The notes under the pieces: generated by a model | What the model saw: the letters and a program-made list of their open reading frames with translations, nothing else | The model's database searches: none | Told to the model about the DNA's origin: nothing | Origin: a virus | Reading direction: 5' to 3' (one strand) | Virus record (IMG/VR): IMGVR_UViG_3300032285_001029 | Coordinates: 1 to 64,000 of that record | DNA: 64,000 nucleotides | Shown: positions 1 to 64,000 of the stretch, one piece after another | Position numbering within the stretch: position 1 is the stretch's first letter | Layout of the letters: the number at the start of each line of letters is the position of its first letter | Program-made: the position numbers and the translations under genes

Positions 1-1
1 A

Positions 2-427
2 ACTGCTAACGTGCAACTGTTTAGCAACATTAATGCAGCAACTAGCGTGTACGCTAATGCAGTAAAGCGCAGCGCAGCTAAAATTGCAACTAACAGCGCA
101 GAGGCAGTTGCTAACTTTACAGCACAACAAAATTACTTTACGCATACAGCTTGCTACAGCGTAGTTAAGCATAACACTAACAACAACTTGTACTTGTATT
201 GCATTTATAACAATGCTAGCAGCTTGTACTTTATTAACAATGTGTTAGCAACTAAGCAGCAAGTAGCACAATACTTAACAGCAAGCGCAGCAGCTAAGTT
301 GCTTAATAATACAGCAACAGTACACAATGTTACTAATAACGTAACGCACAACGTAGTAGTGCGTACTATACAATTAAGCAACATAGTTACTATTAACGCA
401 ATGCAGCAGCAGCTTGTAGCAGCTTAA
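2..427 (+). CDS. Low-complexity protein, C-terminal part (gene cut by window edge)
   Basis: No family is recognised. The frame is open to the window edge (a GTG at 11 is only an internal candidate start), so this is the C-terminal part, about 141 residues, of a longer + strand gene. The protein is rich in Ala, Asn, Thr, Val, Gln and Tyr; it has no Gly, Asp, Pro or Trp and a single Glu. This follows from the DNA, in which GA, GG, TC and CC dinucleotides are almost missing. The frame nevertheless avoids the TAA and TAG triplets that are common in other frames, and two terminators follow the stop. Both facts favour a real gene. Function is unknown; no signal peptide or membrane segment is visible in this part. 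Confidence 0.55.
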   Translation, partial: TANVQLFSNINAATSVYANAVKRSAAKIATNSAEAVANFTAQQNYFTHTACYSVVKHNTNNNLYLYCIYNNASSLYFINNVLATKQQVAQYLTASAAAKLLNNTATVHNVTNNVTHNVVVRTIQLSNIVTINAMQQQLVAA

Positions 428-441
428 CAACATACATAGTG

Positions 442-462
442 CGCACTCGTATAGTGCGTTTT
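442..462 (+). terminator. Small hairpin terminator after the low-complexity gene
   Basis: Six-base stem CGCACT/AGTGCG with loop CGTAT, followed by TTTT, starting 15 bases after the stop codon. It is the first of two adjacent hairpins. Confidence 0.5.
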
Positions 463-465
463 ACA

Positions 466-499
466 GCAGCGTTAGCGTAATGTTAACGCTGCTTTTTTT
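466..499 (+). terminator. Rho-independent terminator
   Basis: Nine-base perfect stem GCAGCGTTA/TAACGCTGC with a nine-base loop, followed by seven T. With the hairpin just before it, this forms a tandem terminator for the + strand gene ending at 427. Confidence 0.8.
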
Positions 500-727
500 G
501 TTGTAAAAATACAACAGGTGTCGGCTATAACTGCACAGTATAGCACATTTTTTTGCGCAACGCAAGCATTTTTTTAAAATATTTTTATTATTATTTTTGC
601 AAGAGGGTGGGAGACATGCTTTTTTATTAACTATTATTTTTTTTGCAACAGCGCAAGCAAAAATTGAGGGGTATTGCCAAATCACCAGACCAAATCTATA
701 AGTACTTCTTTTATTTTTTTCGCAGTC
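500..727. other. AT-rich intergenic stretch without a supported gene
   Basis: Between convergent units there are long A and T runs, a G-rich patch near 603-613 and one copy of TATAAGTACT at 697-706, which recurs at 1681-1690. No convincing gene was found. A - strand frame at 461-685 is Lys/Cys-rich, crosses the T-run of the + strand terminator and has no ribosome binding site. Confidence 0.5.
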
Positions 728-754
728 AAAAAAAATAGGCCCCTAAGGACCCAT
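728..754 (-). terminator. Terminator of the small fibre gene
   Basis: On the - strand, ATGGGTCC pairs with GGGCCTAT (two G-T pairs) around the loop TTAG, followed by a run of seven or eight T. It lies 24 bases after the stop of the gene ending at 778. Confidence 0.7.
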
Positions 755-777
755 TCATAGTAAATTCTATTGTAAGC

Positions 778-1299
778 TTATATACCCAAGTGTGTTTTGA
801 TACTGTTAATGTCTGACTGTAGTGTGCTTATAGCTGATCTTATATTGTGCAAGTCATCAGTGCCCGGTACAAATCCCACGCCTTTTAACGTTGACTGTAT
901 AGTGTTACTGGCTGTAATAATGCCGGTACTTAGTGTGCTTTGTACTGCTGTTAGTGTAGTTCCACTGGCCATGTTACTGATACCGCTTGAGATACCATTT
1001 AAAGTACTTTGTTGCGCCAAATCATTGGCTGTGATCCGACCACTTATTGCGTGTAAGCTATCTGTACTTGTAGAAAATCCTACGCCCTGTTGTTGGTACA
1101 GTAAATTGTTTATATAAGTAGCATCGTCATGTGTAGCCAATCCTATATCCAGTGTTATAGCATTTCCACCAGGCGTAACACCGTCTCCTATACGTAACAT
1201 ATTAGTAGCAGGATCAAAGAACACACTGCCCACTTCACCTACATACGTACTAGCGTTTGCTGAAATGTTCTTATAGTGTAGTTTACGTGTAGTTGGCAT
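778..1299 (-). CDS. Small tail-fibre-type protein with tropism-determinant-like N-terminus
   Basis: A 173-residue virion protein candidate. Residues about 20-45 hold the motif GEVGSVFFDP...LRIGDGVTPGG, the N-terminal strand pattern of many phage fibre and receptor-binding proteins (major tropism determinant N-terminal type). The rest repeats short Ser/Thr-rich heptad-like segments, such as the paired GVGFSTSTDSLHAI and GVGFVPGTDDLHNI, and ends in a probable coiled coil, as expected for a trimeric fibre. The start has AAGGACAC nine bases upstream and a CATAAATA late-type octamer about 30 bases upstream. It has its own terminator. Which fibre it belongs to cannot be told. Confidence 0.65.
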   Translation of the reverse strand: MPTTRKLHYKNISANASTYVGEVGSVFFDPATNMLRIGDGVTPGGNAITLDIGLATHDDATYINNLLYQQQGVGFSTSTDSLHAISGRITANDLAQQSTLNGISSGISNMASGTTLTAVQSTLSTGIITASNTIQSTLKGVGFVPGTDDLHNIRSAISTLQSDINSIKTHLGI

Positions 1300-1336
1300 A
1301 ATGTGTCCTTACGATATTATTTATGCTCAAAACTTG

Positions 1337-1537
1337 TCAAATTTTATTGCCATTAAAAAAGGGCTTAATGCCCCATTTAATAGTAGTCCAAGTTCTCTCA
1401 TGTATATAATACGCTACAGTCATCCATATATTAATTACTATAGCACCGCTTAATCCTGTAAAATACGCTGTTACTGCAGTAGCTACAATACGCCAACTGA
1501 TTGATTTTGCTACGGTACGCCAATGTGACTCTGTCAT
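1337..1537 (-). CDS. DUF2061 membrane protein
   Basis: A 66-residue protein. The pattern SISWRIVATAVTAYFTG followed by a second hydrophobic stretch and YYIHERTWTTIKWG matches the DUF2061 family, small two-helix inner-membrane proteins of bacteria that also occur in large phages. Two membrane segments are visible, residues about 12-30 and 33-48. The start is supported by AGGAGA eight to ten bases upstream. It is transcribed away from the glycosyltransferase gene at 1693. The family's biochemical role is unknown. Confidence 0.75.
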   Translation of the reverse strand: MTESHWRTVAKSISWRIVATAVTAYFTGLSGAIVINIWMTVAYYIHERTWTTIKWGIKPFFNGNKI

Positions 1538-1680
1538 GTGTTTTCTCCTAGTGTGTATGTATGCATCTAAATATGCACACTAGAGAGTATTTAGCAGCGT
1601 AAAACTGACCCCATGTGAACTCTAAGTACTGGTCAAATTTTTTTTGCGCAGATTTTTTTCCTGCCTGTAACTACCATTCT

Positions 1681-1690
1681 TATAAGTACT
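1681..1690 (+). promoter_or_regulatory. TATAAGTACT element, possible late-type promoter
   Basis: TATAAGTA differs by one base from the T4 late octamer TATAAATA and ends four bases before the ATG at 1693, with no Shine-Dalgarno sequence between. The same ten bases occur at 697-706, and a partial copy, CTAAGTACT, at 1622-1630. Confidence 0.35.
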
Positions 1691-1692
1691 AG

Positions 1693-2490
1693 ATGCAACA
1701 CCTAGTTACTGTTACCTGTCGTAGAGATCGTGCTCAAATGCTCATACAAGCTGAAAGCCTACGTTATCTAACCGAACCCATAACTCATCATGTTATAGTA
1801 GATTCGGATTCGGATATAGACACATGGTATCAGTTATTATCACCCTTTTACACTAGTCATACACTAGATCTATCTCCGGCACCTGATATTATTAGTAATT
1901 CTTCAACTAACACAATAAATTGTTGGCACAGTAACGGATGGCGTAGACAACAGATTTACAAGCTACTAGCATGGCAGCGTGTGCAAGCAGACTACTTGAT
2001 TATAGACAGTCAAAACTTTTTTATTAGACCCTGTACACTGGATCTATGGTCAGGCATAATAGGAACAGGCTTTTGGAATGACTCTGTAGCAGACTGTACA
2101 GTACCAGTAGTAATGACGTATAGTCGTCATTTATCAGTTGCCATCTGTCGTCGTGTACGCAGCGATGGAGTACCATTTGTAATAAATGCCAGTGTCATGA
2201 CTCAGTATGATGTTGACACTATAGTTGATCAGTTTCAAAAACAGCAGTGTGCGCCCATGGAATTTGTTTTTTATAATCTAATGGCCGAACGACTAGGTCT
2301 GCAGGGTAGACAGCATGATTATTCATTACAATGTCTAGTACGTCAACCCAAGCAGCAATTTCCGGCTGATTATTGGCAGTCACCTAACTGTGTTCTAGCG
2401 GGCATACATCGTACATTTTTAAACTACGGGCATAATAGATCACGTGCGAATACGTGGCTGCAGGCTTGGGGGTTTAACGGTCAATTATGA
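1693..2490 (+). CDS. DUF6492-like putative glycosyltransferase
   Basis: A 265-residue soluble protein. The central stretch GWRRQQIYKLLAWQRV...YLIIDSQNFFIRP resembles DUF6492, a GT-A-like glycosyltransferase family in which a WxRQQ..K segment precedes a sugar-nucleotide/metal-binding DxD-type motif. Here that position reads IIDSQNFF, so a strict DxD is absent; an N-terminal DSDSD is present at about residues 37-41. It may modify phage DNA, a virion protein or host glycans. It is one of few + strand genes. The start follows TATAAGTACTAG directly with no ribosome binding site, so a leaderless message is possible. Assignment rests on remembered family motifs and is moderate. Confidence 0.5.
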   Translation: MQHLVTVTCRRDRAQMLIQAESLRYLTEPITHHVIVDSDSDIDTWYQLLSPFYTSHTLDLSPAPDIISNSSTNTINCWHSNGWRRQQIYKLLAWQRVQADYLIIDSQNFFIRPCTLDLWSGIIGTGFWNDSVADCTVPVVMTYSRHLSVAICRRVRSDGVPFVINASVMTQYDVDTIVDQFQKQQCAPMEFVFYNLMAERLGLQGRQHDYSLQCLVRQPKQQFPADYWQSPNCVLAGIHRTFLNYGHNRSRANTWLQAWGFNGQL

Positions 2491-2492
2491 AA

Positions 2493-2681
2493 TTAAATGT
2501 TAGTTTTCGTATATGGATATTCAGATTTGAGCTCATGCCCAGACCCAGGATAGTCTTGGACGTTAGACGCAGGCTCTTTTAGTCGGGGGGCATAACGGTT
2601 GATTAATAAGCAGAGTATGATTACGCCTGCAAATTCTAGTAGAATAATTAACACTGTTAAGGTTGGTGGCATAGTTGTCAT
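2493..2681 (-). CDS. Small single-pass membrane protein
   Basis: A 62-residue protein with one clear hydrophobic segment (residues about 8-26, LTVLIILLEFAGVIILCLL) and a charged, hydrophilic tail ending in KSEYPYTKTNI. It converges with the glycosyltransferase gene, whose stop lies two bases away. The start is preceded by AAGGAACC. The topology would suit a spanin, holin partner or other envelope protein, but nothing identifies it. Confidence 0.5.
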   Translation of the reverse strand: MTTMPPTLTVLIILLEFAGVIILCLLINRYAPRLKEPASNVQDYPGSGHELKSEYPYTKTNI

Positions 2682-2790
2682 AATTAATGGTTCCTTTGCA
2701 GTAACGCTAGTTCGCGTTTTACCGCTGCCGCTTCGCGGATTATAAATTTTTGCGCTGTGCGCTTCGCTTTAAAATTTGCCAGCCGCGCTG
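2682..2790. other. Short GC-richer intergenic patch with repeated CGCTTCGC
   Basis: About 109 bases that contain CCGCTTCGCGG (a short hairpin) and, some 25 bases on, GCGCTTCGCTT. The patch differs from the AT-rich surroundings. No gene is seen; it may hold weak termination or processing hairpins. Confidence 0.35.
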
Positions 2791-3129
2791 TTAGTTCACT
2801 TTAATTTGATGTTGCCCTGCACCGATCTTTAAGGTAGGATGTGCTGTACGCACTAGATAGTTAAACTGTTCAATCTGCGGATTCCAAACCTTAAGTAGTG
2901 CTACGCCCAGGCCTGGATGTTCCAGTATTATGGATTCGTGGTCCTGTATGGCCAGCAGTTCTTTCTTATTGCGCTGACTGGCACGACGAACGATGTGTAT
3001 GACTCTAGCTAGATCAACACCATGTTGTTCCAGTCGTTGTTTTAAATGGTCAGTTAGGACTAGATTTCCGTCGGGAAATACATTGGCCATGTGTTCATAG
3101 CCTTCTAGTATAAATTCAGTGGCTCGCAT
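2791..3129 (-). CDS. Unknown protein with possible capsid-targeting N-terminus
   Basis: A 112-residue protein of unrecognised family. It begins MRATEFILEG, similar to the short amphipathic leaders of T4 internal head proteins, with an I-L-E site of the kind cut by the prohead protease. The body (LTDHLKQRLEQHGVDLARVIHIV...SIILEHPGLGVALLKVWN) has a pattern vaguely like small RelE/DUF4258-type domains, with a helix carrying His and Arg and then beta strands. That resemblance is weak. It follows the kinase-like gene by seven bases and is probably co-transcribed with it, so the two may act together or be packaged together. Confidence 0.6.
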   Translation of the reverse strand: MRATEFILEGYEHMANVFPDGNLVLTDHLKQRLEQHGVDLARVIHIVRRASQRNKKELLAIQDHESIILEHPGLGVALLKVWNPQIEQFNYLVRTAHPTLKIGAGQHQIKVN

Positions 3130-3136
3130 AGTATGG

Positions 3137-4516
3137 CTAGCCCCGATTCCAAAAATTCACTTCAGCTGATTTATCAGTTGGCGGTTGCAGGGCTTTGGCA
3201 AGTTTATCTTGTGCTAGACGATTCTTTAATGCTGTTCCTAGTCCTGGCTTTTTTGCGGTCTGTTGTGTTTTACTAGCCTGTAGGTCATGCCGGTTTCCGA
3301 ATTGATCATAGCCTTCTGGACCAACTATTTTGATACCTAAATTTGTCAAATAATCTATAATGTTTAAGTATCGGACGCCATGCTGGAAACTTGGTGTTAG
3401 AATTTTCTCTAGTTCCTCATAAGTAACATATCCCTGTCGCTGTGCTAGTTCTTTAACTTGATTAAGTGAATTACGACGATCATCAATCTTGTCGCGATAC
3501 GCATCGGCCCTTGGTTCAGCAGGTGCTTCAGCTGACTGTTGCAATAGTGCATCTGCCTTATGTTTAGCTACGACCTGACTTCTATAATAACTATAACCCT
3601 TGGGTTTAGACCAGCTGTCATTTATCGAAAATTGATCCCATTTAGCCTGCGCATGTTTCTGATTAACAGCTGAAAACGAAGTTAGTAAATGCCAATTGTC
3701 ATCCGAGTCTTTGTACACTACACAGTAGGTGTCAGCTGCTGGTTTTTCTTGTGTTCGCTGAGTACGTTTCTTGTTAGCAACCTTTTTTAAATTAGCATCT
3801 TGATCAGCATGAGGGCCTCGATCAACTTCGTATCTTAAAGGAATACTGCGGCCGCTGTCGCTAACAGGATCTGTAATTACTAACTGTGGGCCTGTACTAG
3901 TTGCACGTATCATAAAGTTACCTGAGTGCATGTCTAAATCATACTTATATTTTCTATACAGTACACCCACATATTTAAGTGCCTGTTTCAGTTGATCATC
4001 TACAATACCGCCGTACTTTTTGGATTCAGCAGCTTCTTTGCAATTATTGCAAATCAGTCTCCATATGTCATATTCCGTGTCGGTGTCGTCGAGCTCGTCA
4101 TAATTCCCAAACATACGTTCATACATGCCGACTAATGCAGCTTTATCAAACTCTCTAAAATTCTTAAGAGCCTGTAAGTGATACTGTGGGCGTGTGCTTT
4201 GATTAGGATCTCGAGTTATTTTGATTTCATACACAGCGGGAAAATAGGGATTTTCTATACCTTTTTTACGTAATGCTGTGATCATTTCAACATACTTGTG
4301 AAATGCATCATTATTTAATTTACTAGTATACTTGGTTGATTTGATAAAAGTATGCGGATCAGTCGGATGAGGAACTCCGCGACTATACCATCCTGCACCT
4401 CCTCTTCGATTATCGGCATTGCCTAATCGATTTAGAGAATCGTAGTTAAAGGCCTGTTGGCGAGTCTTTTCTTTACGTACGGTATCGTATTGTTCAAGTA
4501 TTTCGATAATTTTCAT
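3137..4516 (-). CDS. Protein-kinase-like fold protein, possibly packaged in the capsid
   Basis: A 459-residue protein. Residues 193-200 (DLDMHSGN) followed by 214-217 (ITDP) match the kinase catalytic loop D-x-H-x-x-N and the metal-binding Asp of the DFG position, as in aminoglycoside-phosphotransferase or HipA-like enzymes. Upstream residues about 55-120 fit an N-lobe and hinge, with candidate Lys59/Lys62. Residues 260-320 form a separate small domain and the C-terminus is Lys/Gln-rich. The first residues, MKIIEILEQ, resemble the removable leader of T4 Alt, with I-x-E cleavage sites. Hence a phosphotransferase injected with the DNA is possible. It could equally be an inactive pseudokinase scaffold; the substrate is unknown. 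Confidence 0.6.
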   Translation of the reverse strand: MKIIEILEQYDTVRKEKTRQQAFNYDSLNRLGNADNRRGGAGWYSRGVPHPTDPHTFIKSTKYTSKLNNDAFHKYVEMITALRKKGIENPYFPAVYEIKITRDPNQSTRPQYHLQALKNFREFDKAALVGMYERMFGNYDELDDTDTEYDIWRLICNNCKEAAESKKYGGIVDDQLKQALKYVGVLYRKYKYDLDMHSGNFMIRATSTGPQLVITDPVSDSGRSIPLRYEVDRGPHADQDANLKKVANKKRTQRTQEKPAADTYCVVYKDSDDNWHLLTSFSAVNQKHAQAKWDQFSINDSWSKPKGYSYYRSQVVAKHKADALLQQSAEAPAEPRADAYRDKIDDRRNSLNQVKELAQRQGYVTYEELEKILTPSFQHGVRYLNIIDYLTNLGIKIVGPEGYDQFGNRHDLQASKTQQTAKKPGLGTALKNRLAQDKLAKALQPPTDKSAEVNFWNRG

Positions 4517-4522
4517 GTTAGC

Positions 4523-4567
4523 TTACAACCTTGTACGTATATCTATGACGAATTCTCTAGCTCTCAT
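4523..4567 (-). CDS. 14-codon micro-ORF before the kinase-like gene
   Basis: ATG to TAA encodes MRAREFVIDIRTRL, ending seven bases before the kinase-like start. Its first residues resemble the MRATEFILE start of the protein at 2791-3129. It may be a leader peptide or the stump of a deleted capsid-targeted gene. Translation is not proven; an AATAAATA octamer lies just upstream. Confidence 0.25.
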   Translation of the reverse strand: MRAREFVIDIRTRL

Positions 4568-4573
4568 AATATG

Positions 4574-4581
4574 TATTTATT
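4574..4581 (-). promoter_or_regulatory. Late-type octamer AATAAATA
   Basis: Reverse complement of TATTTATT, one base from the T4 late -10 element. It lies about 58 bases upstream of the kinase-like gene and overlaps the stop codon of the preceding gene. Confidence 0.35.
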
Positions 4582-4838
4582 TACATACCCCAGCGTAGTA
4601 AGCATAAGGTTTTGTACTGTGGTTTCTTAAAGGCCACGGATATTTCATAGTATTTTTGATGCTGACTTTCGGCCCAACACCAAGCTACCCAACGTGGACC
4701 TGTGTAGTCTATAAGCCACAGTTCTAGTTCACTTAGCCCTTCGATCCAATCAATTTGCGCAGTGGATCTAAAATTAGGCCATGGTACACAGGCAATGTAG
4801 CTGAATGAGTGATATTCTGGATAAGCAGATTTTATCAT
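4581..4838 (-). CDS. Unknown small protein, Trp-rich
   Basis: An 85-residue protein starting at MIKSAYPEYHSF. A longer frame starting at 4871 would run through the terminator at 4852-4882, so the inner ATG is preferred. It contains seven Trp, including the segment ELWLIDYTGPRWVAWCWAE, and ends in LLRWGM. It looks like a compact beta-rich domain. No family was recognised. It sits alone between a strong terminator and the kinase-like gene, so it needs its own promoter or read-through. Confidence 0.55.
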   Translation of the reverse strand: MIKSAYPEYHSFSYIACVPWPNFRSTAQIDWIEGLSELELWLIDYTGPRWVAWCWAESQHQKYYEISVAFKKPQYKTLCLLRWGM

Positions 4839-4851
4839 AGGATCTTCACAT

Positions 4852-4882
4852 AAAAAAACAGCTGACACCACGTCAGCTGTTT
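4852..4882 (-). terminator. Terminator after the 1206-residue structural gene
   Basis: Ten-base perfect stem AACAGCTGAC/GTCAGCTGTT with a five-base loop, followed on the - strand by TTTTTTT. It begins seven bases after the stop at 4889 and ends the fibre operon. Confidence 0.85.
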
Positions 4883-4888
4883 GGTTGA

Positions 4889-7800
4889 TTAGGCCTGAGC
4901 TTCACCCCAACGTAAAACCATGTTAGTAAGAACTGGGCTACCTTGTGTTAGGTAAACATTAATGGCCAATACGTCTGGACCATTAGGGAATGTACCGCGT
5001 CCGCCAATTGGCGTATTAACCAGTTCTTTAAGTGGGCTTAGGTCGATGCTGTCCTTACTGCTAGGGTTACTGACGAATGAGAAAATAGTTTCGCCAGGTA
5101 GTGCATAGGTATTGCGGCTGAATGTTACTGGCGAACCGTAAGGTAAGCTAGTTACAATTGCGTTGTTTAGCGTAATAGAGTTACTGCTTACACTGGTTAC
5201 ACGACTGTTGCCCGATAGACCTGTTGTAGTGGTAAATGTTACGTCATCGCCTAAACGCACACCAGCTACTGTTGGATCGCTTAGTAGAAACATTGTTGTG
5301 GCGCCCGACTGTGGACCTACTGATATAGTTGCGCCACTTAGTGCCTGCGATGGCGCCACGCTGACTGTAAATCCTGTACCGCTACCGTTCAATGCTGTTA
5401 CAGTTGTTAAGGCAACAAATGTTCCAGTTCCAGATGTAACTGATACATAGTCACCTACTTTTAGTGTCAAATAGTTAGATACTGTAATAGTTGTACTACT
5501 GCTACTAGCACCGGTTATAACTAATGATGCACCCGAGTTAATGTTTAAACTAGCAGCGCCTTCCCATGTAACGCTGGATCCTGCAGCAACTTGACTAAAG
5601 CTAGGCTGTCCACCAGCAAAGTAGGTATAACTAAAACTCTGTAGCGTATTCCAAGTAATATTGTTTACATTAGTCGGATAGTTCTGCGGATTTAACACAC
5701 CTTCAATAACCAGTGCTGAGTTTGAGTTAGTTGTACCGCCTGCAGTAATTTCTAATCCCTGTAACAGTAGTTGCGCACGATTTAGTAGTTCACGTACACC
5801 TAAGTCTCCTACAATAGCGTTTGATACACTAGGTGCTAGTCGAATTGCAAAAGCAGTTGTTTTTCTTGTACTGACTGAAACGTTGGTACTTTGATAGTTA
5901 AAGATGTAGCCGCGATCTGTATCAAATCCGCCGTCAGTCATAAATGCTGAACCCCAATGGCTAACTACAGGAGTAGCTGTTTGATTAATTAAAATTACAC
6001 CCGTGCCCACTGGCATCGTAGCTGCAGTACCTCCACTATATGTTCTAGTAGATCCTGCAGCAAACTGCGAGAATGTACTAGCTCTAGTACAGCCTGTAAA
6101 TGTAGTAGGAGTCTTTCCAGTATAGTTGACAATTTCACCGTCAGCCCATAGTGTACCAGTGCTAGGGAAAAATGTAGTATCTGCTACAGTTAATGTAGTA
6201 TCTATACTAGCAGCCTGTGTAGTTATAGCAGTCTTAGGACCTTCGTTGATAACTTCATATCTAACTGGTTGGTTACCTGAACGCATATAAGCTTCTGTAT
6301 TTACGTTAGCTGCTTTAACACGATGTACAGTAATATAATTACCTTCGGGTCCGCGCAACATCCAATCTATAAAGCCTGCACCGTACCAAGTCCATTGTAT
6401 ACCCACCATCTGCATTTTGTTTGGTAATAGTCCATAACCGCTGGGATTGTAAACACTATTAGTACCGTCGCAACGATCTATGTTCCACTGATTTTGCGGT
6501 GTAATAAATTCTTTAACTTTTACACATTTTACACCTGTCAGGTTTGTGCTGCCTCTGAAGTCCGGTGTGACATATAGTTGGGTATCACTTGTTACACTAC
6601 TAACTAAGTGTGTCATACCTTTGATAACAATCCTATCACCTTCGCTTAATTGTCCAAGGAAACGTGTATTAGTTCCTGTAACAGTATTACTATCAGCATT
6701 AATGGCAATAGTACCTGCAACTTGGAATGTTGAGCTGCGATAACCTACTGCTACAGTCTGTCCATCATATTGCCAAAACTGACCGTTTTGATCGTCGAAT
6801 GTACCTGCACGTACAGTTGCTCCGGCCCAGTTGACTAAACTGACTAAGCAAGGAGTGCCAATGGCAGCGTTAACATCCGCTAAAACACTTTTTGCTAATA
6901 CAGTAAATTGACGTTCATCTACAATGCTGTTTACTGTATAGGTATCATTATAACCGCTAGTAGTAACACCAGTGATAGTAACTACTGCACCCGCTTGCAG
7001 ACCATGATCAACATCGTCTGTAGCTACTGTGATAGTCGATCCAATTGCAGTGCCAGTAGCAGTTAAACTACGCAAATCATAGTTGGGTGCCATTAACAGA
7101 CCTGTGTTGTAGTTAATAGCTTTACCTGACTGATAACGAATATATTTTTTACTTTGACGTATGGCCTGTGCACCATGTGCTGGACCGCCTGTACCTAGCT
7201 GTACGCCGCCGTCAAATGGTCTGTGAACATAAAAACAGTCAGGTCTTGTATATACTGTACCCTGTACAAGATATGGATTATAGTTAATTGTAGCAGCAGA
7301 TAATCCAACAGTTGGAAATTGATTTACTGTAAACTGTGTACCATTTACATTTACGCTAGTTACAGTTGTGTTGGCAGCAAACGATCCTGTTCCTGCACTA
7401 ACAGTCACTTGACTACCTACCGTTAATCCTGTTGTACTAAAAACAGTGATTGTTAAACTGTTTGTAAAACCACTGCCACTGGTCAATGTTCCTGCACTAC
7501 CTACTAGAATTGTACCTGGTGCTCTTGCTGTATATGTCAGTGTTGTCGGTGTAGGTACACTTTCAACGAAGTAAGGACCTTGCGCAAGACTATGACTATT
7601 AACTCCGTTATCCGATGTTATATTAACTAAGATAGTATCGGCAGGTATCAGTCCGTGTGGACTGGCAAATGTTGCTGTAATTACTGGTGTAGCAGCACCG
7701 GTGTAAGTAAATGTAGTAGTCCCAATTGTGGAACCTGTATAAAATCCGCCTTTTCTTAATTGCGTATATGTTGTACTTAATACATCACCGTTACTTGTCC

Positions 7801-8509
7801 CTACTTTAGCTTTTGCATAGTAAGTAAATGTAGTTGTTGTGGGCACGGTGTTGATAATAAATGTACCTTCTGCACGGCTAAATCCGCTAATAGTATTTAG
7901 ATAACCTTTAATTGTTACCGGAGTGCCGGTAGAAAATCCGTGCGCACTTACTGTAGTAACAGTGATTAAACTAGCGCCACTTCCGCCTGTTCCCGTTGAT
8001 GCATCTGTTGTAACTGAAGTAACTGGTGTATCTGTACCTGGGATTTCGTATACACTAGGATAGTTACGCATCAAGTCAAGCACTTGCCATTTAGTTGGCT
8101 GTAGTCCGTATTCAAAGTCAGCGTCTAGCATACTTTGTGGATTAGCAACACGAGTACGTTCAAACGCATCTGTACCTACATTGGCTAATCTGACTTGTTG
8201 GATAGGATTATCATAAAATATCTGTAGTGTGTCACCGGATAAATGTGTATTAGTACTTACAGCCAGCGTAATTGTAGTATACCCGTCACTGTTACTAGTT
8301 GCGGTAGGAAATGCGGTACTATTAGCCCTTGTAAACGTGCAAGCGGTATTTGCATACGTTGTGTCAGCAAAGTTGTATATGATAATATTTCTAGTTACGT
8401 TAGTGATTAGCAGTAGTTGACTCAAATCAACTTTTCCAGGTACTACAATAGTCCCAGAGCCAGCATTACCTGGTGTGTACACATACGTTCTAATCTGCGA
8501 TTTTGACAT
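4889..8509 (-). CDS. Large virion structural protein
   Basis: A 1206-residue Thr/Ser/Gly/Val-rich beta protein. The N-terminal 170 residues include the stretch MLDADFEYGLQPTKWQVLDLMRNYPSVYEI, which I recall as conserved in large structural proteins of marine T4-like phages. A run of repeated beta modules follows (patterns such as VTTVSAHGFSTGTPVTIKG, ATFASPHGLIPADTILVNI and VATDDVDHGLQAGAVVTITG: about 70 residues each, with HGL/HGF plus a hydrophobic V.I.G core). A C-terminal domain ends in NVYLTQGSPVLTNMVLRWGEA. It is most likely a baseplate or fibre component. The start has AGGAAATAAA immediately upstream. It is the last gene of a four-gene fibre operon and has its own terminator. Confidence 0.7.
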   Translation of the reverse strand: MSKSQIRTYVYTPGNAGSGTIVVPGKVDLSQLLLITNVTRNIIIYNFADTTYANTACTFTRANSTAFPTATSNSDGYTTITLAVSTNTHLSGDTLQIFYDNPIQQVRLANVGTDAFERTRVANPQSMLDADFEYGLQPTKWQVLDLMRNYPSVYEIPGTDTPVTSVTTDASTGTGGSGASLITVTTVSAHGFSTGTPVTIKGYLNTISGFSRAEGTFIINTVPTTTTFTYYAKAKVGTSNGDVLSTTYTQLRKGGFYTGSTIGTTTFTYTGAATPVITATFASPHGLIPADTILVNITSDNGVNSHSLAQGPYFVESVPTPTTLTYTARAPGTILVGSAGTLTSGSGFTNSLTITVFSTTGLTVGSQVTVSAGTGSFAANTTVTSVNVNGTQFTVNQFPTVGLSAATINYNPYLVQGTVYTRPDCFYVHRPFDGGVQLGTGGPAHGAQAIRQSKKYIRYQSGKAINYNTGLLMAPNYDLRSLTATGTAIGSTITVATDDVDHGLQAGAVVTITGVTTSGYNDTYTVNSIVDERQFTVLAKSVLADVNAAIGTPCLVSLVNWAGATVRAGTFDDQNGQFWQYDGQTVAVGYRSSTFQVAGTIAINADSNTVTGTNTRFLGQLSEGDRIVIKGMTHLVSSVTSDTQLYVTPDFRGSTNLTGVKCVKVKEFITPQNQWNIDRCDGTNSVYNPSGYGLLPNKMQMVGIQWTWYGAGFIDWMLRGPEGNYITVHRVKAANVNTEAYMRSGNQPVRYEVINEGPKTAITTQAASIDTTLTVADTTFFPSTGTLWADGEIVNYTGKTPTTFTGCTRASTFSQFAAGSTRTYSGGTAATMPVGTGVILINQTATPVVSHWGSAFMTDGGFDTDRGYIFNYQSTNVSVSTRKTTAFAIRLAPSVSNAIVGDLGVRELLNRAQLLLQGLEITAGGTTNSNSALVIEGVLNPQNYPTNVNNITWNTLQSFSYTYFAGGQPSFSQVAAGSSVTWEGAASLNINSGASLVITGASSSSTTITVSNYLTLKVGDYVSVTSGTGTFVALTTVTALNGSGTGFTVSVAPSQALSGATISVGPQSGATTMFLLSDPTVAGVRLGDDVTFTTTTGLSGNSRVTSVSSNSITLNNAIVTSLPYGSPVTFSRNTYALPGETIFSFVSNPSSKDSIDLSPLKELVNTPIGGRGTFPNGPDVLAINVYLTQGSPVLTNMVLRWGEAQA

Positions 8510-8525
8510 TTTATTTCCTATTTCT

Positions 8526-9704
8526 TTATGTTAGGGCAACAGCAACACCAATAGCTAGTGCAGAAATCAAATTTCGTATTCCCACACCATTGACACTTAA
8601 ATTAGTAAATCCTGCGGTAGTAGCAGTTACGGTAGTGGCACCTAAAGTAGTAAAGATACCTGTACTAGGAGTTACACTGCCAATTGCTATGTTATCAATA
8701 GCACCGGATCCATAACTTAACGATCCTGCTACCAATGTTCCTGATACGTATAAATTCTGGCCAATCCATGCACCGCCAGTAACTTGAAGTGCTCCTGTGC
8801 TAGTACCTGATGATACTGTACTACTAGTTATTTTTACATCGCCACCGACATTTAATTTTTTACCTATACCAACACCACCGGCAGTAACAACAGCACCGCT
8901 TCCAGTATTTGTAGAGTCGGTAGTGTTAATAACAGATAGTGTTGTGAATCGTCCACTCAGAGGAGTAGATACTCCAATAGTCATGTTATCTATACTACCT
9001 GTAGTAGTTGGATTAACTGTTACGGTTCCAGTAGGTGATAAACTTACACTGATTGTTGCAGTTAAATTGGTAAACGAGCCTGCGGCTGGTAATATACTAC
9101 CTATTGCAGCCGGGCTGGCTAGATAATTTGAAAATCCTGTTCCTGATACTGTTCCGCTTGCACTTAGGTTAGTTAGCGTAGCAGAACCAGTTAATGATCC
9201 TGTAAATGAACTTGCTATCACAGCGCCAGTTACAGTAAGACTTGTTAGTGTTCCTACGCTAGTTAAACTGGAACTAACAACATTACTTGCTAGACTAGTT
9301 CCTGTTAATCCGGAAGCACTACCGGCATGTGTATCCACATACGTTTTAATTGCATACTGTGTTGGTACAATATGAGAACTATTACTAGCTAATGTAGTAT
9401 CATTATCGAATGCCGTAACTGAAGGCCCTGAACTAAATGCCAGGCTACTAATAGATGTAAGAGAACCGCTTGATAAGTTGCCAGTTACATTTCCAGTTAC
9501 ATTACCTGTTAAATTTCCTGCAAATGTACCTACAACAGTTGCAGCATTTACTGCTGTAGCATTGACTGTAGTAGCATTGACTGTAGTAAAAGTAGGGCTT
9601 GCAATTGGGACCAAATCCCAAGTCGTTCCAGTCCAAACCCATGTGGATCCATCGGCAGTATAGGTATCGTTTGTATCAGGATTTGTTGGAAATATGATTG
9701 CCAT
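8526..9704 (-). CDS. Tail-fibre-type repeat protein
   Basis: A 392-residue fibre protein candidate. The N-terminus MAIIFPTNPDTNDTYTADG followed by TWVWTGTTWDLVP is a common phage adhesin start module with paired Trp. A low-complexity repeat (GNLTGNVTGNVTGNL) follows, then ASNSSHIVPTQYAIKTYVD, which recurs near the C-terminus of the giant fibre at 55276 as NSDNIVPTQKAIKSYI. Repeats of the type GSGAVVTAGGVGIGKKLNVGGDVKI, typical of the neck or collar fibres of T4-like phages, come next. It ends in a hydrophobic tail, LISALAIGVAVALT. Two AATAAATA octamers lie upstream of the start. Confidence 0.65.
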   Translation of the reverse strand: MAIIFPTNPDTNDTYTADGSTWVWTGTTWDLVPIASPTFTTVNATTVNATAVNAATVVGTFAGNLTGNVTGNVTGNLSSGSLTSISSLAFSSGPSVTAFDNDTTLASNSSHIVPTQYAIKTYVDTHAGSASGLTGTSLASNVVSSSLTSVGTLTSLTVTGAVIASSFTGSLTGSATLTNLSASGTVSGTGFSNYLASPAAIGSILPAAGSFTNLTATISVSLSPTGTVTVNPTTTGSIDNMTIGVSTPLSGRFTTLSVINTTDSTNTGSGAVVTAGGVGIGKKLNVGGDVKITSSTVSSGTSTGALQVTGGAWIGQNLYVSGTLVAGSLSYGSGAIDNIAIGSVTPSTGIFTTLGATTVTATTAGFTNLSVNGVGIRNLISALAIGVAVALT

Positions 9705-9740
9705 TGTATTCTCTTATAACTTAATATTTATTGATATTTA

Positions 9741-11780
9741 TTACCAGGTGATAGACCCTGACCCACTTGTAAATTTGTAGACTCTATACCCAGGTCTAGT
9801 AACACCGTTATCGTAAGTATAACTAACACCTGAAATAGATCTTAATGCTGGATATGCAGTTAGATATGCAATAATTACGACACCATTGCCTCCCTTCCCA
9901 CCATTACTTGTTGATCCGCTACCAGATGGTCCACTATATCCGCCACCACCTCCACTACCAGTTCCATCTGTAGCCGCACCACCTGTAGTGTTGCCGTTTC
10001 CAGTGCCAGCACCATATGGACTATAACTATCGGCAGTAGGATAAGAACCACCTGCGGCAGTATTTCCTTGACCATCGCCACCACCGCCACCACCACCTGC
10101 ATAAGCAGTGGTTACACCTGTAATAGTTGAAGTAATGCCGATTCCGCCTTTACCTGGCTGACTTTGACTTGGTATACTTTCACCTATAGATCCAGCACCA
10201 CCGCCACCACCACCTGATGCTCTTCCGCCTCCTGCGCCACCGCCACCAGAACCGCCGTTATAACCTTGTCTTGGTGGCCCTGCAGTACCAGAGCCGCCGC
10301 CTGTAAAGTTTGGACCTGCGCCACCACCTCCAGAACCTCCAGGTTGTCCACTTGGTCCTGAATCGGCCTGCCCTCCACGACCGCCGCCAATAGCAGTAAA
10401 TGATCCCAATGTGCTATTATTCCCACTTGTATTACTGCCACCGCCAGTACCAATACTAACAGACAACGAACCTCCGTATGCTAATGCATATGGCCCAGAT
10501 ACACTGCTTGAAAGTACACCTCCGGCACCACCACCGCCACCGATAAAGCTCGAGCCTCCACCTCCACCACCTACAACAAGATATTCTAAGTAAACTTGTG
10601 TGTCAGCCGCTAACGTACCAGTTCCAGCAGCACTTGATCCACCTGCATTATCGGTCGTAACATAGATTGTATATGCTGTTAATGGATCTAGATTAGAAAT
10701 AGTTGCTGGCAGTGATGCAGGGTATGATACATTAGTTGTTACAGTTGTAGGAGAAGTCGTTATAGTATATCCTGTTGCAGTCGGACCTAAATTGAGTCCA
10801 TCGGTCCAACTAACAAATGCTGTCGTTCCTGCAGTCAATCCGGATGTATTTCTAATTACACTAATGCCAGTCGGAGGGTTAGGTACAGTAATTGGATTGA
10901 CTGTATTACTAGTGCCTGGCGATCCAGGTCCGCCAGCATTTACAGCTTTTACTGTAAAATAGTAACTGTTTGAAGGTGTAAGGCCATTTATTGTTACGGG
11001 TAGCGATAATCCTGATACAGATACCGATTGAGATATCAATGCTGGCACACTAGTAATAGTATACGAAGTTATTGGAGATACTGGTGTTGGTGGAGTCCAT
11101 GTGAGTGTAGCAGATGCGCCGGTTATTCTTACAGCAGACACACTAGTTGGTGCATTCGGAACTACTGTTAATCCCATAGAATTGCTGACACCTGCAGAAC
11201 TCGTTCCTATGCCATTAGTAGCTGTGATAGAAAATGTGTATGCAGTCGATGTTGACAGCCCTATAAGCGCAATTGGTTGCGATAGTAAACTTGCATAAGT
11301 GAAATAATTTATACCTGCAGGTGAACTAGTAACAGCATAGGAGGTAATTGTTGCTCCTCCGTTAAATGGCAAATCGAATGTTATAATACATGATGTTCCG
11401 TCACCAGTTCTTCCTGCAACTACGTTAGTTGGCGCACTTGGTACTGTTACAACACCTACAGTATTACTAGTTGCATACACTCCTGTACCGGCTACATTAG
11501 TAGCGGTGACTTGAAATGTGTAAGGTACTGTTGCTAATATTCCAACAATGGATATTGGCGATGTTGTGCCACTGTTAGTATATCCTCCAGGAACAGATGT
11601 AACTGTGTATGATGTAATAGGTAAATTACCGTTATCTACCGGAGGAGAAAATGATACATCAGCAGTAATACCTGTTGCACCTGTTCTGGCCGCTGATACA
11701 CTAGTAGGCGCACCTGGAACGGACGGAATAACGCTGTTAATTGATAATGTTCTTCCAGATAGTGTAGATAATACAGGCAT
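9741..11780 (-). CDS. Adhesin with four fibronectin-III domains and a glycine-rich domain
   Basis: A 679-residue protein. Residues about 15-400 hold four Fn3-like domains, each opening with a P-x-x-P-T-x-V-x-A type strand (APTSVSAARTG, APTNVVAGRTG, APTSVSAVRIT, PPTGISVIRN) and containing ITSYTVTS-like strands. From about residue 397 a glycine-rich region begins (YLVVGGGGGGSSFIGGGGGAGG) with many GGxGGGG blocks, as in phage receptor-binding tips whose polyglycine helices form the adhesin head (compare T4-like gp38). It ends YRVYKFTSGSGSITW. It most likely binds the host surface at a fibre tip. It lies two bases from the neighbouring fibre gene, so both are co-transcribed. Confidence 0.75.
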   Translation of the reverse strand: MPVLSTLSGRTLSINSVIPSVPGAPTSVSAARTGATGITADVSFSPPVDNGNLPITSYTVTSVPGGYTNSGTTSPISIVGILATVPYTFQVTATNVAGTGVYATSNTVGVVTVPSAPTNVVAGRTGDGTSCIITFDLPFNGGATITSYAVTSSPAGINYFTYASLLSQPIALIGLSTSTAYTFSITATNGIGTSSAGVSNSMGLTVVPNAPTSVSAVRITGASATLTWTPPTPVSPITSYTITSVPALISQSVSVSGLSLPVTINGLTPSNSYYFTVKAVNAGGPGSPGTSNTVNPITVPNPPTGISVIRNTSGLTAGTTAFVSWTDGLNLGPTATGYTITTSPTTVTTNVSYPASLPATISNLDPLTAYTIYVTTDNAGGSSAAGTGTLAADTQVYLEYLVVGGGGGGSSFIGGGGGAGGVLSSSVSGPYALAYGGSLSVSIGTGGGSNTSGNNSTLGSFTAIGGGRGGQADSGPSGQPGGSGGGGAGPNFTGGGSGTAGPPRQGYNGGSGGGGAGGGRASGGGGGGAGSIGESIPSQSQPGKGGIGITSTITGVTTAYAGGGGGGGDGQGNTAAGGSYPTADSYSPYGAGTGNGNTTGGAATDGTGSGGGGGYSGPSGSGSTSNGGKGGNGVVIIAYLTAYPALRSISGVSYTYDNGVTRPGYRVYKFTSGSGSITW

Positions 11781-11782
11781 GA

Positions 11783-13657
11783 TTAACTGTAATTTACTCG
11801 TTGTGCAATGATTGTGAAGGTTTTATCTGCAGTTTTTAATATAGTGAGGGAGTACACATCTATAGAGCTAGCGTTCCCAGTTGACAGTATAGTTACACCT
11901 TTAGGATATTTATAGCTGATACTGTAACCATTTGAACCATTAGTATATCCGTCGATTGTTATACCTGATAAAGATCCCGGCGTTGCACTTGTAGTAATCA
12001 TTGCTGTAATAGATACAGTTCTTCCTATGGCCATAACAGTGTTTAACTCATTGCCGGCTCCGGATGAACCTCTTATATTAATAGTGAAATTGTTTGATGT
12101 GGAAATTGTATACCAAACAATTGCCTGTGTGTTTACATCAAAATTAGTAACACCACTAACAACAGTGGTATTATCAATAGTTGCTTTTTCAAATATTTGT
12201 TGTAATGTAGTAGCACCCGATATAGTTGCAGTAGTTGTATTAACATTACCGGTTATTGATAATGTCGATCCTGACCAAGTTAAGTTAGCACCAGTATCTG
12301 ATAATGTTTGTCCTGCAGCGGCATAGTATGCTAGTCTATTTACAACACCGGTATTAATTGCATAAGCTGCACCGGCTGTTCCTGTAATAGTTACTGTCTT
12401 GTTTACAGAATCAGTAGTGATTGAAATATTAGTACCGGCAACAAATGCCAATGAATCATTAGTCGAAGTTGCTGTAACATTGTTTTGTCCAGCAACAGTT
12501 ACGTTAGTAAATGTGTTAGAAAGATCACTATAGTTTGCAATTGGAATCCAATTAGTTCCGTTAGCAACATACAATCGACCGGCAGTTCCTGCGTAACCTA
12601 TTGCACCAGAATATGTTACAGCACTTACTGTACTTTGTAATGCACTTATGCTAGGCCAATAGAAACGTATGCGGCTACTTGCTCCGCTGGCAATTACTGT
12701 GCCGGTTACATTCAGATTACCTGTTGTATCATCAAATGTTAAATTAGTAGTTGGATCAACTTGATTAGTTGCAGAACTGTATTTGGCTAATGCGTAGGCT
12801 GTACCGGTACTAACTGTACCGCTACCTACAGGAAAACTGATATTAGCAGTGCCATCGAATGATACACCGTTTATTGTTCTTGCTGTGTAAAGTTTAGTTG
12901 TGGTAGACGAGTTACCTAAAAAACTAGTAGCAGTAATGGAACCACCTACGGTTAGATTGTTGCCGTCAAAACTTAAATTTGCACCGGTACCTTGAACTAC
13001 TGCCCCGTTAGCAGCATACCACGCTAAGTTTCCAGTTGTAGAAGATATTACGGTTCCTGATCCTGCACTAGTCGTAACAAACTCCCAATATATGCCGTTC
13101 CACTTCCAGCTTTTTGTTCCATAAGTATGGATATAATTTAAACTAGGATTTGTTGGAAAACCAATAGGAGGTGTCAGGCCTGCCGATCCACCTAAACCTG
13201 GTTGAATCCATGCTGTACCATTGTAAACTAAAAATTCACCAGTTGTATTATCAAACCATGCATTACCAATAATTGCTGTAGGACTGGTTAGTGCAACGTT
13301 TATATTAGACGTAGTTGGTGTGCCGCTTCCACCACTGCCGCCGCCGAATGCAGGAAACTGCGGTTGTACCCATGCTCCGCCATTATAAACATATAATTTT
13401 TCGGAAGTAGTATCTAACCAGATTGTGCCTTCTTGATGGTTAGTCGGGGGCGTGTCACTGATAGCAGCACCGATAGTTTTAGAAATATTCGCTAAATCGG
13501 CTCTAGCTATCTCATATCCACCAAAAGTTTGCCCATCGTATACTCGGAGCGATTTTTTATCTGTATCGTAAAAAACTTCGCCGATAAGATAAGTTTGGGC
13601 ATCTAGTGTAGTGCTGTGAAATTGCTGTAATTTTATACTTCGTTGCGTTACAGTCAT
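11783..13657 (-). CDS. Long tail-fibre protein with repeated W-motif modules
   Basis: A 624-residue fibre candidate. The N-terminus has the module GEVFYDTDKKSLRVYDGQTFGG, related to the GEVGSVFFDP start of the small fibre at 778. Two or three copies of a short module follow (GTIWLDTTSEKLYVYNGGAWVQP, GNAWFDNTTGEFLVYNGTAWIQP), then a long beta-repeat shaft with GTANISFPVGSGTVSTGTAYALAKYSS-like segments and a C-terminal domain with TVSITAMITTS. It is the first late gene after the helicase. Its ribosome binding site AGGACC sits in the 3' arm of a 12-base inverted repeat (13661-13700), so translation from early read-through RNA is probably blocked. Confidence 0.7.
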   Translation of the reverse strand: MTVTQRSIKLQQFHSTTLDAQTYLIGEVFYDTDKKSLRVYDGQTFGGYEIARADLANISKTIGAAISDTPPTNHQEGTIWLDTTSEKLYVYNGGAWVQPQFPAFGGGSGGSGTPTTSNINVALTSPTAIIGNAWFDNTTGEFLVYNGTAWIQPGLGGSAGLTPPIGFPTNPSLNYIHTYGTKSWKWNGIYWEFVTTSAGSGTVISSTTGNLAWYAANGAVVQGTGANLSFDGNNLTVGGSITATSFLGNSSTTTKLYTARTINGVSFDGTANISFPVGSGTVSTGTAYALAKYSSATNQVDPTTNLTFDDTTGNLNVTGTVIASGASSRIRFYWPSISALQSTVSAVTYSGAIGYAGTAGRLYVANGTNWIPIANYSDLSNTFTNVTVAGQNNVTATSTNDSLAFVAGTNISITTDSVNKTVTITGTAGAAYAINTGVVNRLAYYAAAGQTLSDTGANLTWSGSTLSITGNVNTTTATISGATTLQQIFEKATIDNTTVVSGVTNFDVNTQAIVWYTISTSNNFTINIRGSSGAGNELNTVMAIGRTVSITAMITTSATPGSLSGITIDGYTNGSNGYSISYKYPKGVTILSTGNASSIDVYSLTILKTADKTFTIIAQRVNYS

Positions 13658-13660
13658 ACA

Positions 13661-13700
13661 AAGGTCCTATTTTCATAGTATTTACCAGAAATAGGACCTT
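13661..13700 (-). promoter_or_regulatory. RNA switch: hairpin hiding the fibre-gene RBS, with late promoter octamer in its loop
   Basis: Perfect 12-base inverted repeat AAGGTCCTATTT/AAATAGGACCTT (13689-13700 and 13661-13672) around a 16-base loop. The 3' arm contains AGGA, the ribosome binding site for the ATG at 13657. The loop contains GGTAAATA (13679-13686), a late-promoter-like octamer that would start RNA near 13672, without the 5' arm. T4 I-TevI, soc and e are known to use this arrangement. No U-run follows, so it is not a simple terminator. Confidence 0.65.
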
Positions 13701-13703
13701 AAG

Positions 13704-15119
13704 TTATAGAGTATCGTTAGGAAGATTATTTAACAATTCACGCAGTTTTGAACTCTCTACATGTGCTTTTACTTTTGGAACAGGAGCACCATCTGCCGGA
13801 TCATCCTGTACTATGCTGCGCTGTTTAATGCTGTTTAATAACGTGCTGCCAGCACTCTGAGTGCCAGGATTTCCGTAGCCATCTTCGCCTTCTAAATCGG
13901 TAATCCTAAGTGTATCGACATTAAAATCTAAGTCAATTTTTTGTCCAACACCGCTACTGCTACGTGTTTTCATAAGCTGTATTTGGTATCTGCCACGTTC
14001 ACGCATTGCACGACTAGTAAAGATACCAAATACGTTATCAGCAGTTTGAATTTTACTCAATCCGCCTGAAATATGACTGTGATCAAACTCTACTTCTTCA
14101 ACTGCTCCACGATTTAACTGTGCTGCAGTTACAAATACACATTGCTTTTCTACTGCCAGATTACGCAGTTCTTCTGACACATATTTGTCTTTAACAAACA
14201 GATTTTCTGCACTGATTTTTTTAGATAAGGGCATCAATAAATCCATATAATCGACTAGTAATACATCAATTTTATGACCCATCTTAATTTCGTATTCTTT
14301 TAGATATGCTCTTATATCATTTGCATTCTTACCACTAGGCATGTACTTAACTTGAAAGTGTCCTGACTTTTTACCTATCATTTTAACTTTCATCTCAACA
14401 TCGTCAATGCTCTTAAAAATTTCTCTTGTTGGAATTCCTGTAGTCATTGCATCTACACGCATACATACCAGATCCTCTGACAGTTCTAGTGTAAGATACA
14501 ATACATTTAATCCAGCAAGAGCATAATTAACACCAAGATTAGCTAAGAATAAAGATTTACCTGCACCGGAGCCACCTGCCCATATATTAAGTTCACCGCG
14601 ATTAAATCCACCGTATAGCTTATCATCAATCGCTTTCCATCCTGTCGAGATTTGTCCATTTTTATCTTTAATACGTGCTAAACGTGATCTTGGATCGGCA
14701 AAATAATCAGTGCCCATGTCTTTCTGTAAACCAATCTGCACTGCCGCTTTAATCTTATCTTCAACGGGACCGTACTCTCCTTTTTCAAGCATGTCAGCGG
14801 ATTCTAAAATTGCTCTTTCTAATCCTTTGTGCCTAATAAATGTTTCAAAATCGCTCAGTAACCAATCAAAATGTTCTTCATGTAGATTATTTGGAACTTT
14901 AAAACTACTGTTTGTTGCAGCATTAATGATTTCCTCTGTAGGAACAACATTATGTTCATTAACATACCCTGAAATAAATTCTGCTGCTACCTGCAGTTTA
15001 CGATCAAACAATGTATAATCAAAAATGCTCTGACATCGACTAAATGTTGCCGCGTCCGCCAACATCATTTCTAAATATAACTTTTGTATATCGTAACCGT
15101 AGTCTGTGTTTTGTTTCAT
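13704..15119 (-). CDS. gp41: Replicative DNA helicase (T4 gp41 / DnaB type)
   Basis: A 471-residue hexameric 5'-3' helicase that unwinds the fork and works with the gp61 primase. An N-terminal helical domain (residues 1-150) is followed by a RecA-like core: Walker A GGSGAGKS at 182-189, then VLYLTLELSEDLVCMR with the conserved Glu, and Walker B VLLVDYMDL at about 286-294. VFVTAAQLNRGAVEE and the arginine-finger region near MKTRSSSGVGQK follow. Length matches T4 gp41 (475). Its start overlaps the preceding small gene by four bases (ATGA), which suggests coupled translation. A late fibre gene follows across the regulatory hairpin. Confidence 0.95.
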   Translation of the reverse strand: MKQNTDYGYDIQKLYLEMMLADAATFSRCQSIFDYTLFDRKLQVAAEFISGYVNEHNVVPTEEIINAATNSSFKVPNNLHEEHFDWLLSDFETFIRHKGLERAILESADMLEKGEYGPVEDKIKAAVQIGLQKDMGTDYFADPRSRLARIKDKNGQISTGWKAIDDKLYGGFNRGELNIWAGGSGAGKSLFLANLGVNYALAGLNVLYLTLELSEDLVCMRVDAMTTGIPTREIFKSIDDVEMKVKMIGKKSGHFQVKYMPSGKNANDIRAYLKEYEIKMGHKIDVLLVDYMDLLMPLSKKISAENLFVKDKYVSEELRNLAVEKQCVFVTAAQLNRGAVEEVEFDHSHISGGLSKIQTADNVFGIFTSRAMRERGRYQIQLMKTRSSSGVGQKIDLDFNVDTLRITDLEGEDGYGNPGTQSAGSTLLNSIKQRSIVQDDPADGAPVPKVKAHVESSKLRELLNNLPNDTL

Positions 15120-15328
15120 TTAATTTTCTCAAGTAATTCTTGTCTATATTCATCATTCCATTGCTGTTGTGTACTTACGGAAAGACACAACTCTATGGCT
15201 GTTTTAACTTCTTCGTTTGACAATGTTAAATCTTCAATAACTGCAAACAAGTGTTCAAACACATTTCTAGGTAATCCCGGTCCATCTGGTCCGCCGTGTT
15301 TAGGAATTTTTATTTCACGTTGAACCAT
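15116..15328 (-). CDS. Small protein between primase and helicase
   Basis: A 70-residue protein with N-terminal KIPKHGGPDGPGLPRNVFEHLF and a helical C-terminus. No family was recognised. Its start lies inside the 3' end of the primase gene (19-base overlap) and its stop overlaps the helicase start, so it is embedded in the primosome operon. It could be a primosome accessory factor, but this is only inferred from position. Confidence 0.65.
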   Translation of the reverse strand: MVQREIKIPKHGGPDGPGLPRNVFEHLFAVIEDLTLSNEEVKTAIELCLSVSTQQQWNDEYRQELLEKIK

Positions 15329-16314
15329 TTTTTAGCTCTTAATTGTATTTTGAGATTGCTGTGCTCTTTAGCATTAATAATTAGCCATAGTGTTGCAAGT
15401 TTGCCTAATTTAATTACAGCATCATTAACATCTTTAACACTATCTGGCCATTCGGGCATACTAACACTCCAACCGAACTCTAATGCCTGCTCTACTGTTT
15501 TGTGTCCTTCATGATCTCGATCCGGTACTAGGATAATTTCTCGATTTAATCGCTTCAAAAGCCAATTTTGTTGATCCTTGATTTCAGCACCTAGTAGTGC
15601 GCATCCATCAATACTAATAGCATCCATCGGACCTTCGCATACAATTACGAACGCACGATCATGCGGATTTTGTTGATCTAGATTGAAAACATACCCAGGT
15701 TGTTGCTCCGACAAATATTTAGGTTTGGCATCATTAATTGCCCGAGCGGTCCAGCCAACAATCTTTCCTTCATATAAAAACGGTATTATTAATCGATTTT
15801 GAAATCCAATCTTATCTGAATAATAAAATGGATAGGACAACGGATTAATGCCTCTATTGTTAACGTAGTTAACTACGTCTATCAGTCCTTTAGGCGTAAC
15901 GTTCAATATGTTATCATCTGCAAGAGTCAACCAGGTATGCCAAGCTGCAAACTCTTTGGCATCCATAGGAAGAGCTCTTTCATGGAATATTGGTATTAGA
16001 TCTTTTACAAGATTATTTTCTGTTTCATTAAGTTTAAGAGCTTCTAATGCTAATTTATTAATTAAATTGTCGTCCATGTTTAATAACTTCATGAACTTGC
16101 GCATTTTATGACTTAGTGTACGTCCAGGTTGCCAGCTGCATTTAAATTGACAATTGAAGCAGTGATAGCTTACAGCATCGCCTGCATTAAAGATTATACC
16201 GCCTCGACTTCGTCTATCATCGCAACAAGGAGCATTAAATCCAATCCAACCGCTAGGAGTTGATTTCCTTTTATGTGGAAGATATGCTCGGATAGATTCT
16301 GTGATTAGGCTCAT
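15310..16314 (-). CDS. gp61: DNA primase (T4 gp61 type)
   Basis: A 334-residue primase, close to T4 gp61 (342), making RNA primers for lagging-strand synthesis with gp41. The N-terminal zinc-binding region has Cys30-Cys31 and Cys52-x-x-Cys55 (HCFNCQF). The TOPRIM domain follows, with CEGPMDA at 226-232 and the metal-binding DRDHEG near 265-270. NRLIIPFLYEGKIVGWTARAI before it is typical of the core. The ATG is supported by AGG a few bases upstream. Downstream genes overlap it. Confidence 0.93.
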   Translation of the reverse strand: MSLITESIRAYLPHKRKSTPSGWIGFNAPCCDDRRSRGGIIFNAGDAVSYHCFNCQFKCSWQPGRTLSHKMRKFMKLLNMDDNLINKLALEALKLNETENNLVKDLIPIFHERALPMDAKEFAAWHTWLTLADDNILNVTPKGLIDVVNYVNNRGINPLSYPFYYSDKIGFQNRLIIPFLYEGKIVGWTARAINDAKPKYLSEQQPGYVFNLDQQNPHDRAFVIVCEGPMDAISIDGCALLGAEIKDQQNWLLKRLNREIILVPDRDHEGHKTVEQALEFGWSVSMPEWPDSVKDVNDAVIKLGKLATLWLIINAKEHSNLKIQLRAKKWFNVK

Positions 16315-16327
16315 AGCCTAAAGTATA

Positions 16328-17416
16328 TTATATAACTGTTATGCTGTCAACTGTACCGGAATAGTTTGAGCCTGACACTTTAAAGGTATCTGTGCCAAGA
16401 ACTGATGTACCAATCCAAGTGACTCTAGAGATTGAACTAACAGTATAACTGCTAATAGCACCTGCTTGATCAATGCCACTAACTTCTATGATTAGATCAT
16501 TAGTAACATCTACTCCACCAAGTTGACTACCTGGAACTTTAATTAATGACCCTCTACTGTAATTAGTTCCGCCTTGATCAACAGTTACAGAATATGATCC
16601 GTTAAGATTTTGAGAAACATTGAAACTAGCACCAACTCCTGCGATAGAATTAGTTTGATAACTGACTCTGAACCAACTATAGTCTCCGATAGTAACATTT
16701 TGCGCAAATGGAATAGTTCCGTAGAATAAACCGTCTTCTAAACTACGATTCCACGACCCAAATGGTTTACCTGCCGATCTCCATGCTTCAGTGTTAATAG
16801 TGTCGCTAGTTGTCGCTTCTAACCAAATAGATCCTGTAAATCCTGTTGCCTGTATCACAAAACTCATTGAAGTGGTTTTTATTGCTTCGTAGAATTTTGA
16901 AGGTATTGCACTGCTATGAAAAATTGGAACACCTTTTATATCTATTTCGGATGTAAAATCTCGATAAACTTTTTCAGGCCTAGTAATAGGCAATGCTCTG
17001 TTTAATAGTTCCATAGTACCAACAGCATTGAATGAACTGTCAACATAAAACAGCACGTCATTGCCCGCAGCATCAGAGCCAGTTAGTGTGTATTTTAATG
17101 TTTGTAGATCCAAATCTATGATATCGTATAAGGGTATCGTTACTGTTGCAATACCTTTGATATCGGTAGTTGTTAACGAATACGACAACACGCTGTTGTA
17201 CTCAGCATCCATAACATTTAGTTTAATATCTTGGTACGTTGTCAGGTCGAGTCTTTTTTGATCCGTATTCATGATCTCAAATTGTACGGTATTATCAATA
17301 CCGCTATAAATTTTCATTGTTCTAGCGTACACTTTTTTAAACTCCGTTATGAAAGCTGCCGTATCTGCAATAGCAATTGATCTGTTTGGATATAAATAAC
17401 TTTGAATTTTTTGCAT
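16328..17416 (-). CDS. Virion structural protein upstream of the primase
   Basis: A 362-residue protein when started at MQKIQSYLYPNR, chosen because AAAGG lies ten bases upstream. Residues about 20-110 (TMKIYSGIDNTVQFEIMNTDQKRLDL...KGIATVTIPLYDII) look like the N-terminal beta domain of baseplate or fibre proteins (BppU-type, tentative). The middle GSIWLEATTSDTINTEAW is sandwich-like. The C-terminal module (NYSRGSLIKVPGSQLGG...NDLIIEVSGID) recurs in the giant fibre as NYSANDIIKILGTDVGG...NDITITVS. It is therefore a virion component placed inside the replication cluster. It is divergent from the + strand gene at 17444, only 27 bases away. Confidence 0.65.
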   Translation of the reverse strand: MQKIQSYLYPNRSIAIADTAAFITEFKKVYARTMKIYSGIDNTVQFEIMNTDQKRLDLTTYQDIKLNVMDAEYNSVLSYSLTTTDIKGIATVTIPLYDIIDLDLQTLKYTLTGSDAAGNDVLFYVDSSFNAVGTMELLNRALPITRPEKVYRDFTSEIDIKGVPIFHSSAIPSKFYEAIKTTSMSFVIQATGFTGSIWLEATTSDTINTEAWRSAGKPFGSWNRSLEDGLFYGTIPFAQNVTIGDYSWFRVSYQTNSIAGVGASFNVSQNLNGSYSVTVDQGGTNYSRGSLIKVPGSQLGGVDVTNDLIIEVSGIDQAGAISSYTVSSISRVTWIGTSVLGTDTFKVSGSNYSGTVDSITVI

Positions 17417-17443
17417 ATCGAGCAAACCTTTATATACATATTT

Positions 17444-17821
17444 ATGGCGAAACTCCGAGGACAAGTAGAACAAAATCTCCCCTTTATTTCGGTACTAAAC
17501 TACGGTGAAAACGAGTATATTGGCATTATAATAAATCAAGACCAATATGTAACTAGTTTTTACGATTTAAATGCCATACATTCCGCCGACGAGAAAAAGC
17601 TATTTTTAGAAATTGGCGAAACTTGGTGGTGGGAAAGTAACAGACAGTTTCCGATATCTATTTTCTGCAGAGATCAAATACAGCCCTTTTCTTATGCTAT
17701 TAAAACATTTAACAGTAAAGATGTAAGGATTATACTAGGGCCAGTAGTAAATTTAATGAATCTTACCTTAAAGCGAGTAAAGAGGAAAAGTGTTCAATTG
17801 ATGCGAACTCCTCCAAAGTAA
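17444..17821 (+). CDS. Conserved T4-superfamily protein of unknown function
   Basis: A 125-residue protein from MAKLRGQVEQNLPF. The pattern YGENEYIGIIINQDQYVTSFYD...EKKLFLEIGETWWWESNRQFPISIF closely resembles a conserved hypothetical protein I recall from marine T4-like phages. The inner ATG is preferred over an upstream TTG at 17402 because the family begins here. No Shine-Dalgarno sequence is seen; the upstream TTTATATACATATTT is AT-rich and shared with the divergent structural gene. It is the only + strand gene within the replication cluster, and it converges with the mini-DnaE gene four bases away. Confidence 0.7.
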   Translation: MAKLRGQVEQNLPFISVLNYGENEYIGIIINQDQYVTSFYDLNAIHSADEKKLFLEIGETWWWESNRQFPISIFCRDQIQPFSYAIKTFNSKDVRIILGPVVNLMNLTLKRVKRKSVQLMRTPPK

Positions 17822-17824
17822 TTT

Positions 17825-18391
17825 CTAAATACCTTCGCAAATTAAGTTCATGTGAACAATAATTAAATGAGCATAAGCAATAGCATGTGCTTTTTTAAAA
17901 TAATACTCATCATTCGTGGGTTTTGTCCAGACTTCTTCCATTATCGTAGTCCAATCTTTCCCAATCAAATATCTCTTCGCTGGGCGAATCATTGCTAGGA
18001 CCGCAGCTAATTGTTCCACAGAAGTAGGGCAACATTTTTTCAGAATTCCATCGTGGCCATTCAAATGAAATAGTAGATCGACGAAGTCTTTTTGTTGTAA
18101 TAGTTCCCATAAAGGTTCAGTCTCCATTAATTTTAATAAATGTCCTCTGTCACGGACATGTTCATAGACATTAACATTAAGAAAGTCTATTTTAAAATAA
18201 CCTCTATTTTCGGCGTCTTTATAATCAATTGTACTTATGTTTGTAATCGGATTATAGGGAATAGAAGTGCAATAGATACCAGTATTATGCTTTTTAAAAT
18301 TACCAGTTTGATCTTTTATTGCCGCAACAACGTGCTTGATTTTATCAAGTGCAATAGTTCTATCTGCAAAATCTATATCAATATCTGGCAT
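17825..18391 (-). CDS. Miniature DnaE-like protein (Pol III alpha palm motifs)
   Basis: A 188-residue protein carrying recognisable C-family polymerase motifs in the right order. MPDIDIDFADR at 1-11 matches the PDxDxDF motif with two catalytic aspartates. HNTGIYCTSIP at 35-45 matches DnaE HxxGVVI. GYFKIDFLNV at 64-73 matches KxDFLGL, which holds the third catalytic Asp. LAMIRPAKR near 133-141 and KKAHAIAYAHLIIVHMNL near 165-183 match the finger segments VALxRPG and KSHAxAYAxxxYxTAxLK. DnaE is over 1000 residues; PHP, most of the palm and fingers, and the OB domain are absent here. Whether it polymerises is unknown. The start overlaps the preceding stop (TAATG). Confidence 0.7.
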   Translation of the reverse strand: MPDIDIDFADRTIALDKIKHVVAAIKDQTGNFKKHNTGIYCTSIPYNPITNISTIDYKDAENRGYFKIDFLNVNVYEHVRDRGHLLKLMETEPLWELLQQKDFVDLLFHLNGHDGILKKCCPTSVEQLAAVLAMIRPAKRYLIGKDWTTIMEEVWTKPTNDEYYFKKAHAIAYAHLIIVHMNLICEGI

Positions 18392-18573
18392 TAGTGTTTG
18401 ACGCTGGATTCAAATAATAAAAAGGGTAAATTCTCGGCAAGATAATCTGCATAGTTTTCTGCATCTTCCATTTCTTCAAATCCAGATAATTTAACATATA
18501 TGGATAAATCTTCTTCACTAACAATTACTTCTAAATCTAAAGGAATTTTTCCTTCTGTATCTTGATGCATCAT
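18391..18573 (-). CDS. Small acidic protein
   Basis: A 60-residue acidic protein (EEDLSIYVKLSGFEEMEDAENYADYLAENLPFLLFES). No family was recognised. It overlaps the upstream gene by four bases (ATGA) and the mini-DnaE gene by one, which points to translational coupling. It may be a partner of the mini-DnaE protein, judged by position only. Confidence 0.65.
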   Translation of the reverse strand: MMHQDTEGKIPLDLEVIVSEEDLSIYVKLSGFEEMEDAENYADYLAENLPFLLFESSVKH

Positions 18574-19265
18574 ATTTTAGATTCCTTGACAATGTCTTTT
18601 ACTAATTCTACGTCATCTGGCAATTTTTTAAATTTAGCTAGCCAGAATGGAAGATCCAAAATTGTACTTACTGATGACAACTGTTCATCATTAAGCTTCT
18701 TTAATAAATCTTTACCATTATTACTATTTAATATTAGCCAAGGACTAATCTTTCCATCTTTGATATCGAATGTAGCTCTACTTAAACTTACATATAAAAA
18801 ATAATGATTCCAAAGAACATTGTTAGTTTCGCCCCAACTCATCATGTGTTTAATACTGCGTTCTAATGCAGTTTCAACTAATTCTTTTTTAATCAATTCT
18901 ACCACATATTTGTCATACAACTCGTCTCTGCACCAATGATCTAGTTTAACACCTGAAGTAACAATATAATTAATGAATTTGTCAGGGTATAAGGGGTCAA
19001 CATTGCTAACAAAGCTGCCAAATTTGACAAAAGCATTATAGTAAGGACTACGGGCAAATTCCTCATAGGTTTTATTACCGTTAAAATTTTGATTAATCTT
19101 ATAAAACTGATTAAATGTTTCAAATCCTATTAGCACATGCTTCTCGCTCTTTGCTAATGCTCTGCGCTTCTGTTCGCAAACATGTACAAACAAAGTTTTT
19201 TCTTTACTAAAAGAATGATTACAATACTGACAAACAAATAGTTGAGTCGACACTAGTTTAATCAC
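18570..19265 (-). CDS. Zinc-finger protein conserved in T4-like marine phages
   Basis: A 231-residue protein. FVCQYCNHSFSKEKTLFVHVCE at residues 10-31 is a C2H2-like finger with Cys12, Cys15, His28 and Cys30 as likely zinc ligands, followed by KRRALAKSEKHVLIGF. SPYYNAFVKFG and KLDHWCRDELYDKYV match a protein I recall as conserved in cyanophage replication clusters. The long helical C-terminus has no recognised motif. It is probably a DNA- or protein-binding factor of the replication or recombination complex. It overlaps both neighbouring genes by one to four bases. Confidence 0.75.
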   Translation of the reverse strand: MIKLVSTQLFVCQYCNHSFSKEKTLFVHVCEQKRRALAKSEKHVLIGFETFNQFYKINQNFNGNKTYEEFARSPYYNAFVKFGSFVSNVDPLYPDKFINYIVTSGVKLDHWCRDELYDKYVVELIKKELVETALERSIKHMMSWGETNNVLWNHYFLYVSLSRATFDIKDGKISPWLILNSNNGKDLLKKLNDEQLSSVSTILDLPFWLAKFKKLPDDVELVKDIVKESKI

Positions 19266-19753
19266 TATAAAATCTTTTTAATTGTAGCATGGTCCATACC
19301 GTGCCCTAATGCCAATTCTTTTACTTCTGCGTCTGTCATTAGTTTTGATAATAGTTCAATGTCTTCGAGTTTCTGTGTCAGGTATACTGTTTTTAAAAAC
19401 TCAATTTTTTTTGAGCTAGGCCTTCTATGAGGAATGTATTCATGACGAAATACAGTCTTGTTATCGTAACTGCACATGCATAGTAGCATCCACAATAACT
19501 TGCTATGATCGCGCTGTAGTGCAAACCAATTTTTATTGTAATATTCGTTAACGGTTAATACAAAGTGTTCTAACACGTCACGATTATTTGATTGGACACA
19601 ACTAATCCATCGAATAAGAACGAATAGATTATTTTTTAATTTTTTTCGACCATCTTCGTCTAGAGCATCCCAATACTCGCGGATGTTCGTATCAGCAGCC
19701 GGAATATGCTCATCAAATAAAATTGTATCTTTTTCTTTTTTTACTTTAGTCAT
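19265..19753 (-). CDS. Unknown helical protein of the recombination cluster
   Basis: A 162-residue, mostly helical and charged protein. After residue 30 it reads KLKNNLFVLIRWISCVQ...LEHFVLTVNEYYNKNWFALQRDHSKLLWMLLCMCSYDNKTVFRHEYI, and it ends in a probable helix-turn-helix-like segment (DAEVKELALGHGMDHATIKKIL). Its size would fit a small clamp-loader subunit such as gp62, but the sequence does not support that. It overlaps the oxygenase gene by eight bases and the zinc-finger gene by one. Confidence 0.65.
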   Translation of the reverse strand: MTKVKKEKDTILFDEHIPAADTNIREYWDALDEDGRKKLKNNLFVLIRWISCVQSNNRDVLEHFVLTVNEYYNKNWFALQRDHSKLLWMLLCMCSYDNKTVFRHEYIPHRRPSSKKIEFLKTVYLTQKLEDIELLSKLMTDAEVKELALGHGMDHATIKKIL

Positions 19754-20372
19754 TTTTTGGTCTTAATACTGCATCAAATGCTAATACAGTTCTATATCCC
19801 GTTCCCTTCCACGGATATACTGTGTGTTGAAGATAGCTTGGAAATACAATAACTGTTCCAGGTGTAGGAGAATATCGCATTTTATCATTCATAACAAACT
19901 TAGTTATATCCTTTGTTTGTGGTAATGCAAATAAAACTTGACCGTCAGATGTATCGCTTTCGGGTTCTAAATCCGGCGCACTAATGTAAACATTTCCGCT
20001 TATGTTGCCACCGGGATGACTATGCATTTCTTGATATTGTCCAGGTTCTTGACGAATTGTCCAAATACTAGTAATTACAGGTTTACAATAGTCTAAATCC
20101 TCTGTTCCACATTGAGTGGTAACTAGTTTCATATAGCCATAACAAATGCTTTCTAAATAATTTACAAGCCAATTTATGTCTAAGTTTAACTCATTAGGAT
20201 ATACTTGTATCTGCTGTCCTCCTCGAATACTAATCTGAGGATTTCCTGAATCGTTAAGTTCAGGATGTTTATGAAGATCTTCTACTAAGTTAAAAATTTG
20301 ACTAAATTCCAAAGGCGGAACATCATCGATCGCCATTACAATTGGCTGAAAATAAGCTACTCTAAATGCCAT
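19746..20372 (-). CDS. 2OG-Fe(II) oxygenase family protein
   Basis: A 208-residue protein of the putative 2OG-Fe(II) oxygenase type (the 2OG-FeII_Oxy_5 / TIGR02466 group, as I recall it). EMHSHPGGNISGNVYI supplies the HxH-type iron ligand region and the first core strand. GTVIVFPSYLQHTVYPWKGTGYRTVLAFD supplies the distal His ligand and the Arg that binds the 2-oxoglutarate carboxylate. Such enzymes hydroxylate proteins, nucleic-acid bases or small molecules; phage copies are frequent in aquatic T4-like phages and their substrate is unknown. It lies inside the recombination operon between two small conserved genes. Confidence 0.85.
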   Translation of the reverse strand: MAFRVAYFQPIVMAIDDVPPLEFSQIFNLVEDLHKHPELNDSGNPQISIRGGQQIQVYPNELNLDINWLVNYLESICYGYMKLVTTQCGTEDLDYCKPVITSIWTIRQEPGQYQEMHSHPGGNISGNVYISAPDLEPESDTSDGQVLFALPQTKDITKFVMNDKMRYSPTPGTVIVFPSYLQHTVYPWKGTGYRTVLAFDAVLRPKND

Positions 20373-20377
20373 TATTA

Positions 20378-20620
20378 CTACTCCTTACTTAGGTTGTATA
20401 TCATTATAGCACGGTCTAATGCTTTTTGCAAGGTAATATTGTCCTTTGCTTTTTGACGAATATCATGCCACATTTGATTTTCTCTTATCTCGTCAATTGC
20501 TGCGCGAGTTTTTTGATCCATTCCGACTATTGTACGATCAGTAGAGCCGAATTCTCTAGCATACGTAACACCGTCTGCTTTTTCATATATATAAGTTGCA
20601 CCTGGTTTAAGCTGTCCCAT
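20378..20620 (-). CDS. Small conserved T4-like protein
   Basis: An 80-residue protein. LKPGATYIYEKADGVTYAREFGS at residues 4-26 and the helical C-terminus (NITLQKALDRAIMIYNLSKE) match a conserved small protein recalled from cyanophage replication clusters. Function is unknown. It overlaps the upstream stop by one base (TAATG). Confidence 0.75.
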   Translation of the reverse strand: MGQLKPGATYIYEKADGVTYAREFGSTDRTIVGMDQKTRAAIDEIRENQMWHDIRQKAKDNITLQKALDRAIMIYNLSKE

Positions 20621-21126
20621 TATAGTAATTTGTCTAGTTGTATTATTTCACTTTGTCGGCTAATCTCTTTGACAAAATAAGCACAACTCGGTTTCTCAAT
20701 ATCTTCTGTAGGTACTGCTAGTAGCTGTCCATTCTTCATTTTAGGAAAATACCACCTAACATCATTGTAAAAATTTACAATTTCTATTTTTTTAAATTCT
20801 ATTCTAAAGCTACTTAGTGGGTTGAATACTAGTGCCTCAAATCCTCTGTCATTAAGACTAGTCAGTGGTAAGATTTCAATATCGCTAGAGCTACTACTAT
20901 CTCCTACAGCAATACTCCAATCTATAGGCATTGTTACTTCATTATCGCCTATTTTTAGTACCATTGCAGGAGCATTAAAACTTTCTAAAAATACCAAAGG
21001 CATAAAGTAGAAATCTGGTTCCCTTGGATCTGCATTGTCTAGTACTGCGAATCTTGTATTATCGTCAACTTCGTCTGGTAAATTGTTTAGTGAAAACGGT
21101 TTATTATCTAATGTTAAAATCTTCAT
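20620..21126 (-). CDS. Conserved T4-like protein downstream of uvsW
   Basis: A 168-residue protein when started at MKILTLDNKPFSLNNLPDE, which leaves an 11-base gap to uvsW. The longer frame from 21150 would overlap uvsW. The segments FYFMPLVFLESFNAPAMVLKIGD, DWSIAVGD, ILPLTSLNDRGFEALVFNPLSSF and WYFPKMKNGQLLAVP are strongly conserved, as recalled from marine T4-like phages. No catalytic motif is seen, and it looks like a beta-rich structural or regulatory domain. Confidence 0.75.
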   Translation of the reverse strand: MKILTLDNKPFSLNNLPDEVDDNTRFAVLDNADPREPDFYFMPLVFLESFNAPAMVLKIGDNEVTMPIDWSIAVGDSSSSSDIEILPLTSLNDRGFEALVFNPLSSFRIEFKKIEIVNFYNDVRWYFPKMKNGQLLAVPTEDIEKPSCAYFVKEISRQSEIIQLDKLL

Positions 21127-21137
21127 AATCTTTATTT

Positions 21138-22604
21138 TTATTTTTGCCAATCCGTTTTTTCAATCTTAAACGGGTATTTGGCTTCGGAATAAAACTTCTT
21201 CCGTTCCGTGAGGTGACGTTTAGCGTATTTACAGGTGGAAGTGATATCCCAGATTTGTACGAAGTCTTTGTCTTCAGCCTTGCGGATACCTCGGCCAATA
21301 GATTGGATAACTCTAACAAAGCTTTTTCCGGGCTCCAAAAGAACCAGATTAAAAATCCGAGGAATATTAATACCCACAGCGGCCACACCATAAGTCGCCA
21401 CAGTAATCTTTTTATCGCTAGTTGCATGTTCTTTATATTCCTCTTTCCTCTTGGATCCTTTAACTTCGCCTGATATAAACACAGCGTCTTCTATTATTTC
21501 TGTTAAAAATTTGCCTGAATCAATCCTGTTTACTAGTACTAGTGTGTTGCCTGTTTCTGCTATTATTTTAACAAGATTACTGATATATGTCATTCTTTTT
21601 TTATCAGTAACTAGATATTTTAATTCTTCTGGATAACTTTTAAATTCTTTTAAATCTATTAATTGTTTAATATCAACATGGCATTTAGATAATATTCCCA
21701 TGTCTTGCAGCTGATGTGCTTTAATGCCGCCAACTAATGGACCAATACTTAAAAATATGCTTTCTGACTCTAATTCAACCTTAGGTATTGTGCCTGTAAG
21801 ACCCCAACGTATTGGTGAATTGCAAAGATTATGTGTAAGTAAGTTTTTTAAAACATCTGCTTTTGCCATGTGTACTTCGTCGACAATTACAGTTGAAACT
21901 CCGTCTAAAAATTCTGCTAAAGTTAAAATTTCAGTCTCACTTGACTTAGATTTTTTGTCTAAAATGTTTAAACTTTGCCATGTACAAATAGTATGAGTTT
22001 TATTCAGGACCTTTCTATCTCCATAATAAACTCCAACATCTAGGCCTACATTAACAAAATCTTCTTCTGTTTGCGATACTAAATCTTTATTAGGAACAAT
22101 TATAATTACACGACCATACGGTTCACAAAGATGTGCCATTGTAGCTGTCATAATAGTTTTTCCAGCACCTGTAGCAACTTCCTGTAAACTTTGCGGATTT
22201 TCTAAGAATCGATTTACAACTTCGACTTGGTCATCGCGTAGTACAATAGGTTGCCCAGCAAAGCGATGATCATCGGGCCAAACTTTACCTTGATCGGCCC
22301 AGTAAGTCGGTGTAATTTTTTGAAAAACTAATTTGTGAGGTATTCTTCTATCGTCAATTTCTTCGATTTCTACCCCAGAACTACTTAGTATTCCTAATAC
22401 TTTTTCTAATTGATTTAGATACCCATTTCCTCCTAGACCAAATAGAGTTTTTGTTCCATCGCCTCTACCTAATTTTACATGTGGAAGATACCTTGCATAA
22501 GGTATTTCATACTTGAATGCGTTAACTAGTTTTTTTCTTACATCAAGAGGTAAATTTTCAATTTTTATATTAACTTCGTCTTTGATTACTAACTTGATAG
22601 CCAT
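21138..22604 (-). CDS. uvsW: UvsW-type recombination DNA helicase
   Basis: A 488-residue SF2 helicase, close to T4 UvsW. It unwinds R-loops and branched DNA during recombination-dependent replication and repair. The N-terminal DNA-binding domain (YEIPYARYLPHVKLGRGDGTKTLF) precedes the core: Walker A ATGAGKT at 144-150, DEVH at 242-245, motif III GLTGT at 268-272, and motif VI QSIGRGIRK near 440. Its start overlaps the upstream unknown gene by 16 bases, so both are translated from the same message. Confidence 0.93.
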   Translation of the reverse strand: MAIKLVIKDEVNIKIENLPLDVRKKLVNAFKYEIPYARYLPHVKLGRGDGTKTLFGLGGNGYLNQLEKVLGILSSSGVEIEEIDDRRIPHKLVFQKITPTYWADQGKVWPDDHRFAGQPIVLRDDQVEVVNRFLENPQSLQEVATGAGKTIMTATMAHLCEPYGRVIIIVPNKDLVSQTEEDFVNVGLDVGVYYGDRKVLNKTHTICTWQSLNILDKKSKSSETEILTLAEFLDGVSTVIVDEVHMAKADVLKNLLTHNLCNSPIRWGLTGTIPKVELESESIFLSIGPLVGGIKAHQLQDMGILSKCHVDIKQLIDLKEFKSYPEELKYLVTDKKRMTYISNLVKIIAETGNTLVLVNRIDSGKFLTEIIEDAVFISGEVKGSKRKEEYKEHATSDKKITVATYGVAAVGINIPRIFNLVLLEPGKSFVRVIQSIGRGIRKAEDKDFVQIWDITSTCKYAKRHLTERKKFYSEAKYPFKIEKTDWQK

Positions 22605-23794
22605 TTTATAAACCTTAGATTTTCCAGTGGTTCTTTATCAGTATACATTGCAACTAGATCGCAAGACTCTAAGAATACTGCTGTTTTATTATTATTCAAG
22701 TGATTACATAAAGAAATCACACTCATAGGTGTCCAGTTATTTTTTAGGAAAAATTTAGGTATTTTTCCGCTCTGTACACCTACTACTTTTGTATGTTTGT
22801 TTAACTGTTTATTGTACTGTTTTTGTGCTATGAGTTGATTAAATTCTTTACCAATCTCAGTATTTTCTAATCTGAAGTAAATGCCAATATCGTCAAAAAT
22901 ACCAAGTTTTTCAAGAGATTGATTTAAATTTTTCAAATTTTCGAGGCATCTTGCAGCATCGTAAGAATCGAATACTATCATAACTGGAAATCTTCTAAGT
23001 TCGATTAAAGATGATAAAGTGTCGATAATTGAATGCTTTTGACTATTGATCCAAAAATGTGAATTTTCACGGGTTGCAATCAAATTAGTCAAATTTTGGT
23101 CATTTTTTTCGGAAAAATTTGAAAAAAGTTGATATCGCAATGACCTATCCATCATGAGTGTTTCGTTGACAAACTCTAATGGTAATTCTTCTAAAAATTT
23201 TTCTGAAAATCTTTTATTGTCAAATCTGTCTATTGCAAAATTCGCAGAAAAATCGGATTTTTCCCAAGATTTTATGGTGTTATAGTGATCTAACAAATCT
23301 GCCCGAATGTCAAACTTATAATCTTGTAAATGTTCGACAACAGCAACAAGATTCTTTTCATTCATAGAACAATACTGTTGTTTTTTATTAGTAGCCTTGG
23401 TAAGTAGCTTAACTTTAGCATCTAATTTTGCAAATATTTTCCTATTTTCGGAAGAATACTGAGATTCTATCACTAATAGTAAAGAACCATATTCATCGGT
23501 TTCGGAATATATTTTTTTAGTTTCAAATATTGGTCGAAAAGGTTTTGACCAAGTAGGATTTTTAAGAGCTGTTTCTAATTCTTCGGAAAATTTAGAGAAT
23601 TGCTTTATATAAATTTTCAGAATTTTAAGTAAAAGCTTAGATTGACTTTCTGTAATGAAACTTGAATTAGTTACGCTCTGAGATAGATTATGTAAAACTT
23701 TAAAATCTTTTTTTGAAATAAATTTAATGTCTTCGCCCGGTAAAGTGAGCGAGGACATTATTTTTACTAATAATAAATCCACTGTTGTTGTCAT
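22589..23794 (-). CDS. Unknown 401-residue protein upstream of uvsW
   Basis: No family was recognised. It is Lys/Phe/Ser-rich, mostly helical, with a possible Rossmann-like segment FPVMIVFDSYDAARCLENLKNL near residue 275. Just before it lies a consensus sigma70 promoter (23801-23829) whose predicted RNA start falls at about 23794, the same base as the chosen ATG. The message would then be leaderless or begin at the next Met (23758). An ATG at 23809 lies within the promoter and is unlikely. The gene is richer in AT than its neighbours. Overlap with uvsW suggests a job in recombination or replication. Confidence 0.65.
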   Translation of the reverse strand: MTTTVDLLLVKIMSSLTLPGEDIKFISKKDFKVLHNLSQSVTNSSFITESQSKLLLKILKIYIKQFSKFSEELETALKNPTWSKPFRPIFETKKIYSETDEYGSLLLVIESQYSSENRKIFAKLDAKVKLLTKATNKKQQYCSMNEKNLVAVVEHLQDYKFDIRADLLDHYNTIKSWEKSDFSANFAIDRFDNKRFSEKFLEELPLEFVNETLMMDRSLRYQLFSNFSEKNDQNLTNLIATRENSHFWINSQKHSIIDTLSSLIELRRFPVMIVFDSYDAARCLENLKNLNQSLEKLGIFDDIGIYFRLENTEIGKEFNQLIAQKQYNKQLNKHTKVVGVQSGKIPKFFLKNNWTPMSVISLCNHLNNNKTAVFLESCDLVAMYTDKEPLENLRFIKWLSS

Positions 23795-23800
23795 ATATGT

Positions 23801-23829
23801 ATTATACAATTAATATAACAGCAAGTCAA
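23801..23829 (-). promoter_or_regulatory. Sigma70-type promoter before the 401-residue gene
   Basis: On the - strand, TTGACT (23829-23824), a spacer of 17 bases and TATAAT (23806-23801). This is a near-perfect housekeeping promoter, expected to drive the unknown gene, uvsW and the genes after them early in infection. Confidence 0.75.
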
Positions 23830-23843
23830 CAGTAAATTTAATT

Positions 23844-24299
23844 TTATATCGATGCGTCTTCCATTCCGGCAACACGTAATTTAATAATATTCGTAATTTG
23901 CCACTGTTTTTGATCTAATGCTTTAGTTATACCCAACCATTTATTTCGTAGCAAGGCAAATTCGTTGATTATTTTTTCAAAATCAACTACATCTGCCTCG
24001 CCATCTACAAATTTTTCACAATCTCTTGAACTTAATGATCTTTGATAGTTTTCTAGGTATTTTCGAAAATGTTGACTTTTGAGTCGTCGTAATTCTATGT
24101 TAAGATACTCTAAAATTGCTTCAATTTCTTGCAGTTGACCAAATCTTTGCTCTACAATACCTGGCATTCCTGCTGCTGCTTTTTCAATATTTCCCATTAT
24201 GCGGCATTCAGCTTTTGCAACTAATAACTCGGCATTAAAAAAGTCTACCGCATCGGGAATAAAGGAAATATCTTTTGAAACCTTAGAGTACCAACCCAT
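23844..24299 (-). CDS. Conserved protein after UvsX, possible UvsY-like mediator
   Basis: A 151-residue helical protein starting MGWYSKVSKDISFIPDAVDFF. The C-terminal half (LSSRDCEKFVDGEADVVDFEKIINEFALLRNKWLGITKALDQKQWQ, then KLRVAGMED) is conserved in marine T4-like phages as I recall it. Its place beside uvsX, its size (T4 UvsY has 137 residues) and the end pattern of an aliphatic helix followed by LRxxG suggest the recombination mediator that loads UvsX on gp32-coated DNA. Direct similarity to T4 UvsY is too weak to claim. It overlaps the next upstream gene by one base. Confidence 0.7.
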   Translation of the reverse strand: MGWYSKVSKDISFIPDAVDFFNAELLVAKAECRIMGNIEKAAAGMPGIVEQRFGQLQEIEAILEYLNIELRRLKSQHFRKYLENYQRSLSSRDCEKFVDGEADVVDFEKIINEFALLRNKWLGITKALDQKQWQITNIIKLRVAGMEDASI

Positions 24300-24535
24300 T
24301 AGAAGTCCAATTCTTTAAGATCATCTTCTTCATCGTCACTATCTTCATCAAGATAGTATTCGATAGCTTGATCGAGCACAGGATCTACACCGGTAGCATT
24401 TTGTAGCACTCTATCACTGACGTCAAAGTCAGCTAATAAATCTACATATCGCTCTGCTACGGCTTCTGACTGCTTTTTATCAATAAATTCACTAAAAAGC
24501 ATCCAGATATCACCAATTTGTGTTTCATTCAACAT
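24299..24535 (-). CDS. Small acidic conserved protein next to uvsX
   Basis: A 78-residue protein with an N-terminal helical part (MLNETQIGDIWMLFSEFIDKKQSEAVAERYVDLLADF) and an acidic tail (DEDSDDEEDDLKELDF). It matches a small protein I recall as located beside uvsX in cyanophages. The acidic tail might mimic DNA or bind a recombination protein. It overlaps uvsX by 11 bases. Confidence 0.75.
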   Translation of the reverse strand: MLNETQIGDIWMLFSEFIDKKQSEAVAERYVDLLADFDVSDRVLQNATGVDPVLDQAIEYYLDEDSDDEEDDLKELDF

Positions 24536-25583
24536 GTTCTTCAGTCTCCTCAGGAATAGTAGGTGTTGTTATAGGTGTGATATGAAAATTCTTCATTATC
24601 ATATCTAATTTATCATCTTTCCATTCTTTTCGGTAGAATTTATGTGCTTCTCCCGTGACCGGATCAACCCATTCTAACCTATTACCTGACTGTTTTAATA
24701 ATCCTGCCTTTTCAAACATGTCTACTAATCCACTATAAGGATTCATACCTGTTTCATATGGAATTTTAACCTGAAGTGATTCGAAAGGTTTAGCGTAACG
24801 TGTTTTCATAATCTTACAAGCGGCACGAATACCGTTTACTTCTGAAACTTTGTTACCATCTTCATCTTCTTTTAGTTTCAATTTTTTCATTGCTACAACA
24901 ATACTGCTTGCATAGACAAATCCTTGTCCACCGCTGATTTTATCATCAGGATCAAACATATCTTGACTTGCATAAGTATGATTAGTAGCAACTAAACCAA
25001 CATTGTAGTTACCAAACATATTCACACAATTACGTACAAGTGCTGTAAGTGCTTTTGGCTTGCGTCCCATATCACCTTTGAGATCACCTGCCTCAAACTG
25101 ATTAACATCGGTAGGTGTTAATAACATACCAAGACTATCTATGACAAAAAGCACCTTTGGACGCTCCTCCATGGCTTTATATTCTTTCATGAATTCGTTG
25201 ATAGTTTTAGCAACGTCATCAATCATAGCCATATTCAGTTTGAGTAGTTTATCTTCACTTGTATCGACACCTAGTGCATGTAGCCATTTTTCATCAAGTG
25301 CATTTTCACTGTCAATTAAGATACAGTAAATTCCTTGTGCTTGTGCGTTCTTGATAATATTACCAGAACAGATATATGACTTACCAGCACCTGACTCGCC
25401 GGCAAATACAGTAACTTTACCTAGTGGAACACCTTTGTTAAAGTCTCCACTAATCAGATAATTCAATGCATAATTACCTGTGCTGATCCAATCTGTTGGA
25501 TCATTGAACCCTACACCAAGTCCGTCAATTGACTTAGTTAGTGTCTTTCTAAATTTTGATAAATCGAATGCCTTAGTAGCCAT
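24525..25583 (-). CDS. uvsX: UvsX RecA-like recombinase
   Basis: A 352-residue strand-exchange protein. Walker A GESGAGKS is at 62-69; CILIDSENALDEKW and the Walker B VLFVIDSLGMLL follow; GDMGRKPKALTALVRNCVNMF and VGLVATNHTYASQ match RecA L1/L2-flanking segments, and KISGGQGFVYASSIVV is typical of the family. Length is near T4 UvsX (391). The start has GGAG eight bases upstream and overlaps the stop of the small gene before it (TAATG). It acts with gp32, UvsW and probably the protein at 23844. Confidence 0.95.
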   Translation of the reverse strand: MATKAFDLSKFRKTLTKSIDGLGVGFNDPTDWISTGNYALNYLISGDFNKGVPLGKVTVFAGESGAGKSYICSGNIIKNAQAQGIYCILIDSENALDEKWLHALGVDTSEDKLLKLNMAMIDDVAKTINEFMKEYKAMEERPKVLFVIDSLGMLLTPTDVNQFEAGDLKGDMGRKPKALTALVRNCVNMFGNYNVGLVATNHTYASQDMFDPDDKISGGQGFVYASSIVVAMKKLKLKEDEDGNKVSEVNGIRAACKIMKTRYAKPFESLQVKIPYETGMNPYSGLVDMFEKAGLLKQSGNRLEWVDPVTGEAHKFYRKEWKDDKLDMIMKNFHITPITTPTIPEETEEHVE

Positions 25584-25771
25584 TATGATAACTCCATACT
25601 GTTATACTCTTTAATTATATCGATTAACTCTTCTTCCGTATTACAGAGGATTTTTGCAGTAACCCAATCATCAACATAATTTCTGCCATTGATTTCTACC
25701 ATAAATCCATTATCGTAACGATTGATTGTAAATGAATCGTTAACTTTACTTAATTTGTTTAATTTTGTCAT
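25583..25771 (-). CDS. Small conserved protein between gp32 and uvsX
   Basis: A 62-residue protein starting MTKLNKLSKVNDSFTINRYDNGFMVEINGR; the inner ATG is preferred because a start at 25819 would place the hairpin at 25798-25830 within the coding region. The pattern SFTxNxYDNGFMVEIxGR...DDWxTAKILCNTEEELI is conserved beside uvsX in marine T4-like phages as I recall it. Function is unknown. It is coupled to uvsX by a one-base overlap. Confidence 0.75.
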   Translation of the reverse strand: MTKLNKLSKVNDSFTINRYDNGFMVEINGRNYVDDWVTAKILCNTEEELIDIIKEYNSMELS

Positions 25772-25797
25772 GATTATTCTCCTAATAGATATAAGAA

Positions 25798-25830
25798 CCC
25801 GAGCGTGTGACTGAGTCACAGAGGCTCGAG
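25798..25830 (-). terminator. Hairpin between gp32 and the uvsX operon
   Basis: CTCGAGC/GCTCGGG plus TGTGAC/GTCACA stems, separated by a small internal loop, make a strong two-part hairpin just after gp32. The 3' flank TTCTTAT is only partly U-rich, so it may attenuate transcription or stabilise the gp32 message rather than terminate fully. Confidence 0.6.
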
Positions 25831-25842
25831 CTATATTTGTTA

Positions 25843-26805
25843 TTACTTCTGACGATTGCGAATCATTGCCAAGATATCTTGAGCTTTGCTATCGCCGCTA
25901 GCAGCACTAGCAACGTTAACACCTTTAGAAGGTGCCACGGGCTCATCATCCATGTCTTCAACGGAAGTAGTTTTAGGAGTGTCTTTGTTAGGATCACCAG
26001 TATTTTGACTTATACCGGCTGGTTTGTAGTATTGACCCCATTTTTCCATATCATAAGGTTCACCATCGACGCTGGCTTTAAACATATCATAAATGATAGC
26101 AAGCTCTGTTTCATTTGGTTTCTTAGGTAGGAAATCATCTAATTTGAATAAACCGTATTGTGCAATAGCTGCCTGTTCTGCATCATTTAATGGACGCTCA
26201 CGACGTGCCCAGTTTGATGTTGAGTAGTCAGCATAACCGCCTTTGCTGGTTTTTTTCATACGGAAATCGATGCCATGAACATAGTCAGTTGGCAAATCTT
26301 CTAGATCTGGATCAACTAATGCTCCACGGATTAGATTGTAAATCTGAGGTCCAATAATAAATCTACGAATTGGATTTTCTGGTTGTTCTTCCGATTTTTC
26401 CTTAAGACCGTCTTCAACAACAAATCCTTGGAAAATATAACTACGCTTTTTCCAATATTTACGACCCATATCTTCTAATGATTTATCTTTAAACCATGTA
26501 CGTACTTCGGTAAGGATTGGACAAGCTGTGCCATCGTTGTACATTTCTACACAAGGTACTTGTACTGTGATGTTTTCTGCTTCGGATTTGTCTTTGATTC
26601 CAGCGAAAGGCAATTTAATCATTGCACGTTCAACCCAGAAGAAAGAATTTTTGTCGTTGCCATCGGGCAAGAAACGAAGGGTTGCTTCTTCACCTTCTTT
26701 GAGATTCCAGAACGGATAAATTGATTTATCTCCGCCTGTTTTGTTTTCTGTACTACGTTCAGATGCCTTAAGTTTTGCTCGAATTTCTGCTAAAGTAATT
26801 GCCAT
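25843..26805 (-). CDS. gp32: Single-stranded DNA-binding protein (T4 gp32 type)
   Basis: A 320-residue SSB that coats single strands in replication and recombination. The basic N-terminus (AEIRAKLKASER) would mediate cooperative binding. The core has KSIYPFWNLKEGEEATLRFLPDG and FFWVERAMIKLPF, and VPCVEMYNDGTACPIL marks the zinc-site region. The C-terminus is acidic and Ser-rich (DMDDEPVAPSKG) but ends in a basic helix, AQDILAMIRNRQK. Of the T4 zinc ligands, Cys85 and Cys95 are visible; the third Cys appears replaced by Leu98. GGAGAA supports the start, and it has its own leader and flanking hairpins. Confidence 0.93.
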   Translation of the reverse strand: MAITLAEIRAKLKASERSTENKTGGDKSIYPFWNLKEGEEATLRFLPDGNDKNSFFWVERAMIKLPFAGIKDKSEAENITVQVPCVEMYNDGTACPILTEVRTWFKDKSLEDMGRKYWKKRSYIFQGFVVEDGLKEKSEEQPENPIRRFIIGPQIYNLIRGALVDPDLEDLPTDYVHGIDFRMKKTSKGGYADYSTSNWARRERPLNDAEQAAIAQYGLFKLDDFLPKKPNETELAIIYDMFKASVDGEPYDMEKWGQYYKPAGISQNTGDPNKDTPKTTSVEDMDDEPVAPSKGVNVASAASGDSKAQDILAMIRNRQK

Positions 26806-26845
26806 AATTATTCTCCTTTATTAGCCTTTATTGTTTGCCTTATAT

Positions 26846-26863
26846 GCTTAGAACCTACTAAGC
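26846..26863 (-). promoter_or_regulatory. Leader hairpin of gp32, possible autoregulatory operator
   Basis: GCTTAG/CTAAGC stem with a six-base loop at the 5' end of the gp32 leader, followed by about 40 bases of A-rich, unstructured RNA with GGAGAA before the ATG. T4 gp32 represses its own translation by binding such a leader (pseudoknot plus unstructured AU-rich stretch). Similarity here is of layout only. Confidence 0.35.
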
Positions 26864-26895
26864 AAAAACGCATACATTGTTAAATTGTATGCGTT
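26864..26895 (-). terminator. Terminator between the 57-residue gene and gp32
   Basis: Ten-base stem AACGCATACA/TGTATGCGTT followed on the - strand by TTTTT. It separates the packaging genes upstream from gp32, which must have its own promoter within the next 60 bases. Confidence 0.75.
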
Positions 26896-26948
26896 CTTAT
26901 TTATAATTGCAAGAAAAATAATACCCTAAAATAGGTATTTTTGCCTTT

Positions 26949-27122
26949 TTATTTTCTGTATGTTGCCAAATTGATAATTCGAGCTAGTGTAGGTTCATGT
27001 GAAAGTACTGCATCCTGTCGAATTTCTGGTTCTGCCTGTTCTTCTATTGTTGTTTCTGTATTTTGAATTGGGTCTAATAATTTAATATAATCGAGAAACC
27101 CTTTGAAGTTATAATCTGCCAT
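26949..27122 (-). CDS. 57-residue protein, MADYNFKGFLDYIKLLDP type
   Basis: A small gene starting one base after the stop of the 698-residue gene, so it is probably coupled to it. The protein has an aromatic N-terminus (MADYNFKGFLDYIKLL), an acidic middle (TIEEQAEPEI) and a short C-terminal helix (ARIINLATYRK). A terminator follows 53 bases downstream. Function is unknown; it may be an adaptor of the terminase or head, judged by place. Confidence 0.6.
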   Translation of the reverse strand: MADYNFKGFLDYIKLLDPIQNTETTIEEQAEPEIRQDAVLSHEPTLARIINLATYRK

Positions 27123-27123
27123 T

Positions 27124-29220
27124 TTATAGTCCCATCATTTTTTGAATTAAGTCTTTCATAGAACCATTAAGTGTATTATGCGTTTGTTCTGATTCACGAC
27201 TTGGCTGTTCTTGAGGTGCAGAATGCACATTGGCAAGTTTAAGAATATGTCCTAATTCTTGTTGCCCGCCTTCATGATCGTGCGTATCTGTACTTGGATC
27301 TGCATGTTCAATATCTCTAATTATGGCGTGTAGATCATCTTCACTGGCATTTGGAAACTGTCCATCGTCAAATGCTTTTTTGATGTGAATTTTAACCCAT
27401 TGTCCGCCGCGTGGGAAATTCTTTTCTTCTTTATTCCAAAAGCCTTGTGCAAATTTTTTCAGTTGCTCGTAACCGGAACCGTATTGTGAGTAACCTAATT
27501 GTTGTGGATCGCATCCACAGTCTTCGATAATTTCTTGGATCGATTTTACACCATGACCAAAATCTAGTTTTGTTTCTAATGTGGCGCCAGCTTTACGTGC
27601 TTTACGTAATGCGGATACAATTGCAGATTCTTCGACTGGGCTAAATTTTTGTGGATGATCGTCAGGCATATCATCTTCTGCCACAGGCGCCGGAGCTGCT
27701 TCTTCAGGTGCAGGAGGCATTGCTTCGGGTGCAGCAGCAGGCTCAGGTGCAGCAACAGGTTCAGGCGGTGGAATCTCAGCCGAACCTTCTTTGCCCATTT
27801 GATCCAAGTCTAATTGATCAATAACATTAGGATCTGGGAATTTATCTTTATTTGCAAGTAACCACGCACCGATTGCGCCTCTTACATCTACATTATCAGG
27901 TGCATCTTTTAAAAGCATATTTAATTCCGGATCATCGATAATGCCTTTTAAACTATTTTGTGGATCTATACCTTGTTCTCCTGGTAACATAGGAGATTGC
28001 ATAATTTCTTTAAATTTGTTAATAGCATCATTTTGTGCAGTTCTATTAGGACTGAACAATCCATTACCTTCTTCATTAACCATACTTTCAATAAAGTTTT
28101 CATAACCTTCTAATTCTAGAAAACTTTCTTCTACTTTATCATCACAAATACAATCTTTAGATGGCCTGTCACATGCGTCGCAATATCCGTCGTTACCTTC
28201 GTCACCGTCTTCGCCTAGTATATCATCTGCTGTTAATTCTTTAACAGGAATATCCGACTCGTCAACTAGCTTATAAATGTACGGGAATACTGATTTTAAT
28301 TCTTCATTAAATGTACGAATGGTCAATCTGTCAACCCAGTCATTCATAATATCTTCTGGGATATCTTTTGCTAAATGCTCTTCGAAGCTTTCTGCAAATT
28401 GTCGATAATAAGTAGGACGTTGTAGACTTAGAATTTCTTTTTTAACTTGATCAATGCGTTCCATTACTTTACTAGTAATGTCGCCCATTGCTTCACTGAT
28501 CTGCTCTTGACGGCCTACGTAATTTTTAAATTTACGTAATTGTCCAAGTTCTTCACTTAGACTGATAATGTATGTACCAATGCTGTCGTAAGGATTGCCG
28601 CCTGCTTTGATATGTTCGGCAAGAGCACGAGCACCATTGATATTCTTGCTTGGAAAACGGAAACGTTCGCCTTGTGAATTTTCAATGTAGATACTGTCTA
28701 CGTGCATTGTTCTGCCAGCTGGTAGTTCCATATTTACAGGCTGATTATGCTTAATAATTAGTTGTGCTTCGCCTAAGTCCTGATAGCTCATTCTGGATGT
28801 GCCATACAACTTATTTTCCATGATAAAATCTTCCTTACGTTGTGAGAAATATTGGTAGTCTCTTTTTTCTAATTGACTTTTGTTTAGTCGTTGCATTTTA
28901 AATTTTAATAATCTGTCTCTAGCAAAATTTTTAAAACTACGAATGAATTTGTAAGCACCTTTATGTGCAACTCCGTCCTCATCGTTGACAAGATCACTGC
29001 CTGCTTGCACAACAATGCCATCGTCCTTGTCTAGAATAATAACAACGGTACCTAAAGGAACATCGTTTTCATTATAGACAAATTCAAAGAATCGTGCCTT
29101 GGGTATATCGGTTTTTTTGCTTAAAACTTCGCCGGCTTCATCGCCGATTTCAATGTCCGGAAAGCGGGTTTGTATCTTTCCGTACAGTTCTTTTGCTATG
29201 ATGTCTAAGTTTGCGTCCAT
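27124..29220 (-). CDS. Conserved virion-region protein after the terminase
   Basis: A 698-residue protein when started at MDANLDIIAKELYGKIQ, ten bases after the terminase stop. Residues about 150-230 (AQLIIKHNQPVNMELPAGR then MHVDSIYIENSQGERFRFPSKNINGARALAEHI) match a conserved protein of T4-like marine phages. A Cys cluster, CDACDRPSKDCICDD, near residues 365-380 could bind a metal. A Pro/Ala-rich linker (PEPVAAPEPAAAPEAMPP) leads to a C-terminal domain with ESAIVSALRKARKAGATLETKLDFGHGVKSIQEIIEDCG. Role unknown; probably virion assembly or packaging. GATAAATA lies five bases before the start and no Shine-Dalgarno sequence is visible. Confidence 0.7.
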   Translation of the reverse strand: MDANLDIIAKELYGKIQTRFPDIEIGDEAGEVLSKKTDIPKARFFEFVYNENDVPLGTVVIILDKDDGIVVQAGSDLVNDEDGVAHKGAYKFIRSFKNFARDRLLKFKMQRLNKSQLEKRDYQYFSQRKEDFIMENKLYGTSRMSYQDLGEAQLIIKHNQPVNMELPAGRTMHVDSIYIENSQGERFRFPSKNINGARALAEHIKAGGNPYDSIGTYIISLSEELGQLRKFKNYVGRQEQISEAMGDITSKVMERIDQVKKEILSLQRPTYYRQFAESFEEHLAKDIPEDIMNDWVDRLTIRTFNEELKSVFPYIYKLVDESDIPVKELTADDILGEDGDEGNDGYCDACDRPSKDCICDDKVEESFLELEGYENFIESMVNEEGNGLFSPNRTAQNDAINKFKEIMQSPMLPGEQGIDPQNSLKGIIDDPELNMLLKDAPDNVDVRGAIGAWLLANKDKFPDPNVIDQLDLDQMGKEGSAEIPPPEPVAAPEPAAAPEAMPPAPEEAAPAPVAEDDMPDDHPQKFSPVEESAIVSALRKARKAGATLETKLDFGHGVKSIQEIIEDCGCDPQQLGYSQYGSGYEQLKKFAQGFWNKEEKNFPRGGQWVKIHIKKAFDDGQFPNASEDDLHAIIRDIEHADPSTDTHDHEGGQQELGHILKLANVHSAPQEQPSRESEQTHNTLNGSMKDLIQKMMGL

Positions 29221-29224
29221 GTTA

Positions 29225-29232
29225 TATTTATC
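29225..29232 (-). promoter_or_regulatory. Late-type octamer GATAAATA overlapping the terminase stop
   Basis: Reverse complement of TATTTATC; its GA is part of the terminase TGA stop codon. RNA starting six to seven bases downstream would begin at the ATG of the next gene (29220). Confidence 0.4.
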
Positions 29233-30823
29233 AAAGGTTATGTGAAACGAATAAGGGTAGAGGAGGAACCCAGTCCTCATCAAACCCTTCTACACTAAGC
29301 TTTTCAAATACCACAGGATCCCATTCTGCTAATACTACACTCATTCTTATTATTAATAATAGACCAGCTACTAAATCGTCGTGCTGCCCAACTTTAGCTT
29401 TGAATCCTACACCGTGCGCTATGAATGATTTTAATTCACTAATTAACGCCTTAGAATTGATCTGCATCTTATTTTCTTCAATTAGAAATTTTAATCGACT
29501 ACAAGCTGATATCTTATTACCATGTGTGGTATTAAATCCTTTACGGAATTTACGTACATGTCCTTTACGTACAGGTTCGCTTAAGAATAATCCAGGGAAC
29601 GATTCTTCACCAAAATCTGAAATTACAACTAATGCTGCTTCTCCGATGGTGTTATTTTCTACGCTCCAGTATATGTTACTTCTATTATCTATACCTATTT
29701 CGTCTTGAATATAAACTAGTACTTCTCTAAGTAATCGAACTTGTTCTTGAACTTTTGTTATATTATGCTGCCACTCGGCGCACTGTGTCATGCTAGGCAT
29801 TTCGAATACTTCAATAGCTGCATAATCGCCACCGGTACCCAAACTAGGATCTAATGCTATTAAATACACATTACCAGGTGTTGGTTTTTTATACCAACGA
29901 ACTTGCCCCATACGCAATATTGGATCTTTGCCTACTAACTCGGATAATTTAATACTGTTAACTAATGTTTCATCATAGACTAAGAATTCGCAGCCATATT
30001 CACGACGGAATCTTTCTTCGCCAATACGGCCAATTTCTGTTCTACGCCAATCATCATCGCGATCTGGATGTTCGCTCCAATCTGCTCTAAAACCGTAAAA
30101 TCCATTTATGCCACGTCCGTCTTCACTTTCGTTGCCAAATTCGTCAAATCGATTTTGACTTTCTTTCCATATGGTTGCGAATTCGTCTTCGTCACTGTTA
30201 GGTGTACTAGTGATAATTGCACGACCACCAGTTGCTAGAGTGGGCGATATTGAAGTCCAGAATTCTGTAGCAATGTTCGGTTGCACAAATGCAAACTCGT
30301 CGCAATATAGTAAAGATATTGACATACCTCGACCTGTATTACCAGTAGTAGTTGCACTGACAATACGCGAACCGTTATCGAATTCGATACTGCCTTTATT
30401 ATAGTTTACAACACCGGATCTTATATAATCAGGACATAGTTCGTATGCGTATCGAATACGCTGCATAATTTCCTGTGATCCTGTGTATTTGTGTGCAGCT
30501 ACTAATATTGTTTGATCAGGATGAAACATTGCATACCATAACAAGTACGATGCTGCACATGTAGTCTTGCCGCTTTGGCGTGGCAGCATATTAATGTTAA
30601 ATCTATAATTATGATAGCTGTCTAGTAATCTTGTTTGATATTCAAATGGTTCAAATAATAACTTACCTTTGACAGGATGTTGTATATAAAAGAAATTCTT
30701 AGCAAAATAATGATGCCCGTCAACAGGACTAGCACAGCCCATTAAATGTGTTAATTGATCTTCTGTAAACTTTTCTTTAGTATGCGCCTTTTTTGTTAAG
30801 ACGCCATCGAGTGTTTTTACCAT
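29231..30823 (-). CDS. gp17: Terminase large subunit (T4 gp17 type)
   Basis: A 530-residue packaging motor with ATPase and nuclease domains. The adenine motif region FEPFEYQTRLL precedes Walker A PRQSGKTT at 81-88; the Walker B is SLLYCDEFAF and the coupling motif follows near IITSTPNSDEDEF. The RNase H-like nuclease begins at VYLIALDPSLGTGGDYAAIEVF, with catalytic Asp, and later has VENNTIGEAAL and HDDLVAGLLL. T4 gp17 has 610 residues; this version lacks part of the C-terminus, as in cyanophages. A terminator lies just upstream of its start. Confidence 0.95.
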   Translation of the reverse strand: MVKTLDGVLTKKAHTKEKFTEDQLTHLMGCASPVDGHHYFAKNFFYIQHPVKGKLLFEPFEYQTRLLDSYHNYRFNINMLPRQSGKTTCAASYLLWYAMFHPDQTILVAAHKYTGSQEIMQRIRYAYELCPDYIRSGVVNYNKGSIEFDNGSRIVSATTTGNTGRGMSISLLYCDEFAFVQPNIATEFWTSISPTLATGGRAIITSTPNSDEDEFATIWKESQNRFDEFGNESEDGRGINGFYGFRADWSEHPDRDDDWRRTEIGRIGEERFRREYGCEFLVYDETLVNSIKLSELVGKDPILRMGQVRWYKKPTPGNVYLIALDPSLGTGGDYAAIEVFEMPSMTQCAEWQHNITKVQEQVRLLREVLVYIQDEIGIDNRSNIYWSVENNTIGEAALVVISDFGEESFPGLFLSEPVRKGHVRKFRKGFNTTHGNKISACSRLKFLIEENKMQINSKALISELKSFIAHGVGFKAKVGQHDDLVAGLLLIIRMSVVLAEWDPVVFEKLSVEGFDEDWVPPLPLFVSHNL

Positions 30824-30837
30824 AAACTTATTTACTC

Positions 30838-30865
30838 AAAAAAATAGACTCCGAAGAGTCTATTT
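30838..30865 (-). terminator. Terminator with UUCG loop before the terminase gene
   Basis: Ten-base perfect stem AAATAGACTC/GAGTCTATTT closing a TTCG tetraloop, followed on the - strand by more T. It separates the head genes upstream from the terminase gene. Confidence 0.85.
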
Positions 30866-30898
30866 GGCACTGTTAAACGATGTGCTAACTACAACAAA

Positions 30899-31678
30899 TT
30901 ACTTTTTATATTTGTTGTATTTGTCACGGATAGCATCCATTTCTTTTTCGCTAGCACCTTCACGTCCTGCTTTGGCTAGTTCTTCCATACCATCGCCATA
31001 CTTTTCCCAGCCTTTAGCAGCACGACTCATTGTTTGCTTTTTACCTTCTTTGATTTCATCATACATTACTGCTAATTTTTGTTTTAAAGTTTCTTGCATA
31101 GGATTTCCGCCACCGTTAACTTTTGGTGCTTCTTTACCTTTGCTAGCCAAGTCATCTCCTGTGCCAATCACTGCGGCAAGTTTAGCAACTTTTGCATTTG
31201 GTTCATTCATCCACTCGTCGGTTGGTTTTTCACCTAATAATGTGTCATCTTCTTCTTTGGCGCCTAACAATACATCGTTGTCTGGCACATCGAACTGTGG
31301 TTGCATTGATTCTTCGTAATCGTCTAACTCAACTTGCCCTAACTCTGGACCGCCCATGACTCGTAATTCGTGAGCGACGATTAAAGAATCTATACCAGTT
31401 TCGTCGGAAATTGCTTGAGCATAATCTAAAATGTTTTCCGGAGTTATGTTCTCTACTGATAGTTCCATGCTATCCATGGCACTATAGATTGCTCGTTCTC
31501 TTTCATTGTACTCTTCTGGTACAGGTTGGCCTGATAAGTGTCTAATTGCTGACAGCTCGTCCATCGGCATTTCTGGACTGCTTGGGGCTGCCATAGCTGC
31601 TTGCGCAGGAGGCTGCATACTTTCTTGAGTTGGCTGATCCAACTCTTGCATTTTTTTAAGTAAATTGTCGAAATTCAT
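30899..31678 (-). CDS. Unknown acidic head-region protein
   Basis: A 259-residue protein with Gln/Pro/Met-rich N-terminal stretches (LDQPTQESMQPPAQAAMAAP), a middle acidic region (DDYEESMQPQFDVPDNDVLLGAKEEDDTLLG) and a basic helical C-terminus (GWEKYGDGMEELAKAGREGASEKEMDAIRDKYNKYKK). No family was recognised. Its place between terminase subunits suggests an assembly or internal head protein. The start overlaps the upstream stop by one base, with AAGGGG before it. Confidence 0.65.
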   Translation of the reverse strand: MNFDNLLKKMQELDQPTQESMQPPAQAAMAAPSSPEMPMDELSAIRHLSGQPVPEEYNERERAIYSAMDSMELSVENITPENILDYAQAISDETGIDSLIVAHELRVMGGPELGQVELDDYEESMQPQFDVPDNDVLLGAKEEDDTLLGEKPTDEWMNEPNAKVAKLAAVIGTGDDLASKGKEAPKVNGGGNPMQETLKQKLAVMYDEIKEGKKQTMSRAAKGWEKYGDGMEELAKAGREGASEKEMDAIRDKYNKYKK

Positions 31679-32298
31679 TATTTGGCCCCTTTAATTGGAC
31701 TAGGTATTTTAACTTGTTTAGATAGTGGGCCATCAGTATTAATCTTGGCACTTTCTGCCTTAGGTGTTTCACTGTCATGTGTTGGCATGGAACTAGCAAG
31801 TATGTTATCATTTACACCTTTATACTGTTCGCCAATATTTTTAGTTTTGCCTAGTTCTTTTAGAAAAGACATAACCCATTTATCGCCTACTTTATCTTGT
31901 GCAGATTCAGATTCAATTTCAAAAGTGTTTAGTAAAGCTTTGCCACTTTTTTCGGAGTTTGCATTATTAATTCGTATTTCATCTTCTTCTTTTAAATTAC
32001 GAACAACTACGCAGTGTAGTGGAAGATTACAACTCTCGCTAATCGCTGCACGTATTTGTGTGCTAGTTGCTGGATATGACGTAACTATATCAAATAATGT
32101 TACGCTAATATTCTTGTGATCAGGAAAATCTGAGTGATTTTCTGCAATTGGTAAACTTTTTCCAGAACTGCATTTTGCGCATTGAAACTGCGATAATGCT
32201 GCCTGAATGTCCTTTGCAGTACACTTGCCATCTGCGATTTTAATCTTAAATTCGTAGATTCTGTGGCTTTCTTGTAAGTACGAGGTAAATGGTTTCAT
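31678..32298 (-). CDS. Head-region protein with possible capsid-targeting N-terminus
   Basis: A 206-residue protein beginning MKPFTSYLQES, which resembles the leaders of T4 internal head proteins with an L-x-E cleavage site. Then comes a ferredoxin-like pattern (YEFKIKIADGKCTAKDIQAALSQFQ ... HKNISVTLFDIVTSYPATSTQIRAAISESCNLPLHCVVVRNL) of two beta-alpha-beta units, and a low-complexity tail. Similar proteins occur in marine T4-like phages as hypothetical or virion proteins (recollection). RBS AGGATTG and an AATAAATA octamer lie upstream. Confidence 0.65.
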   Translation of the reverse strand: MKPFTSYLQESHRIYEFKIKIADGKCTAKDIQAALSQFQCAKCSSGKSLPIAENHSDFPDHKNISVTLFDIVTSYPATSTQIRAAISESCNLPLHCVVVRNLKEEDEIRINNANSEKSGKALLNTFEIESESAQDKVGDKWVMSFLKELGKTKNIGEQYKGVNDNILASSMPTHDSETPKAESAKINTDGPLSKQVKIPSPIKGAK

Positions 32299-32318
32299 AA
32301 GTCAATCCTATACTATAT

Positions 32319-32795
32319 TTATTTCATATTCTTTAATTTTTCAAGTAGACTGTTGCGATCTGACACAACAAATCCTTCACCATTTACAGTAATACCCTTG
32401 TCCTCTGTAACAGCATCTTGATCTAACTTTTGCTTTTTAAGCTGTAAATCGATCATTTTTAGCTTTTTATCGATTTTAGCTGACTTTGCATCTATAGCAT
32501 TTTTTAACATTGCACCAGCTACTTCAAAGATTCGAGCACTATATCTTGCTTCTACATTCATACCTAAATCAATTAAATCGTCGTATGCATTCGTAGCTCG
32601 CAGGGCTAGTTCATCAAATTCAGCATCTGCTAGATCTCCTAGTCCTTTTACTTGCGGTAAACTGGCTGAAATTTTATCAAATTCTGCCATGTCTCTAAGA
32701 AAGGGTTCGGGTTTAGAAGGAGCAGAAGCCTTTTCTTCTGATTTAATAATTTTTTTACTTTCAGGTAAATTGAGTAATTCTTCAAGTTTTTTCAT
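32319..32795 (-). CDS. gp16: Terminase small subunit (T4 gp16 type)
   Basis: A 158-residue protein that would recognise DNA and stimulate the gp17 ATPase. Residues about 65-115 (LRATNAYDDLIDLGMNVEARYSARIFEVAGAMLKNAIDAKSAKIDKKL) form the long helical hairpin and coiled coil of T4-type small terminases. Length matches T4 gp16 (164). The flexible N- and C-terminal arms are usual. It is separated from terL by two head-region genes, unlike T4, where gp16 precedes gp17 directly. Confidence 0.8.
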   Translation of the reverse strand: MKKLEELLNLPESKKIIKSEEKASAPSKPEPFLRDMAEFDKISASLPQVKGLGDLADAEFDELALRATNAYDDLIDLGMNVEARYSARIFEVAGAMLKNAIDAKSAKIDKKLKMIDLQLKKQKLDQDAVTEDKGITVNGEGFVVSDRNSLLEKLKNMK

Positions 32796-32818
32796 ATGTT
32801 TACTTATCTAATCGTGGC

Positions 32819-33247
32819 CTAGTAGAACATGTCGTTTTCGTTGATTACTCTAAATTTGATACCTTGTTTGCTGCACCAAGCATTTGCACTAGCCCATTTA
32901 GCCTGATTCTTTACAAATTGTGCTTGATTATACTTGTTTTTTCCTACACGTTCTAAAATAGTTTGACTAGCAGGCTTAATTTCAATTAGCTCTACGTGCA
33001 TTTTGCCAAATTTATCGGCATATTGAATAAAAAAATCAGGAACGTATACAGTTTGTTTTCCTGTTAAAGGATCTCTATAAGGAATTTGAACAGCTTCGCT
33101 AGCCCATTTATGTACATTCTCATTGGTATCGCAGAATCGCATAAAGCTTAACTCCCAACTACTGCGATATGTGGGAATTTTGGTTCCTACATACTTTTCT
33201 GGACGAGTAATTGTAAATCTGCCTTTTGCGAACTTTCTGCTAGCCAT
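32819..33247 (-). CDS. gp4: Head completion protein (T4 gp4 type)
   Basis: A 142-residue protein. RGRF-type start FAKGRFTITRPEKYVGTKIPTYRSSWELSFMRFCDTN, then IPYRDPLTGKQTVYVPDFFIQY and VELIEIKPASQT, is characteristic of T4 gp4/gp50, which has a TnsA-like nuclease core (E in SSWELSFM, PDF, EIKP). It finishes the DNA-filled head before neck addition. Length matches T4 gp4 (150). Its start overlaps the preceding gene's stop. Confidence 0.92.
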   Translation of the reverse strand: MASRKFAKGRFTITRPEKYVGTKIPTYRSSWELSFMRFCDTNENVHKWASEAVQIPYRDPLTGKQTVYVPDFFIQYADKFGKMHVELIEIKPASQTILERVGKNKYNQAQFVKNQAKWASANAWCSKQGIKFRVINENDMFY

Positions 33248-33612
33248 TATATAAGAATATTTCGCGATTCGAATGTGTCAACCGTAGGGTTAATTCTGTA
33301 ACCTAATAAACTAGTTTTTTCTCTGTAAGAATTTAAAACCTGAGCTACGACTTGACTTAATTGTATATTTGTTAAGATTTTTAGCGAATCTATAAGAGCC
33401 ATTACATTTACATTATCTAGTCTTGCTTGATTTAATAAGATTATAGATACTGTTCTAGCACTTTCTGTACTAAACCCTTGTTTAATAAAAAATCCAACTA
33501 CTGCATCTATTTGTCCGGCAGGAAAAGATAGCTGATTTTGAAAATATTTGTCAAAAAAATCTTTAACTTCTGTATGTCCAGTTGTTTGAGTTGTAGGTAA
33601 ATTACCGATCAT
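33247..33612 (-). CDS. Small conserved structural protein beside gp4
   Basis: A 121-residue helical protein (VKDFFDKYFQNQLSFPAGQIDAVVGFFIKQGFSTESARTVSIILL), ending REKTSLLGYRI...TFESRNILI. The closing pattern (NxxREKTSLLG, then an RxIL end) matches a conserved structural-region protein recalled from cyanophages, located beside gp4. It is probably a baseplate or head-tail component. CCTAAATA lies directly before the ATG and no Shine-Dalgarno sequence is visible. Confidence 0.7.
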   Translation of the reverse strand: MIGNLPTTQTTGHTEVKDFFDKYFQNQLSFPAGQIDAVVGFFIKQGFSTESARTVSIILLNQARLDNVNVMALIDSLKILTNIQLSQVVAQVLNSYREKTSLLGYRINPTVDTFESRNILI

Positions 33613-33627
33613 ATTTAGGCCATAAAA

Positions 33628-34611
33628 TTAAATTGGTTTTGCAATCACTGTCGCACCGCTGATACTAGCTGTTGGGAATGCAACATTTGAAATGCCGCTA
33701 ACATTTGATACAAGTGTGTTAGATGTACTAGTAACAATATTGTTTACATTATCTATGACAGTTTTTGTATTTTGATATGTATTAACAGTATCGATTAAAT
33801 TTCCTAAAAAACTAGTAGAATTATCTTTTATTTTAGAAGTAGAAACAAAACTAGCAGGTTGACGTCCGTCTTGATTAATACCCGACAGTGTACTTGGGGT
33901 TTGATCATAATGCTCTAACCCAAATCCTTCAGGTGTGCCGGCAGTAACATTTCCATAACTATAAGATACTGCTTCGTAAGCAATAGTCATATTATTGTCA
34001 TGTACATCGTTGGTACTGTAAGATACTTTGTTATGATTCCAAGCTGTGATAATTGGGTTGTGTAGTTTATAACAGACATATTCATGTCTTGCCATTTGAT
34101 ACATTTTAATATAAGTAAAAAACGGAGTTGTACTACCGTTATCTAAACCGTATGTGCCTGTAGTATATGCAAAACTTCTTGTAGCAGTTCTGTTATATGC
34201 ACCTGGTTTTGTTGCACTTGTAGGATCTGCATAGTAATAACTATAATAATTATTCCATAAATTATTAATTACACCTATGTTGTCATCGTGAAATACTATA
34301 TTCAGTGGTTTATACTCTTGTTTATATTGTATGTTCTTTTTTCTATTGTATTGATTAAGAGTTTCGATTTTAATTTCAAAGTTAGGCAAATCTGCACTTT
34401 TAACTAACATATTAATTTCGTTATTATGTACTTGTCCAAGACTAGGATCTCTAAGTGCAGCTTTGTTCAATCCAAATGCAAGGTGATAACTAAATTTCCA
34501 CTTTGGAGCTAATGCAAATTGCCCGTCAGTAAAGAGTCTAGCTGCATGTTGATAATCATGCAAGACTTGGTTTGATACTTGAGATAAGTTTCTATTAGGT
34601 GTGAATGGCAT
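33628..34611 (-). CDS. Tail-tube-like baseplate protein (gp54/gp48-type candidate)
   Basis: A 327-residue protein. WKFSYHLAFGLNKAALRD...EINMLVKSADLPNFEIKIETLNQYNRKKNIQYKQEYKPLNIVFHDDNIGVINNLWNNYYSYYY has the strand order and FHDD..GVVNxLW motif of tail-tube-fold proteins. Extended tube-fold proteins such as T4 gp54 and gp48 join the baseplate to the tail tube. The C-terminal part is Ser/Thr/Asn-rich and has no motif. It lies right after gp19 across a terminator and next to gp4. It starts five bases after GATAAATA without a Shine-Dalgarno sequence. Confidence 0.6.
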   Translation of the reverse strand: MPFTPNRNLSQVSNQVLHDYQHAARLFTDGQFALAPKWKFSYHLAFGLNKAALRDPSLGQVHNNEINMLVKSADLPNFEIKIETLNQYNRKKNIQYKQEYKPLNIVFHDDNIGVINNLWNNYYSYYYADPTSATKPGAYNRTATRSFAYTTGTYGLDNGSTTPFFTYIKMYQMARHEYVCYKLHNPIITAWNHNKVSYSTNDVHDNNMTIAYEAVSYSYGNVTAGTPEGFGLEHYDQTPSTLSGINQDGRQPASFVSTSKIKDNSTSFLGNLIDTVNTYQNTKTVIDNVNNIVTSTSNTLVSNVSGISNVAFPTASISGATVIAKPI

Positions 34612-34615
34612 ACCG

Positions 34616-34623
34616 TATTTATC
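34616..34623 (-). promoter_or_regulatory. Late-type octamer GATAAATA before the tube-like gene
   Basis: Reverse complement of TATTTATC, located after the gp19 terminator and four bases before the ATG at 34611. A message from it would be leaderless. Confidence 0.45.
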
Positions 34624-34658
34624 AATTTAATAAACTGGGTAGTTTATGAAACCCTATT

Positions 34659-34684
34659 AAAAAACCCACCGAAGTGGGTTTTTA
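34659..34684 (-). terminator. Terminator with UUCG loop after gp19
   Basis: Stem AAAACCCAC/GTGGGTTTT closing a TTCG loop on the - strand, followed by TTTTTTAAT, one base after the gp19 stop codon. A strong terminator fits the high expression of tube protein. Confidence 0.9.
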
Positions 34685-34685
34685 T

Positions 34686-35306
34686 TTAAATACCGCCACC
34701 TGTTGCATTTGTTAATGCAGTTCGAGTCGTCGAAGGTGCTGCACCTCCTGTGACTTCTAAACAATTATCGACTTGTATTGTTAGATCAATAGTTACTGGA
34801 TCCATGGTTGAGTATTTTAGATCACCGTACGCAACGTCTTGTAAATAGCAGCCATAACACTCCCATGTTTCTAAGACATTTGGAGCAAATGCACCGTTAC
34901 CGCCATCTAACATTTCGATACGCATCGTGAACTTGTAATCACCACCACTAGCTGCTGAACTTTGTTCAAAGAAGTCAAATTGTTTTTGGATTTGTTCCCC
35001 GACTAGTTTACTAACTGCTCCAGACACATCGTCTCGAAGTACAACTTTAATTGATCCCCAAGATGGTTTTCCAGCTAAGTTGACTTTTGAGTTGTATACA
35101 TCAATAACTTTATTTTCAAAAGTTACCTTTGGACGACCAGCATCTTGAACTTGTTTGGTCAATTCAGTTGTAGGAGTTGATGTGCCGAAGTTTTCAAAGT
35201 TAATTCTAAAACGATATTTTAACTTCGGCATTAACAAGCCTTGGGTACTAGCACTTTGATCCGATGCTAGTGGTACTGTAAATTTACTTAATGATGAAAT
35301 AGCCAT
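34686..35306 (-). CDS. gp19: Tail tube protein (T4 gp19 type)
   Basis: A 206-residue major tube protein that forms hexameric rings inside the sheath. LMPKLKYRFRINFENFG, TKQVQDAGRPKVTFENKVIDVYNSKVNLAGKPSWGSIKVVLRDDVSG and WECYGCYLQDVAYGDLKYSTMDPVTIDLTIQVDNC are signature segments of T4-like tube proteins. It is somewhat longer than T4 gp19 (163). The start has GGAG nine bases upstream. It follows the sheath gene by 12 bases and is followed at once by a strong terminator. Confidence 0.95.
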   Translation of the reverse strand: MAISSLSKFTVPLASDQSASTQGLLMPKLKYRFRINFENFGTSTPTTELTKQVQDAGRPKVTFENKVIDVYNSKVNLAGKPSWGSIKVVLRDDVSGAVSKLVGEQIQKQFDFFEQSSAASGGDYKFTMRIEMLDGGNGAFAPNVLETWECYGCYLQDVAYGDLKYSTMDPVTIDLTIQVDNCLEVTGGAAPSTTRTALTNATGGGI

Positions 35307-35318
35307 TTTTAAACTCCG

Positions 35319-38300
35319 TTATGCTGTTAATGCAGCAGTTGCACCGCCTAGTTGTGCAATTTCACCAGTATTTCTTAAGCGAATTGGAATATAGATAAAT
35401 TCTGCTGCTTTAACTGGTTCAACAGCAATATCTAAATGCAGTTCGCTCTTGTCAATAGTTGCTGGTGTGTTGTTAACAGTATCACAAACAGTGATAAAGT
35501 CATAAATTGCACGTTGACCTACTAATTCTAATAACAAGGTATCAGCTTGTTGTTTAATTTCATTACGTGTAATTGTATCGTTTGGTTCAAACACATACGG
35601 TTTTGCCAATTGATTAAATATTCGACGTAAGTAAATGACTAAACGTGCAACATTTACTCGATCCAATGAACTAGCTATTAATTGTCGTGTATATTGTCCG
35701 TATGCTACGATTCCTGTACCTGAAATATAGGTAATTGGATTTACATGGATTGAAGCTAGTGTATCCCTTTGCCCAGTGTTTAATGCCACAGATTGAAATT
35801 CACCTTCTGTAGTAATATAACCCGCTGCACTAGCATTAGTAATATGTCCACGGCGTGTACCAGCCGGTGCAAACCAAGGATAACTTACATTATCGCTTAA
35901 AGATATAGTTTTTAACATCATATGACTTGGCGGTACTGCGATATTTCTTCCATTATTGTCAACAGTATAGCCCCATGGGTAATATACACCTAAATACGGA
36001 TCTGTAGTTACCAGACCTGCATCTCCGTCAACTAATGCTTTAGCTTTGTTATTACCCCAGTTGTTTAAAGTTGTTGCATCTGGGGTTAATCGTGCAGGAG
36101 TATCTCCAACAACAAATGCATCTAATCCTCTATCATAATTTAATGCCACTAGTTCTGGGATACATTCAGGATAGCCTGGTGCTGCTAATAAATTAATTAT
36201 TAGACTTTCTTCGTCTCTAATATATTGATTGCTTGTCAACAATGCATTCATTGCTTGTATGACAACTTGTCTTTGAGACTTACGCCCAAATGATCCGGCA
36301 CCATCTTCTTGATTAGCAGCTACACTGACCCAGCGATTCGGGTAATAATCGGACATTGGCTCATCATTGTTGAAACGAGGATTACGATCTAAAACATTTA
36401 CGTAGTTTTTAACATAATGTTTAACGTTATTGCTGCTGCGACGTAAATTGTATAGCATCATGCCACGTGGATATAATGCTGGGTCTGGGCAATCAAAATC
36501 TACAAAATCGCTCGTTAATAAACTAACGATACTTGCAGGATCTGCACCTTGACCGTTTGTATTCCAACGTGCATCATGGAATACAATACCTGATTCAGTT
36601 GTTTGATCCGACTTATCAACTAATACCCATAGTTTAGTTAATGAATTATACTTGTAAAGTACAGGGAAATTTTCTAAATCTCCAGTATCGATCCATAGAT
36701 CGCCAGTTTGTAAGCTAGTACCATCAGACTGTTTAGTTGGTTCTGTTGCTGAAATAATTGGACCGTTTGGATCTGTTTGTACTGTATCATCATTATCATA
36801 ATACGGCGAAGTTAAACTGAGATAACCAACCCATTTTGACCCATCGTTAATCATGATATCTACATCGTGTACATTGCTATCATACCATAATGTCTGATCT
36901 GCAGGTGTTGTAGTAGGTGCACTGCTGCTTGGGATGATAGTTGCCGCATTCCATAAACTAGCAACAAAGTGACCTGTTACACCTTTTGGATCATTGTAAT
37001 AATTGTCAGTTGAATCAACTGCAAATAATGCTGTCAATGGATTACCTGTTCCGTCGACTAAGTTAATTTCGCCACCTTGTTTATGACTAATTGTGATAAC
37101 ATTAGTCGAAGTATTTAGGTTAGTAATTATGTTAGAGTCTACTGGAAGTGCTGCAGTCAATGCTGCTAGAAATGCATTTGCATTTCCTGTAGCAACGCCT
37201 GTTCCTGTAGCTGCTGTAAAGCTGACTTCAATCGGATCTGTCATCGATGCACTGCCTGCATCAGATTCACTAATCATAAATTCGTTACTGCCATTTGCAA
37301 ATGTGCCGTCTCCGATTACTCCGGACACAATACTTGTAGGACCAGATGATGTGCGCTCATAAATTTTGAAGTCGGCCATTTGAGTATTACCTTCGTCGCC
37401 GTTGTATTTGATGTACAATGCGCCTTTGGCAAGATTTAATCCGCCGCCCTTAGGATCAAGTTTTGACAATGCAGTTGTATTATCACTGTATAAATTAGTT
37501 AAGAATGTAGTCCAAGCAGCAGTTGTACTATTATATTTCTTAATAATCCAGTTTGCTCCATAGTTAGGACTAGTTGATTTAACCCAGATACTACCTGTTG
37601 GATAACCGTTTGGATATTGACTGGAAACTCCGTATAAAGGAATTTGTGTATGTGGTTGAATTGTTAACTTAGGAGCCAGATAACTTGCTTCAGCTAGGCC
37701 GACTGCTGCAGCGGCTGTTCCACTTAAAGTAACAGTATTACCTGTTGAAAAGATATTAATAAAACCTTTGATAACTGCTGCTGTGATACCATCACCAGTA
37801 ATAGCTGTAGTATTATTAATTGCACTAACTAGTTCATTTAATGTTGTTGCTGCTTCTACACCGGTTACACTATGACTATTGATAGATAGTGTGTTTGAAT
37901 TCAATGTTACGCTACCGGTTGGTGTTGTTCCTACTGCAGTAGGCCAACTTGCTACCCAGTCAGAAGAACCTACTTCCACCCAAGAACCTGCTGGATGTGC
38001 TACACTACCAGTTTCGGGTTTTTTATACCATAACACATTTAAATCTGTAACAGCAACTAATGCATAACTACCGATTGCTCCGAAACTCTTTGCAGGTGAA
38101 TAATCAGATGCTGAGAAATTATTTACAAGCAGAGTGTCTGTAATTACTGATACTGATTTTACTTTGAATGACTGTCCACCTGATAGTGCGCTCCCGGCTT
38201 GCCATTCAAAGACGCCGTATTGTGAATCAGCAGTATCGAACCAAATAGTACCATCCTCTGGTGATCCGGCTGGAATAGTTGTTGTTTCTTTTAAAGAATT

Positions 38301-38651
38301 TAAATCTACGTCCGCTCTTACGACGTATGCGCGATTGCTTACACCTAATAAACTATAAGCGGCTTGTAAACCATATTCACTAACTTCGCTTGCGTGTACT
38401 GGATTGTTGCTAGCGTCTGTTTGAAAATATGGGACACCGAAGTTATCGCTTAAATCTTTTTGACTTGTTAGCAAATATACCTTTCCTGCATTTTTAGCTA
38501 GTGTACCAGGTGCTATACCTGTTCCGGCAGCATTTGATTTATTTTCTGCTGAAGCTACAATGATTAAAGGTACAGTGCCTGGAGCATTAGCAACGTAAAA
38601 ACTTTCATCTTTAACTGTTACGCTAACACCCGGTGAATTTAATGTGGCCAT
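35319..38651 (-). CDS. gp18: Contractile tail sheath protein (T4 gp18 type), enlarged
   Basis: A 1110-residue sheath protein from MATLNSPGVSVTVKDESF; the start is set by GGAGAG seven to eight bases upstream and a TATAAATA late promoter. The conserved core lies at both ends: the N-terminal LNSPGVSVTVKDES and TVPLIIVASAENK, and the C-terminal GRKSQRQVVIQAMNALL, LNYDRGLDAFVVGDT, LDRVNVARLVIYLRRIF and VKAAEFIYIPIRLRNTGEIAQL. Between them lie several fibre-like modules with a GxLWxD motif (DGTIWFDTADS, TGSIWVKSTSP, DQTLWYDSNVHDVDIMIN, TGDLWIDTGDL). T4 gp18 has 659 residues; insertions of this kind occur in cyanophage sheaths and probably lie on the virion surface. Confidence 0.95.
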   Translation of the reverse strand: MATLNSPGVSVTVKDESFYVANAPGTVPLIIVASAENKSNAAGTGIAPGTLAKNAGKVYLLTSQKDLSDNFGVPYFQTDASNNPVHASEVSEYGLQAAYSLLGVSNRAYVVRADVDLNSLKETTTIPAGSPEDGTIWFDTADSQYGVFEWQAGSALSGGQSFKVKSVSVITDTLLVNNFSASDYSPAKSFGAIGSYALVAVTDLNVLWYKKPETGSVAHPAGSWVEVGSSDWVASWPTAVGTTPTGSVTLNSNTLSINSHSVTGVEAATTLNELVSAINNTTAITGDGITAAVIKGFINIFSTGNTVTLSGTAAAAVGLAEASYLAPKLTIQPHTQIPLYGVSSQYPNGYPTGSIWVKSTSPNYGANWIIKKYNSTTAAWTTFLTNLYSDNTTALSKLDPKGGGLNLAKGALYIKYNGDEGNTQMADFKIYERTSSGPTSIVSGVIGDGTFANGSNEFMISESDAGSASMTDPIEVSFTAATGTGVATGNANAFLAALTAALPVDSNIITNLNTSTNVITISHKQGGEINLVDGTGNPLTALFAVDSTDNYYNDPKGVTGHFVASLWNAATIIPSSSAPTTTPADQTLWYDSNVHDVDIMINDGSKWVGYLSLTSPYYDNDDTVQTDPNGPIISATEPTKQSDGTSLQTGDLWIDTGDLENFPVLYKYNSLTKLWVLVDKSDQTTESGIVFHDARWNTNGQGADPASIVSLLTSDFVDFDCPDPALYPRGMMLYNLRRSSNNVKHYVKNYVNVLDRNPRFNNDEPMSDYYPNRWVSVAANQEDGAGSFGRKSQRQVVIQAMNALLTSNQYIRDEESLIINLLAAPGYPECIPELVALNYDRGLDAFVVGDTPARLTPDATTLNNWGNNKAKALVDGDAGLVTTDPYLGVYYPWGYTVDNNGRNIAVPPSHMMLKTISLSDNVSYPWFAPAGTRRGHITNASAAGYITTEGEFQSVALNTGQRDTLASIHVNPITYISGTGIVAYGQYTRQLIASSLDRVNVARLVIYLRRIFNQLAKPYVFEPNDTITRNEIKQQADTLLLELVGQRAIYDFITVCDTVNNTPATIDKSELHLDIAVEPVKAAEFIYIPIRLRNTGEIAQLGGATAALTA

Positions 38652-38683
38652 TCTGTGCTCTCCATGAATACAAATTGTTAATG

Positions 38684-38691
38684 TATTTATA
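38684..38691 (-). promoter_or_regulatory. T4-type late promoter TATAAATA before gp18
   Basis: Exact T4 late octamer on the - strand, 33 bases upstream of the gp18 ATG, leaving a leader of about 25 bases that includes the GGAGAG ribosome binding site. Confidence 0.8.
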
Positions 38692-38759
38692 GTATTTTGG
38701 GTTTTCCTACGGGTAATAAGCAATCGAAAAGGGATAAAAAAGGTTCAATTAAATACAGT

Positions 38760-39089
38760 ATGAGACCTTTATGTAAATGTGGACGTAGACCTGCTGCTGT
38801 TAACTACTATAAAGAAGGCAAACCATACTACAGAAAACTGTGCGAGGCTTGCCTTAAAGGTAATAGTTCGAATCCAAGATGGCAGCGATCTGGTTATGTT
38901 ATGAAAAATACTTGCGATAAATGCGGGTTTAAATCACCATACCCGGAAGTTTTTGCAGTATTTCATGTAGACGGCGATTTGAATAACTGTAAACTAACTA
39001 ACTTAAAAACAGTCTGTGCTAACTGCCAAAGAACACTACATAGAGATGGTGCTAAGTGGCGTCAGGGAGATCTAGTCCCTGACTTATAA
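38760..39089 (+). CDS. HNH-type zinc-binding nuclease-like protein
   Basis: A 109-residue protein from MRPLCKCGRRPAAVNYYKEGK. It has paired Cys sites (CKCG, KLCEACL) and then an HNH-like core: CDKCGFKSPYPEVFAVFHVDGDLNNCKLTNLKTVCANCQRTLHRDG, with the H-V-D-G strand, the central Asn and the CxNCQ zinc knuckle. Near-identical small proteins occur beside gp18 or gp1 in cyanophages as I recall. The longer TTG start at 38697 would overlap the gp18 promoter region and is less likely. It may be a free-standing homing endonuclease or a packaging-related nuclease. Its 3' end overlaps the dNMP kinase gene tail-to-tail by 38 bases. Confidence 0.8.
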   Translation: MRPLCKCGRRPAAVNYYKEGKPYYRKLCEACLKGNSSNPRWQRSGYVMKNTCDKCGFKSPYPEVFAVFHVDGDLNNCKLTNLKTVCANCQRTLHRDGAKWRQGDLVPDL

Positions 39090-39723
39090 GTAGTGCATTA
39101 ACCTGATCGTATAGGCTATCTAAATCAGTGTTGTTATCTAATACTGCATCAAACTTACTTCCCACCCATGCTGTTTCGCTATCATGAATATTAAGTTTAG
39201 ACATTCTGTCTTTGGATAAGGCCCATCCTATATATTTTGGTCCGCGATTAACTGCTTGTGCATCTTGATACCAATCAGGCTCGGGGCCACGAACAACACG
39301 GATTACTATGCCTCCGGCATTTTTGATACTCTTAATCTCATTCGGAAATCTACAATCAGATATAACAATATTATCCTGACTGGCACGTAATTTATTTTCT
39401 AAACTGGCAATCCATATATCGTCATGAAACCCTTGTCTGCAGACTTCTGTACCCCAGTATTGTAAAATCCATCTTGGAGTGAGATTAGGCATTTTTAATC
39501 GTTCTGCCCACCATGGATCAACTTGGTCACGCCACTCTCTGCTTTGTTTGGTACGCCCTTCTAGCATAGTGCGATCCCAACCAAAGACTTGACTTACTGC
39601 ATCTTTCAAACTGTTAGCAAAACTTTCTCGTCGAAATCCATGAAAGTTAGTTAAGTAATCAGCGATAGTATCTTTACCGCTACCAATAAATCCACAAATT
39701 CCAATAATGATAGGTTTAGCCAC
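39052..39723 (-). CDS. gp1: Deoxynucleoside monophosphate kinase (T4 gp1 type)
   Basis: A 223-residue kinase that phosphorylates dNMPs for phage DNA synthesis. The P-loop GFIGSGKDT is at 11-19; FANSLKDAVSQVFGWDR, LQYWGTEVCRQGFHDDIWI and VISDCRFPNEIKSIKNAGGIVIRVVR are the family's substrate and lid segments. Length is close to T4 gp1 (241). It starts with GTG preceded by AAGGATA. The 3' end overlaps the convergent HNH gene by 38 bases. Confidence 0.93.
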   Translation of the reverse strand: MAKPIIIGICGFIGSGKDTIADYLTNFHGFRRESFANSLKDAVSQVFGWDRTMLEGRTKQSREWRDQVDPWWAERLKMPNLTPRWILQYWGTEVCRQGFHDDIWIASLENKLRASQDNIVISDCRFPNEIKSIKNAGGIVIRVVRGPEPDWYQDAQAVNRGPKYIGWALSKDRMSKLNIHDSETAWVGSKFDAVLDNNTDLDSLYDQVNALLISQGLDLPDAT

Positions 39724-39786
39724 AGGTTATCCTTTGAAGGGTTGTATATAGTAACACACAAGTTGTAATAATGCAATAACTTTTGA

Positions 39787-40770
39787 TTAGTAGGAAGGAT
39801 ACCACTTTTGTGTACTACTGTCGTAAGTCATTATTAATGCTTTATTTACAACTGCTGTGGTACCTAGTGCAATATTTCCTGCAGTATTAGTGAAGAATAC
39901 GCCTAAAGGAATAAGTGTGATTTGCCCACCGGAAAGTGCAATCAGTGGATGGGGTGTGATAGTATTGATAACTTGTGTGCCGCTGATAAAAGTTATCGGT
40001 GCTGTTGGTGCAATAGTAGGTCCGCTGGATATTGTAGGTGCGGTTGTGCTTGTAGCAAATATTTTATAAACTGCTTGACTGGCAAATGTTATTTTGCCTC
40101 CATTAGCACTGCCAATGTTAACATTAGTAGTGCTAAATGCACCACCACCCGTACCTATATTAATAGTTTTGGTAGCTAACGCAGCTACAGGTCCTGTAGA
40201 AATATTTGTAGTACTAGCAAGAGATCCAACATTCCCTAGCGTTAATGTTAACACACTACCAAATGCTTGAAAAGTCGTAGTACCGTCTATGCTACTATTA
40301 AAGATCGGGTCTGTCGAAGTGATAAAGGTTGTACCAGTACCTGATTGACTAGTAATCGATGTTGTATTACCAACACTGGTTATAACTCCATTTAAATTGG
40401 CATTTGTAGTTACAGTATTAGCATTGCCAGCTAAATCTGCATTAATAGGAGTAGATACTGTTAGTGCTGCCAACGTTCCAACATTAGTTAAACTTGAATT
40501 AACAATTGTTGCTGCTAGCGTATTACCAGTAAGTACATCACCTGACACAGTAATATTAATACTTGCTGATCCGTCAAATCCGATGCCATTAATATAAACA
40601 GGACTAGCTAATTTAGTAGCAGTTGCACTGTTACCTGCTTGAATATATGATGCTAATGCGTCTGTACTGGTCTGTTTGCTTTCAGGTGTGCCACTAATGT
40701 CGGTAACAGCAAATATTTCTGTACCTGTAATAGTAGATAATAATGGTAACTCTGTAAATTTAATTGACAT
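39787..40770 (-). CDS. Fibre-type structural protein beside gp13
   Basis: A 327-residue beta-repeat protein. The start (MSIKFTELPLLSTITGTEIFAVTDISGTPESKQTSTDALASYI) is a common N-terminal attachment module of phage fibres. It continues with TATKLASPVYINGIGFDGSASINITVSGD, a repeat also found in the fibre at 11783 (RTINGVSFDGTANISFPV), and beta repeats of NTLAATIVNSSLTNVGTLAALTVS type. It probably forms collar or whisker fibres, since it adjoins the neck gene gp13 with two bases between them. Confidence 0.65.
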   Translation of the reverse strand: MSIKFTELPLLSTITGTEIFAVTDISGTPESKQTSTDALASYIQAGNSATATKLASPVYINGIGFDGSASINITVSGDVLTGNTLAATIVNSSLTNVGTLAALTVSTPINADLAGNANTVTTNANLNGVITSVGNTTSITSQSGTGTTFITSTDPIFNSSIDGTTTFQAFGSVLTLTLGNVGSLASTTNISTGPVAALATKTINIGTGGGAFSTTNVNIGSANGGKITFASQAVYKIFATSTTAPTISSGPTIAPTAPITFISGTQVINTITPHPLIALSGGQITLIPLGVFFTNTAGNIALGTTAVVNKALIMTYDSSTQKWYPSY

Positions 40771-40772
40771 GT

Positions 40773-41540
40773 TTAACCAATTACAAATGTATAAGGAATA
40801 CCGCCTGGGATTAAATTATCGAGTTCTTTTTCTAGCTTGTCTATTTCAGCTTGAGCTTCTGTTTTAAGCGCAGAACCGTTCAGTTGTATACCAGCCTGGG
40901 GGCCAGCAATACTTGAAAATTTACTACGTGCTTCACCTAACATCATTTTAGCAGTAGCTAAACTATAGTCGTATAACCATTGTTTTGCATAGATATCGGA
41001 TAGTAAAACAAAGTCAGGACGATAGTTATAAGTTCTTATTAAAATCTGTTCGCCATTTGCAAACGGACGCTGTAATATGGTCAATATGTGATTACTTTGG
41101 CGCCAATTAAATTCAATATAACTACCAAACATACGACCCACTAATTTTTGATATCCTGCAAATAAATCGTAAGTTGCAAGACCGCCCATCATCGTACCAC
41201 TTAATAGATAGGTATTAGTATAAGCTAAGTTAAATGGCTCAAATAGTGTTCCGCCTGATCCAAGTCCTGAGCGAGAGCCGACTGATCGTCTGAACACTTG
41301 ACGAACTTCAACAACTTCATCCGGAAGTCTGTACTCGTTTTGATCTTGTACCAGTTCTAAAAACATGTAAGATTCTTCTACACTATTTGAACTACGCTGT
41401 CTAAATCGATTAATTGCACGAGTTAAGGCTGTTTCTAAGTGTTTAGGATCCAGCTCAACTTCGACCATACCGTCGGCCAGCATAGTTCGTATGTAATCAA
41501 ATACTTTGCTGCGTTCAATCATGCTTGTGTTTTCGGACAT
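40773..41540 (-). CDS. gp13: Neck protein (T4 gp13 type)
   Basis: A 255-residue protein starting at MSENTSMIERSKVFDYIRTML; GGAGAACG lies just upstream, so the inner ATG is preferred over 41558. The pattern LEVELD..HLETALTRAINRFRQRS, then LVQDQNEYRLPDEVVEVRQVFRRS, and the closing AKMMLGEARSKFSSIAGPQAGIQLNGSALKTEAQAEIDKLEKELDNLIPGGIPYTFVIG match T4-like gp13, which with gp14 closes the portal and joins the tail. Length is near T4 gp13 (309). Confidence 0.85.
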   Translation of the reverse strand: MSENTSMIERSKVFDYIRTMLADGMVEVELDPKHLETALTRAINRFRQRSSNSVEESYMFLELVQDQNEYRLPDEVVEVRQVFRRSVGSRSGLGSGGTLFEPFNLAYTNTYLLSGTMMGGLATYDLFAGYQKLVGRMFGSYIEFNWRQSNHILTILQRPFANGEQILIRTYNYRPDFVLLSDIYAKQWLYDYSLATAKMMLGEARSKFSSIAGPQAGIQLNGSALKTEAQAEIDKLEKELDNLIPGGIPYTFVIG

Positions 41541-41557
41541 AATTCGTTCTCCATTCA

Positions 41558-41577
41558 TATTTATCTAGCGATAAATA
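41558..41577. promoter_or_regulatory. Palindromic divergent late promoters between gp13 and gp14
   Basis: TATTTATC, then TAGC, then GATAAATA: two late-type octamers in opposite directions, forming a perfect inverted repeat with only four bases between. One faces gp13 (- strand; its RNA would begin near 41551, 11 bases before the ATG) and one faces gp14 (+ strand; RNA near 41584). Confidence 0.6.
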
Positions 41578-41578
41578 T

Positions 41579-43060
41579 ATGACTATGCCAAGAATTAGCC
41601 TCTATCGCCCGGAAAAGGGCAACGACTATAAGTTTATGGATAAAAACATAAGTGAAATGTTCACTGTGGGTGGTACAGATTTGTACTTTCATAAACTATT
41701 AGGTACTTTGAATCCAACAACTGGCACTGCTGATCAGCCAATTTATGCTAGTCAAAGTGTAACCAACATACAAGATCTGTTATTTTTAGAAAATCGTGAT
41801 AGGAAATACGATCCTGAAATTTACAGAATACGTGGACATTATCAAGTTCAGAATCTAGATTGGAATCTAAGCCAATTTGGACTATTTTTAGAAAATGATA
41901 CGATTAATATGACTATTCATATTAATGATATTATCAGTACTATTGGACGAAAACCTATGAGTGGGGATGTATTTGAATTACCTCACTTGGCTGATTATTA
42001 TGCATTTAACGACTTAGCTTATGCATTACCTAGATATTTTGTTATTACAGATGTTAACAATGCAACCGAAGGTTATAGTCCATCTTGGTTTCCACATTTA
42101 TATAGATTAAAATGTAAAAAAATCACAGACAGTCAACAGTTTGCTGATATTTTAAATCTACAAATGACTGATGCTAACGGAGATCCTGTAGTTGATAGCT
42201 TAGGCAATCCGGTAACAGTTAAAGATTCTATCAGTCAACTAGCTACTAATCTTGCTGTAAATGATGCCGTTGTTGCGCAGGCTGCGGCAGATGCTCCTAA
42301 GAGTGGTTTTGAAACTCGTCAATTTTTTACACTGGCTGTCGATGAGCATGGTAAACCTACTATTAATACGGCAGATGAATATACTAATTTAGATGCTAGT
42401 AACACCGACATAAATGCAAATGACAGTTTAGGTGTTCCGCAAAGAACGGGTTATACAGGTTACCTTGTAGGCGATGGTATTCCTAGTAATGGCTATGCAT
42501 TTGGATTTGGTATACAGTTTCCTGCTAATCCACAAAAGGATGATTTCTTTTTAAGAACAGATTTTTTACCTAACAGACTATTTCAGTTTAATGGTCGTAG
42601 TTGGTCTGTGCTTGAAGATGCAGTACGCATGGATCTAAGTAATACTGATACTAGACAGACGTTAAAAACTAGTTTTATTAATAATACAGATTACATTTAT
42701 AATGATGCAGTAATTCAAACTTATGTTACATATACTGTTGAAGAAATACAAGCTGGTATTAATATAATACGAACTAAAAAACCATATCTTTCAAGTTATC
42801 AAACAGTTCCTTATATATCTTTGAAAATAGATGCATTTAGTTTAAGCTTTGCTATTGATGATTACGATGGCAGTTTAGTAACTTCTTATTTGGATACGAA
42901 TCCTAACAGCAACACTTATAATCAAACATTGATGCAGATTACGCTTCCAGATAGTAAAACATTGCCGTATGCAGGGCAATGGCAAGCGGGGTTATATAAC
43001 AACAGAGAAGCGGTACGTCAGAGTTTAAGTACAGTTTTAAAACCTAAGGCAGATTTCTAA
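41579..43060 (+). CDS. gp14: Neck protein (T4 gp14 type)
   Basis: A 493-residue protein. MPRISLYRPEKGNDYKFMDKNISEMFTVGGTDLYFHKLLG, then FLENRDRKYDPEIYRIRGHYQVQ, DLDWNLSQFGLFLENDTINMTIHI and GRKPMSGDVFELPHLADYYAFND...YFVITDV...YRLKCKKI follow the strand pattern of T4 gp14, though it is nearly twice as long (T4 has 256). The extra C-terminal part includes GIQFPANPQKDDFFLRTDFLPNRLFQFNGRSWSVLED, a fibre-like module. The ATG at 41585 (MPRISLY) may be the true start; the first lies within the predicted promoter discharge region. The stop overlaps gp15 (TAATG). Confidence 0.85.
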   Translation: MTMPRISLYRPEKGNDYKFMDKNISEMFTVGGTDLYFHKLLGTLNPTTGTADQPIYASQSVTNIQDLLFLENRDRKYDPEIYRIRGHYQVQNLDWNLSQFGLFLENDTINMTIHINDIISTIGRKPMSGDVFELPHLADYYAFNDLAYALPRYFVITDVNNATEGYSPSWFPHLYRLKCKKITDSQQFADILNLQMTDANGDPVVDSLGNPVTVKDSISQLATNLAVNDAVVAQAAADAPKSGFETRQFFTLAVDEHGKPTINTADEYTNLDASNTDINANDSLGVPQRTGYTGYLVGDGIPSNGYAFGFGIQFPANPQKDDFFLRTDFLPNRLFQFNGRSWSVLEDAVRMDLSNTDTRQTLKTSFINNTDYIYNDAVIQTYVTYTVEEIQAGINIIRTKKPYLSSYQTVPYISLKIDAFSLSFAIDDYDGSLVTSYLDTNPNSNTYNQTLMQITLPDSKTLPYAGQWQAGLYNNREAVRQSLSTVLKPKADF

Positions 43061-44508
43061 TGCAATATTTTTACGATGGTCAGATAAGGCGATATCTAAC
43101 ACAGACTATACGTGTGTTCAGTAACTTTGTAGTCAAATATGGTGATGGTACACTACATCGTGTGCCAGTGTTATACGGTGATCCAGATCGTCAGGTAGCC
43201 AGTATTATGACGCAGAACAGTGCTTCGACGCTGCCTAGTGCTCCAAGAATAGCAGTTTACATAACTGGATTAGAATTAGATACAAATAGACTGGCTGATC
43301 AAACATTTGTAGGAAAAATGCATATTAGAGAACGCGATGTAGACCCAGCAAGTTCTACATATACGCACGGTCAAGGTCGTAATTATACCGTTGAACGCTT
43401 AATGCCTACTCCCTTTAAATTAACAATGAAGGTAGATATTTGGTCTACAAGTACTGAACAGAAATTACAGATATTGGAGCAGATATTAGTGTTGTTTAAT
43501 CCTAGTTTAGAGATACAAACAACCGATAACTATGTTGATTGGACTAGTTTAAGTGTACTCAATCTTACACAAACTAATTGGTCCAGCAGAAGTGTTCCTG
43601 TTGGCACTGATAGTCCTATAGATATTGCTTCATTAACATTAACTGCACCTATCTTTATTAGTCCTCCAGTTAAGGTTAAGCACTTAGGTGTTATTACAAA
43701 AATTATTACCAGCATTTATAGCCATGCAGAAACAGATAATAATACTTACATAGAAGGTTTAGGTCAGCCGTTAACTAGTCCTGGTACCACTTTTAGTGAT
43801 CTGCTAGACAGACAAGTCGTTACAATAACAGATTATCAGATACAGGTCTTTAACAACCAGGCATTGCTAATGGCTCCAAGCGAAAATACTATTCCACAGG
43901 AACCTAGTCTAGAACCTACAGTAAAATTAGGACCTAGTATAAACTGGGACACTGTGCTCAATCGTTATCCTGGAAAATATATTGCAGGTTCTAGTACAAT
44001 ATATCTATTACAACCTAGTGGTAGTTATATAGTCGGAACTGTAGCAGTTAATCCTACAGATAATACTGTGTTACAAATTGCTTGGGATTTGACAACCTTG
44101 CCCAGTGATACACTAATCGACAGTAATGGCCTAATGTATCCAGACCCAGATTACGGCGCTGGTACACAATACAGATCAAGTCCTGGAAATTTTGATGCTA
44201 TCATTAATCCGTACAATGTATATCCAGGGCATGGAATGACTGATATAGAAGCGGGTGATCGATTCTTAATTGTAGAAGATATTCCTTCAAATGGTTCTGC
44301 TTGGGATGGATTCGTGGCCCTAGCAAACGATATTATCGAATATACTGGTTCTGAATGGCATGTAGTTTTTGCCAGCAGTCAGATTACAGACATGATTGTC
44401 TATCAGACTAATATATACACTGGGATACAGTACATCTGGAATGGTGTAACTTGGTCCAAGAGTTACGAAGGTGAATATAAGGCTGGTCAATGGCAACTGG
44501 AACTGTAA
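43060..44508 (+). CDS. gp15: Tail terminator / sheath stabiliser (T4 gp15 type)
   Basis: A 482-residue protein. The N-terminal YFYDGQIRRYLTQTIRVFSNFVVKYGDGTLHRVPVLYGDPDRQVA matches T4 gp15 (YFYNSSFRRY...FSNIQIK, VPITYAS), and the central PTPFKLTMKVDIWSTSTEQKLQILEQILVLFNPSLEIQT matches its KMIYELSIFTRYEDDMFQIVEQILPYFQP. It forms the hexameric ring at the top of the tail tube and sheath. The C-terminal 200 residues exceed the T4 version (272) and include two WDGFVALANDIIEYTGSEWHVVF and YIWNGVTWSKSYEGEYKAGQW modules of fibre type. Confidence 0.88.
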   Translation: MQYFYDGQIRRYLTQTIRVFSNFVVKYGDGTLHRVPVLYGDPDRQVASIMTQNSASTLPSAPRIAVYITGLELDTNRLADQTFVGKMHIRERDVDPASSTYTHGQGRNYTVERLMPTPFKLTMKVDIWSTSTEQKLQILEQILVLFNPSLEIQTTDNYVDWTSLSVLNLTQTNWSSRSVPVGTDSPIDIASLTLTAPIFISPPVKVKHLGVITKIITSIYSHAETDNNTYIEGLGQPLTSPGTTFSDLLDRQVVTITDYQIQVFNNQALLMAPSENTIPQEPSLEPTVKLGPSINWDTVLNRYPGKYIAGSSTIYLLQPSGSYIVGTVAVNPTDNTVLQIAWDLTTLPSDTLIDSNGLMYPDPDYGAGTQYRSSPGNFDAIINPYNVYPGHGMTDIEAGDRFLIVEDIPSNGSAWDGFVALANDIIEYTGSEWHVVFASSQITDMIVYQTNIYTGIQYIWNGVTWSKSYEGEYKAGQWQLEL

Positions 44509-44939
44509 CAGATAGAATAGTTTGTAGTGGTGCATTATTTTATGCAAAAACAACTAAACGAGTTTTATTACTGCAAAAGTCTGCAGGTAAACATCAAGGA
44601 ACTTGGGGCTTAGTTGGGGGCACAAACATCGAAGGAGAAACTGCTTGGCAAGGGTTACTTCGAGAAGTTCAAGAAGAAATTGGACAAGTTCCTAAAATTA
44701 TTAAAACTATTCCTTTAGAAACATTTGTTAGTGGAGACAGGGTGTTTCACTTTCACACATATCTCTGCGTTATTTCCGATGAATTTGTTCCTATACTTAG
44801 CGACGAACACATGGGCTGGGCGTGGGCTAGTTTAAATCATGTGCCTAAACCATTACATCAAGGACTGAAAAATAGCTTTACTAATAAGATTATCAAAACA
44901 AAACTTCAAACGATTTTTGATATGCTAGAACTAATCTAG
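44490..44939 (+). CDS. Nudix hydrolase
   Basis: A 149-residue enzyme. Residues 44-66 carry the Nudix box G-x5-E-x7-R-E-V-x-E-E-x-G complete (RE at 58-59, EE at 62-63, G65); only the final hydrophobic position is Gln. VLLLQKSAGKHQGTWGLVGG precedes it as usual. Such enzymes hydrolyse nucleoside diphosphate derivatives: oxidised dNTPs, ADP-ribose, NAD or RNA caps. The substrate is unknown. It overlaps the end of gp15 by 19 bases and so is co-expressed with late neck genes. Confidence 0.92.
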   Translation: MATGTVTDRIVCSGALFYAKTTKRVLLLQKSAGKHQGTWGLVGGTNIEGETAWQGLLREVQEEIGQVPKIIKTIPLETFVSGDRVFHFHTYLCVISDEFVPILSDEHMGWAWASLNHVPKPLHQGLKNSFTNKIIKTKLQTIFDMLELI

Positions 44940-44945
44940 CATATC
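44919..44945. terminator. Hairpin between convergent Nudix and LamG genes
   Basis: Eleven-base perfect stem GATATGCTAGA/TCTAGCATATC with loop ACTAA, overlapping the Nudix stop codon. No U-run follows on either strand, so it may be a weak bidirectional terminator or an RNA end stabiliser. Confidence 0.55.
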
Positions 44946-44949
44946 AAAA

Positions 44950-47900
44950 TTATGCAGTTGGAAATAATGTTCTTGGCAATGCAGGTCTATCTGTGCCAAT
45001 GTGTGTCATAACTGCAAGGCTAACTGACTGTGTAGTTCCAGTTATAGAAGTTAAGTTAGCTTGACTACCAGTTGCAATGGCTGCTGCACCAACAGACGCG
45101 GATACAGTCATCGAATATCCATCTAGTGTTTTAATATAGTAAGTAGTACCGCCTCCTACACTACCAAATCCGCCGCTAAAACTAATAGGCTGATTTGGAT
45201 GCAATCTTGTTAGATCACCAGTAAAATAAATTATATAAGTGTCTGAACTTACTAGTGTAATGGTATAAGGATCAAACTGTACCGCTCTAGTTTCATATCG
45301 CGGAAACATTGTAAATCTAAAATCGTGTAAATGTCCGGTCCAACCAGTAACTACAGATTGTGTATAATCTGCCCCTATTGTAAAGTCAGCAGTAGCATAA
45401 TCTAAATCTCCATTTTCAGTAGTTGGGCCTTGTCCGCCTGGATAAGTTCCAGTTCTAGTAGTTGGAAATGCATTGACATATATACCATTAATAAACCAGT
45501 AGAATATACCACCTTTACGCATCATACAAATGTAATCCATAGCTTTGCTAGTAACTGTACTGACTAGATATGTGCTAGGATTATAGTCAAAATATCCTTG
45601 AGTATTAGTGCTAGCTAATCCTGTACCGCCACCAGAAGCTTGCCTAAATCTCCAGTAACCTGTGGGATTAATCTGTGCTGCCATGTTGTTTGCATAGAGC
45701 CAAAGCACATTACCTACGGAAGCATTAATAGCACGACCTCCTGCTGTAGTGTCCATATGATTAACCCAACATTCGACAGTAAAATCTTGATATCGTGTAT
45801 CTGGCCTGAATGCTTGATATTCTTGAGCTGTGAATATTATGTAGTCGGTCTGAACAGTAGTATCATAATTCATAAATGTCATAGTAGAATTAGCACCATA
45901 TCGCTTGGTTCTGTAGTTAGGTCTGCCAGCAGAGCCATAACTATAGTGCGGCCATCTATGACATGCATCGGCAAATGGAAAATGATGATTAACTAACTGT
46001 ACACTATACTGATCATAAGCCCAAAAAGCGGTAGGAATTGTATATGTTGTAGAATCATTATTATATCTAGCTATATTGCTTATTCGGGCTGGGCCTGTTC
46101 TGCTGTCACTGGCAAGTCGATACGTCTGCCAAGTCTTCTGCCCAGGTGTTAGTGTTGTTGCAGTAGCAACTCTGTATCCATTAATAAACATGGCTATCTT
46201 ATTAGTCCTAGTTGGATCCCACACTACAGCTATATGATTGAAGCAATGACTCTTCCAATAGCTAGTCGCATATCCTGTAGTATAAATTCTTTGAACACCG
46301 CTGTTATGTGCAGTCCAAAATTCAAATGTAACATCATTCCAACTATTGCTAGCATTACTACGATCTCTGATAATCCTAAATCCTTCGTGACCTGCTGATG
46401 TAGCTGTATATAAGATTTGAATAGTTTCTGTCGGACTAGCAGGATTACTTATACTAGACCATATCCACATTTCCGCAGTCCATGCGCTGCTCAGTCTAGT
46501 TATAAAACTAAGTTCGTGATATACGCTGTCATTTTGTACAGGACCTGTACTATACCATTCAGAACCGCTGCTAGTAGACCCGTATGCATGTGCATTATAG
46601 TCAAATGGAATGCCACTGTATGGACTCCAAGACTGTATATATGGATTCCAAGCACTGGTGAAATTACCATCAGTTCGTCCGCCTGTATCTATATAATTAT
46701 TAGCAGGACTAGCGTCTCTATAGGTCGGATATTGGGCTGACCATAAACAAACAGTACTAGATGTAACTGGTAAAAATGTTGTAGGTACTTGAAAATATTC
46801 TGGATTAGATGAGCTAGTTCCCGGTCCAGACGCAGTATAAGAACCGTATGCTGCGGTTGTCTTACATACTCTAAAATCGCAGAAAGCGCCATTAAATCGT
46901 CTGCTATAGTCTGTACCTGAGTATTGATCGTTGCCTATGACAATTCTACTATTTTGTGGAGCAGCAAGACTTGCAGTAAATACAACTTCGCTACGCTTAC
47001 GACCATTTACATAGAACGCTAGCATTCCATTGACTCGTTGTAGACAAATGTGTGTCCATACAAAGTGTCGAAGTAATGTGTAATTGTCGAGCAATATTAT
47101 TCTACCAGCATACCAAACTTCAAGTTTACCTTGATAGTTCTGTCTAATAGCAAATTGAGTATCTGTATAGCCAGATCTTAAAGACAGTAGATAATTATAT
47201 GTGGTTGTAAAATATTGAAATTCGTTGAAATTTCTATTGTAACACCAAAATTCCATACTAAAATCGCCAGTACCGAATGTAAAGTTAGTGCCGCTATCAA
47301 CAATACTAATTTTATCTTGACTACTATCTCTATACATAAGTCCACTATGACCGTGGCGATGTGTAGGAGAACCTATTCCGGTACGCAATTCATTGTTTGC
47401 ACGACGTGGAAATACATATCGTGTAGTTCCATAATCGATAAGATAATCAAAAATTCCAGCTGGTAAAGTTGCACCGTTATTGGCAGTAGTTCCAAACATC
47501 ATCCAAGTGTTTGCATCTACGGTCATACTAGTATCTAAGAATGTAACAGCACCACTACTAGGTTCTACAGTTGTACCAAATGGAGTACCTGGCGTATATC
47601 TTGCTGTTCCAGAAACTCTAAGCCCTGCATAATACATGTAAGAGTTAAACTGTGCATTTCTGCTGTTAAGAATGATAGCGTAATCTGTGTTGTTATAGTT
47701 AGTGCTTACTGTACCGGTATATGCAACTGCACCATTTACCCACATACCAAATCCGCTGGCTAGTGTGTTAACTCTGGCAGCTGCCACATGATACCAAGCA
47801 CCTTGTGTCATTGAATTATTAGGGCTTGAGTTAAGACTGGCGTTAACATCCGACCAGCGTAAATATCCGCTGCTATCAATCCAAAAACTCCAACCAGTAC

Positions 47901-49143
47901 CAGATGTATCATTACCAGTACCCTTGCCCATAATTCCACGATTGCTACCGTCATTGACAATCAGATAAACCCAACATTCAACTGTAAATTGACCTGTGCC
48001 GAACTGTAGATTTCTTGCCGGATTAACATCATATACTCTATAATATGGATTACCTTCTTGATGGGGAGCTAAACTATAAGCACCATTACCAGTTAATTTT
48101 GCAGTATTGACTAGGAACGGACTATCAATGATTCGACGAATATACGTTCCGCCTCTTGTAATGGTCAATCCCTGTAATTGATTAGTTACTATAGTATCAT
48201 GATGCGGTTTCAACATGCTTATGCATAATACCGTACCTGTTAATGTCTGACTTAGTGCGGCGGTCGGTGCTGTGAATATACTAGCGCCAACAGTTACACT
48301 AGCTGTTGAATATACTGCAGTATTATTGATTCTAATATCAGTTAGTAATCCCCAGAAACCAGTGGCTGCAGTTCGATCAGCACCTATATATAATGTTTCT
48401 GTTGAAGTATAGTTACCTGAACTTGTACCTACGCCATCTAATACACCATTAATAAAGATACGAAGACCGTTAGTAGCGGTGCTACTACGAACGATAGCTA
48501 CGTGATACCATGTGTCTCTAGATAATGCAGTCGCACCCGTAGTAGTTGTATTGCCTTGTGCATCGTAGTAAAACATGAAATAACCGGAAGTTAGCCCAAT
48601 TACCCATCCATTACCAGAAGTTACGCCTGCTTGATTGCCTTTACCCATAACATAGTGTTGGGTAGCATCTTGTCGCAATCCTTTGTACCAAAATTCTATC
48701 GTGAAATTGCTAGTACCTAGGCGTAAGTTTGCAGTATCAGTTACGTTATAATAGTCGCCTTCATGAAATTTACTAGCCCAGTCTCTGTAGCGTGGACCAA
48801 AATATGTTGTACTTGGATTACGATTATTTGCTTGGGTTGCTAGATATACATCCCAGAAGTTACCTGACTGATCATGTAGTAAACTAGAGTTATACTGTGA
48901 ATCAGTTAAATGAACTAACGTCATGTTTATATACGGGTCTGTTAAACCTGTAGTCTTAGGATCCGTAACACCGCCTACTCTGTTCCACTGTGGTCTAGGA
49001 ACCTCGTATCCGTTAGTTGTATACGATACTTCTGCATCTAGTTTTGACAACATGACGTCGTCGCTGGTATATACGCCACTTCGACTGTAGCTTCTTTGAG
49101 CTAATCTTTTACCAACAACTCCACCGTTTCTTCTTGTACGCAT
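44950..49143 (-). CDS. Giant LamG-repeat adhesin, copy A
   Basis: A 1397-residue protein with five concanavalin-A/LamG-like domains, each marked by a F(T/S)xE(C/F)W strand: FTIEFWYKG, FTVECWVYL, FSMEFWCYN, WTAEMWIWS and FTVECWVNH. FINGVLDGVGTSSGNYTSTETLYIGADR-type strands follow each. The N-terminus MRTRRNGGVVGKRL...SGVYTSDDVMLSKLD may anchor it in the virion. LamG domains bind glycans or proteins, so a host-surface adhesin is likely. It has a paralogue of almost the same length at 49559, with which it shares starts, domain order and end (LPRTLFPTA / LPTALFPSY). AGGATAAACA lies before the ATG. Confidence 0.8.
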   Translation of the reverse strand: MRTRRNGGVVGKRLAQRSYSRSGVYTSDDVMLSKLDAEVSYTTNGYEVPRPQWNRVGGVTDPKTTGLTDPYINMTLVHLTDSQYNSSLLHDQSGNFWDVYLATQANNRNPSTTYFGPRYRDWASKFHEGDYYNVTDTANLRLGTSNFTIEFWYKGLRQDATQHYVMGKGNQAGVTSGNGWVIGLTSGYFMFYYDAQGNTTTTGATALSRDTWYHVAIVRSSTATNGLRIFINGVLDGVGTSSGNYTSTETLYIGADRTAATGFWGLLTDIRINNTAVYSTASVTVGASIFTAPTAALSQTLTGTVLCISMLKPHHDTIVTNQLQGLTITRGGTYIRRIIDSPFLVNTAKLTGNGAYSLAPHQEGNPYYRVYDVNPARNLQFGTGQFTVECWVYLIVNDGSNRGIMGKGTGNDTSGTGWSFWIDSSGYLRWSDVNASLNSSPNNSMTQGAWYHVAAARVNTLASGFGMWVNGAVAYTGTVSTNYNNTDYAIILNSRNAQFNSYMYYAGLRVSGTARYTPGTPFGTTVEPSSGAVTFLDTSMTVDANTWMMFGTTANNGATLPAGIFDYLIDYGTTRYVFPRRANNELRTGIGSPTHRHGHSGLMYRDSSQDKISIVDSGTNFTFGTGDFSMEFWCYNRNFNEFQYFTTTYNYLLSLRSGYTDTQFAIRQNYQGKLEVWYAGRIILLDNYTLLRHFVWTHICLQRVNGMLAFYVNGRKRSEVVFTASLAAPQNSRIVIGNDQYSGTDYSRRFNGAFCDFRVCKTTAAYGSYTASGPGTSSSNPEYFQVPTTFLPVTSSTVCLWSAQYPTYRDASPANNYIDTGGRTDGNFTSAWNPYIQSWSPYSGIPFDYNAHAYGSTSSGSEWYSTGPVQNDSVYHELSFITRLSSAWTAEMWIWSSISNPASPTETIQILYTATSAGHEGFRIIRDRSNASNSWNDVTFEFWTAHNSGVQRIYTTGYATSYWKSHCFNHIAVVWDPTRTNKIAMFINGYRVATATTLTPGQKTWQTYRLASDSRTGPARISNIARYNNDSTTYTIPTAFWAYDQYSVQLVNHHFPFADACHRWPHYSYGSAGRPNYRTKRYGANSTMTFMNYDTTVQTDYIIFTAQEYQAFRPDTRYQDFTVECWVNHMDTTAGGRAINASVGNVLWLYANNMAAQINPTGYWRFRQASGGGTGLASTNTQGYFDYNPSTYLVSTVTSKAMDYICMMRKGGIFYWFINGIYVNAFPTTRTGTYPGGQGPTTENGDLDYATADFTIGADYTQSVVTGWTGHLHDFRFTMFPRYETRAVQFDPYTITLVSSDTYIIYFTGDLTRLHPNQPISFSGGFGSVGGGTTYYIKTLDGYSMTVSASVGAAAIATGSQANLTSITGTTQSVSLAVMTHIGTDRPALPRTLFPTA

Positions 49144-49146
49144 TGT

Positions 49147-49533
49147 TTATCCTATAATATCATATGTGCAGGTAACAGTAATGGCATTATTTACTGACGA
49201 TTGTATTTGAAATGAGTCACCTTCTTGCAACCATATTTGAATGTCTCGAGCTATCAAGTTAGCTATACTACCATAAGGAATAGTCACAGTATTAAACATA
49301 GTGTAAGTCCCAGCTGTACTTAGCGGGGGTGTAGCTGAGTTGTTGGCTCGAACTAGATATATGGTTACATCTGAACTTGCTGTAGAAGTATTTGTAGCAA
49401 ACATGGAGTTTACTTTATACACTCGATTTGAGCCGGAACTATTTGAAAGAAAAGTAGCAGCACTACTAGTAGCTACTTGGGGTAGTGTTCCTGAATAAAT
49501 TATAGTGCTTAAAACTGTGTTCGGTGCTGACAT
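49147..49533 (-). CDS. Small structural protein paired with LamG copy A
   Basis: A 128-residue beta protein: MSAPNTVLSTIIYSGTL...TFLSNSSGSNRVYKVNSMFATNTSTASSDVTIYLVRANN and a C-terminal IWLQEGDSFQIQSSVNNAITVTCTYDII. It is a paralogue of the 134-residue protein at 53711 (IYLQEGDSLQVIASNNSTLQATCSYEII). Proteins of this kind, with N-terminal MAAPN and EGDSLQ-type end, are frequent small virion proteins of marine T4-like phages. It probably forms the head-proximal collar or adaptor for the adhesin, to which it is joined by three bases. RBS AGGAA and a TATAAATA promoter precede it. Confidence 0.7.
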   Translation of the reverse strand: MSAPNTVLSTIIYSGTLPQVATSSAATFLSNSSGSNRVYKVNSMFATNTSTASSDVTIYLVRANNSATPPLSTAGTYTMFNTVTIPYGSIANLIARDIQIWLQEGDSFQIQSSVNNAITVTCTYDIIG

Positions 49534-49548
49534 GACATTTCCTAAACT

Positions 49549-49556
49549 TATTTATA
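49549..49556 (-). promoter_or_regulatory. T4-type late promoter TATAAATA before the small structural gene
   Basis: Exact late octamer on the - strand, 15 bases before the ATG at 49533, with AGGAA in between. It drives the downstream copy of the duplicated pair. Confidence 0.75.
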
Positions 49557-49558
49557 AA

Positions 49559-52500
49559 TTAGTAACTTGGGAACAACGCGGTAGGTAATGCAAAGGTATC
49601 TGTTTGTGCATGACACATTGCACTTACTGTTTTATCTTGTGTTGTTGCTACAATCGATTGACCAGTAGTTGTACCTACCTGTACTGGAACTCCGCCTATA
49701 GTTGTAGCCACAGTTAAATTATTATCAAACACATTAGTTATGTAATATGTTGTACTACTTACAATATTACCAAAGTTACTAGCAAAAGTAACAGGTTGAG
49801 TCATTACACACAGATTATTCAAACTAGTAGTTGTTGTTATAATTGCACCACTACTGCTTGACACAGTAAATGTGATAGGAGTAAATCGCTTGGCTCTAGT
49901 TTCATAACGTGCAATTGCACTTACACGGAAATCTTGTATAAATCCTGCCCAGCTAATACCACTTTGACTGTAAGTATCATGAGCAATGTTTATAGTAGTA
50001 GTTCCTGGACTGCTGACATAGTCTGGATGACCTTGATCACCAGTTGTCTGCATACCTGTTCCGAACATGATAAATGCTTCAATACCATTGATATAAAAAT
50101 ACCATTCGCCGCCTCGACGCATTAGTACTAAATGATCAAATGTTCCACTAGTAGTAGTACTTGCATAGTATGTGCTAGGATTGTAATCATATCCAGTACT
50201 ATATGCAGAGTTACCGCTAAATGTTCCATTAGCTGGGTTAGTAGAGTTGCCGTTTAAAAATCTCCAATAGCCGCTGCTGTTAATCATAACAATAAGATTG
50301 TTACTATATTGCCACAATGCTCGACCTTGAGCACCGGTACCAGGTCCGCCAGCTGTGCTGTCCCAGTACATAGCCCAGCATTCCATAGTACAGTCGTTAA
50401 TGCGGAAGTCCATTAAATAATTGTATTGACCCCAGTGCTGTGCTAAAATGCGTTCGCATAATAGGGAAGGATTCTTTTGGCCAAATTTCATACTAGCATT
50501 GCCAAATCGCTTGTATTTGTAACTTGGAAGTACTCCATATTGCATTACACCAACTGCTGCACCTGCTTTGTTAGCAAAAGGTTCATCTACATCAATCAAT
50601 GAATAGGTATACTGATCGTAAGCCCATCGTGTAGTTGGCATTGTATAAGTGCCTGAATCGTTATTATATCGCGCAGTTGTACTAATACGTACTGGGCCTG
50701 TGCCTTGACCAGAGTGCTGCAGTCTGTAGGTATTCCACATTTTTTGCCCTTGTGTAAATGTACCACTAGTAGCAACACGGTATCCGTTAACGAATATAGC
50801 TAGCTTAGAACCTTTAGTATTATCCCAACATACAGCAATATGCCACCATGCATAGCCACTAGCGATATTACGCAGATAGTTACTGCTTGAATACATTCTC
50901 TGAACACCACTATTGTGAGCAGTCCACCATTCAAATGTAATATCACAATAGCTAGCACTGGTATTCGATTGATGAACTATGATACGCCACCCTTCGTGGC
51001 CGCCTGACGTAGCCGTATATAACGAGGCATAGTTATTACCTGGGCCTGGTGCACCAATCTGTGTCATATACACCCAGTGCCAGCATTCAATAGTCCATGG
51101 ATTATGATTAGTTAATCGCGTTATCCAGCTGTAATCGGGGTATGTACTATCACCACGCACTGGACCGTATGCATCCATTCCTCGAGCTGTATCTACAGCC
51201 TGTCCAAACATCTGCTTTGTTCTGTCCCAGTCTTGTATGCCTTGATATGGGCCATAAGAAACTGAGTAAATTTCAAAACTGTATGGGTTAGCTGGATCAT
51301 TAGGTCCACCTGGTTCTACACGTTGTTGTTGACCTGAAGCATCATAAAATCCGGAGTTTAATGCACTTATTAATAATGTACAATTACTGACAGCAGTTAA
51401 CGGATTTCTAGGAACTTCTATATAGTTAGGATTATAGTTGCCGGATGCATATGGTGCAGAACCGTTAACTACCCGAATATCGGAAAATCCGGTAGTTGCT
51501 CCACTGTCAGTTCTATGATTAGAACTATAACAGTTACCAATATAGAATCTACCAGACGGGCAAGTGATAGTTGTTGTATAAATGGTCTCTGCTCGTTTAC
51601 GACCGTTGACATAAATTGCTAGATTACCGTTTACTCGTTGAACAAGAATGTGATTCCAAATATTTGAACCGGAAAAATCTTCCCAAGTTGCTATAATAAT
51701 ATTATTGTTTCCGTGCAGTTCATAACTTTTACGAAAACTTCTTCTTAACCATAAGCCTGCATCACTATAAGCGGCCTGTGTACACCAAAGTGTTCTAAAT
51801 GTAGTATTATCCTGATCTAACCAGTGTGGCATGATCCACATTTCTACGCTAAAGTTATTAGTACTGAATGCAAAATTTGAACCATTCTGTGTAACTACTA
51901 ACTTAGTATTAGTATCTCTGTTTGGAAATGCACTGTGGCCCGTTCTACTGTAAGGATTGTAATTAGTTATAATCTCGCTACTATGTCTTACTGGGGCACA
52001 CCCCGACTGACCTGCATCTCGATAGTGCGATCCTCCATTGGCTGGATCTTGCGTACCAGTTGTTCCGATAAGATAGACGGTATTGGCATCTACAGCCATG
52101 CTACTGTCTTTAAATGTGGACAATTCAACGTTATATGGCGATCCGGAACCGCTGTAGCGACCAGTGTTACTAAGTCTTAAACCGCAAATATATCCATTCC
52201 AGTTAGAGTACTGATTATTTCTGCTATTGCCGATAACCATTGTCTCAGTTCCGGAATAGTCAGTGCTGACTGTACCTTGATAAGTTAAGTTACCATTAAC
52301 ATAAATGTAAAACTGATTAGCGGCAGTACCTACTCTACTAGCAGCAATGTGATACCACCCACCGAATCTAATAGGATTATTAGGGCTGCAATTAATTGCC
52401 TGCGAGGCATCGTCCCAACGAACATATCCGCTACTATCGACCCATAGACTCCACCCACTACCGCTGCTAGTATTACCACTACCTTTTCCAATAATTCCGT

Positions 52501-53707
52501 TATTCTGTCCCTGTTGCAATGAGCTAGTTGATCCGTACACCCAACATTCAACCGTAAATCCGCCAGTACCAAATCGTAAACTAGTATTACCAGTCTGTAC
52601 ATCCCATACCTGCATATAGGCATCTACGTTCCAGAAATTTAAGCTGTGTGCGCCGTTGCCGGTTAATAAAGTTGTTTGATTACTAACGATAGGTGTGGCA
52701 GTTCTGTCTACATACAAGAAAGGACCGTCACGATATCTGAACACATTATTGTTAGTAACAACAGTTCTATTGCCGCCTGCGTTGAATGGAATATCGTCGT
52801 GATGCGGTTTCCCACCACTTTGATAAAATACTGTGTTTGCATCTGAACCAATTGGTCCGCTTGGCATACTAACAGTGCCAGCTACACCTGTTCTAATTCT
52901 AAGATCGTATATACGTCCTTGGAAAGACACTGTAGCACCAGTTGCTGCTGATCGATCTACGCCAACATATAATGGGTTAGTATCTGCAAAGTTTTGACCC
53001 GAAGTACCGGTAATATAGTTTGCACCGCTAGTGACATTATTGCCACAATACAGTGTAGTGCCCGATCGATAAATGTGAATAAAATACCAACGATCACGTT
53101 CTAAAACGGTACCGTTAGTAGTTGTGCTTCCAGTACCGTTAGCATCAAAAAAGAATAGTTGATAAGACGTATTAATACCAATAACCCAACCGGTATTATT
53201 ACCTGCTGTTACGCCAGTACCGGATCCTTTGCCCATAACGTAATACTGATTAGCATCTTGTTTACGTAGTTTGATCCAAAAAGAAATGTCGAAGTTACCA
53301 CTGCCAAAGCGTAAGGCAGCTGCATCACTTACAGTGTAGTAACCATTTTCATAAAAATCACTACACCAGTCAGTATACCGTGGACCAAAATGTGTTGCAA
53401 TCGGCGCTCGTTGATAAGCATTGATCGTTGTATAAGTGTCCCAGTTATTACCAGACTGATCTTTTATTAAATGATTTGCAACATCCGAATCCTGTAGATG
53501 AACTCTAACAGTATTATAATAAGGATCTGTATTTCTAGCCTGAGGCCACGTCATTGGTGGAGTATACTTATGAAATGCATCAACGATCGAGCCTTCATCA
53601 AGTTTACTGCCGACTACATCATCTAGGTTATTAGTTCCAGATCTATTATAGTTCTTAAGATTTAATTTACGTCCAATCAGGCCGCTATTTCTTCTAGTTC
53701 TTGACAT
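49559..53707 (-). CDS. Giant LamG-repeat adhesin, copy B
   Basis: A 1382-residue paralogue of the protein at 44950. Five LamG-like domains are marked by FDISFWIKL, FTVECWVYG, FSVEMWIMP, WTIECWHWV and CTMECWAMY. The start MSRTRRNSGLIGRKLNLKNYNRSGTNNLDDVV parallels copy A, as does the end, DTFALPTALFPSY. Two copies with diverged domains suggest two receptor specificities or stacked fibres. No Shine-Dalgarno sequence is obvious; the preceding stop is four bases away and the spacer AATAT is AT-rich. Confidence 0.8.
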   Translation of the reverse strand: MSRTRRNSGLIGRKLNLKNYNRSGTNNLDDVVGSKLDEGSIVDAFHKYTPPMTWPQARNTDPYYNTVRVHLQDSDVANHLIKDQSGNNWDTYTTINAYQRAPIATHFGPRYTDWCSDFYENGYYTVSDAAALRFGSGNFDISFWIKLRKQDANQYYVMGKGSGTGVTAGNNTGWVIGINTSYQLFFFDANGTGSTTTNGTVLERDRWYFIHIYRSGTTLYCGNNVTSGANYITGTSGQNFADTNPLYVGVDRSAATGATVSFQGRIYDLRIRTGVAGTVSMPSGPIGSDANTVFYQSGGKPHHDDIPFNAGGNRTVVTNNNVFRYRDGPFLYVDRTATPIVSNQTTLLTGNGAHSLNFWNVDAYMQVWDVQTGNTSLRFGTGGFTVECWVYGSTSSLQQGQNNGIIGKGSGNTSSGSGWSLWVDSSGYVRWDDASQAINCSPNNPIRFGGWYHIAASRVGTAANQFYIYVNGNLTYQGTVSTDYSGTETMVIGNSRNNQYSNWNGYICGLRLSNTGRYSGSGSPYNVELSTFKDSSMAVDANTVYLIGTTGTQDPANGGSHYRDAGQSGCAPVRHSSEIITNYNPYSRTGHSAFPNRDTNTKLVVTQNGSNFAFSTNNFSVEMWIMPHWLDQDNTTFRTLWCTQAAYSDAGLWLRRSFRKSYELHGNNNIIIATWEDFSGSNIWNHILVQRVNGNLAIYVNGRKRAETIYTTTITCPSGRFYIGNCYSSNHRTDSGATTGFSDIRVVNGSAPYASGNYNPNYIEVPRNPLTAVSNCTLLISALNSGFYDASGQQQRVEPGGPNDPANPYSFEIYSVSYGPYQGIQDWDRTKQMFGQAVDTARGMDAYGPVRGDSTYPDYSWITRLTNHNPWTIECWHWVYMTQIGAPGPGNNYASLYTATSGGHEGWRIIVHQSNTSASYCDITFEWWTAHNSGVQRMYSSSNYLRNIASGYAWWHIAVCWDNTKGSKLAIFVNGYRVATSGTFTQGQKMWNTYRLQHSGQGTGPVRISTTARYNNDSGTYTMPTTRWAYDQYTYSLIDVDEPFANKAGAAVGVMQYGVLPSYKYKRFGNASMKFGQKNPSLLCERILAQHWGQYNYLMDFRINDCTMECWAMYWDSTAGGPGTGAQGRALWQYSNNLIVMINSSGYWRFLNGNSTNPANGTFSGNSAYSTGYDYNPSTYYASTTTSGTFDHLVLMRRGGEWYFYINGIEAFIMFGTGMQTTGDQGHPDYVSSPGTTTINIAHDTYSQSGISWAGFIQDFRVSAIARYETRAKRFTPITFTVSSSSGAIITTTTSLNNLCVMTQPVTFASNFGNIVSSTTYYITNVFDNNLTVATTIGGVPVQVGTTTGQSIVATTQDKTVSAMCHAQTDTFALPTALFPSY

Positions 53708-53710
53708 ATA

Positions 53711-54115
53711 TTATGGTAGTGTTGTAGCTTGTGTGATAATTTCGTATGAGCAAGTAGCTTGTAGTGTACTGTTGTTGCTAGCAATTACTTGCAATGAATC
53801 GCCTTCTTGCAGATAGATCGTAGTATCTTTACCAATTAAAATCAACGTTGATTTTTCTGGAACAGTAACAGTATATGCAAGTGCATAAGTACCTGTTGTA
53901 CTAGCCGGAGGACCTGCTGTAGTAACAGTTCTTACCAAGTTTAATGTAATATCATTTGCGTATGCTGAAATGTTAGCTATCATTACCATGTTTACTTTGA
54001 CAAGATAACCCGTAGTTGAACCGTTTGATAAAAGTGTTGCACCGCCTGTTGTAGCTGCTATTGTTTGCGTACCAGCTGTGATTAGGCCAACACTAATAAT
54101 ATTTGGAGCTGCCAT
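53711..54115 (-). CDS. Small structural protein paired with LamG copy B
   Basis: A 134-residue beta protein, MAAPNIISVGLITAGTQTIAATTGGATLLSNGSTTGYLVKVNMVMIANIS, then ITLNLVRTVTTAGPPASTTGTYALAYTVTVPEKS and IYLQEGDSLQVIASNN. It is a paralogue of the protein at 49147. RBS AAAGGAATT and a GATAAATA octamer are upstream. It is probably a virion adaptor for the adhesin that follows. Confidence 0.7.
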   Translation of the reverse strand: MAAPNIISVGLITAGTQTIAATTGGATLLSNGSTTGYLVKVNMVMIANISAYANDITLNLVRTVTTAGPPASTTGTYALAYTVTVPEKSTLILIGKDTTIYLQEGDSLQVIASNNSTLQATCSYEIITQATTLP

Positions 54116-54138
54116 GTTTTAATTCCTTTAATCTGTAA

Positions 54139-54146
54139 TATTTATC
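54139..54146 (-). promoter_or_regulatory. Late-type octamer GATAAATA before the copy-B module
   Basis: Reverse complement of TATTTATC, about 24 bases before the ATG at 54115, with AAAGGAATT in between. It overlaps the stop of the upstream gene. Confidence 0.55.
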
Positions 54147-54879
54147 CGCCGAAAACTAACGCCATCGCAATTGCTTTACCGATAGATGTTAATCGACTTG
54201 TATTTTCCCAAATTTGGGTACCATAAATTGCACCGTTTGCAGCAATACCTCCGCCTACCACTAACGCACCAGTTGTTGTGTTAGTTGCGGCCTTAGTACT
54301 AGCAATTGTGAAAACAGCAGCACTTGAGTTACTGCCCATGCTAATCGCAGTTGCGGCACCAAATGCATTCACAGTTGTTGCTGTTGTATTGTAAAGCGTT
54401 TGAGTTGCACTGTTACCGACTACAGTGGGATTGTTTAAAGTTAACGTACCAGAAGTTGCACCAATGTTTAGTGTAGTAGCTGCTGTAAATGCACTAATGC
54501 TAGTAGCGGTTGCAGTTAACAAATTGAAACTAGTATTACTAGTAACTAATTGATCTACGTATGCATTAACACTGCTGCTAATAATATAGTTAGTACCATC
54601 TGATGAAAATGTTATACTTGCCAAACTAGGAACAACTTGTAGAGTTGTTCCGCTGGAGCCTGGACCGACAAAAACACCGCTTGGGGTTTGGAAAGTTACG
54701 TTTCCTCCCGCCGCATTGTAAAATGTCTGCGGAATACCACTATAAAGTGCCGGACTTGGCAAATTAACTTGGTAAGGAGCCGTTCCAGATAACGTCGTTA
54801 AAAGCCCCTGTGTTGGAGCGGAAATTGTTTGCGCTCCAGAAATTGATGTTGTTCCTACAACGGTATTATATCGTGCCAT
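54142..54879 (-). CDS. Fibre-type structural protein
   Basis: A 245-residue Ser/Thr/Ala-rich beta-repeat protein (VNAFGAATAISMGSNSSAAVFTIAS, TAFTAATTLNIGATSGTLTLNN), with NTTTGALVVGGGIAANGAIYGTQIWE near the end. The last motif recurs in the fibre at 8526 (SGAVVTAGGVGIGKKLNVGGDV) and is typical of neck or collar fibres of T4-like phages. The closing hydrophobic stretch (IGKAIAMALVFGG) resembles the end of the 8526 protein. RBS AGAGAGAAAC lies upstream and a GGTAAATA octamer about 30 bases before the start. Confidence 0.65.
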   Translation of the reverse strand: MARYNTVVGTTSISGAQTISAPTQGLLTTLSGTAPYQVNLPSPALYSGIPQTFYNAAGGNVTFQTPSGVFVGPGSSGTTLQVVPSLASITFSSDGTNYIISSSVNAYVDQLVTSNTSFNLLTATATSISAFTAATTLNIGATSGTLTLNNPTVVGNSATQTLYNTTATTVNAFGAATAISMGSNSSAAVFTIASTKAATNTTTGALVVGGGIAANGAIYGTQIWENTSRLTSIGKAIAMALVFGG

Positions 54880-54918
54880 AGTTTCTCTCTTTTTACACTA
54901 TCTTAAGTTATTTACCAA

Positions 54919-55260
54919 TTACGCTGTGCTGGTTTCTATACCATAGACTGTGACATTAATGCCACTAGCCACGCTGGCTTGAACCCACACGTAAGGTGCG
55001 CTGGCTGCACTGGTAACTAGACCAGTTCTTTCAAATACACCTTTGGCCTGTAATACAGTATCGTACTCGATGTATTCTGCTGTTGCTACACCGCCTGCTG
55101 TACTTGCTGTACTAATCGCCACCCTAAATGTTACGCTGCTAGTGGTAGTATTTGTTATACTAACATTGAACACAGAATAATAACCAGATGGTGATGTATA
55201 AACCAAATTGTTTGTGTTGTTTGTAGCTAAAGCTACGTTTCCTAATCTTCCTGTTGCCAT
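54919..55260 (-). CDS. Small virion protein, conserved beta type
   Basis: A 113-residue protein: MATGRLGNVALATNNTNNLVYTSPSGYYSVFNVSITNTTTSSVTFRVAIS, then AEYIEYDTVLQAKGVFERTGLV and VWVQASVASGINVTVYGIE. This is the pattern of a small conserved structural protein of marine T4-like phages, which I recall next to large fibre genes. RBS GGAGAAATAAAAC precedes the ATG. It probably decorates or joins fibres in the giant-fibre operon. Confidence 0.75.
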   Translation of the reverse strand: MATGRLGNVALATNNTNNLVYTSPSGYYSVFNVSITNTTTSSVTFRVAISTASTAGGVATAEYIEYDTVLQAKGVFERTGLVTSAASAPYVWVQASVASGINVTVYGIETSTA

Positions 55261-55275
55261 AGTTTTATTTCTCCA

Positions 55276-58200
55276 TTATCGTTGCATAAAGAATCCCATA
55301 GCGACCGGTGCCCCGTCAATACCGCCTGTGAAATTCATCTTAGCTGTTACTTTTATTTGTCCACCAGATGTAGTACTGATGGTATTACCTGCTACATATA
55401 TAACACCTGCTGTTAACGTGTTAACATTCAATTGACTTTGACCGCCACCAATCTGCGATGTAATATAACTCTTAATTGCCTTTTGTGTTGGAACAATATT
55501 ATCACTGTTAGCAGTAAAATACGGATCTGTTGAGAACTGTGTAATTACTGCACTGGCAACGCCAACACTAACACTACCAAGTTGCAAGCTCTGTAGTCCT
55601 GATAAGTTAAACGCACTAGCGTTCAATGTAGCAGTACCTGTAGCCTGTTGTACTCCAAATAAGTTACCAACGTTGAAGTTACCATCTTGGTCAGTACTTG
55701 TAAAGAATACTCGTCCACCGACATTTGCATAAGTCTGATTTGCAGTGATAGCGGTAGTTGTATCTACATTCGGATAGTTAGTTGTTACTTGATTACCAGT
55801 TCCAATATATAAGAAATCGTGACCTGTTAATCGAACTTGACTATATTTTAATCTTGTTGTAATTGTATCACCATGCGCTGGAGCATTTGCTACACTTAAA
55901 CTTGGATTAATTTGGAATGTAGCTGTATAATTTCCTAAACTTCCTAAAAGATTTGTAACTGATACTAGTTTAAACCAAGTATTTGGAATACTAGCAAACT
56001 GCACATTTGCACCTGCAGTCGGCTGTGAATATAAACCAGATATTGATATAAACGTACTTGGTTGATACAAATCTGAATAACCGTCACCGGATACACTAGC
56101 AACTGCAGCAGTATTAGCTGTTCCTCGATTACTAAATGTTGGATTAGCTAATGCGCCGACACCCATTCTAACTCTTGTTGATGCTGTTTTAACTTTGTTA
56201 GGATCAGTTTGAGTTATAATCGGGCCTGCTCTATAACTAGCTGTCAGCCCAGTTCCTGTTGATAATGAAACTGCTGTTGCACTTCCTGCAGTTGCAGATA
56301 CTTTAAAACTTGTATTAGTAACGATAGTTGATCCAATAACATAATACGTAGTATTAGTAATTAAACCATATGAATCTAAACCAGTAAATTCAATTGGTTG
56401 AGAATCTGCTAAATTTCGTGTACTTGATGTTGTAATAACATTTGTACTGGTAGTAGTTGCTGTAATACTGCCGTAAGGATAACCAGAACCAGGTTCAATC
56501 ATTCTGATTTCAGTAATTGCTCCAGATGCAGCTTTCATTCTACCTTGTGCAGTTGCTCCAGTAAATATGCTAGTTGCCGCTGTTCCACTAGTATTTGCTA
56601 CACTTGCCCACATTGGATAATTGCTAATACTACCAAATACAATGCCTTTCCAGTTGATGCTTCCAGAAAGTGTTCTTAATGTCCAGTTAATTCCGTCTGG
56701 GCTAGTAGCACAGGTACTTGTGCCTTGGGCAATTGCTATGAACAGTCCTTGTCCATATGCAACTCTTGTCCATGTTAAACTTGATGAAAGGATACTTGTT
56801 GTTGCGCCGCTACATGATGGAGCAGCAGTCCATGTTGCGCCTGCACCGTCGATACTGTATGCAACAGCACCACTAGCAGCAAGAGCTACAAATCTTCCAT
56901 TGCCGTAAGCAATGCTGGTCCAAGTTGTACTGGTAGGCATATTTCCACCTGCAGCCCAAACACCTGCGGTATATACTGCGGTAGTCTGAGATCCAGTTGC
57001 TACAGCAACAAATATACTGTTACCAAATGCAACACCGGACCATGTGCCTGCACCTAATGATGTAATTGCTGTAGTAGTCCAAGTATTACCATTAGCTGTA
57101 ATTGATGCTGTTCCTGCACCGCCTACTGCCATCCAAACTGGACCGCCGCCTTGAACACCGAATGTAATATCTGCATAAGTTCCTGCAGGTACGTTACCTG
57201 AACCTGTTGACCAACTACTTCCTAGGTTTGCCAGTGTTTGATATGATGCTGCTGCTCCGCCGCTGGCAGGAACAGCTATGAACTTTGCATTTGTATCTAC
57301 AATAGTTACTGTAGGTTGCGATGTATAACCAGTTCCGCCGTTGTTGCCGACTGCAATACTGGCAACACCATTATTACTTAATGTAGCTGTTGCTGTTGCT
57401 TGATTGCTAGATCCACCGCCTGACACGGTAACTGTAGGTGCAGTTGTGTAATTTTTACCATAAGTGTTAACAGTAATTGATGTAATGATATCGGTTCTTG
57501 CAGCCACAGTTGGTGCTACACCGTACGAGGAACCACCGACAGTTACAGTAACTTGTGTAATTGCACCGTTAAGAACAACGGCTGTTGCTGTGGCACCCGA
57601 TCCACCGCTTACTGCTGTGAATGCGATTGACGGTGATGTTGTATAACCAGCACCGCCGTTAACAACTGTTACGCTAACAACTTGTCCTGCTGTTGCACCA
57701 CTGCCTAATACTGCTGTGAGAACAGCACCACTTCCGCCTAAACCGCCAACAACTGCGGTTGCTGTTGCGCCTTCACCGCCGCCATATTGTATACCCATCC
57801 ATGTAGTATTAGTTACTGCGCCTGCACTACCCCAAGATGTACCATTAGTACTGTATGCGGTAACTGTACCGCTAGTATTAATAGCAACGTATGCACCAGC
57901 ACCAAAAGTTACATCTGTATAAGCTGCACTTGGTACAGTTAATGCTGTACTAGTAAATCCTGGACCTGTATATGTAATACGTGGTTCAATTAAGTATGTT
58001 GTAGTTAAATCTAATGTAGCAGATATTGTAGTTCCAGGAACAACATGATCCCATCCAGCTGCATAGAATGTTACTGACTGAGCCGTAGTAGTTGTAATTG
58101 CAGTAGTTAACGCAGCACCACCACTAGTTGCAGATACATTAAATGTAGTTGCACTAGCAATTGCCTGAACATAATACACTACCCCTGCTGTTAATCCACC

Positions 58201-61200
58201 TACAGTGGTTGCTACATAGAATGGCATAGTTACATACAATGTTGCAGTGCTTGCTACTGTCACTGTACTTGGGCTACCTTGTGTTGTTGCTGTAATTGTT
58301 AATGTAGTAAATGATTCTTTATAAACTGTAGCTACTTTACTACCGTTGCTATATGTTAGTATTGCAGCAGTCTGTCCTACACCTGTACCAGCTGTAATGT
58401 TGATTCGCATGCCAACATAAGCTGTACTTAATGATGTATCTGCAGCACTAACTGTAATACTCACTCTGTCACCAGTCTGTGCTGTACTCGCAGCGGTAAC
58501 ATAACTTGTACCGCCTACGCTAGTTGTAGTAGCATCACCGTTGTCAGTAAGTCTTGTTTCAAACACTGCATTATCACGGAATTCATCGCCGATGGCCGCG
58601 GCATTGTAGCCCGTGCCACTGATAGTATATGCAGCGTTGGAGTAATTAGTACCTGCATTTTGATACTCAAGTCTTAATACTTTATTAGAGCCATCTGTGA
58701 ATACGTTGGTTATGTATGCCTGACTTGCATGATTATTTAATGTTGCATAGATCGGTGTTTCTGTACTATCAACACCTTCGGCGATAACACCATATGTACC
58801 ATATGAGCTATTACCATTAGTAGCACGAATACGTCCACCTAATTCTGCTAGATATCCTGCGTAATTATAGTACGAGAATACAGAAACAGCTTCTACTAAT
58901 GAGTTGTGACCAGTACACCATATACCGATACCATCACTGATAATTGTTGTATAGTCATTAGATACGATACTTCTGTTTCCACCGGCGTGTAATGCACCGT
59001 CTATCTTTTGTCCTATACAACCTGTTCCAAATACAGAAAGATTTTGAGCATAAGGACTTCTTGCGTAAATCCATGCATTGCTATCGTTTGGTCCAAATCC
59101 TGGATCTAAGCTTGCGTAAGCACCAGCTGTTGGACGCTTTGTACCATAACTGTTTGCAGCACTCAATGATCCTGTTAATCCACTTAAGGTCATATTTCTT
59201 AAACCAGTAGCATTTCTTAACAAGAACATGTTGCTTAACAATGATCCGTTTATATCGTTTAAATATAAATCTGCAGTACGTAGACTTCTATAGTTACCTG
59301 GATACTGCATGTCGTAAACAATAGCATCGACCCAGTCTCGTATGTACTGTCGACAGGTTGTTCCACTAAATGAATAACGTACAGTTAGACTTGGACTTGA
59401 AACATTAGATGTAATTGTTACAGCAGTCGTTGATCCTTGCGTTGCAGTTACTGAAAATGCTGTACTTGCTAAATTTGCTGCTAACACGTAGTAAGTTGTA
59501 CCTGTTGTAATACCGCCAGCACTAGTACCTGTGAATACTACAGGATCGCCTGCAACAAAATTATGTGCAGAACTAGTGTTAATTAAATTATTTGTTATCG
59601 CTAAACTACTAACAGTACCACCATAACTTTGAGTGATATAAGCAGATGCTTCATATGCTAAAAATTCTTTATTAGCACGAATAATTTCGGCACCTTTAGT
59701 TGTACTTAATGATGTTGAATAAGTTAATGTACCTGCATACTGAACATTTTGTCCAGATATAAATTGTGTACCGTTAGCATAATAAATGATGTCGTCAATA
59801 ATTGAACTAGCTCTAGCTACTGCTCCTACACCTGCAATTGGTTTGATCTTATTCAATAAGAAATTAATCATACCTAATTCAGCAGTTTTTTGACTTGAAA
59901 TTACAGTCTGTGCAGAAGTATTAGTAAATCCTACAGAGTATGCATAGTATCTTCTTGCTGCGATTGCACTGGCAGCATTACTGCTATAGGTCAAATCGTT
60001 TGCAATTGCAGTTGCAATATATCCAACGTCTCTGCTACAGGTAGCGGAGTTAAATGACAAACTTGGATAATATTTTTGAACCCAAACAACACCATCGGAC
60101 TGAATTTCTGACAAACGTTCTACTACTGCAGCGTATGCCGTATTAAGTAATGTAGTTGCTCCAGCAGAATAAAATGCAACTGCTGTATCGGCTGTACCGT
60201 TGTTAATCCAGTTGACAACATTCGTAACACGATCTTGTGCAAAACTTGCTGCGTTTGCACTACCAGCTGTACCGCCTGTTACTTGTGTATATGTAACCTG
60301 TCCTGCAGGTGCTGACACAGAGCCTTTTGTAATAACAGTGCTAATTTCGGATTTTAATTCATTGTACATTGCAGCCATTGCTGTTTTACACTGCGCTGCA
60401 GTTTGACTTGTGACTTGAATTGTGAATACTGTATAAGAATAATATTCACTACCTGCAATGTTACTTTGGCTGTTACCACCGTAAATCATGTCATAAACAA
60501 TACCGTCTAAAACACGACCAACCATTGCTTTTACATTAGTTGATGTCAATGCTGTTCTAATAGTGCTGTAGTTATTTGATAGATACTGATCACAGTTAGC
60601 TTGTAAGAAATTATAGTTTTGTATAACTTGTTGTGCGCCATATCCATAGCCAGTTGATACACCAGTAGCATTACCAGTAGTTGTGTAAGCAGTGTTTGTT
60701 ACACTAGATGTGTTATAACCAACAGGCCAAGGCATTACTAAACTTGGAACTGAACCAAGTCCACTGTTAACAATGTTGTACATTACTGTTGAATTATTAA
60801 CAGTACTAGCAACTGCGCTGTAGCCATAAGTTACAGTTAGTGTACCGCCAGTTTGACTCGTTAACGTTACTGCTGTACTAGCATCAGCAACTGGTGTTGC
60901 TGTCGTAATGCTAAATGTTCCGCTACTTATTATAGTTTTAACATAGTAAGTAGTTCCCATAGTTATACCAGCACCCGTTGCCATTGTGCCAGTGCCAGAA
61001 AATACTACAGGCATACCAACAGTCAATGCTGAAGTGTCTGCAACTGTAATATATCCAGGGGATCCTGCTGTTACTGCAGATGCACTAAAACTTGGTGATG
61101 CATAACTTCCAGTATCACCTGCTGCTAGTGTTTTAATCTGTGTTTGCGTATTACCGGTTGTTGGAGTAACTGTTGAGTTACTAATTAAATTAGTTAATAC

Positions 61201-64000
61201 AGATTGAATGCGTGTTAACGAGGCCACAGTCTTTGCTTTATCATTAACTAATGCACTGTTTGCTGTTTTTGGTCGAACAACTGTGCTACGTAATTCGTCA
61301 CCAATAACTGCTGTATATGCTGGAACAACCACAGGAAGAACTTCATCATAAGTTCCAGTTTTAACAAATACCGATGTATTCGGTGTAGTTGCCGTAGGAA
61401 TTGCAGCCGTAGAACCTTTACTTAGCCCTGTTGTTACAATTGAGACTAACGATTGTGCTAATGTAGTTGATCCAGTTTCTGCTGTATAACTTGTATTAAT
61501 CTGTTGATATGCTGTATTACCTGCACTAACACCATTTAATGATTGATAATTTACTGGTGCAGTATTTGCAAGCACGTTACCAATAATTATTGATAGATAA
61601 TTTAATGCACCAATAAATTGTGTAACTTGATAACCAACATTGGTATTAACATACGTAGTTCCAGTTGAATCAAAATAAGCGATTGCTGCAGTTACAGTTT
61701 TATAGTTACCATTGTGTCCAATGTCCCAAATTACTGCATCAAGTACTAGTCCTGCATCTCTGGCTATTTCGTTACTTAATGATGTATAGAATGATACTGT
61801 TGCAGTACCAGTGCCGCCGGCTGTTACTGCTGACCCACCATAACTAGCTGCTACTGTAAAACTAGTATCTGGGGAAATTGTTTTTATATAATAAGTTACT
61901 GAATTACTAATAGGATTGCCATTGATTGTTAAACTACCAGTTTGTGAACTAAATCTTACTGGCATACCTACGTTAAGTCCTGCTGTGCTTGCTGTAGTAA
62001 ACGAACTACCACTAGTTCCTGTAACAGATGCTTTATATGTATACGTTACATAGTTATAAGTTTCCTGCATTAAAAACTGTTTATTAATTTTTAATAAAAA
62101 TTGTGCTTGAGGGTTTAAATAGCCATCTTCAACTTGTTTTAATGCATATTTTAATGTTGCCCATGGAACATCAATCGTTGCTCCATTAGTTGGATAAGGG
62201 CTATCTGTTCCGGTAGGGCCTACGAATACTACATCATTAATAAATCCATAATTACCCCATACTGGATATCCGTTAGATACACGTAAAATTTGACCATTTG
62301 TGCCTACTGGAAGTCTTGTAGGACCAGTTGGACCATAATACACCATATCGCCTTGTGTAGTTAAAGTCGATGTCTCTGCTCCTGCTGACAGTAGATTCCA
62401 ATAGAATCCTACAGTGTCATTATCTGGACGATTTGCAGTGATAGATAAGTGTGCTCGTTGACTTATGTAACTGTTAACACCAAATGTTGCAATATCGCCT
62501 TGAACATAGTTTATGCCAGTTGACCAAGTTGCACTGATACCACTGTAAGTAAACAAATTAACAGCACTACCTGATACAGAAGAAACTGTAATAGTAATAT
62601 CATTTGCAGGACTTAGGCCACCGACGTCTGTACCAAGAATCTTGATAATATCATTAGCTGAATAGTTAGATCCATTACTAGTTTTTGTTAATGTATATGT
62701 AGTTCCTGATCTTAATACAGTAAACTGAACACCACTAGCAGCGACGTTGCCTACAGTAACATTAGTAGTAGATACACCTGTGTATGTTTGAGGACTATTG
62801 ACCCACTGCAAACCAGAATTTAATCTTGCCCACACAGTGCTCTTAGGAGGAGCATACTGTGCATAAGTTGCAATTGTTTGCCCGCTTAATGTTGATGAAA
62901 TATCTAATACAGATCCGCCTATTGTTGTGCTTATCTGTATTGTTCCGGATCCAGAAGATCCTGTGACAGCAGTAATATAATAATTAGTTGATCCAGCTAC
63001 ACCAGCAAAACTTGATGCAAATTGTATCATCATGTCTGCTGCTAGTCCTGATACTTCACTAACTGTAATAGTGTCTGCAGATGAATTAGTCGCTGTTGCA
63101 GTTATACTATAAGCAGTTGAGTCTAATATAGAAACATAAGTGTAACCGTGTAAATTAACTACTTTTCCTACGGTATAACTAGTCTGTATGCTCCATTCAC
63201 CTGAATATAACAATCCTTGTGTTAATACAGCCCATTTACTTGTGTCTGTAGGCAGATAGTTTAGATTGTTACTTTTAGCAATGTAAGTATTTCCACCGTA
63301 TGTAACAACATCGCCTTGAATATAGTTCGATGAATTATTCCATTGATTTGCGTATTCAATACCATTAGTGAATATAGCAAACTTGGCTGCATCTATTGTT
63401 GTGCCGGTAGATGTATGATATGTTGTACAAATCCATAAATTCGCACCGTATTTGACAACATCATTGAGTCTATATCTAACCGATGATCCACTCCAAGCCC
63501 CAGCATAATAGACACCAGCATTAAAAACTGTCCAACTTCCTATATCGGATTCTAAACCCGATGCAATTGTTGCAGCAGAAGTATGATAAGTTGAGCAATA
63601 GTAACTGATACCACCGTAGGTTACTATATCTCCTAGATGATAAATGGTGCTTGGTTGCCAATCTCCGGTGTTATAAAATCCTTCTACAAATGTATTCCAT
63701 TTATCTGAATCATCTTCTAGACCTAATGTAGTTGTTGTAGCCGAAGTATGAGCGGTATTACAATAATAAATTATACCGTCATTTTTGACTATATCACCAA
63801 AGTTATATAGTGTTGTAGGTGTCCAATCGCCCCGCCATTGAATACCATCCGAAATAATGCTCCATTTATTAAGATTGAAATCAGTAATGAACAATCCCGC
63901 AGCAACATGACTAATTCTACAAATATAAGTCTTGCCGCCATTAGTAACAACATCATCTACAAGATATTGATTACTTGCAGTCCAATTTCCTTGATATACA
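55276..64000 (-). CDS. Giant multidomain virion fibre protein, N-terminus beyond the window
   Basis: At least 2907 residues; the frame stays open to the right edge, and the TTG at 63894 is not a convincing start. From the N-terminal side: seven or so CBM5/12-like repeats of about 46 residues (DWxPxxxYxxGDIVxxxGxxYYCxxxH), a parallel-beta or pectin-lyase-like middle (VPAYTAVIGDELRSTVVRP; VEAVSVFSYYNYAGYLAELGG), GxGYTSxPTVT repeats, and a propeller-like region of repeats W..VAYGNGRFVAL...SIDG..W. The C-terminus has NIVPTQKAIKSYI. It resembles the giant VrlC-type structural proteins of cyanophages (recollection). A host-recognition or long-fibre role is likely. Confidence 0.8.
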   Translation of the reverse strand, partial: VYQGNWTASNQYLVDDVVTNGGKTYICRISHVAAGLFITDFNLNKWSIISDGIQWRGDWTPTTLYNFGDIVKNDGIIYYCNTAHTSATTTTLGLEDDSDKWNTFVEGFYNTGDWQPSTIYHLGDIVTYGGISYYCSTYHTSAATIASGLESDIGSWTVFNAGVYYAGAWSGSSVRYRLNDVVKYGANLWICTTYHTSTGTTIDAAKFAIFTNGIEYANQWNNSSNYIQGDVVTYGGNTYIAKSNNLNYLPTDTSKWAVLTQGLLYSGEWSIQTSYTVGKVVNLHGYTYVSILDSTAYSITATATNSSADTITVSEVSGLAADMMIQFASSFAGVAGSTNYYITAVTGSSGSGTIQISTTIGGSVLDISSTLSGQTIATYAQYAPPKSTVWARLNSGLQWVNSPQTYTGVSTTNVTVGNVAASGVQFTVLRSGTTYTLTKTSNGSNYSANDIIKILGTDVGGLSPANDITITVSSVSGSAVNLFTYSGISATWSTGINYVQGDIATFGVNSYISQRAHLSITANRPDNDTVGFYWNLLSAGAETSTLTTQGDMVYYGPTGPTRLPVGTNGQILRVSNGYPVWGNYGFINDVVFVGPTGTDSPYPTNGATIDVPWATLKYALKQVEDGYLNPQAQFLLKINKQFLMQETYNYVTYTYKASVTGTSGSSFTTASTAGLNVGMPVRFSSQTGSLTINGNPISNSVTYYIKTISPDTSFTVAASYGGSAVTAGGTGTATVSFYTSLSNEIARDAGLVLDAVIWDIGHNGNYKTVTAAIAYFDSTGTTYVNTNVGYQVTQFIGALNYLSIIIGNVLANTAPVNYQSLNGVSAGNTAYQQINTSYTAETGSTTLAQSLVSIVTTGLSKGSTAAIPTATTPNTSVFVKTGTYDEVLPVVVPAYTAVIGDELRSTVVRPKTANSALVNDKAKTVASLTRIQSVLTNLISNSTVTPTTGNTQTQIKTLAAGDTGSYASPSFSASAVTAGSPGYITVADTSALTVGMPVVFSGTGTMATGAGITMGTTYYVKTIISSGTFSITTATPVADASTAVTLTSQTGGTLTVTYGYSAVASTVNNSTVMYNIVNSGLGSVPSLVMPWPVGYNTSSVTNTAYTTTGNATGVSTGYGYGAQQVIQNYNFLQANCDQYLSNNYSTIRTALTSTNVKAMVGRVLDGIVYDMIYGGNSQSNIAGSEYYSYTVFTIQVTSQTAAQCKTAMAAMYNELKSEISTVITKGSVSAPAGQVTYTQVTGGTAGSANAASFAQDRVTNVVNWINNGTADTAVAFYSAGATTLLNTAYAAVVERLSEIQSDGVVWVQKYYPSLSFNSATCSRDVGYIATAIANDLTYSSNAASAIAARRYYAYSVGFTNTSAQTVISSQKTAELGMINFLLNKIKPIAGVGAVARASSIIDDIIYYANGTQFISGQNVQYAGTLTYSTSLSTTKGAEIIRANKEFLAYEASAYITQSYGGTVSSLAITNNLINTSSAHNFVAGDPVVFTGTSAGGITTGTTYYVLAANLASTAFSVTATQGSTTAVTITSNVSSPSLTVRYSFSGTTCRQYIRDWVDAIVYDMQYPGNYRSLRTADLYLNDINGSLLSNMFLLRNATGLRNMTLSGLTGSLSAANSYGTKRPTAGAYASLDPGFGPNDSNAWIYARSPYAQNLSVFGTGCIGQKIDGALHAGGNRSIVSNDYTTIISDGIGIWCTGHNSLVEAVSVFSYYNYAGYLAELGGRIRATNGNSSYGTYGVIAEGVDSTETPIYATLNNHASQAYITNVFTDGSNKVLRLEYQNAGTNYSNAAYTISGTGYNAAAIGDEFRDNAVFETRLTDNGDATTTSVGGTSYVTAASTAQTGDRVSITVSAADTSLSTAYVGMRINITAGTGVGQTAAILTYSNGSKVATVYKESFTTLTITATTQGSPSTVTVASTATLYVTMPFYVATTVGGLTAGVVYYVQAIASATTFNVSATSGGAALTTAITTTTAQSVTFYAAGWDHVVPGTTISATLDLTTTYLIEPRITYTGPGFTSTALTVPSAAYTDVTFGAGAYVAINTSGTVTAYSTNGTSWGSAGAVTNTTWMGIQYGGGEGATATAVVGGLGGSGAVLTAVLGSGATAGQVVSVTVVNGGAGYTTSPSIAFTAVSGGSGATATAVVLNGAITQVTVTVGGSSYGVAPTVAARTDIITSITVNTYGKNYTTAPTVTVSGGGSSNQATATATLSNNGVASIAVGNNGGTGYTSQPTVTIVDTNAKFIAVPASGGAAASYQTLANLGSSWSTGSGNVPAGTYADITFGVQGGGPVWMAVGGAGTASITANGNTWTTTAITSLGAGTWSGVAFGNSIFVAVATGSQTTAVYTAGVWAAGGNMPTSTTWTSIAYGNGRFVALAASGAVAYSIDGAGATWTAAPSCSGATTSILSSSLTWTRVAYGQGLFIAIAQGTSTCATSPDGINWTLRTLSGSINWKGIVFGSISNYPMWASVANTSGTAATSIFTGATAQGRMKAASGAITEIRMIEPGSGYPYGSITATTTSTNVITTSSTRNLADSQPIEFTGLDSYGLITNTTYYVIGSTIVTNTSFKVSATAGSATAVSLSTGTGLTASYRAGPIITQTDPNKVKTASTRVRMGVGALANPTFSNRGTANTAAVASVSGDGYSDLYQPSTFISISGLYSQPTAGANVQFASIPNTWFKLVSVTNLLGSLGNYTATFQINPSLSVANAPAHGDTITTRLKYSQVRLTGHDFLYIGTGNQVTTNYPNVDTTTAITANQTYANVGGRVFFTSTDQDGNFNVGNLFGVQQATGTATLNASAFNLSGLQSLQLGSVSVGVASAVITQFSTDPYFTANSDNIVPTQKAIKSYITSQIGGGQSQLNVNTLTAGVIYVAGNTISTTSGGQIKVTAKMNFTGGIDGAPVAMGFFMQR

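Follow-up and report, generated by a model that had tools for sequence, protein, structure and literature searches.

The first-step-transfer DNA of phage T5 contains no EcoRI sites, and the early end of T7 is likewise free of restriction sites. Phage CAjan carries 7-cyano-7-deazaguanine at GA and GGC motifs, and APOBEC-type footprints in viral genomes lie in TC and CC contexts. The known depletions of PAMs and restriction motifs in phages are genome-wide and partial. Motif depletion of this type is reported in, for example, PMC4246573, and the anti-phage system CmdTAC ADP-ribosylates mRNA at GA in single-stranded RNA (PMC11618068). The literature searched yielded no case in which two dinucleotides and their complements disappear almost entirely and strand-symmetrically from kilobases of DNA at one anchored locus, and no precedent for target-free leading DNA at dinucleotide resolution.

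The window analyzed here is a stretch of 64,000 nucleotides that forms the left end of a 141,855-bp virus record. The record belongs to a T4-like phage, with genes for portal gp20, terminase, tail sheath stabilizer gp15, the gp25 wedge protein, and a 5'-3' exonuclease. A large virion protein encoded at window positions 4889-8509 is related to structural proteins of cyanophages S-CAM1 and S-CAM3, and a single ORF of 5148 codons spans L004 49-15495 (record 104049-119495). The features at the window start are as follows.

1-600, no strand assigned: last 600 bp of an island free of GR/YC steps (6 observed versus 113 expected), the remainder lying beyond the contig start
2-427, plus strand: 3' part of early gene A, encoding a conserved phage protein (complete length ~190 amino acids; 11 related loci), its 5' end cut by the contig
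465-499, plus strand: intrinsic terminator without any GR/YC step, with a 12-bp stem, 5-nucleotide loop, and T run (fold -18.9 kcal/mol, z -4.9)
500-600, no strand assigned: spacer past the terminator, nearly GR/YC-free (GG 517, TC 521, and GG 523) by sequence and shuffles
679-757, plus strand: conserved single-copy non-coding element AAATCACCA-N11-TAAGTACT...GGACCCATT at the sharp edge of the island, which lies on its 5' side

The first-pass annotation had listed six GA, GG, TC, or CC steps (GR and its complement, YC) in the first 600 bases. Re-reading of the sequence returned exactly those six (GA 101, GG 103, TC 447, GG 517, TC 521, and GG 523). Its estimate that about a hundred would be expected was borne out, base composition predicting 113 (ratio of 0.05), and the annotation had, if anything, understated the feature. 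The mean ratio of 300-bp windows over the whole record is 0.87 (s.d. 0.14). No GR/YC-free run elsewhere exceeds 57 bp, compared with one of 344 bp within positions 1-600. A maximum-entropy table in which only these four cells are forbidden came fairly close to the counts of the remaining twelve dinucleotides, among them a threefold excess of GC. The absence of GR/YC is therefore essentially the whole rule.

As had been noted, the protein of frame 2-427 contains no Gly, Asp, Pro, or Trp; it has a single Glu. When codons were shuffled for the same protein under the codon usage of the genome, 25 sites were expected and the minimum was 10 in 2000 trials, compared with 2 observed. The non-coding stretch 428-600 is also depleted, with 4 sites observed, 29.7 expected, and a minimum of 14 in 5000 shuffles. 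The rest of the window is free of the feature, in agreement with the annotation: the mild avoidance found there (0.55-0.75) vanishes after amino acid correction, the gene median in this genome being 0.97 and only gene 2-427 falling below 0.6. Because the ratios of the virion genes are normal once the protein sequence is taken into account, the weak residual avoidance in those genes reflects amino acid composition. Positions 1-600 are the right-hand end of a larger island that is cut by the contig start.

Relatives of gene A were found at 11 loci in other IMG/VR records (about 44-73% identical), and no homologue was found among cultured phages (INPHARED) or in bacterial and archaeal genomes (GTDB). 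An AlphaFold2 model of the protein (pLDDT 84.6) had no fold match in the PDB and matched only uncharacterized phage proteins in BFVD. The island genes gave no convincing Pfam or PHROGs family, and an Rfam search returned tRNAs only. Comparison of gene A between two island-bearing relatives, G001 and G003, gave a dN of 0.056 and a dS of 0.467 (dN/dS ~0.12); the protein is under purifying selection.

Islands of 0.6-8.4 kb, each with one sharp edge, are present in 10 other phages, one in each. In the 11 long records scanned whole, strong clearing occurs at one locus only, some records having weaker secondary patches. Codon-null ratios have a median of 0.93-1.02 per genome, on which ground a genome-wide bias was rejected, and are 0.0-0.2 for core island genes; values below 0.3, normalized for protein sequence, occur at the island only. 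Of the first 9 related loci, 8 have gene A inside an island. Two phages, G008 and G009, have an ordinary family A; the relative in L015 has an ordinary composition (ratio of 0.92). In L018 (G009), gene A, at 10001-10537, encodes a protein with Asp, Glu, Gly, and Pro, and it is a second family, B, nearer the late region, that is fully cleared. Family B is also cleared in G005 and is ordinary in G002 and G011. Composition thus does not follow the protein in all relatives, as it should for an unusual or low-complexity family, and the earlier suggestion of an unusual repeat-like gene is rejected by the codon nulls together with the ordinary homologues of families A and B. The clearing depends on genome position rather than on the gene.

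The element at the island edge is ~80 bp long, with the consensus AAATCACCA-N11-TAAGTACT(T/C)C...GCGCnGnAATTTTTTT...GGACCCATTTCG. It borders the island in the window, G004, G006, and G009, with variants in G001, G003, and G007 and a partial copy in G011; at the island edges of G002, G005, and G010 it was not recognized. A pattern scan of IMG/VR found further parts of the element in at least 89 among the 119 matches listed; none was found in cultured phages (INPHARED). All 50 records tested contained exactly one copy. Additional islands or partial islands lie beside it in L124, L113, and L181, and weaker ones in L082, L098, and L143. In every case it is the AAATCACCA side that is cleared, the other side being ordinary, and in most cases the clearing fades with distance from the element. 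Most other element-bearing phages have no strong island and show a weak dip only. The highly conserved element is a candidate for an origin, a packaging start, or the early/late boundary.

Records tend to end near the element on the island side: among 51, 19 end within 2.5 kb of it on that side versus 2 on the other. Such ends may reflect broken assembly where the early region varies, or a preferred genome end. A physical genome end at the island is not claimed, the contig ends clustering on the island side but at scattered distances. L113 (G031) and L181 (G056) are identical over positions 1-496 (496 bases); their sequences part immediately after TAAGTACT, within the element, which suggests recombination at the element.

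The island of G004 is an array of ~600-bp cassettes, each with a promoter (TTGCAT or TTGCAA, N16, and a TATAAT-like sequence), leader, small gene, terminator, and spacer. Observed versus expected GR/YC counts were 30/472 in coding DNA, 1/83 in leaders, and 0/67 at 3' ends. In the spacers, which are designated untranscribed from predicted promoters and terminators, GA plus TC gave 11/164; GG plus CC gave 87/122, with the sites clustered in a conserved GGGGC...GCCCC element. An inverted repeat of the type GCGCGCCCC...GGGGCACGC is found in each cassette spacer of L011 7000-12600, and GG/CC is tolerated almost nowhere else. In L009, GAGGGACG/CGTCCCTC inverted repeats located between genes of the island (9560-9730 and 10510-10630) tolerate GG/CC too. 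Ordinary promoters of relatives L018 and L013 have the -35 sequence TTGACA, which contains GA; the islands use TTGCAT instead. AAGGAG ribosome-binding sites are absent from core island genes and present in the half-cleared genes beside the core. The rule also holds for an island gene encoded on the other strand (L124/L196). Since it extends to promoters, leaders, terminators, and predicted untranscribed spacers irrespective of the coding strand, the avoidance operates at the DNA level.

These data bear directly on whether the pressure could instead be on RNA, through avoidance of Rho loading (YC), of an mRNA ADP-ribosyltransferase such as CmdT (GA), or of an endoribonuclease. The loss of Shine-Dalgarno sequences from island genes and the modification of mRNA GA dinucleotides by CmdT (PMC11618068) would be in keeping with this, but the clearing of GA/TC extends to promoters and predicted untranscribed spacers, the sense strand avoids GR and YC alike, as does the opposite-strand gene, and CmdT does not act on CC (PMC11618068). 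The avoidance is thus limited neither to transcribed RNA nor to one strand. Sheltering of residual sites in RNA hairpins was looked for and not seen, which also counts against an RNA-level pressure; we consider it improbable. Scarcely less improbable is local hypermutation, in which a YC-specific cytosine deaminase, either a host defense or phage-encoded, would have erased the sites. Deamination of C after a pyrimidine was among the causes first proposed; YC is an APOBEC-type context, the outcome would be symmetric if both strands were hit, and the codons retained where an amino acid forces a site could reflect purifying selection against a mutator. The pattern of sites looks like selection rather than mutation, as do the promoter change and the lost Shine-Dalgarno motifs: in half-cleared genes, avoidable sites stand at 0-0.24 of expectation (e.g. 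0 versus 19.8) and 7-36 sites forced by Asp, Glu, Gly, Pro, or Trp are still present (tabulated with row "G001 18242", read out of frame, left out), and in core genes the forced amino acids themselves are replaced, e.g. Glu by Gln, Asp by Asn, and Trp by Tyr. Between G001 and G003, GR/YC losses affect both bases of a step and end in any base; just 8 of the 51 events are YC to YT or the complement, so there is no excess of YC to YT or GR to AR such as a deaminase footprint would leave. Island GC content is that of the genomes (0.36-0.44) and is not lowered. The island is ~90% identical between these two phages, the flanks mostly lower (about 55-80%), and few stretches of the alignment are as well conserved as the island core. 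Deamination is accordingly not supported. Losses of any type combined with a well conserved core make a very fast local mutator unlikely.

The main rival is chemical gating by DNA modification, in which the G of GR (or the C of YC) would be modified and the island would be target-free so that host RNA polymerase reads unmodified immediate-early genes. It would account for a DNA-level, strand-symmetric avoidance, each island cassette has a sigma70-like promoter and a terminator, and a target of G before a purine resembles the 7-cyano-7-deazaguanine motifs of CAjan. We nevertheless regard it as unlikely: genes for QueC and TGT/DpdA, for C5 and N6/N4 methylases, and for dCMP hydroxymethylase were not found in the 12 records, which are incomplete (a ThyA-type, i.e. 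thymidylate-synthase-type, gene occurs only in G011), and some neighboring early genes (L018 and L013) use the ordinary GA-containing promoters. Somewhat more doubtful still is a structural or replicative role of the sequence itself, as an origin, packaging start, or protein-coated DNA. The single-copy, oriented element at the edge would fit such a role, as would a slight dip 300-900 bp 5' of the element even in non-island phages (0.78 versus 0.87), but these are raw values without amino acid correction, the same weak dip is present on the 3' side (0.76-0.79), and the islands vary in both length and gene content. Escape from CRISPR-Cas with YC-type PAMs in the earliest exposed part of the genome would also be DNA-level and strand-symmetric, and motif depletion is reported for phages of CRISPR-bearing hosts (PMC4246573). 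Such escape is very improbable given that removal is near-complete, has an amino acid cost, and takes in all TC and CC steps instead of a three-base PAM.

What is established is a near-absolute avoidance that is DNA-level, position-bound, one-sided, and graded and that overrides the choice of codons, regulatory consensus, and amino acids, with the protein still under purifying selection. Among the three causes offered by the first-pass annotation, avoidance of a nuclease or modification target fits best. Our preferred reading, put forward tentatively and as somewhat short of probable, is that a 5'-GR/YC target has been removed by selection from the early-gene DNA of a single, exposed position in the genome. 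With the same reserve, the island may be a locus-anchored "clean zone," purged to survive a dinucleotide-reading, DNA-attacking system that acts before protection is in place. Selection on double-stranded DNA would remove strand-symmetric 5'-GR-3'/5'-YC-3' from a fixed position that adjoins the late genes, on the early-gene side of the conserved, oriented element. The agent would be an enzyme that acts on DNA and recognizes GR/YC; the simplest candidates are a host nuclease, nickase, or base-attacking defense enzyme, although it could also be the phage's own take-over enzyme. It would reach the island before the rest of the genome is protected, for example if the island enters the cell or opens first. 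The island genes would have to be expressed unharmed and may encode the protection.

Several observations count against this reading. Thousands of GR sites persist in the rest of each genome, which calls for an ad hoc difference in exposure; most element-bearing phages have no strong island, and three islands have no recognizable element; and the GG/CC-rich spacer element persists in G004. These T4-like genomes may be circularly permuted, which would weaken the idea of a first-entering end, and we know of no defense enzyme that cuts at such a dinucleotide. If selective clearing of an exposed position is nonetheless correct, the finding implies a GR/YC-specific enzyme and an exposure that differs along the phage genome, and the island proteins would be candidates for early counter-defense. 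The avoidance is so strong that protein, promoter, and ribosome-binding sequences have all been altered under it, and the islands provide examples from nature of proteins that function with hardly any Asp, Glu, Gly, Pro, and Trp.

By analogy, the closest precedent would be the restriction-site-free leading DNA of T5 and T7. As in the T5 first-step-transfer segment, the motif is missing from one segment and present elsewhere, and the segment, here proposed to be exposed early, carries early genes. Unlike in T5 and T7, the missing target is only two bases long and is absent over kilobases, and the clearing costs Asp, Glu, Gly, Pro, Trp, the -35 consensus, and Shine-Dalgarno sites. The 7-deazaguanine (Dpd/QueC) phages share a strand-symmetric DNA target of G plus a purine, but in the islands the motif is avoided, and the modification genes were not found in the 12 records. 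CmdTAC likewise has a dinucleotide-level target that includes GA; it acts on single-stranded RNA and not at CC, whereas predicted untranscribed DNA also obeys the island rule. APOBEC footprints have the same dinucleotide contexts and strand symmetry, but the islands have no C-to-T signature, keep their GC content, and are nearly completely cleared at one locus. PAM and restriction-motif depletion resembles the islands in the under-representation of a defense target, the agent at the islands being a proposed one, and differs in that the island avoidance is local and near-total.
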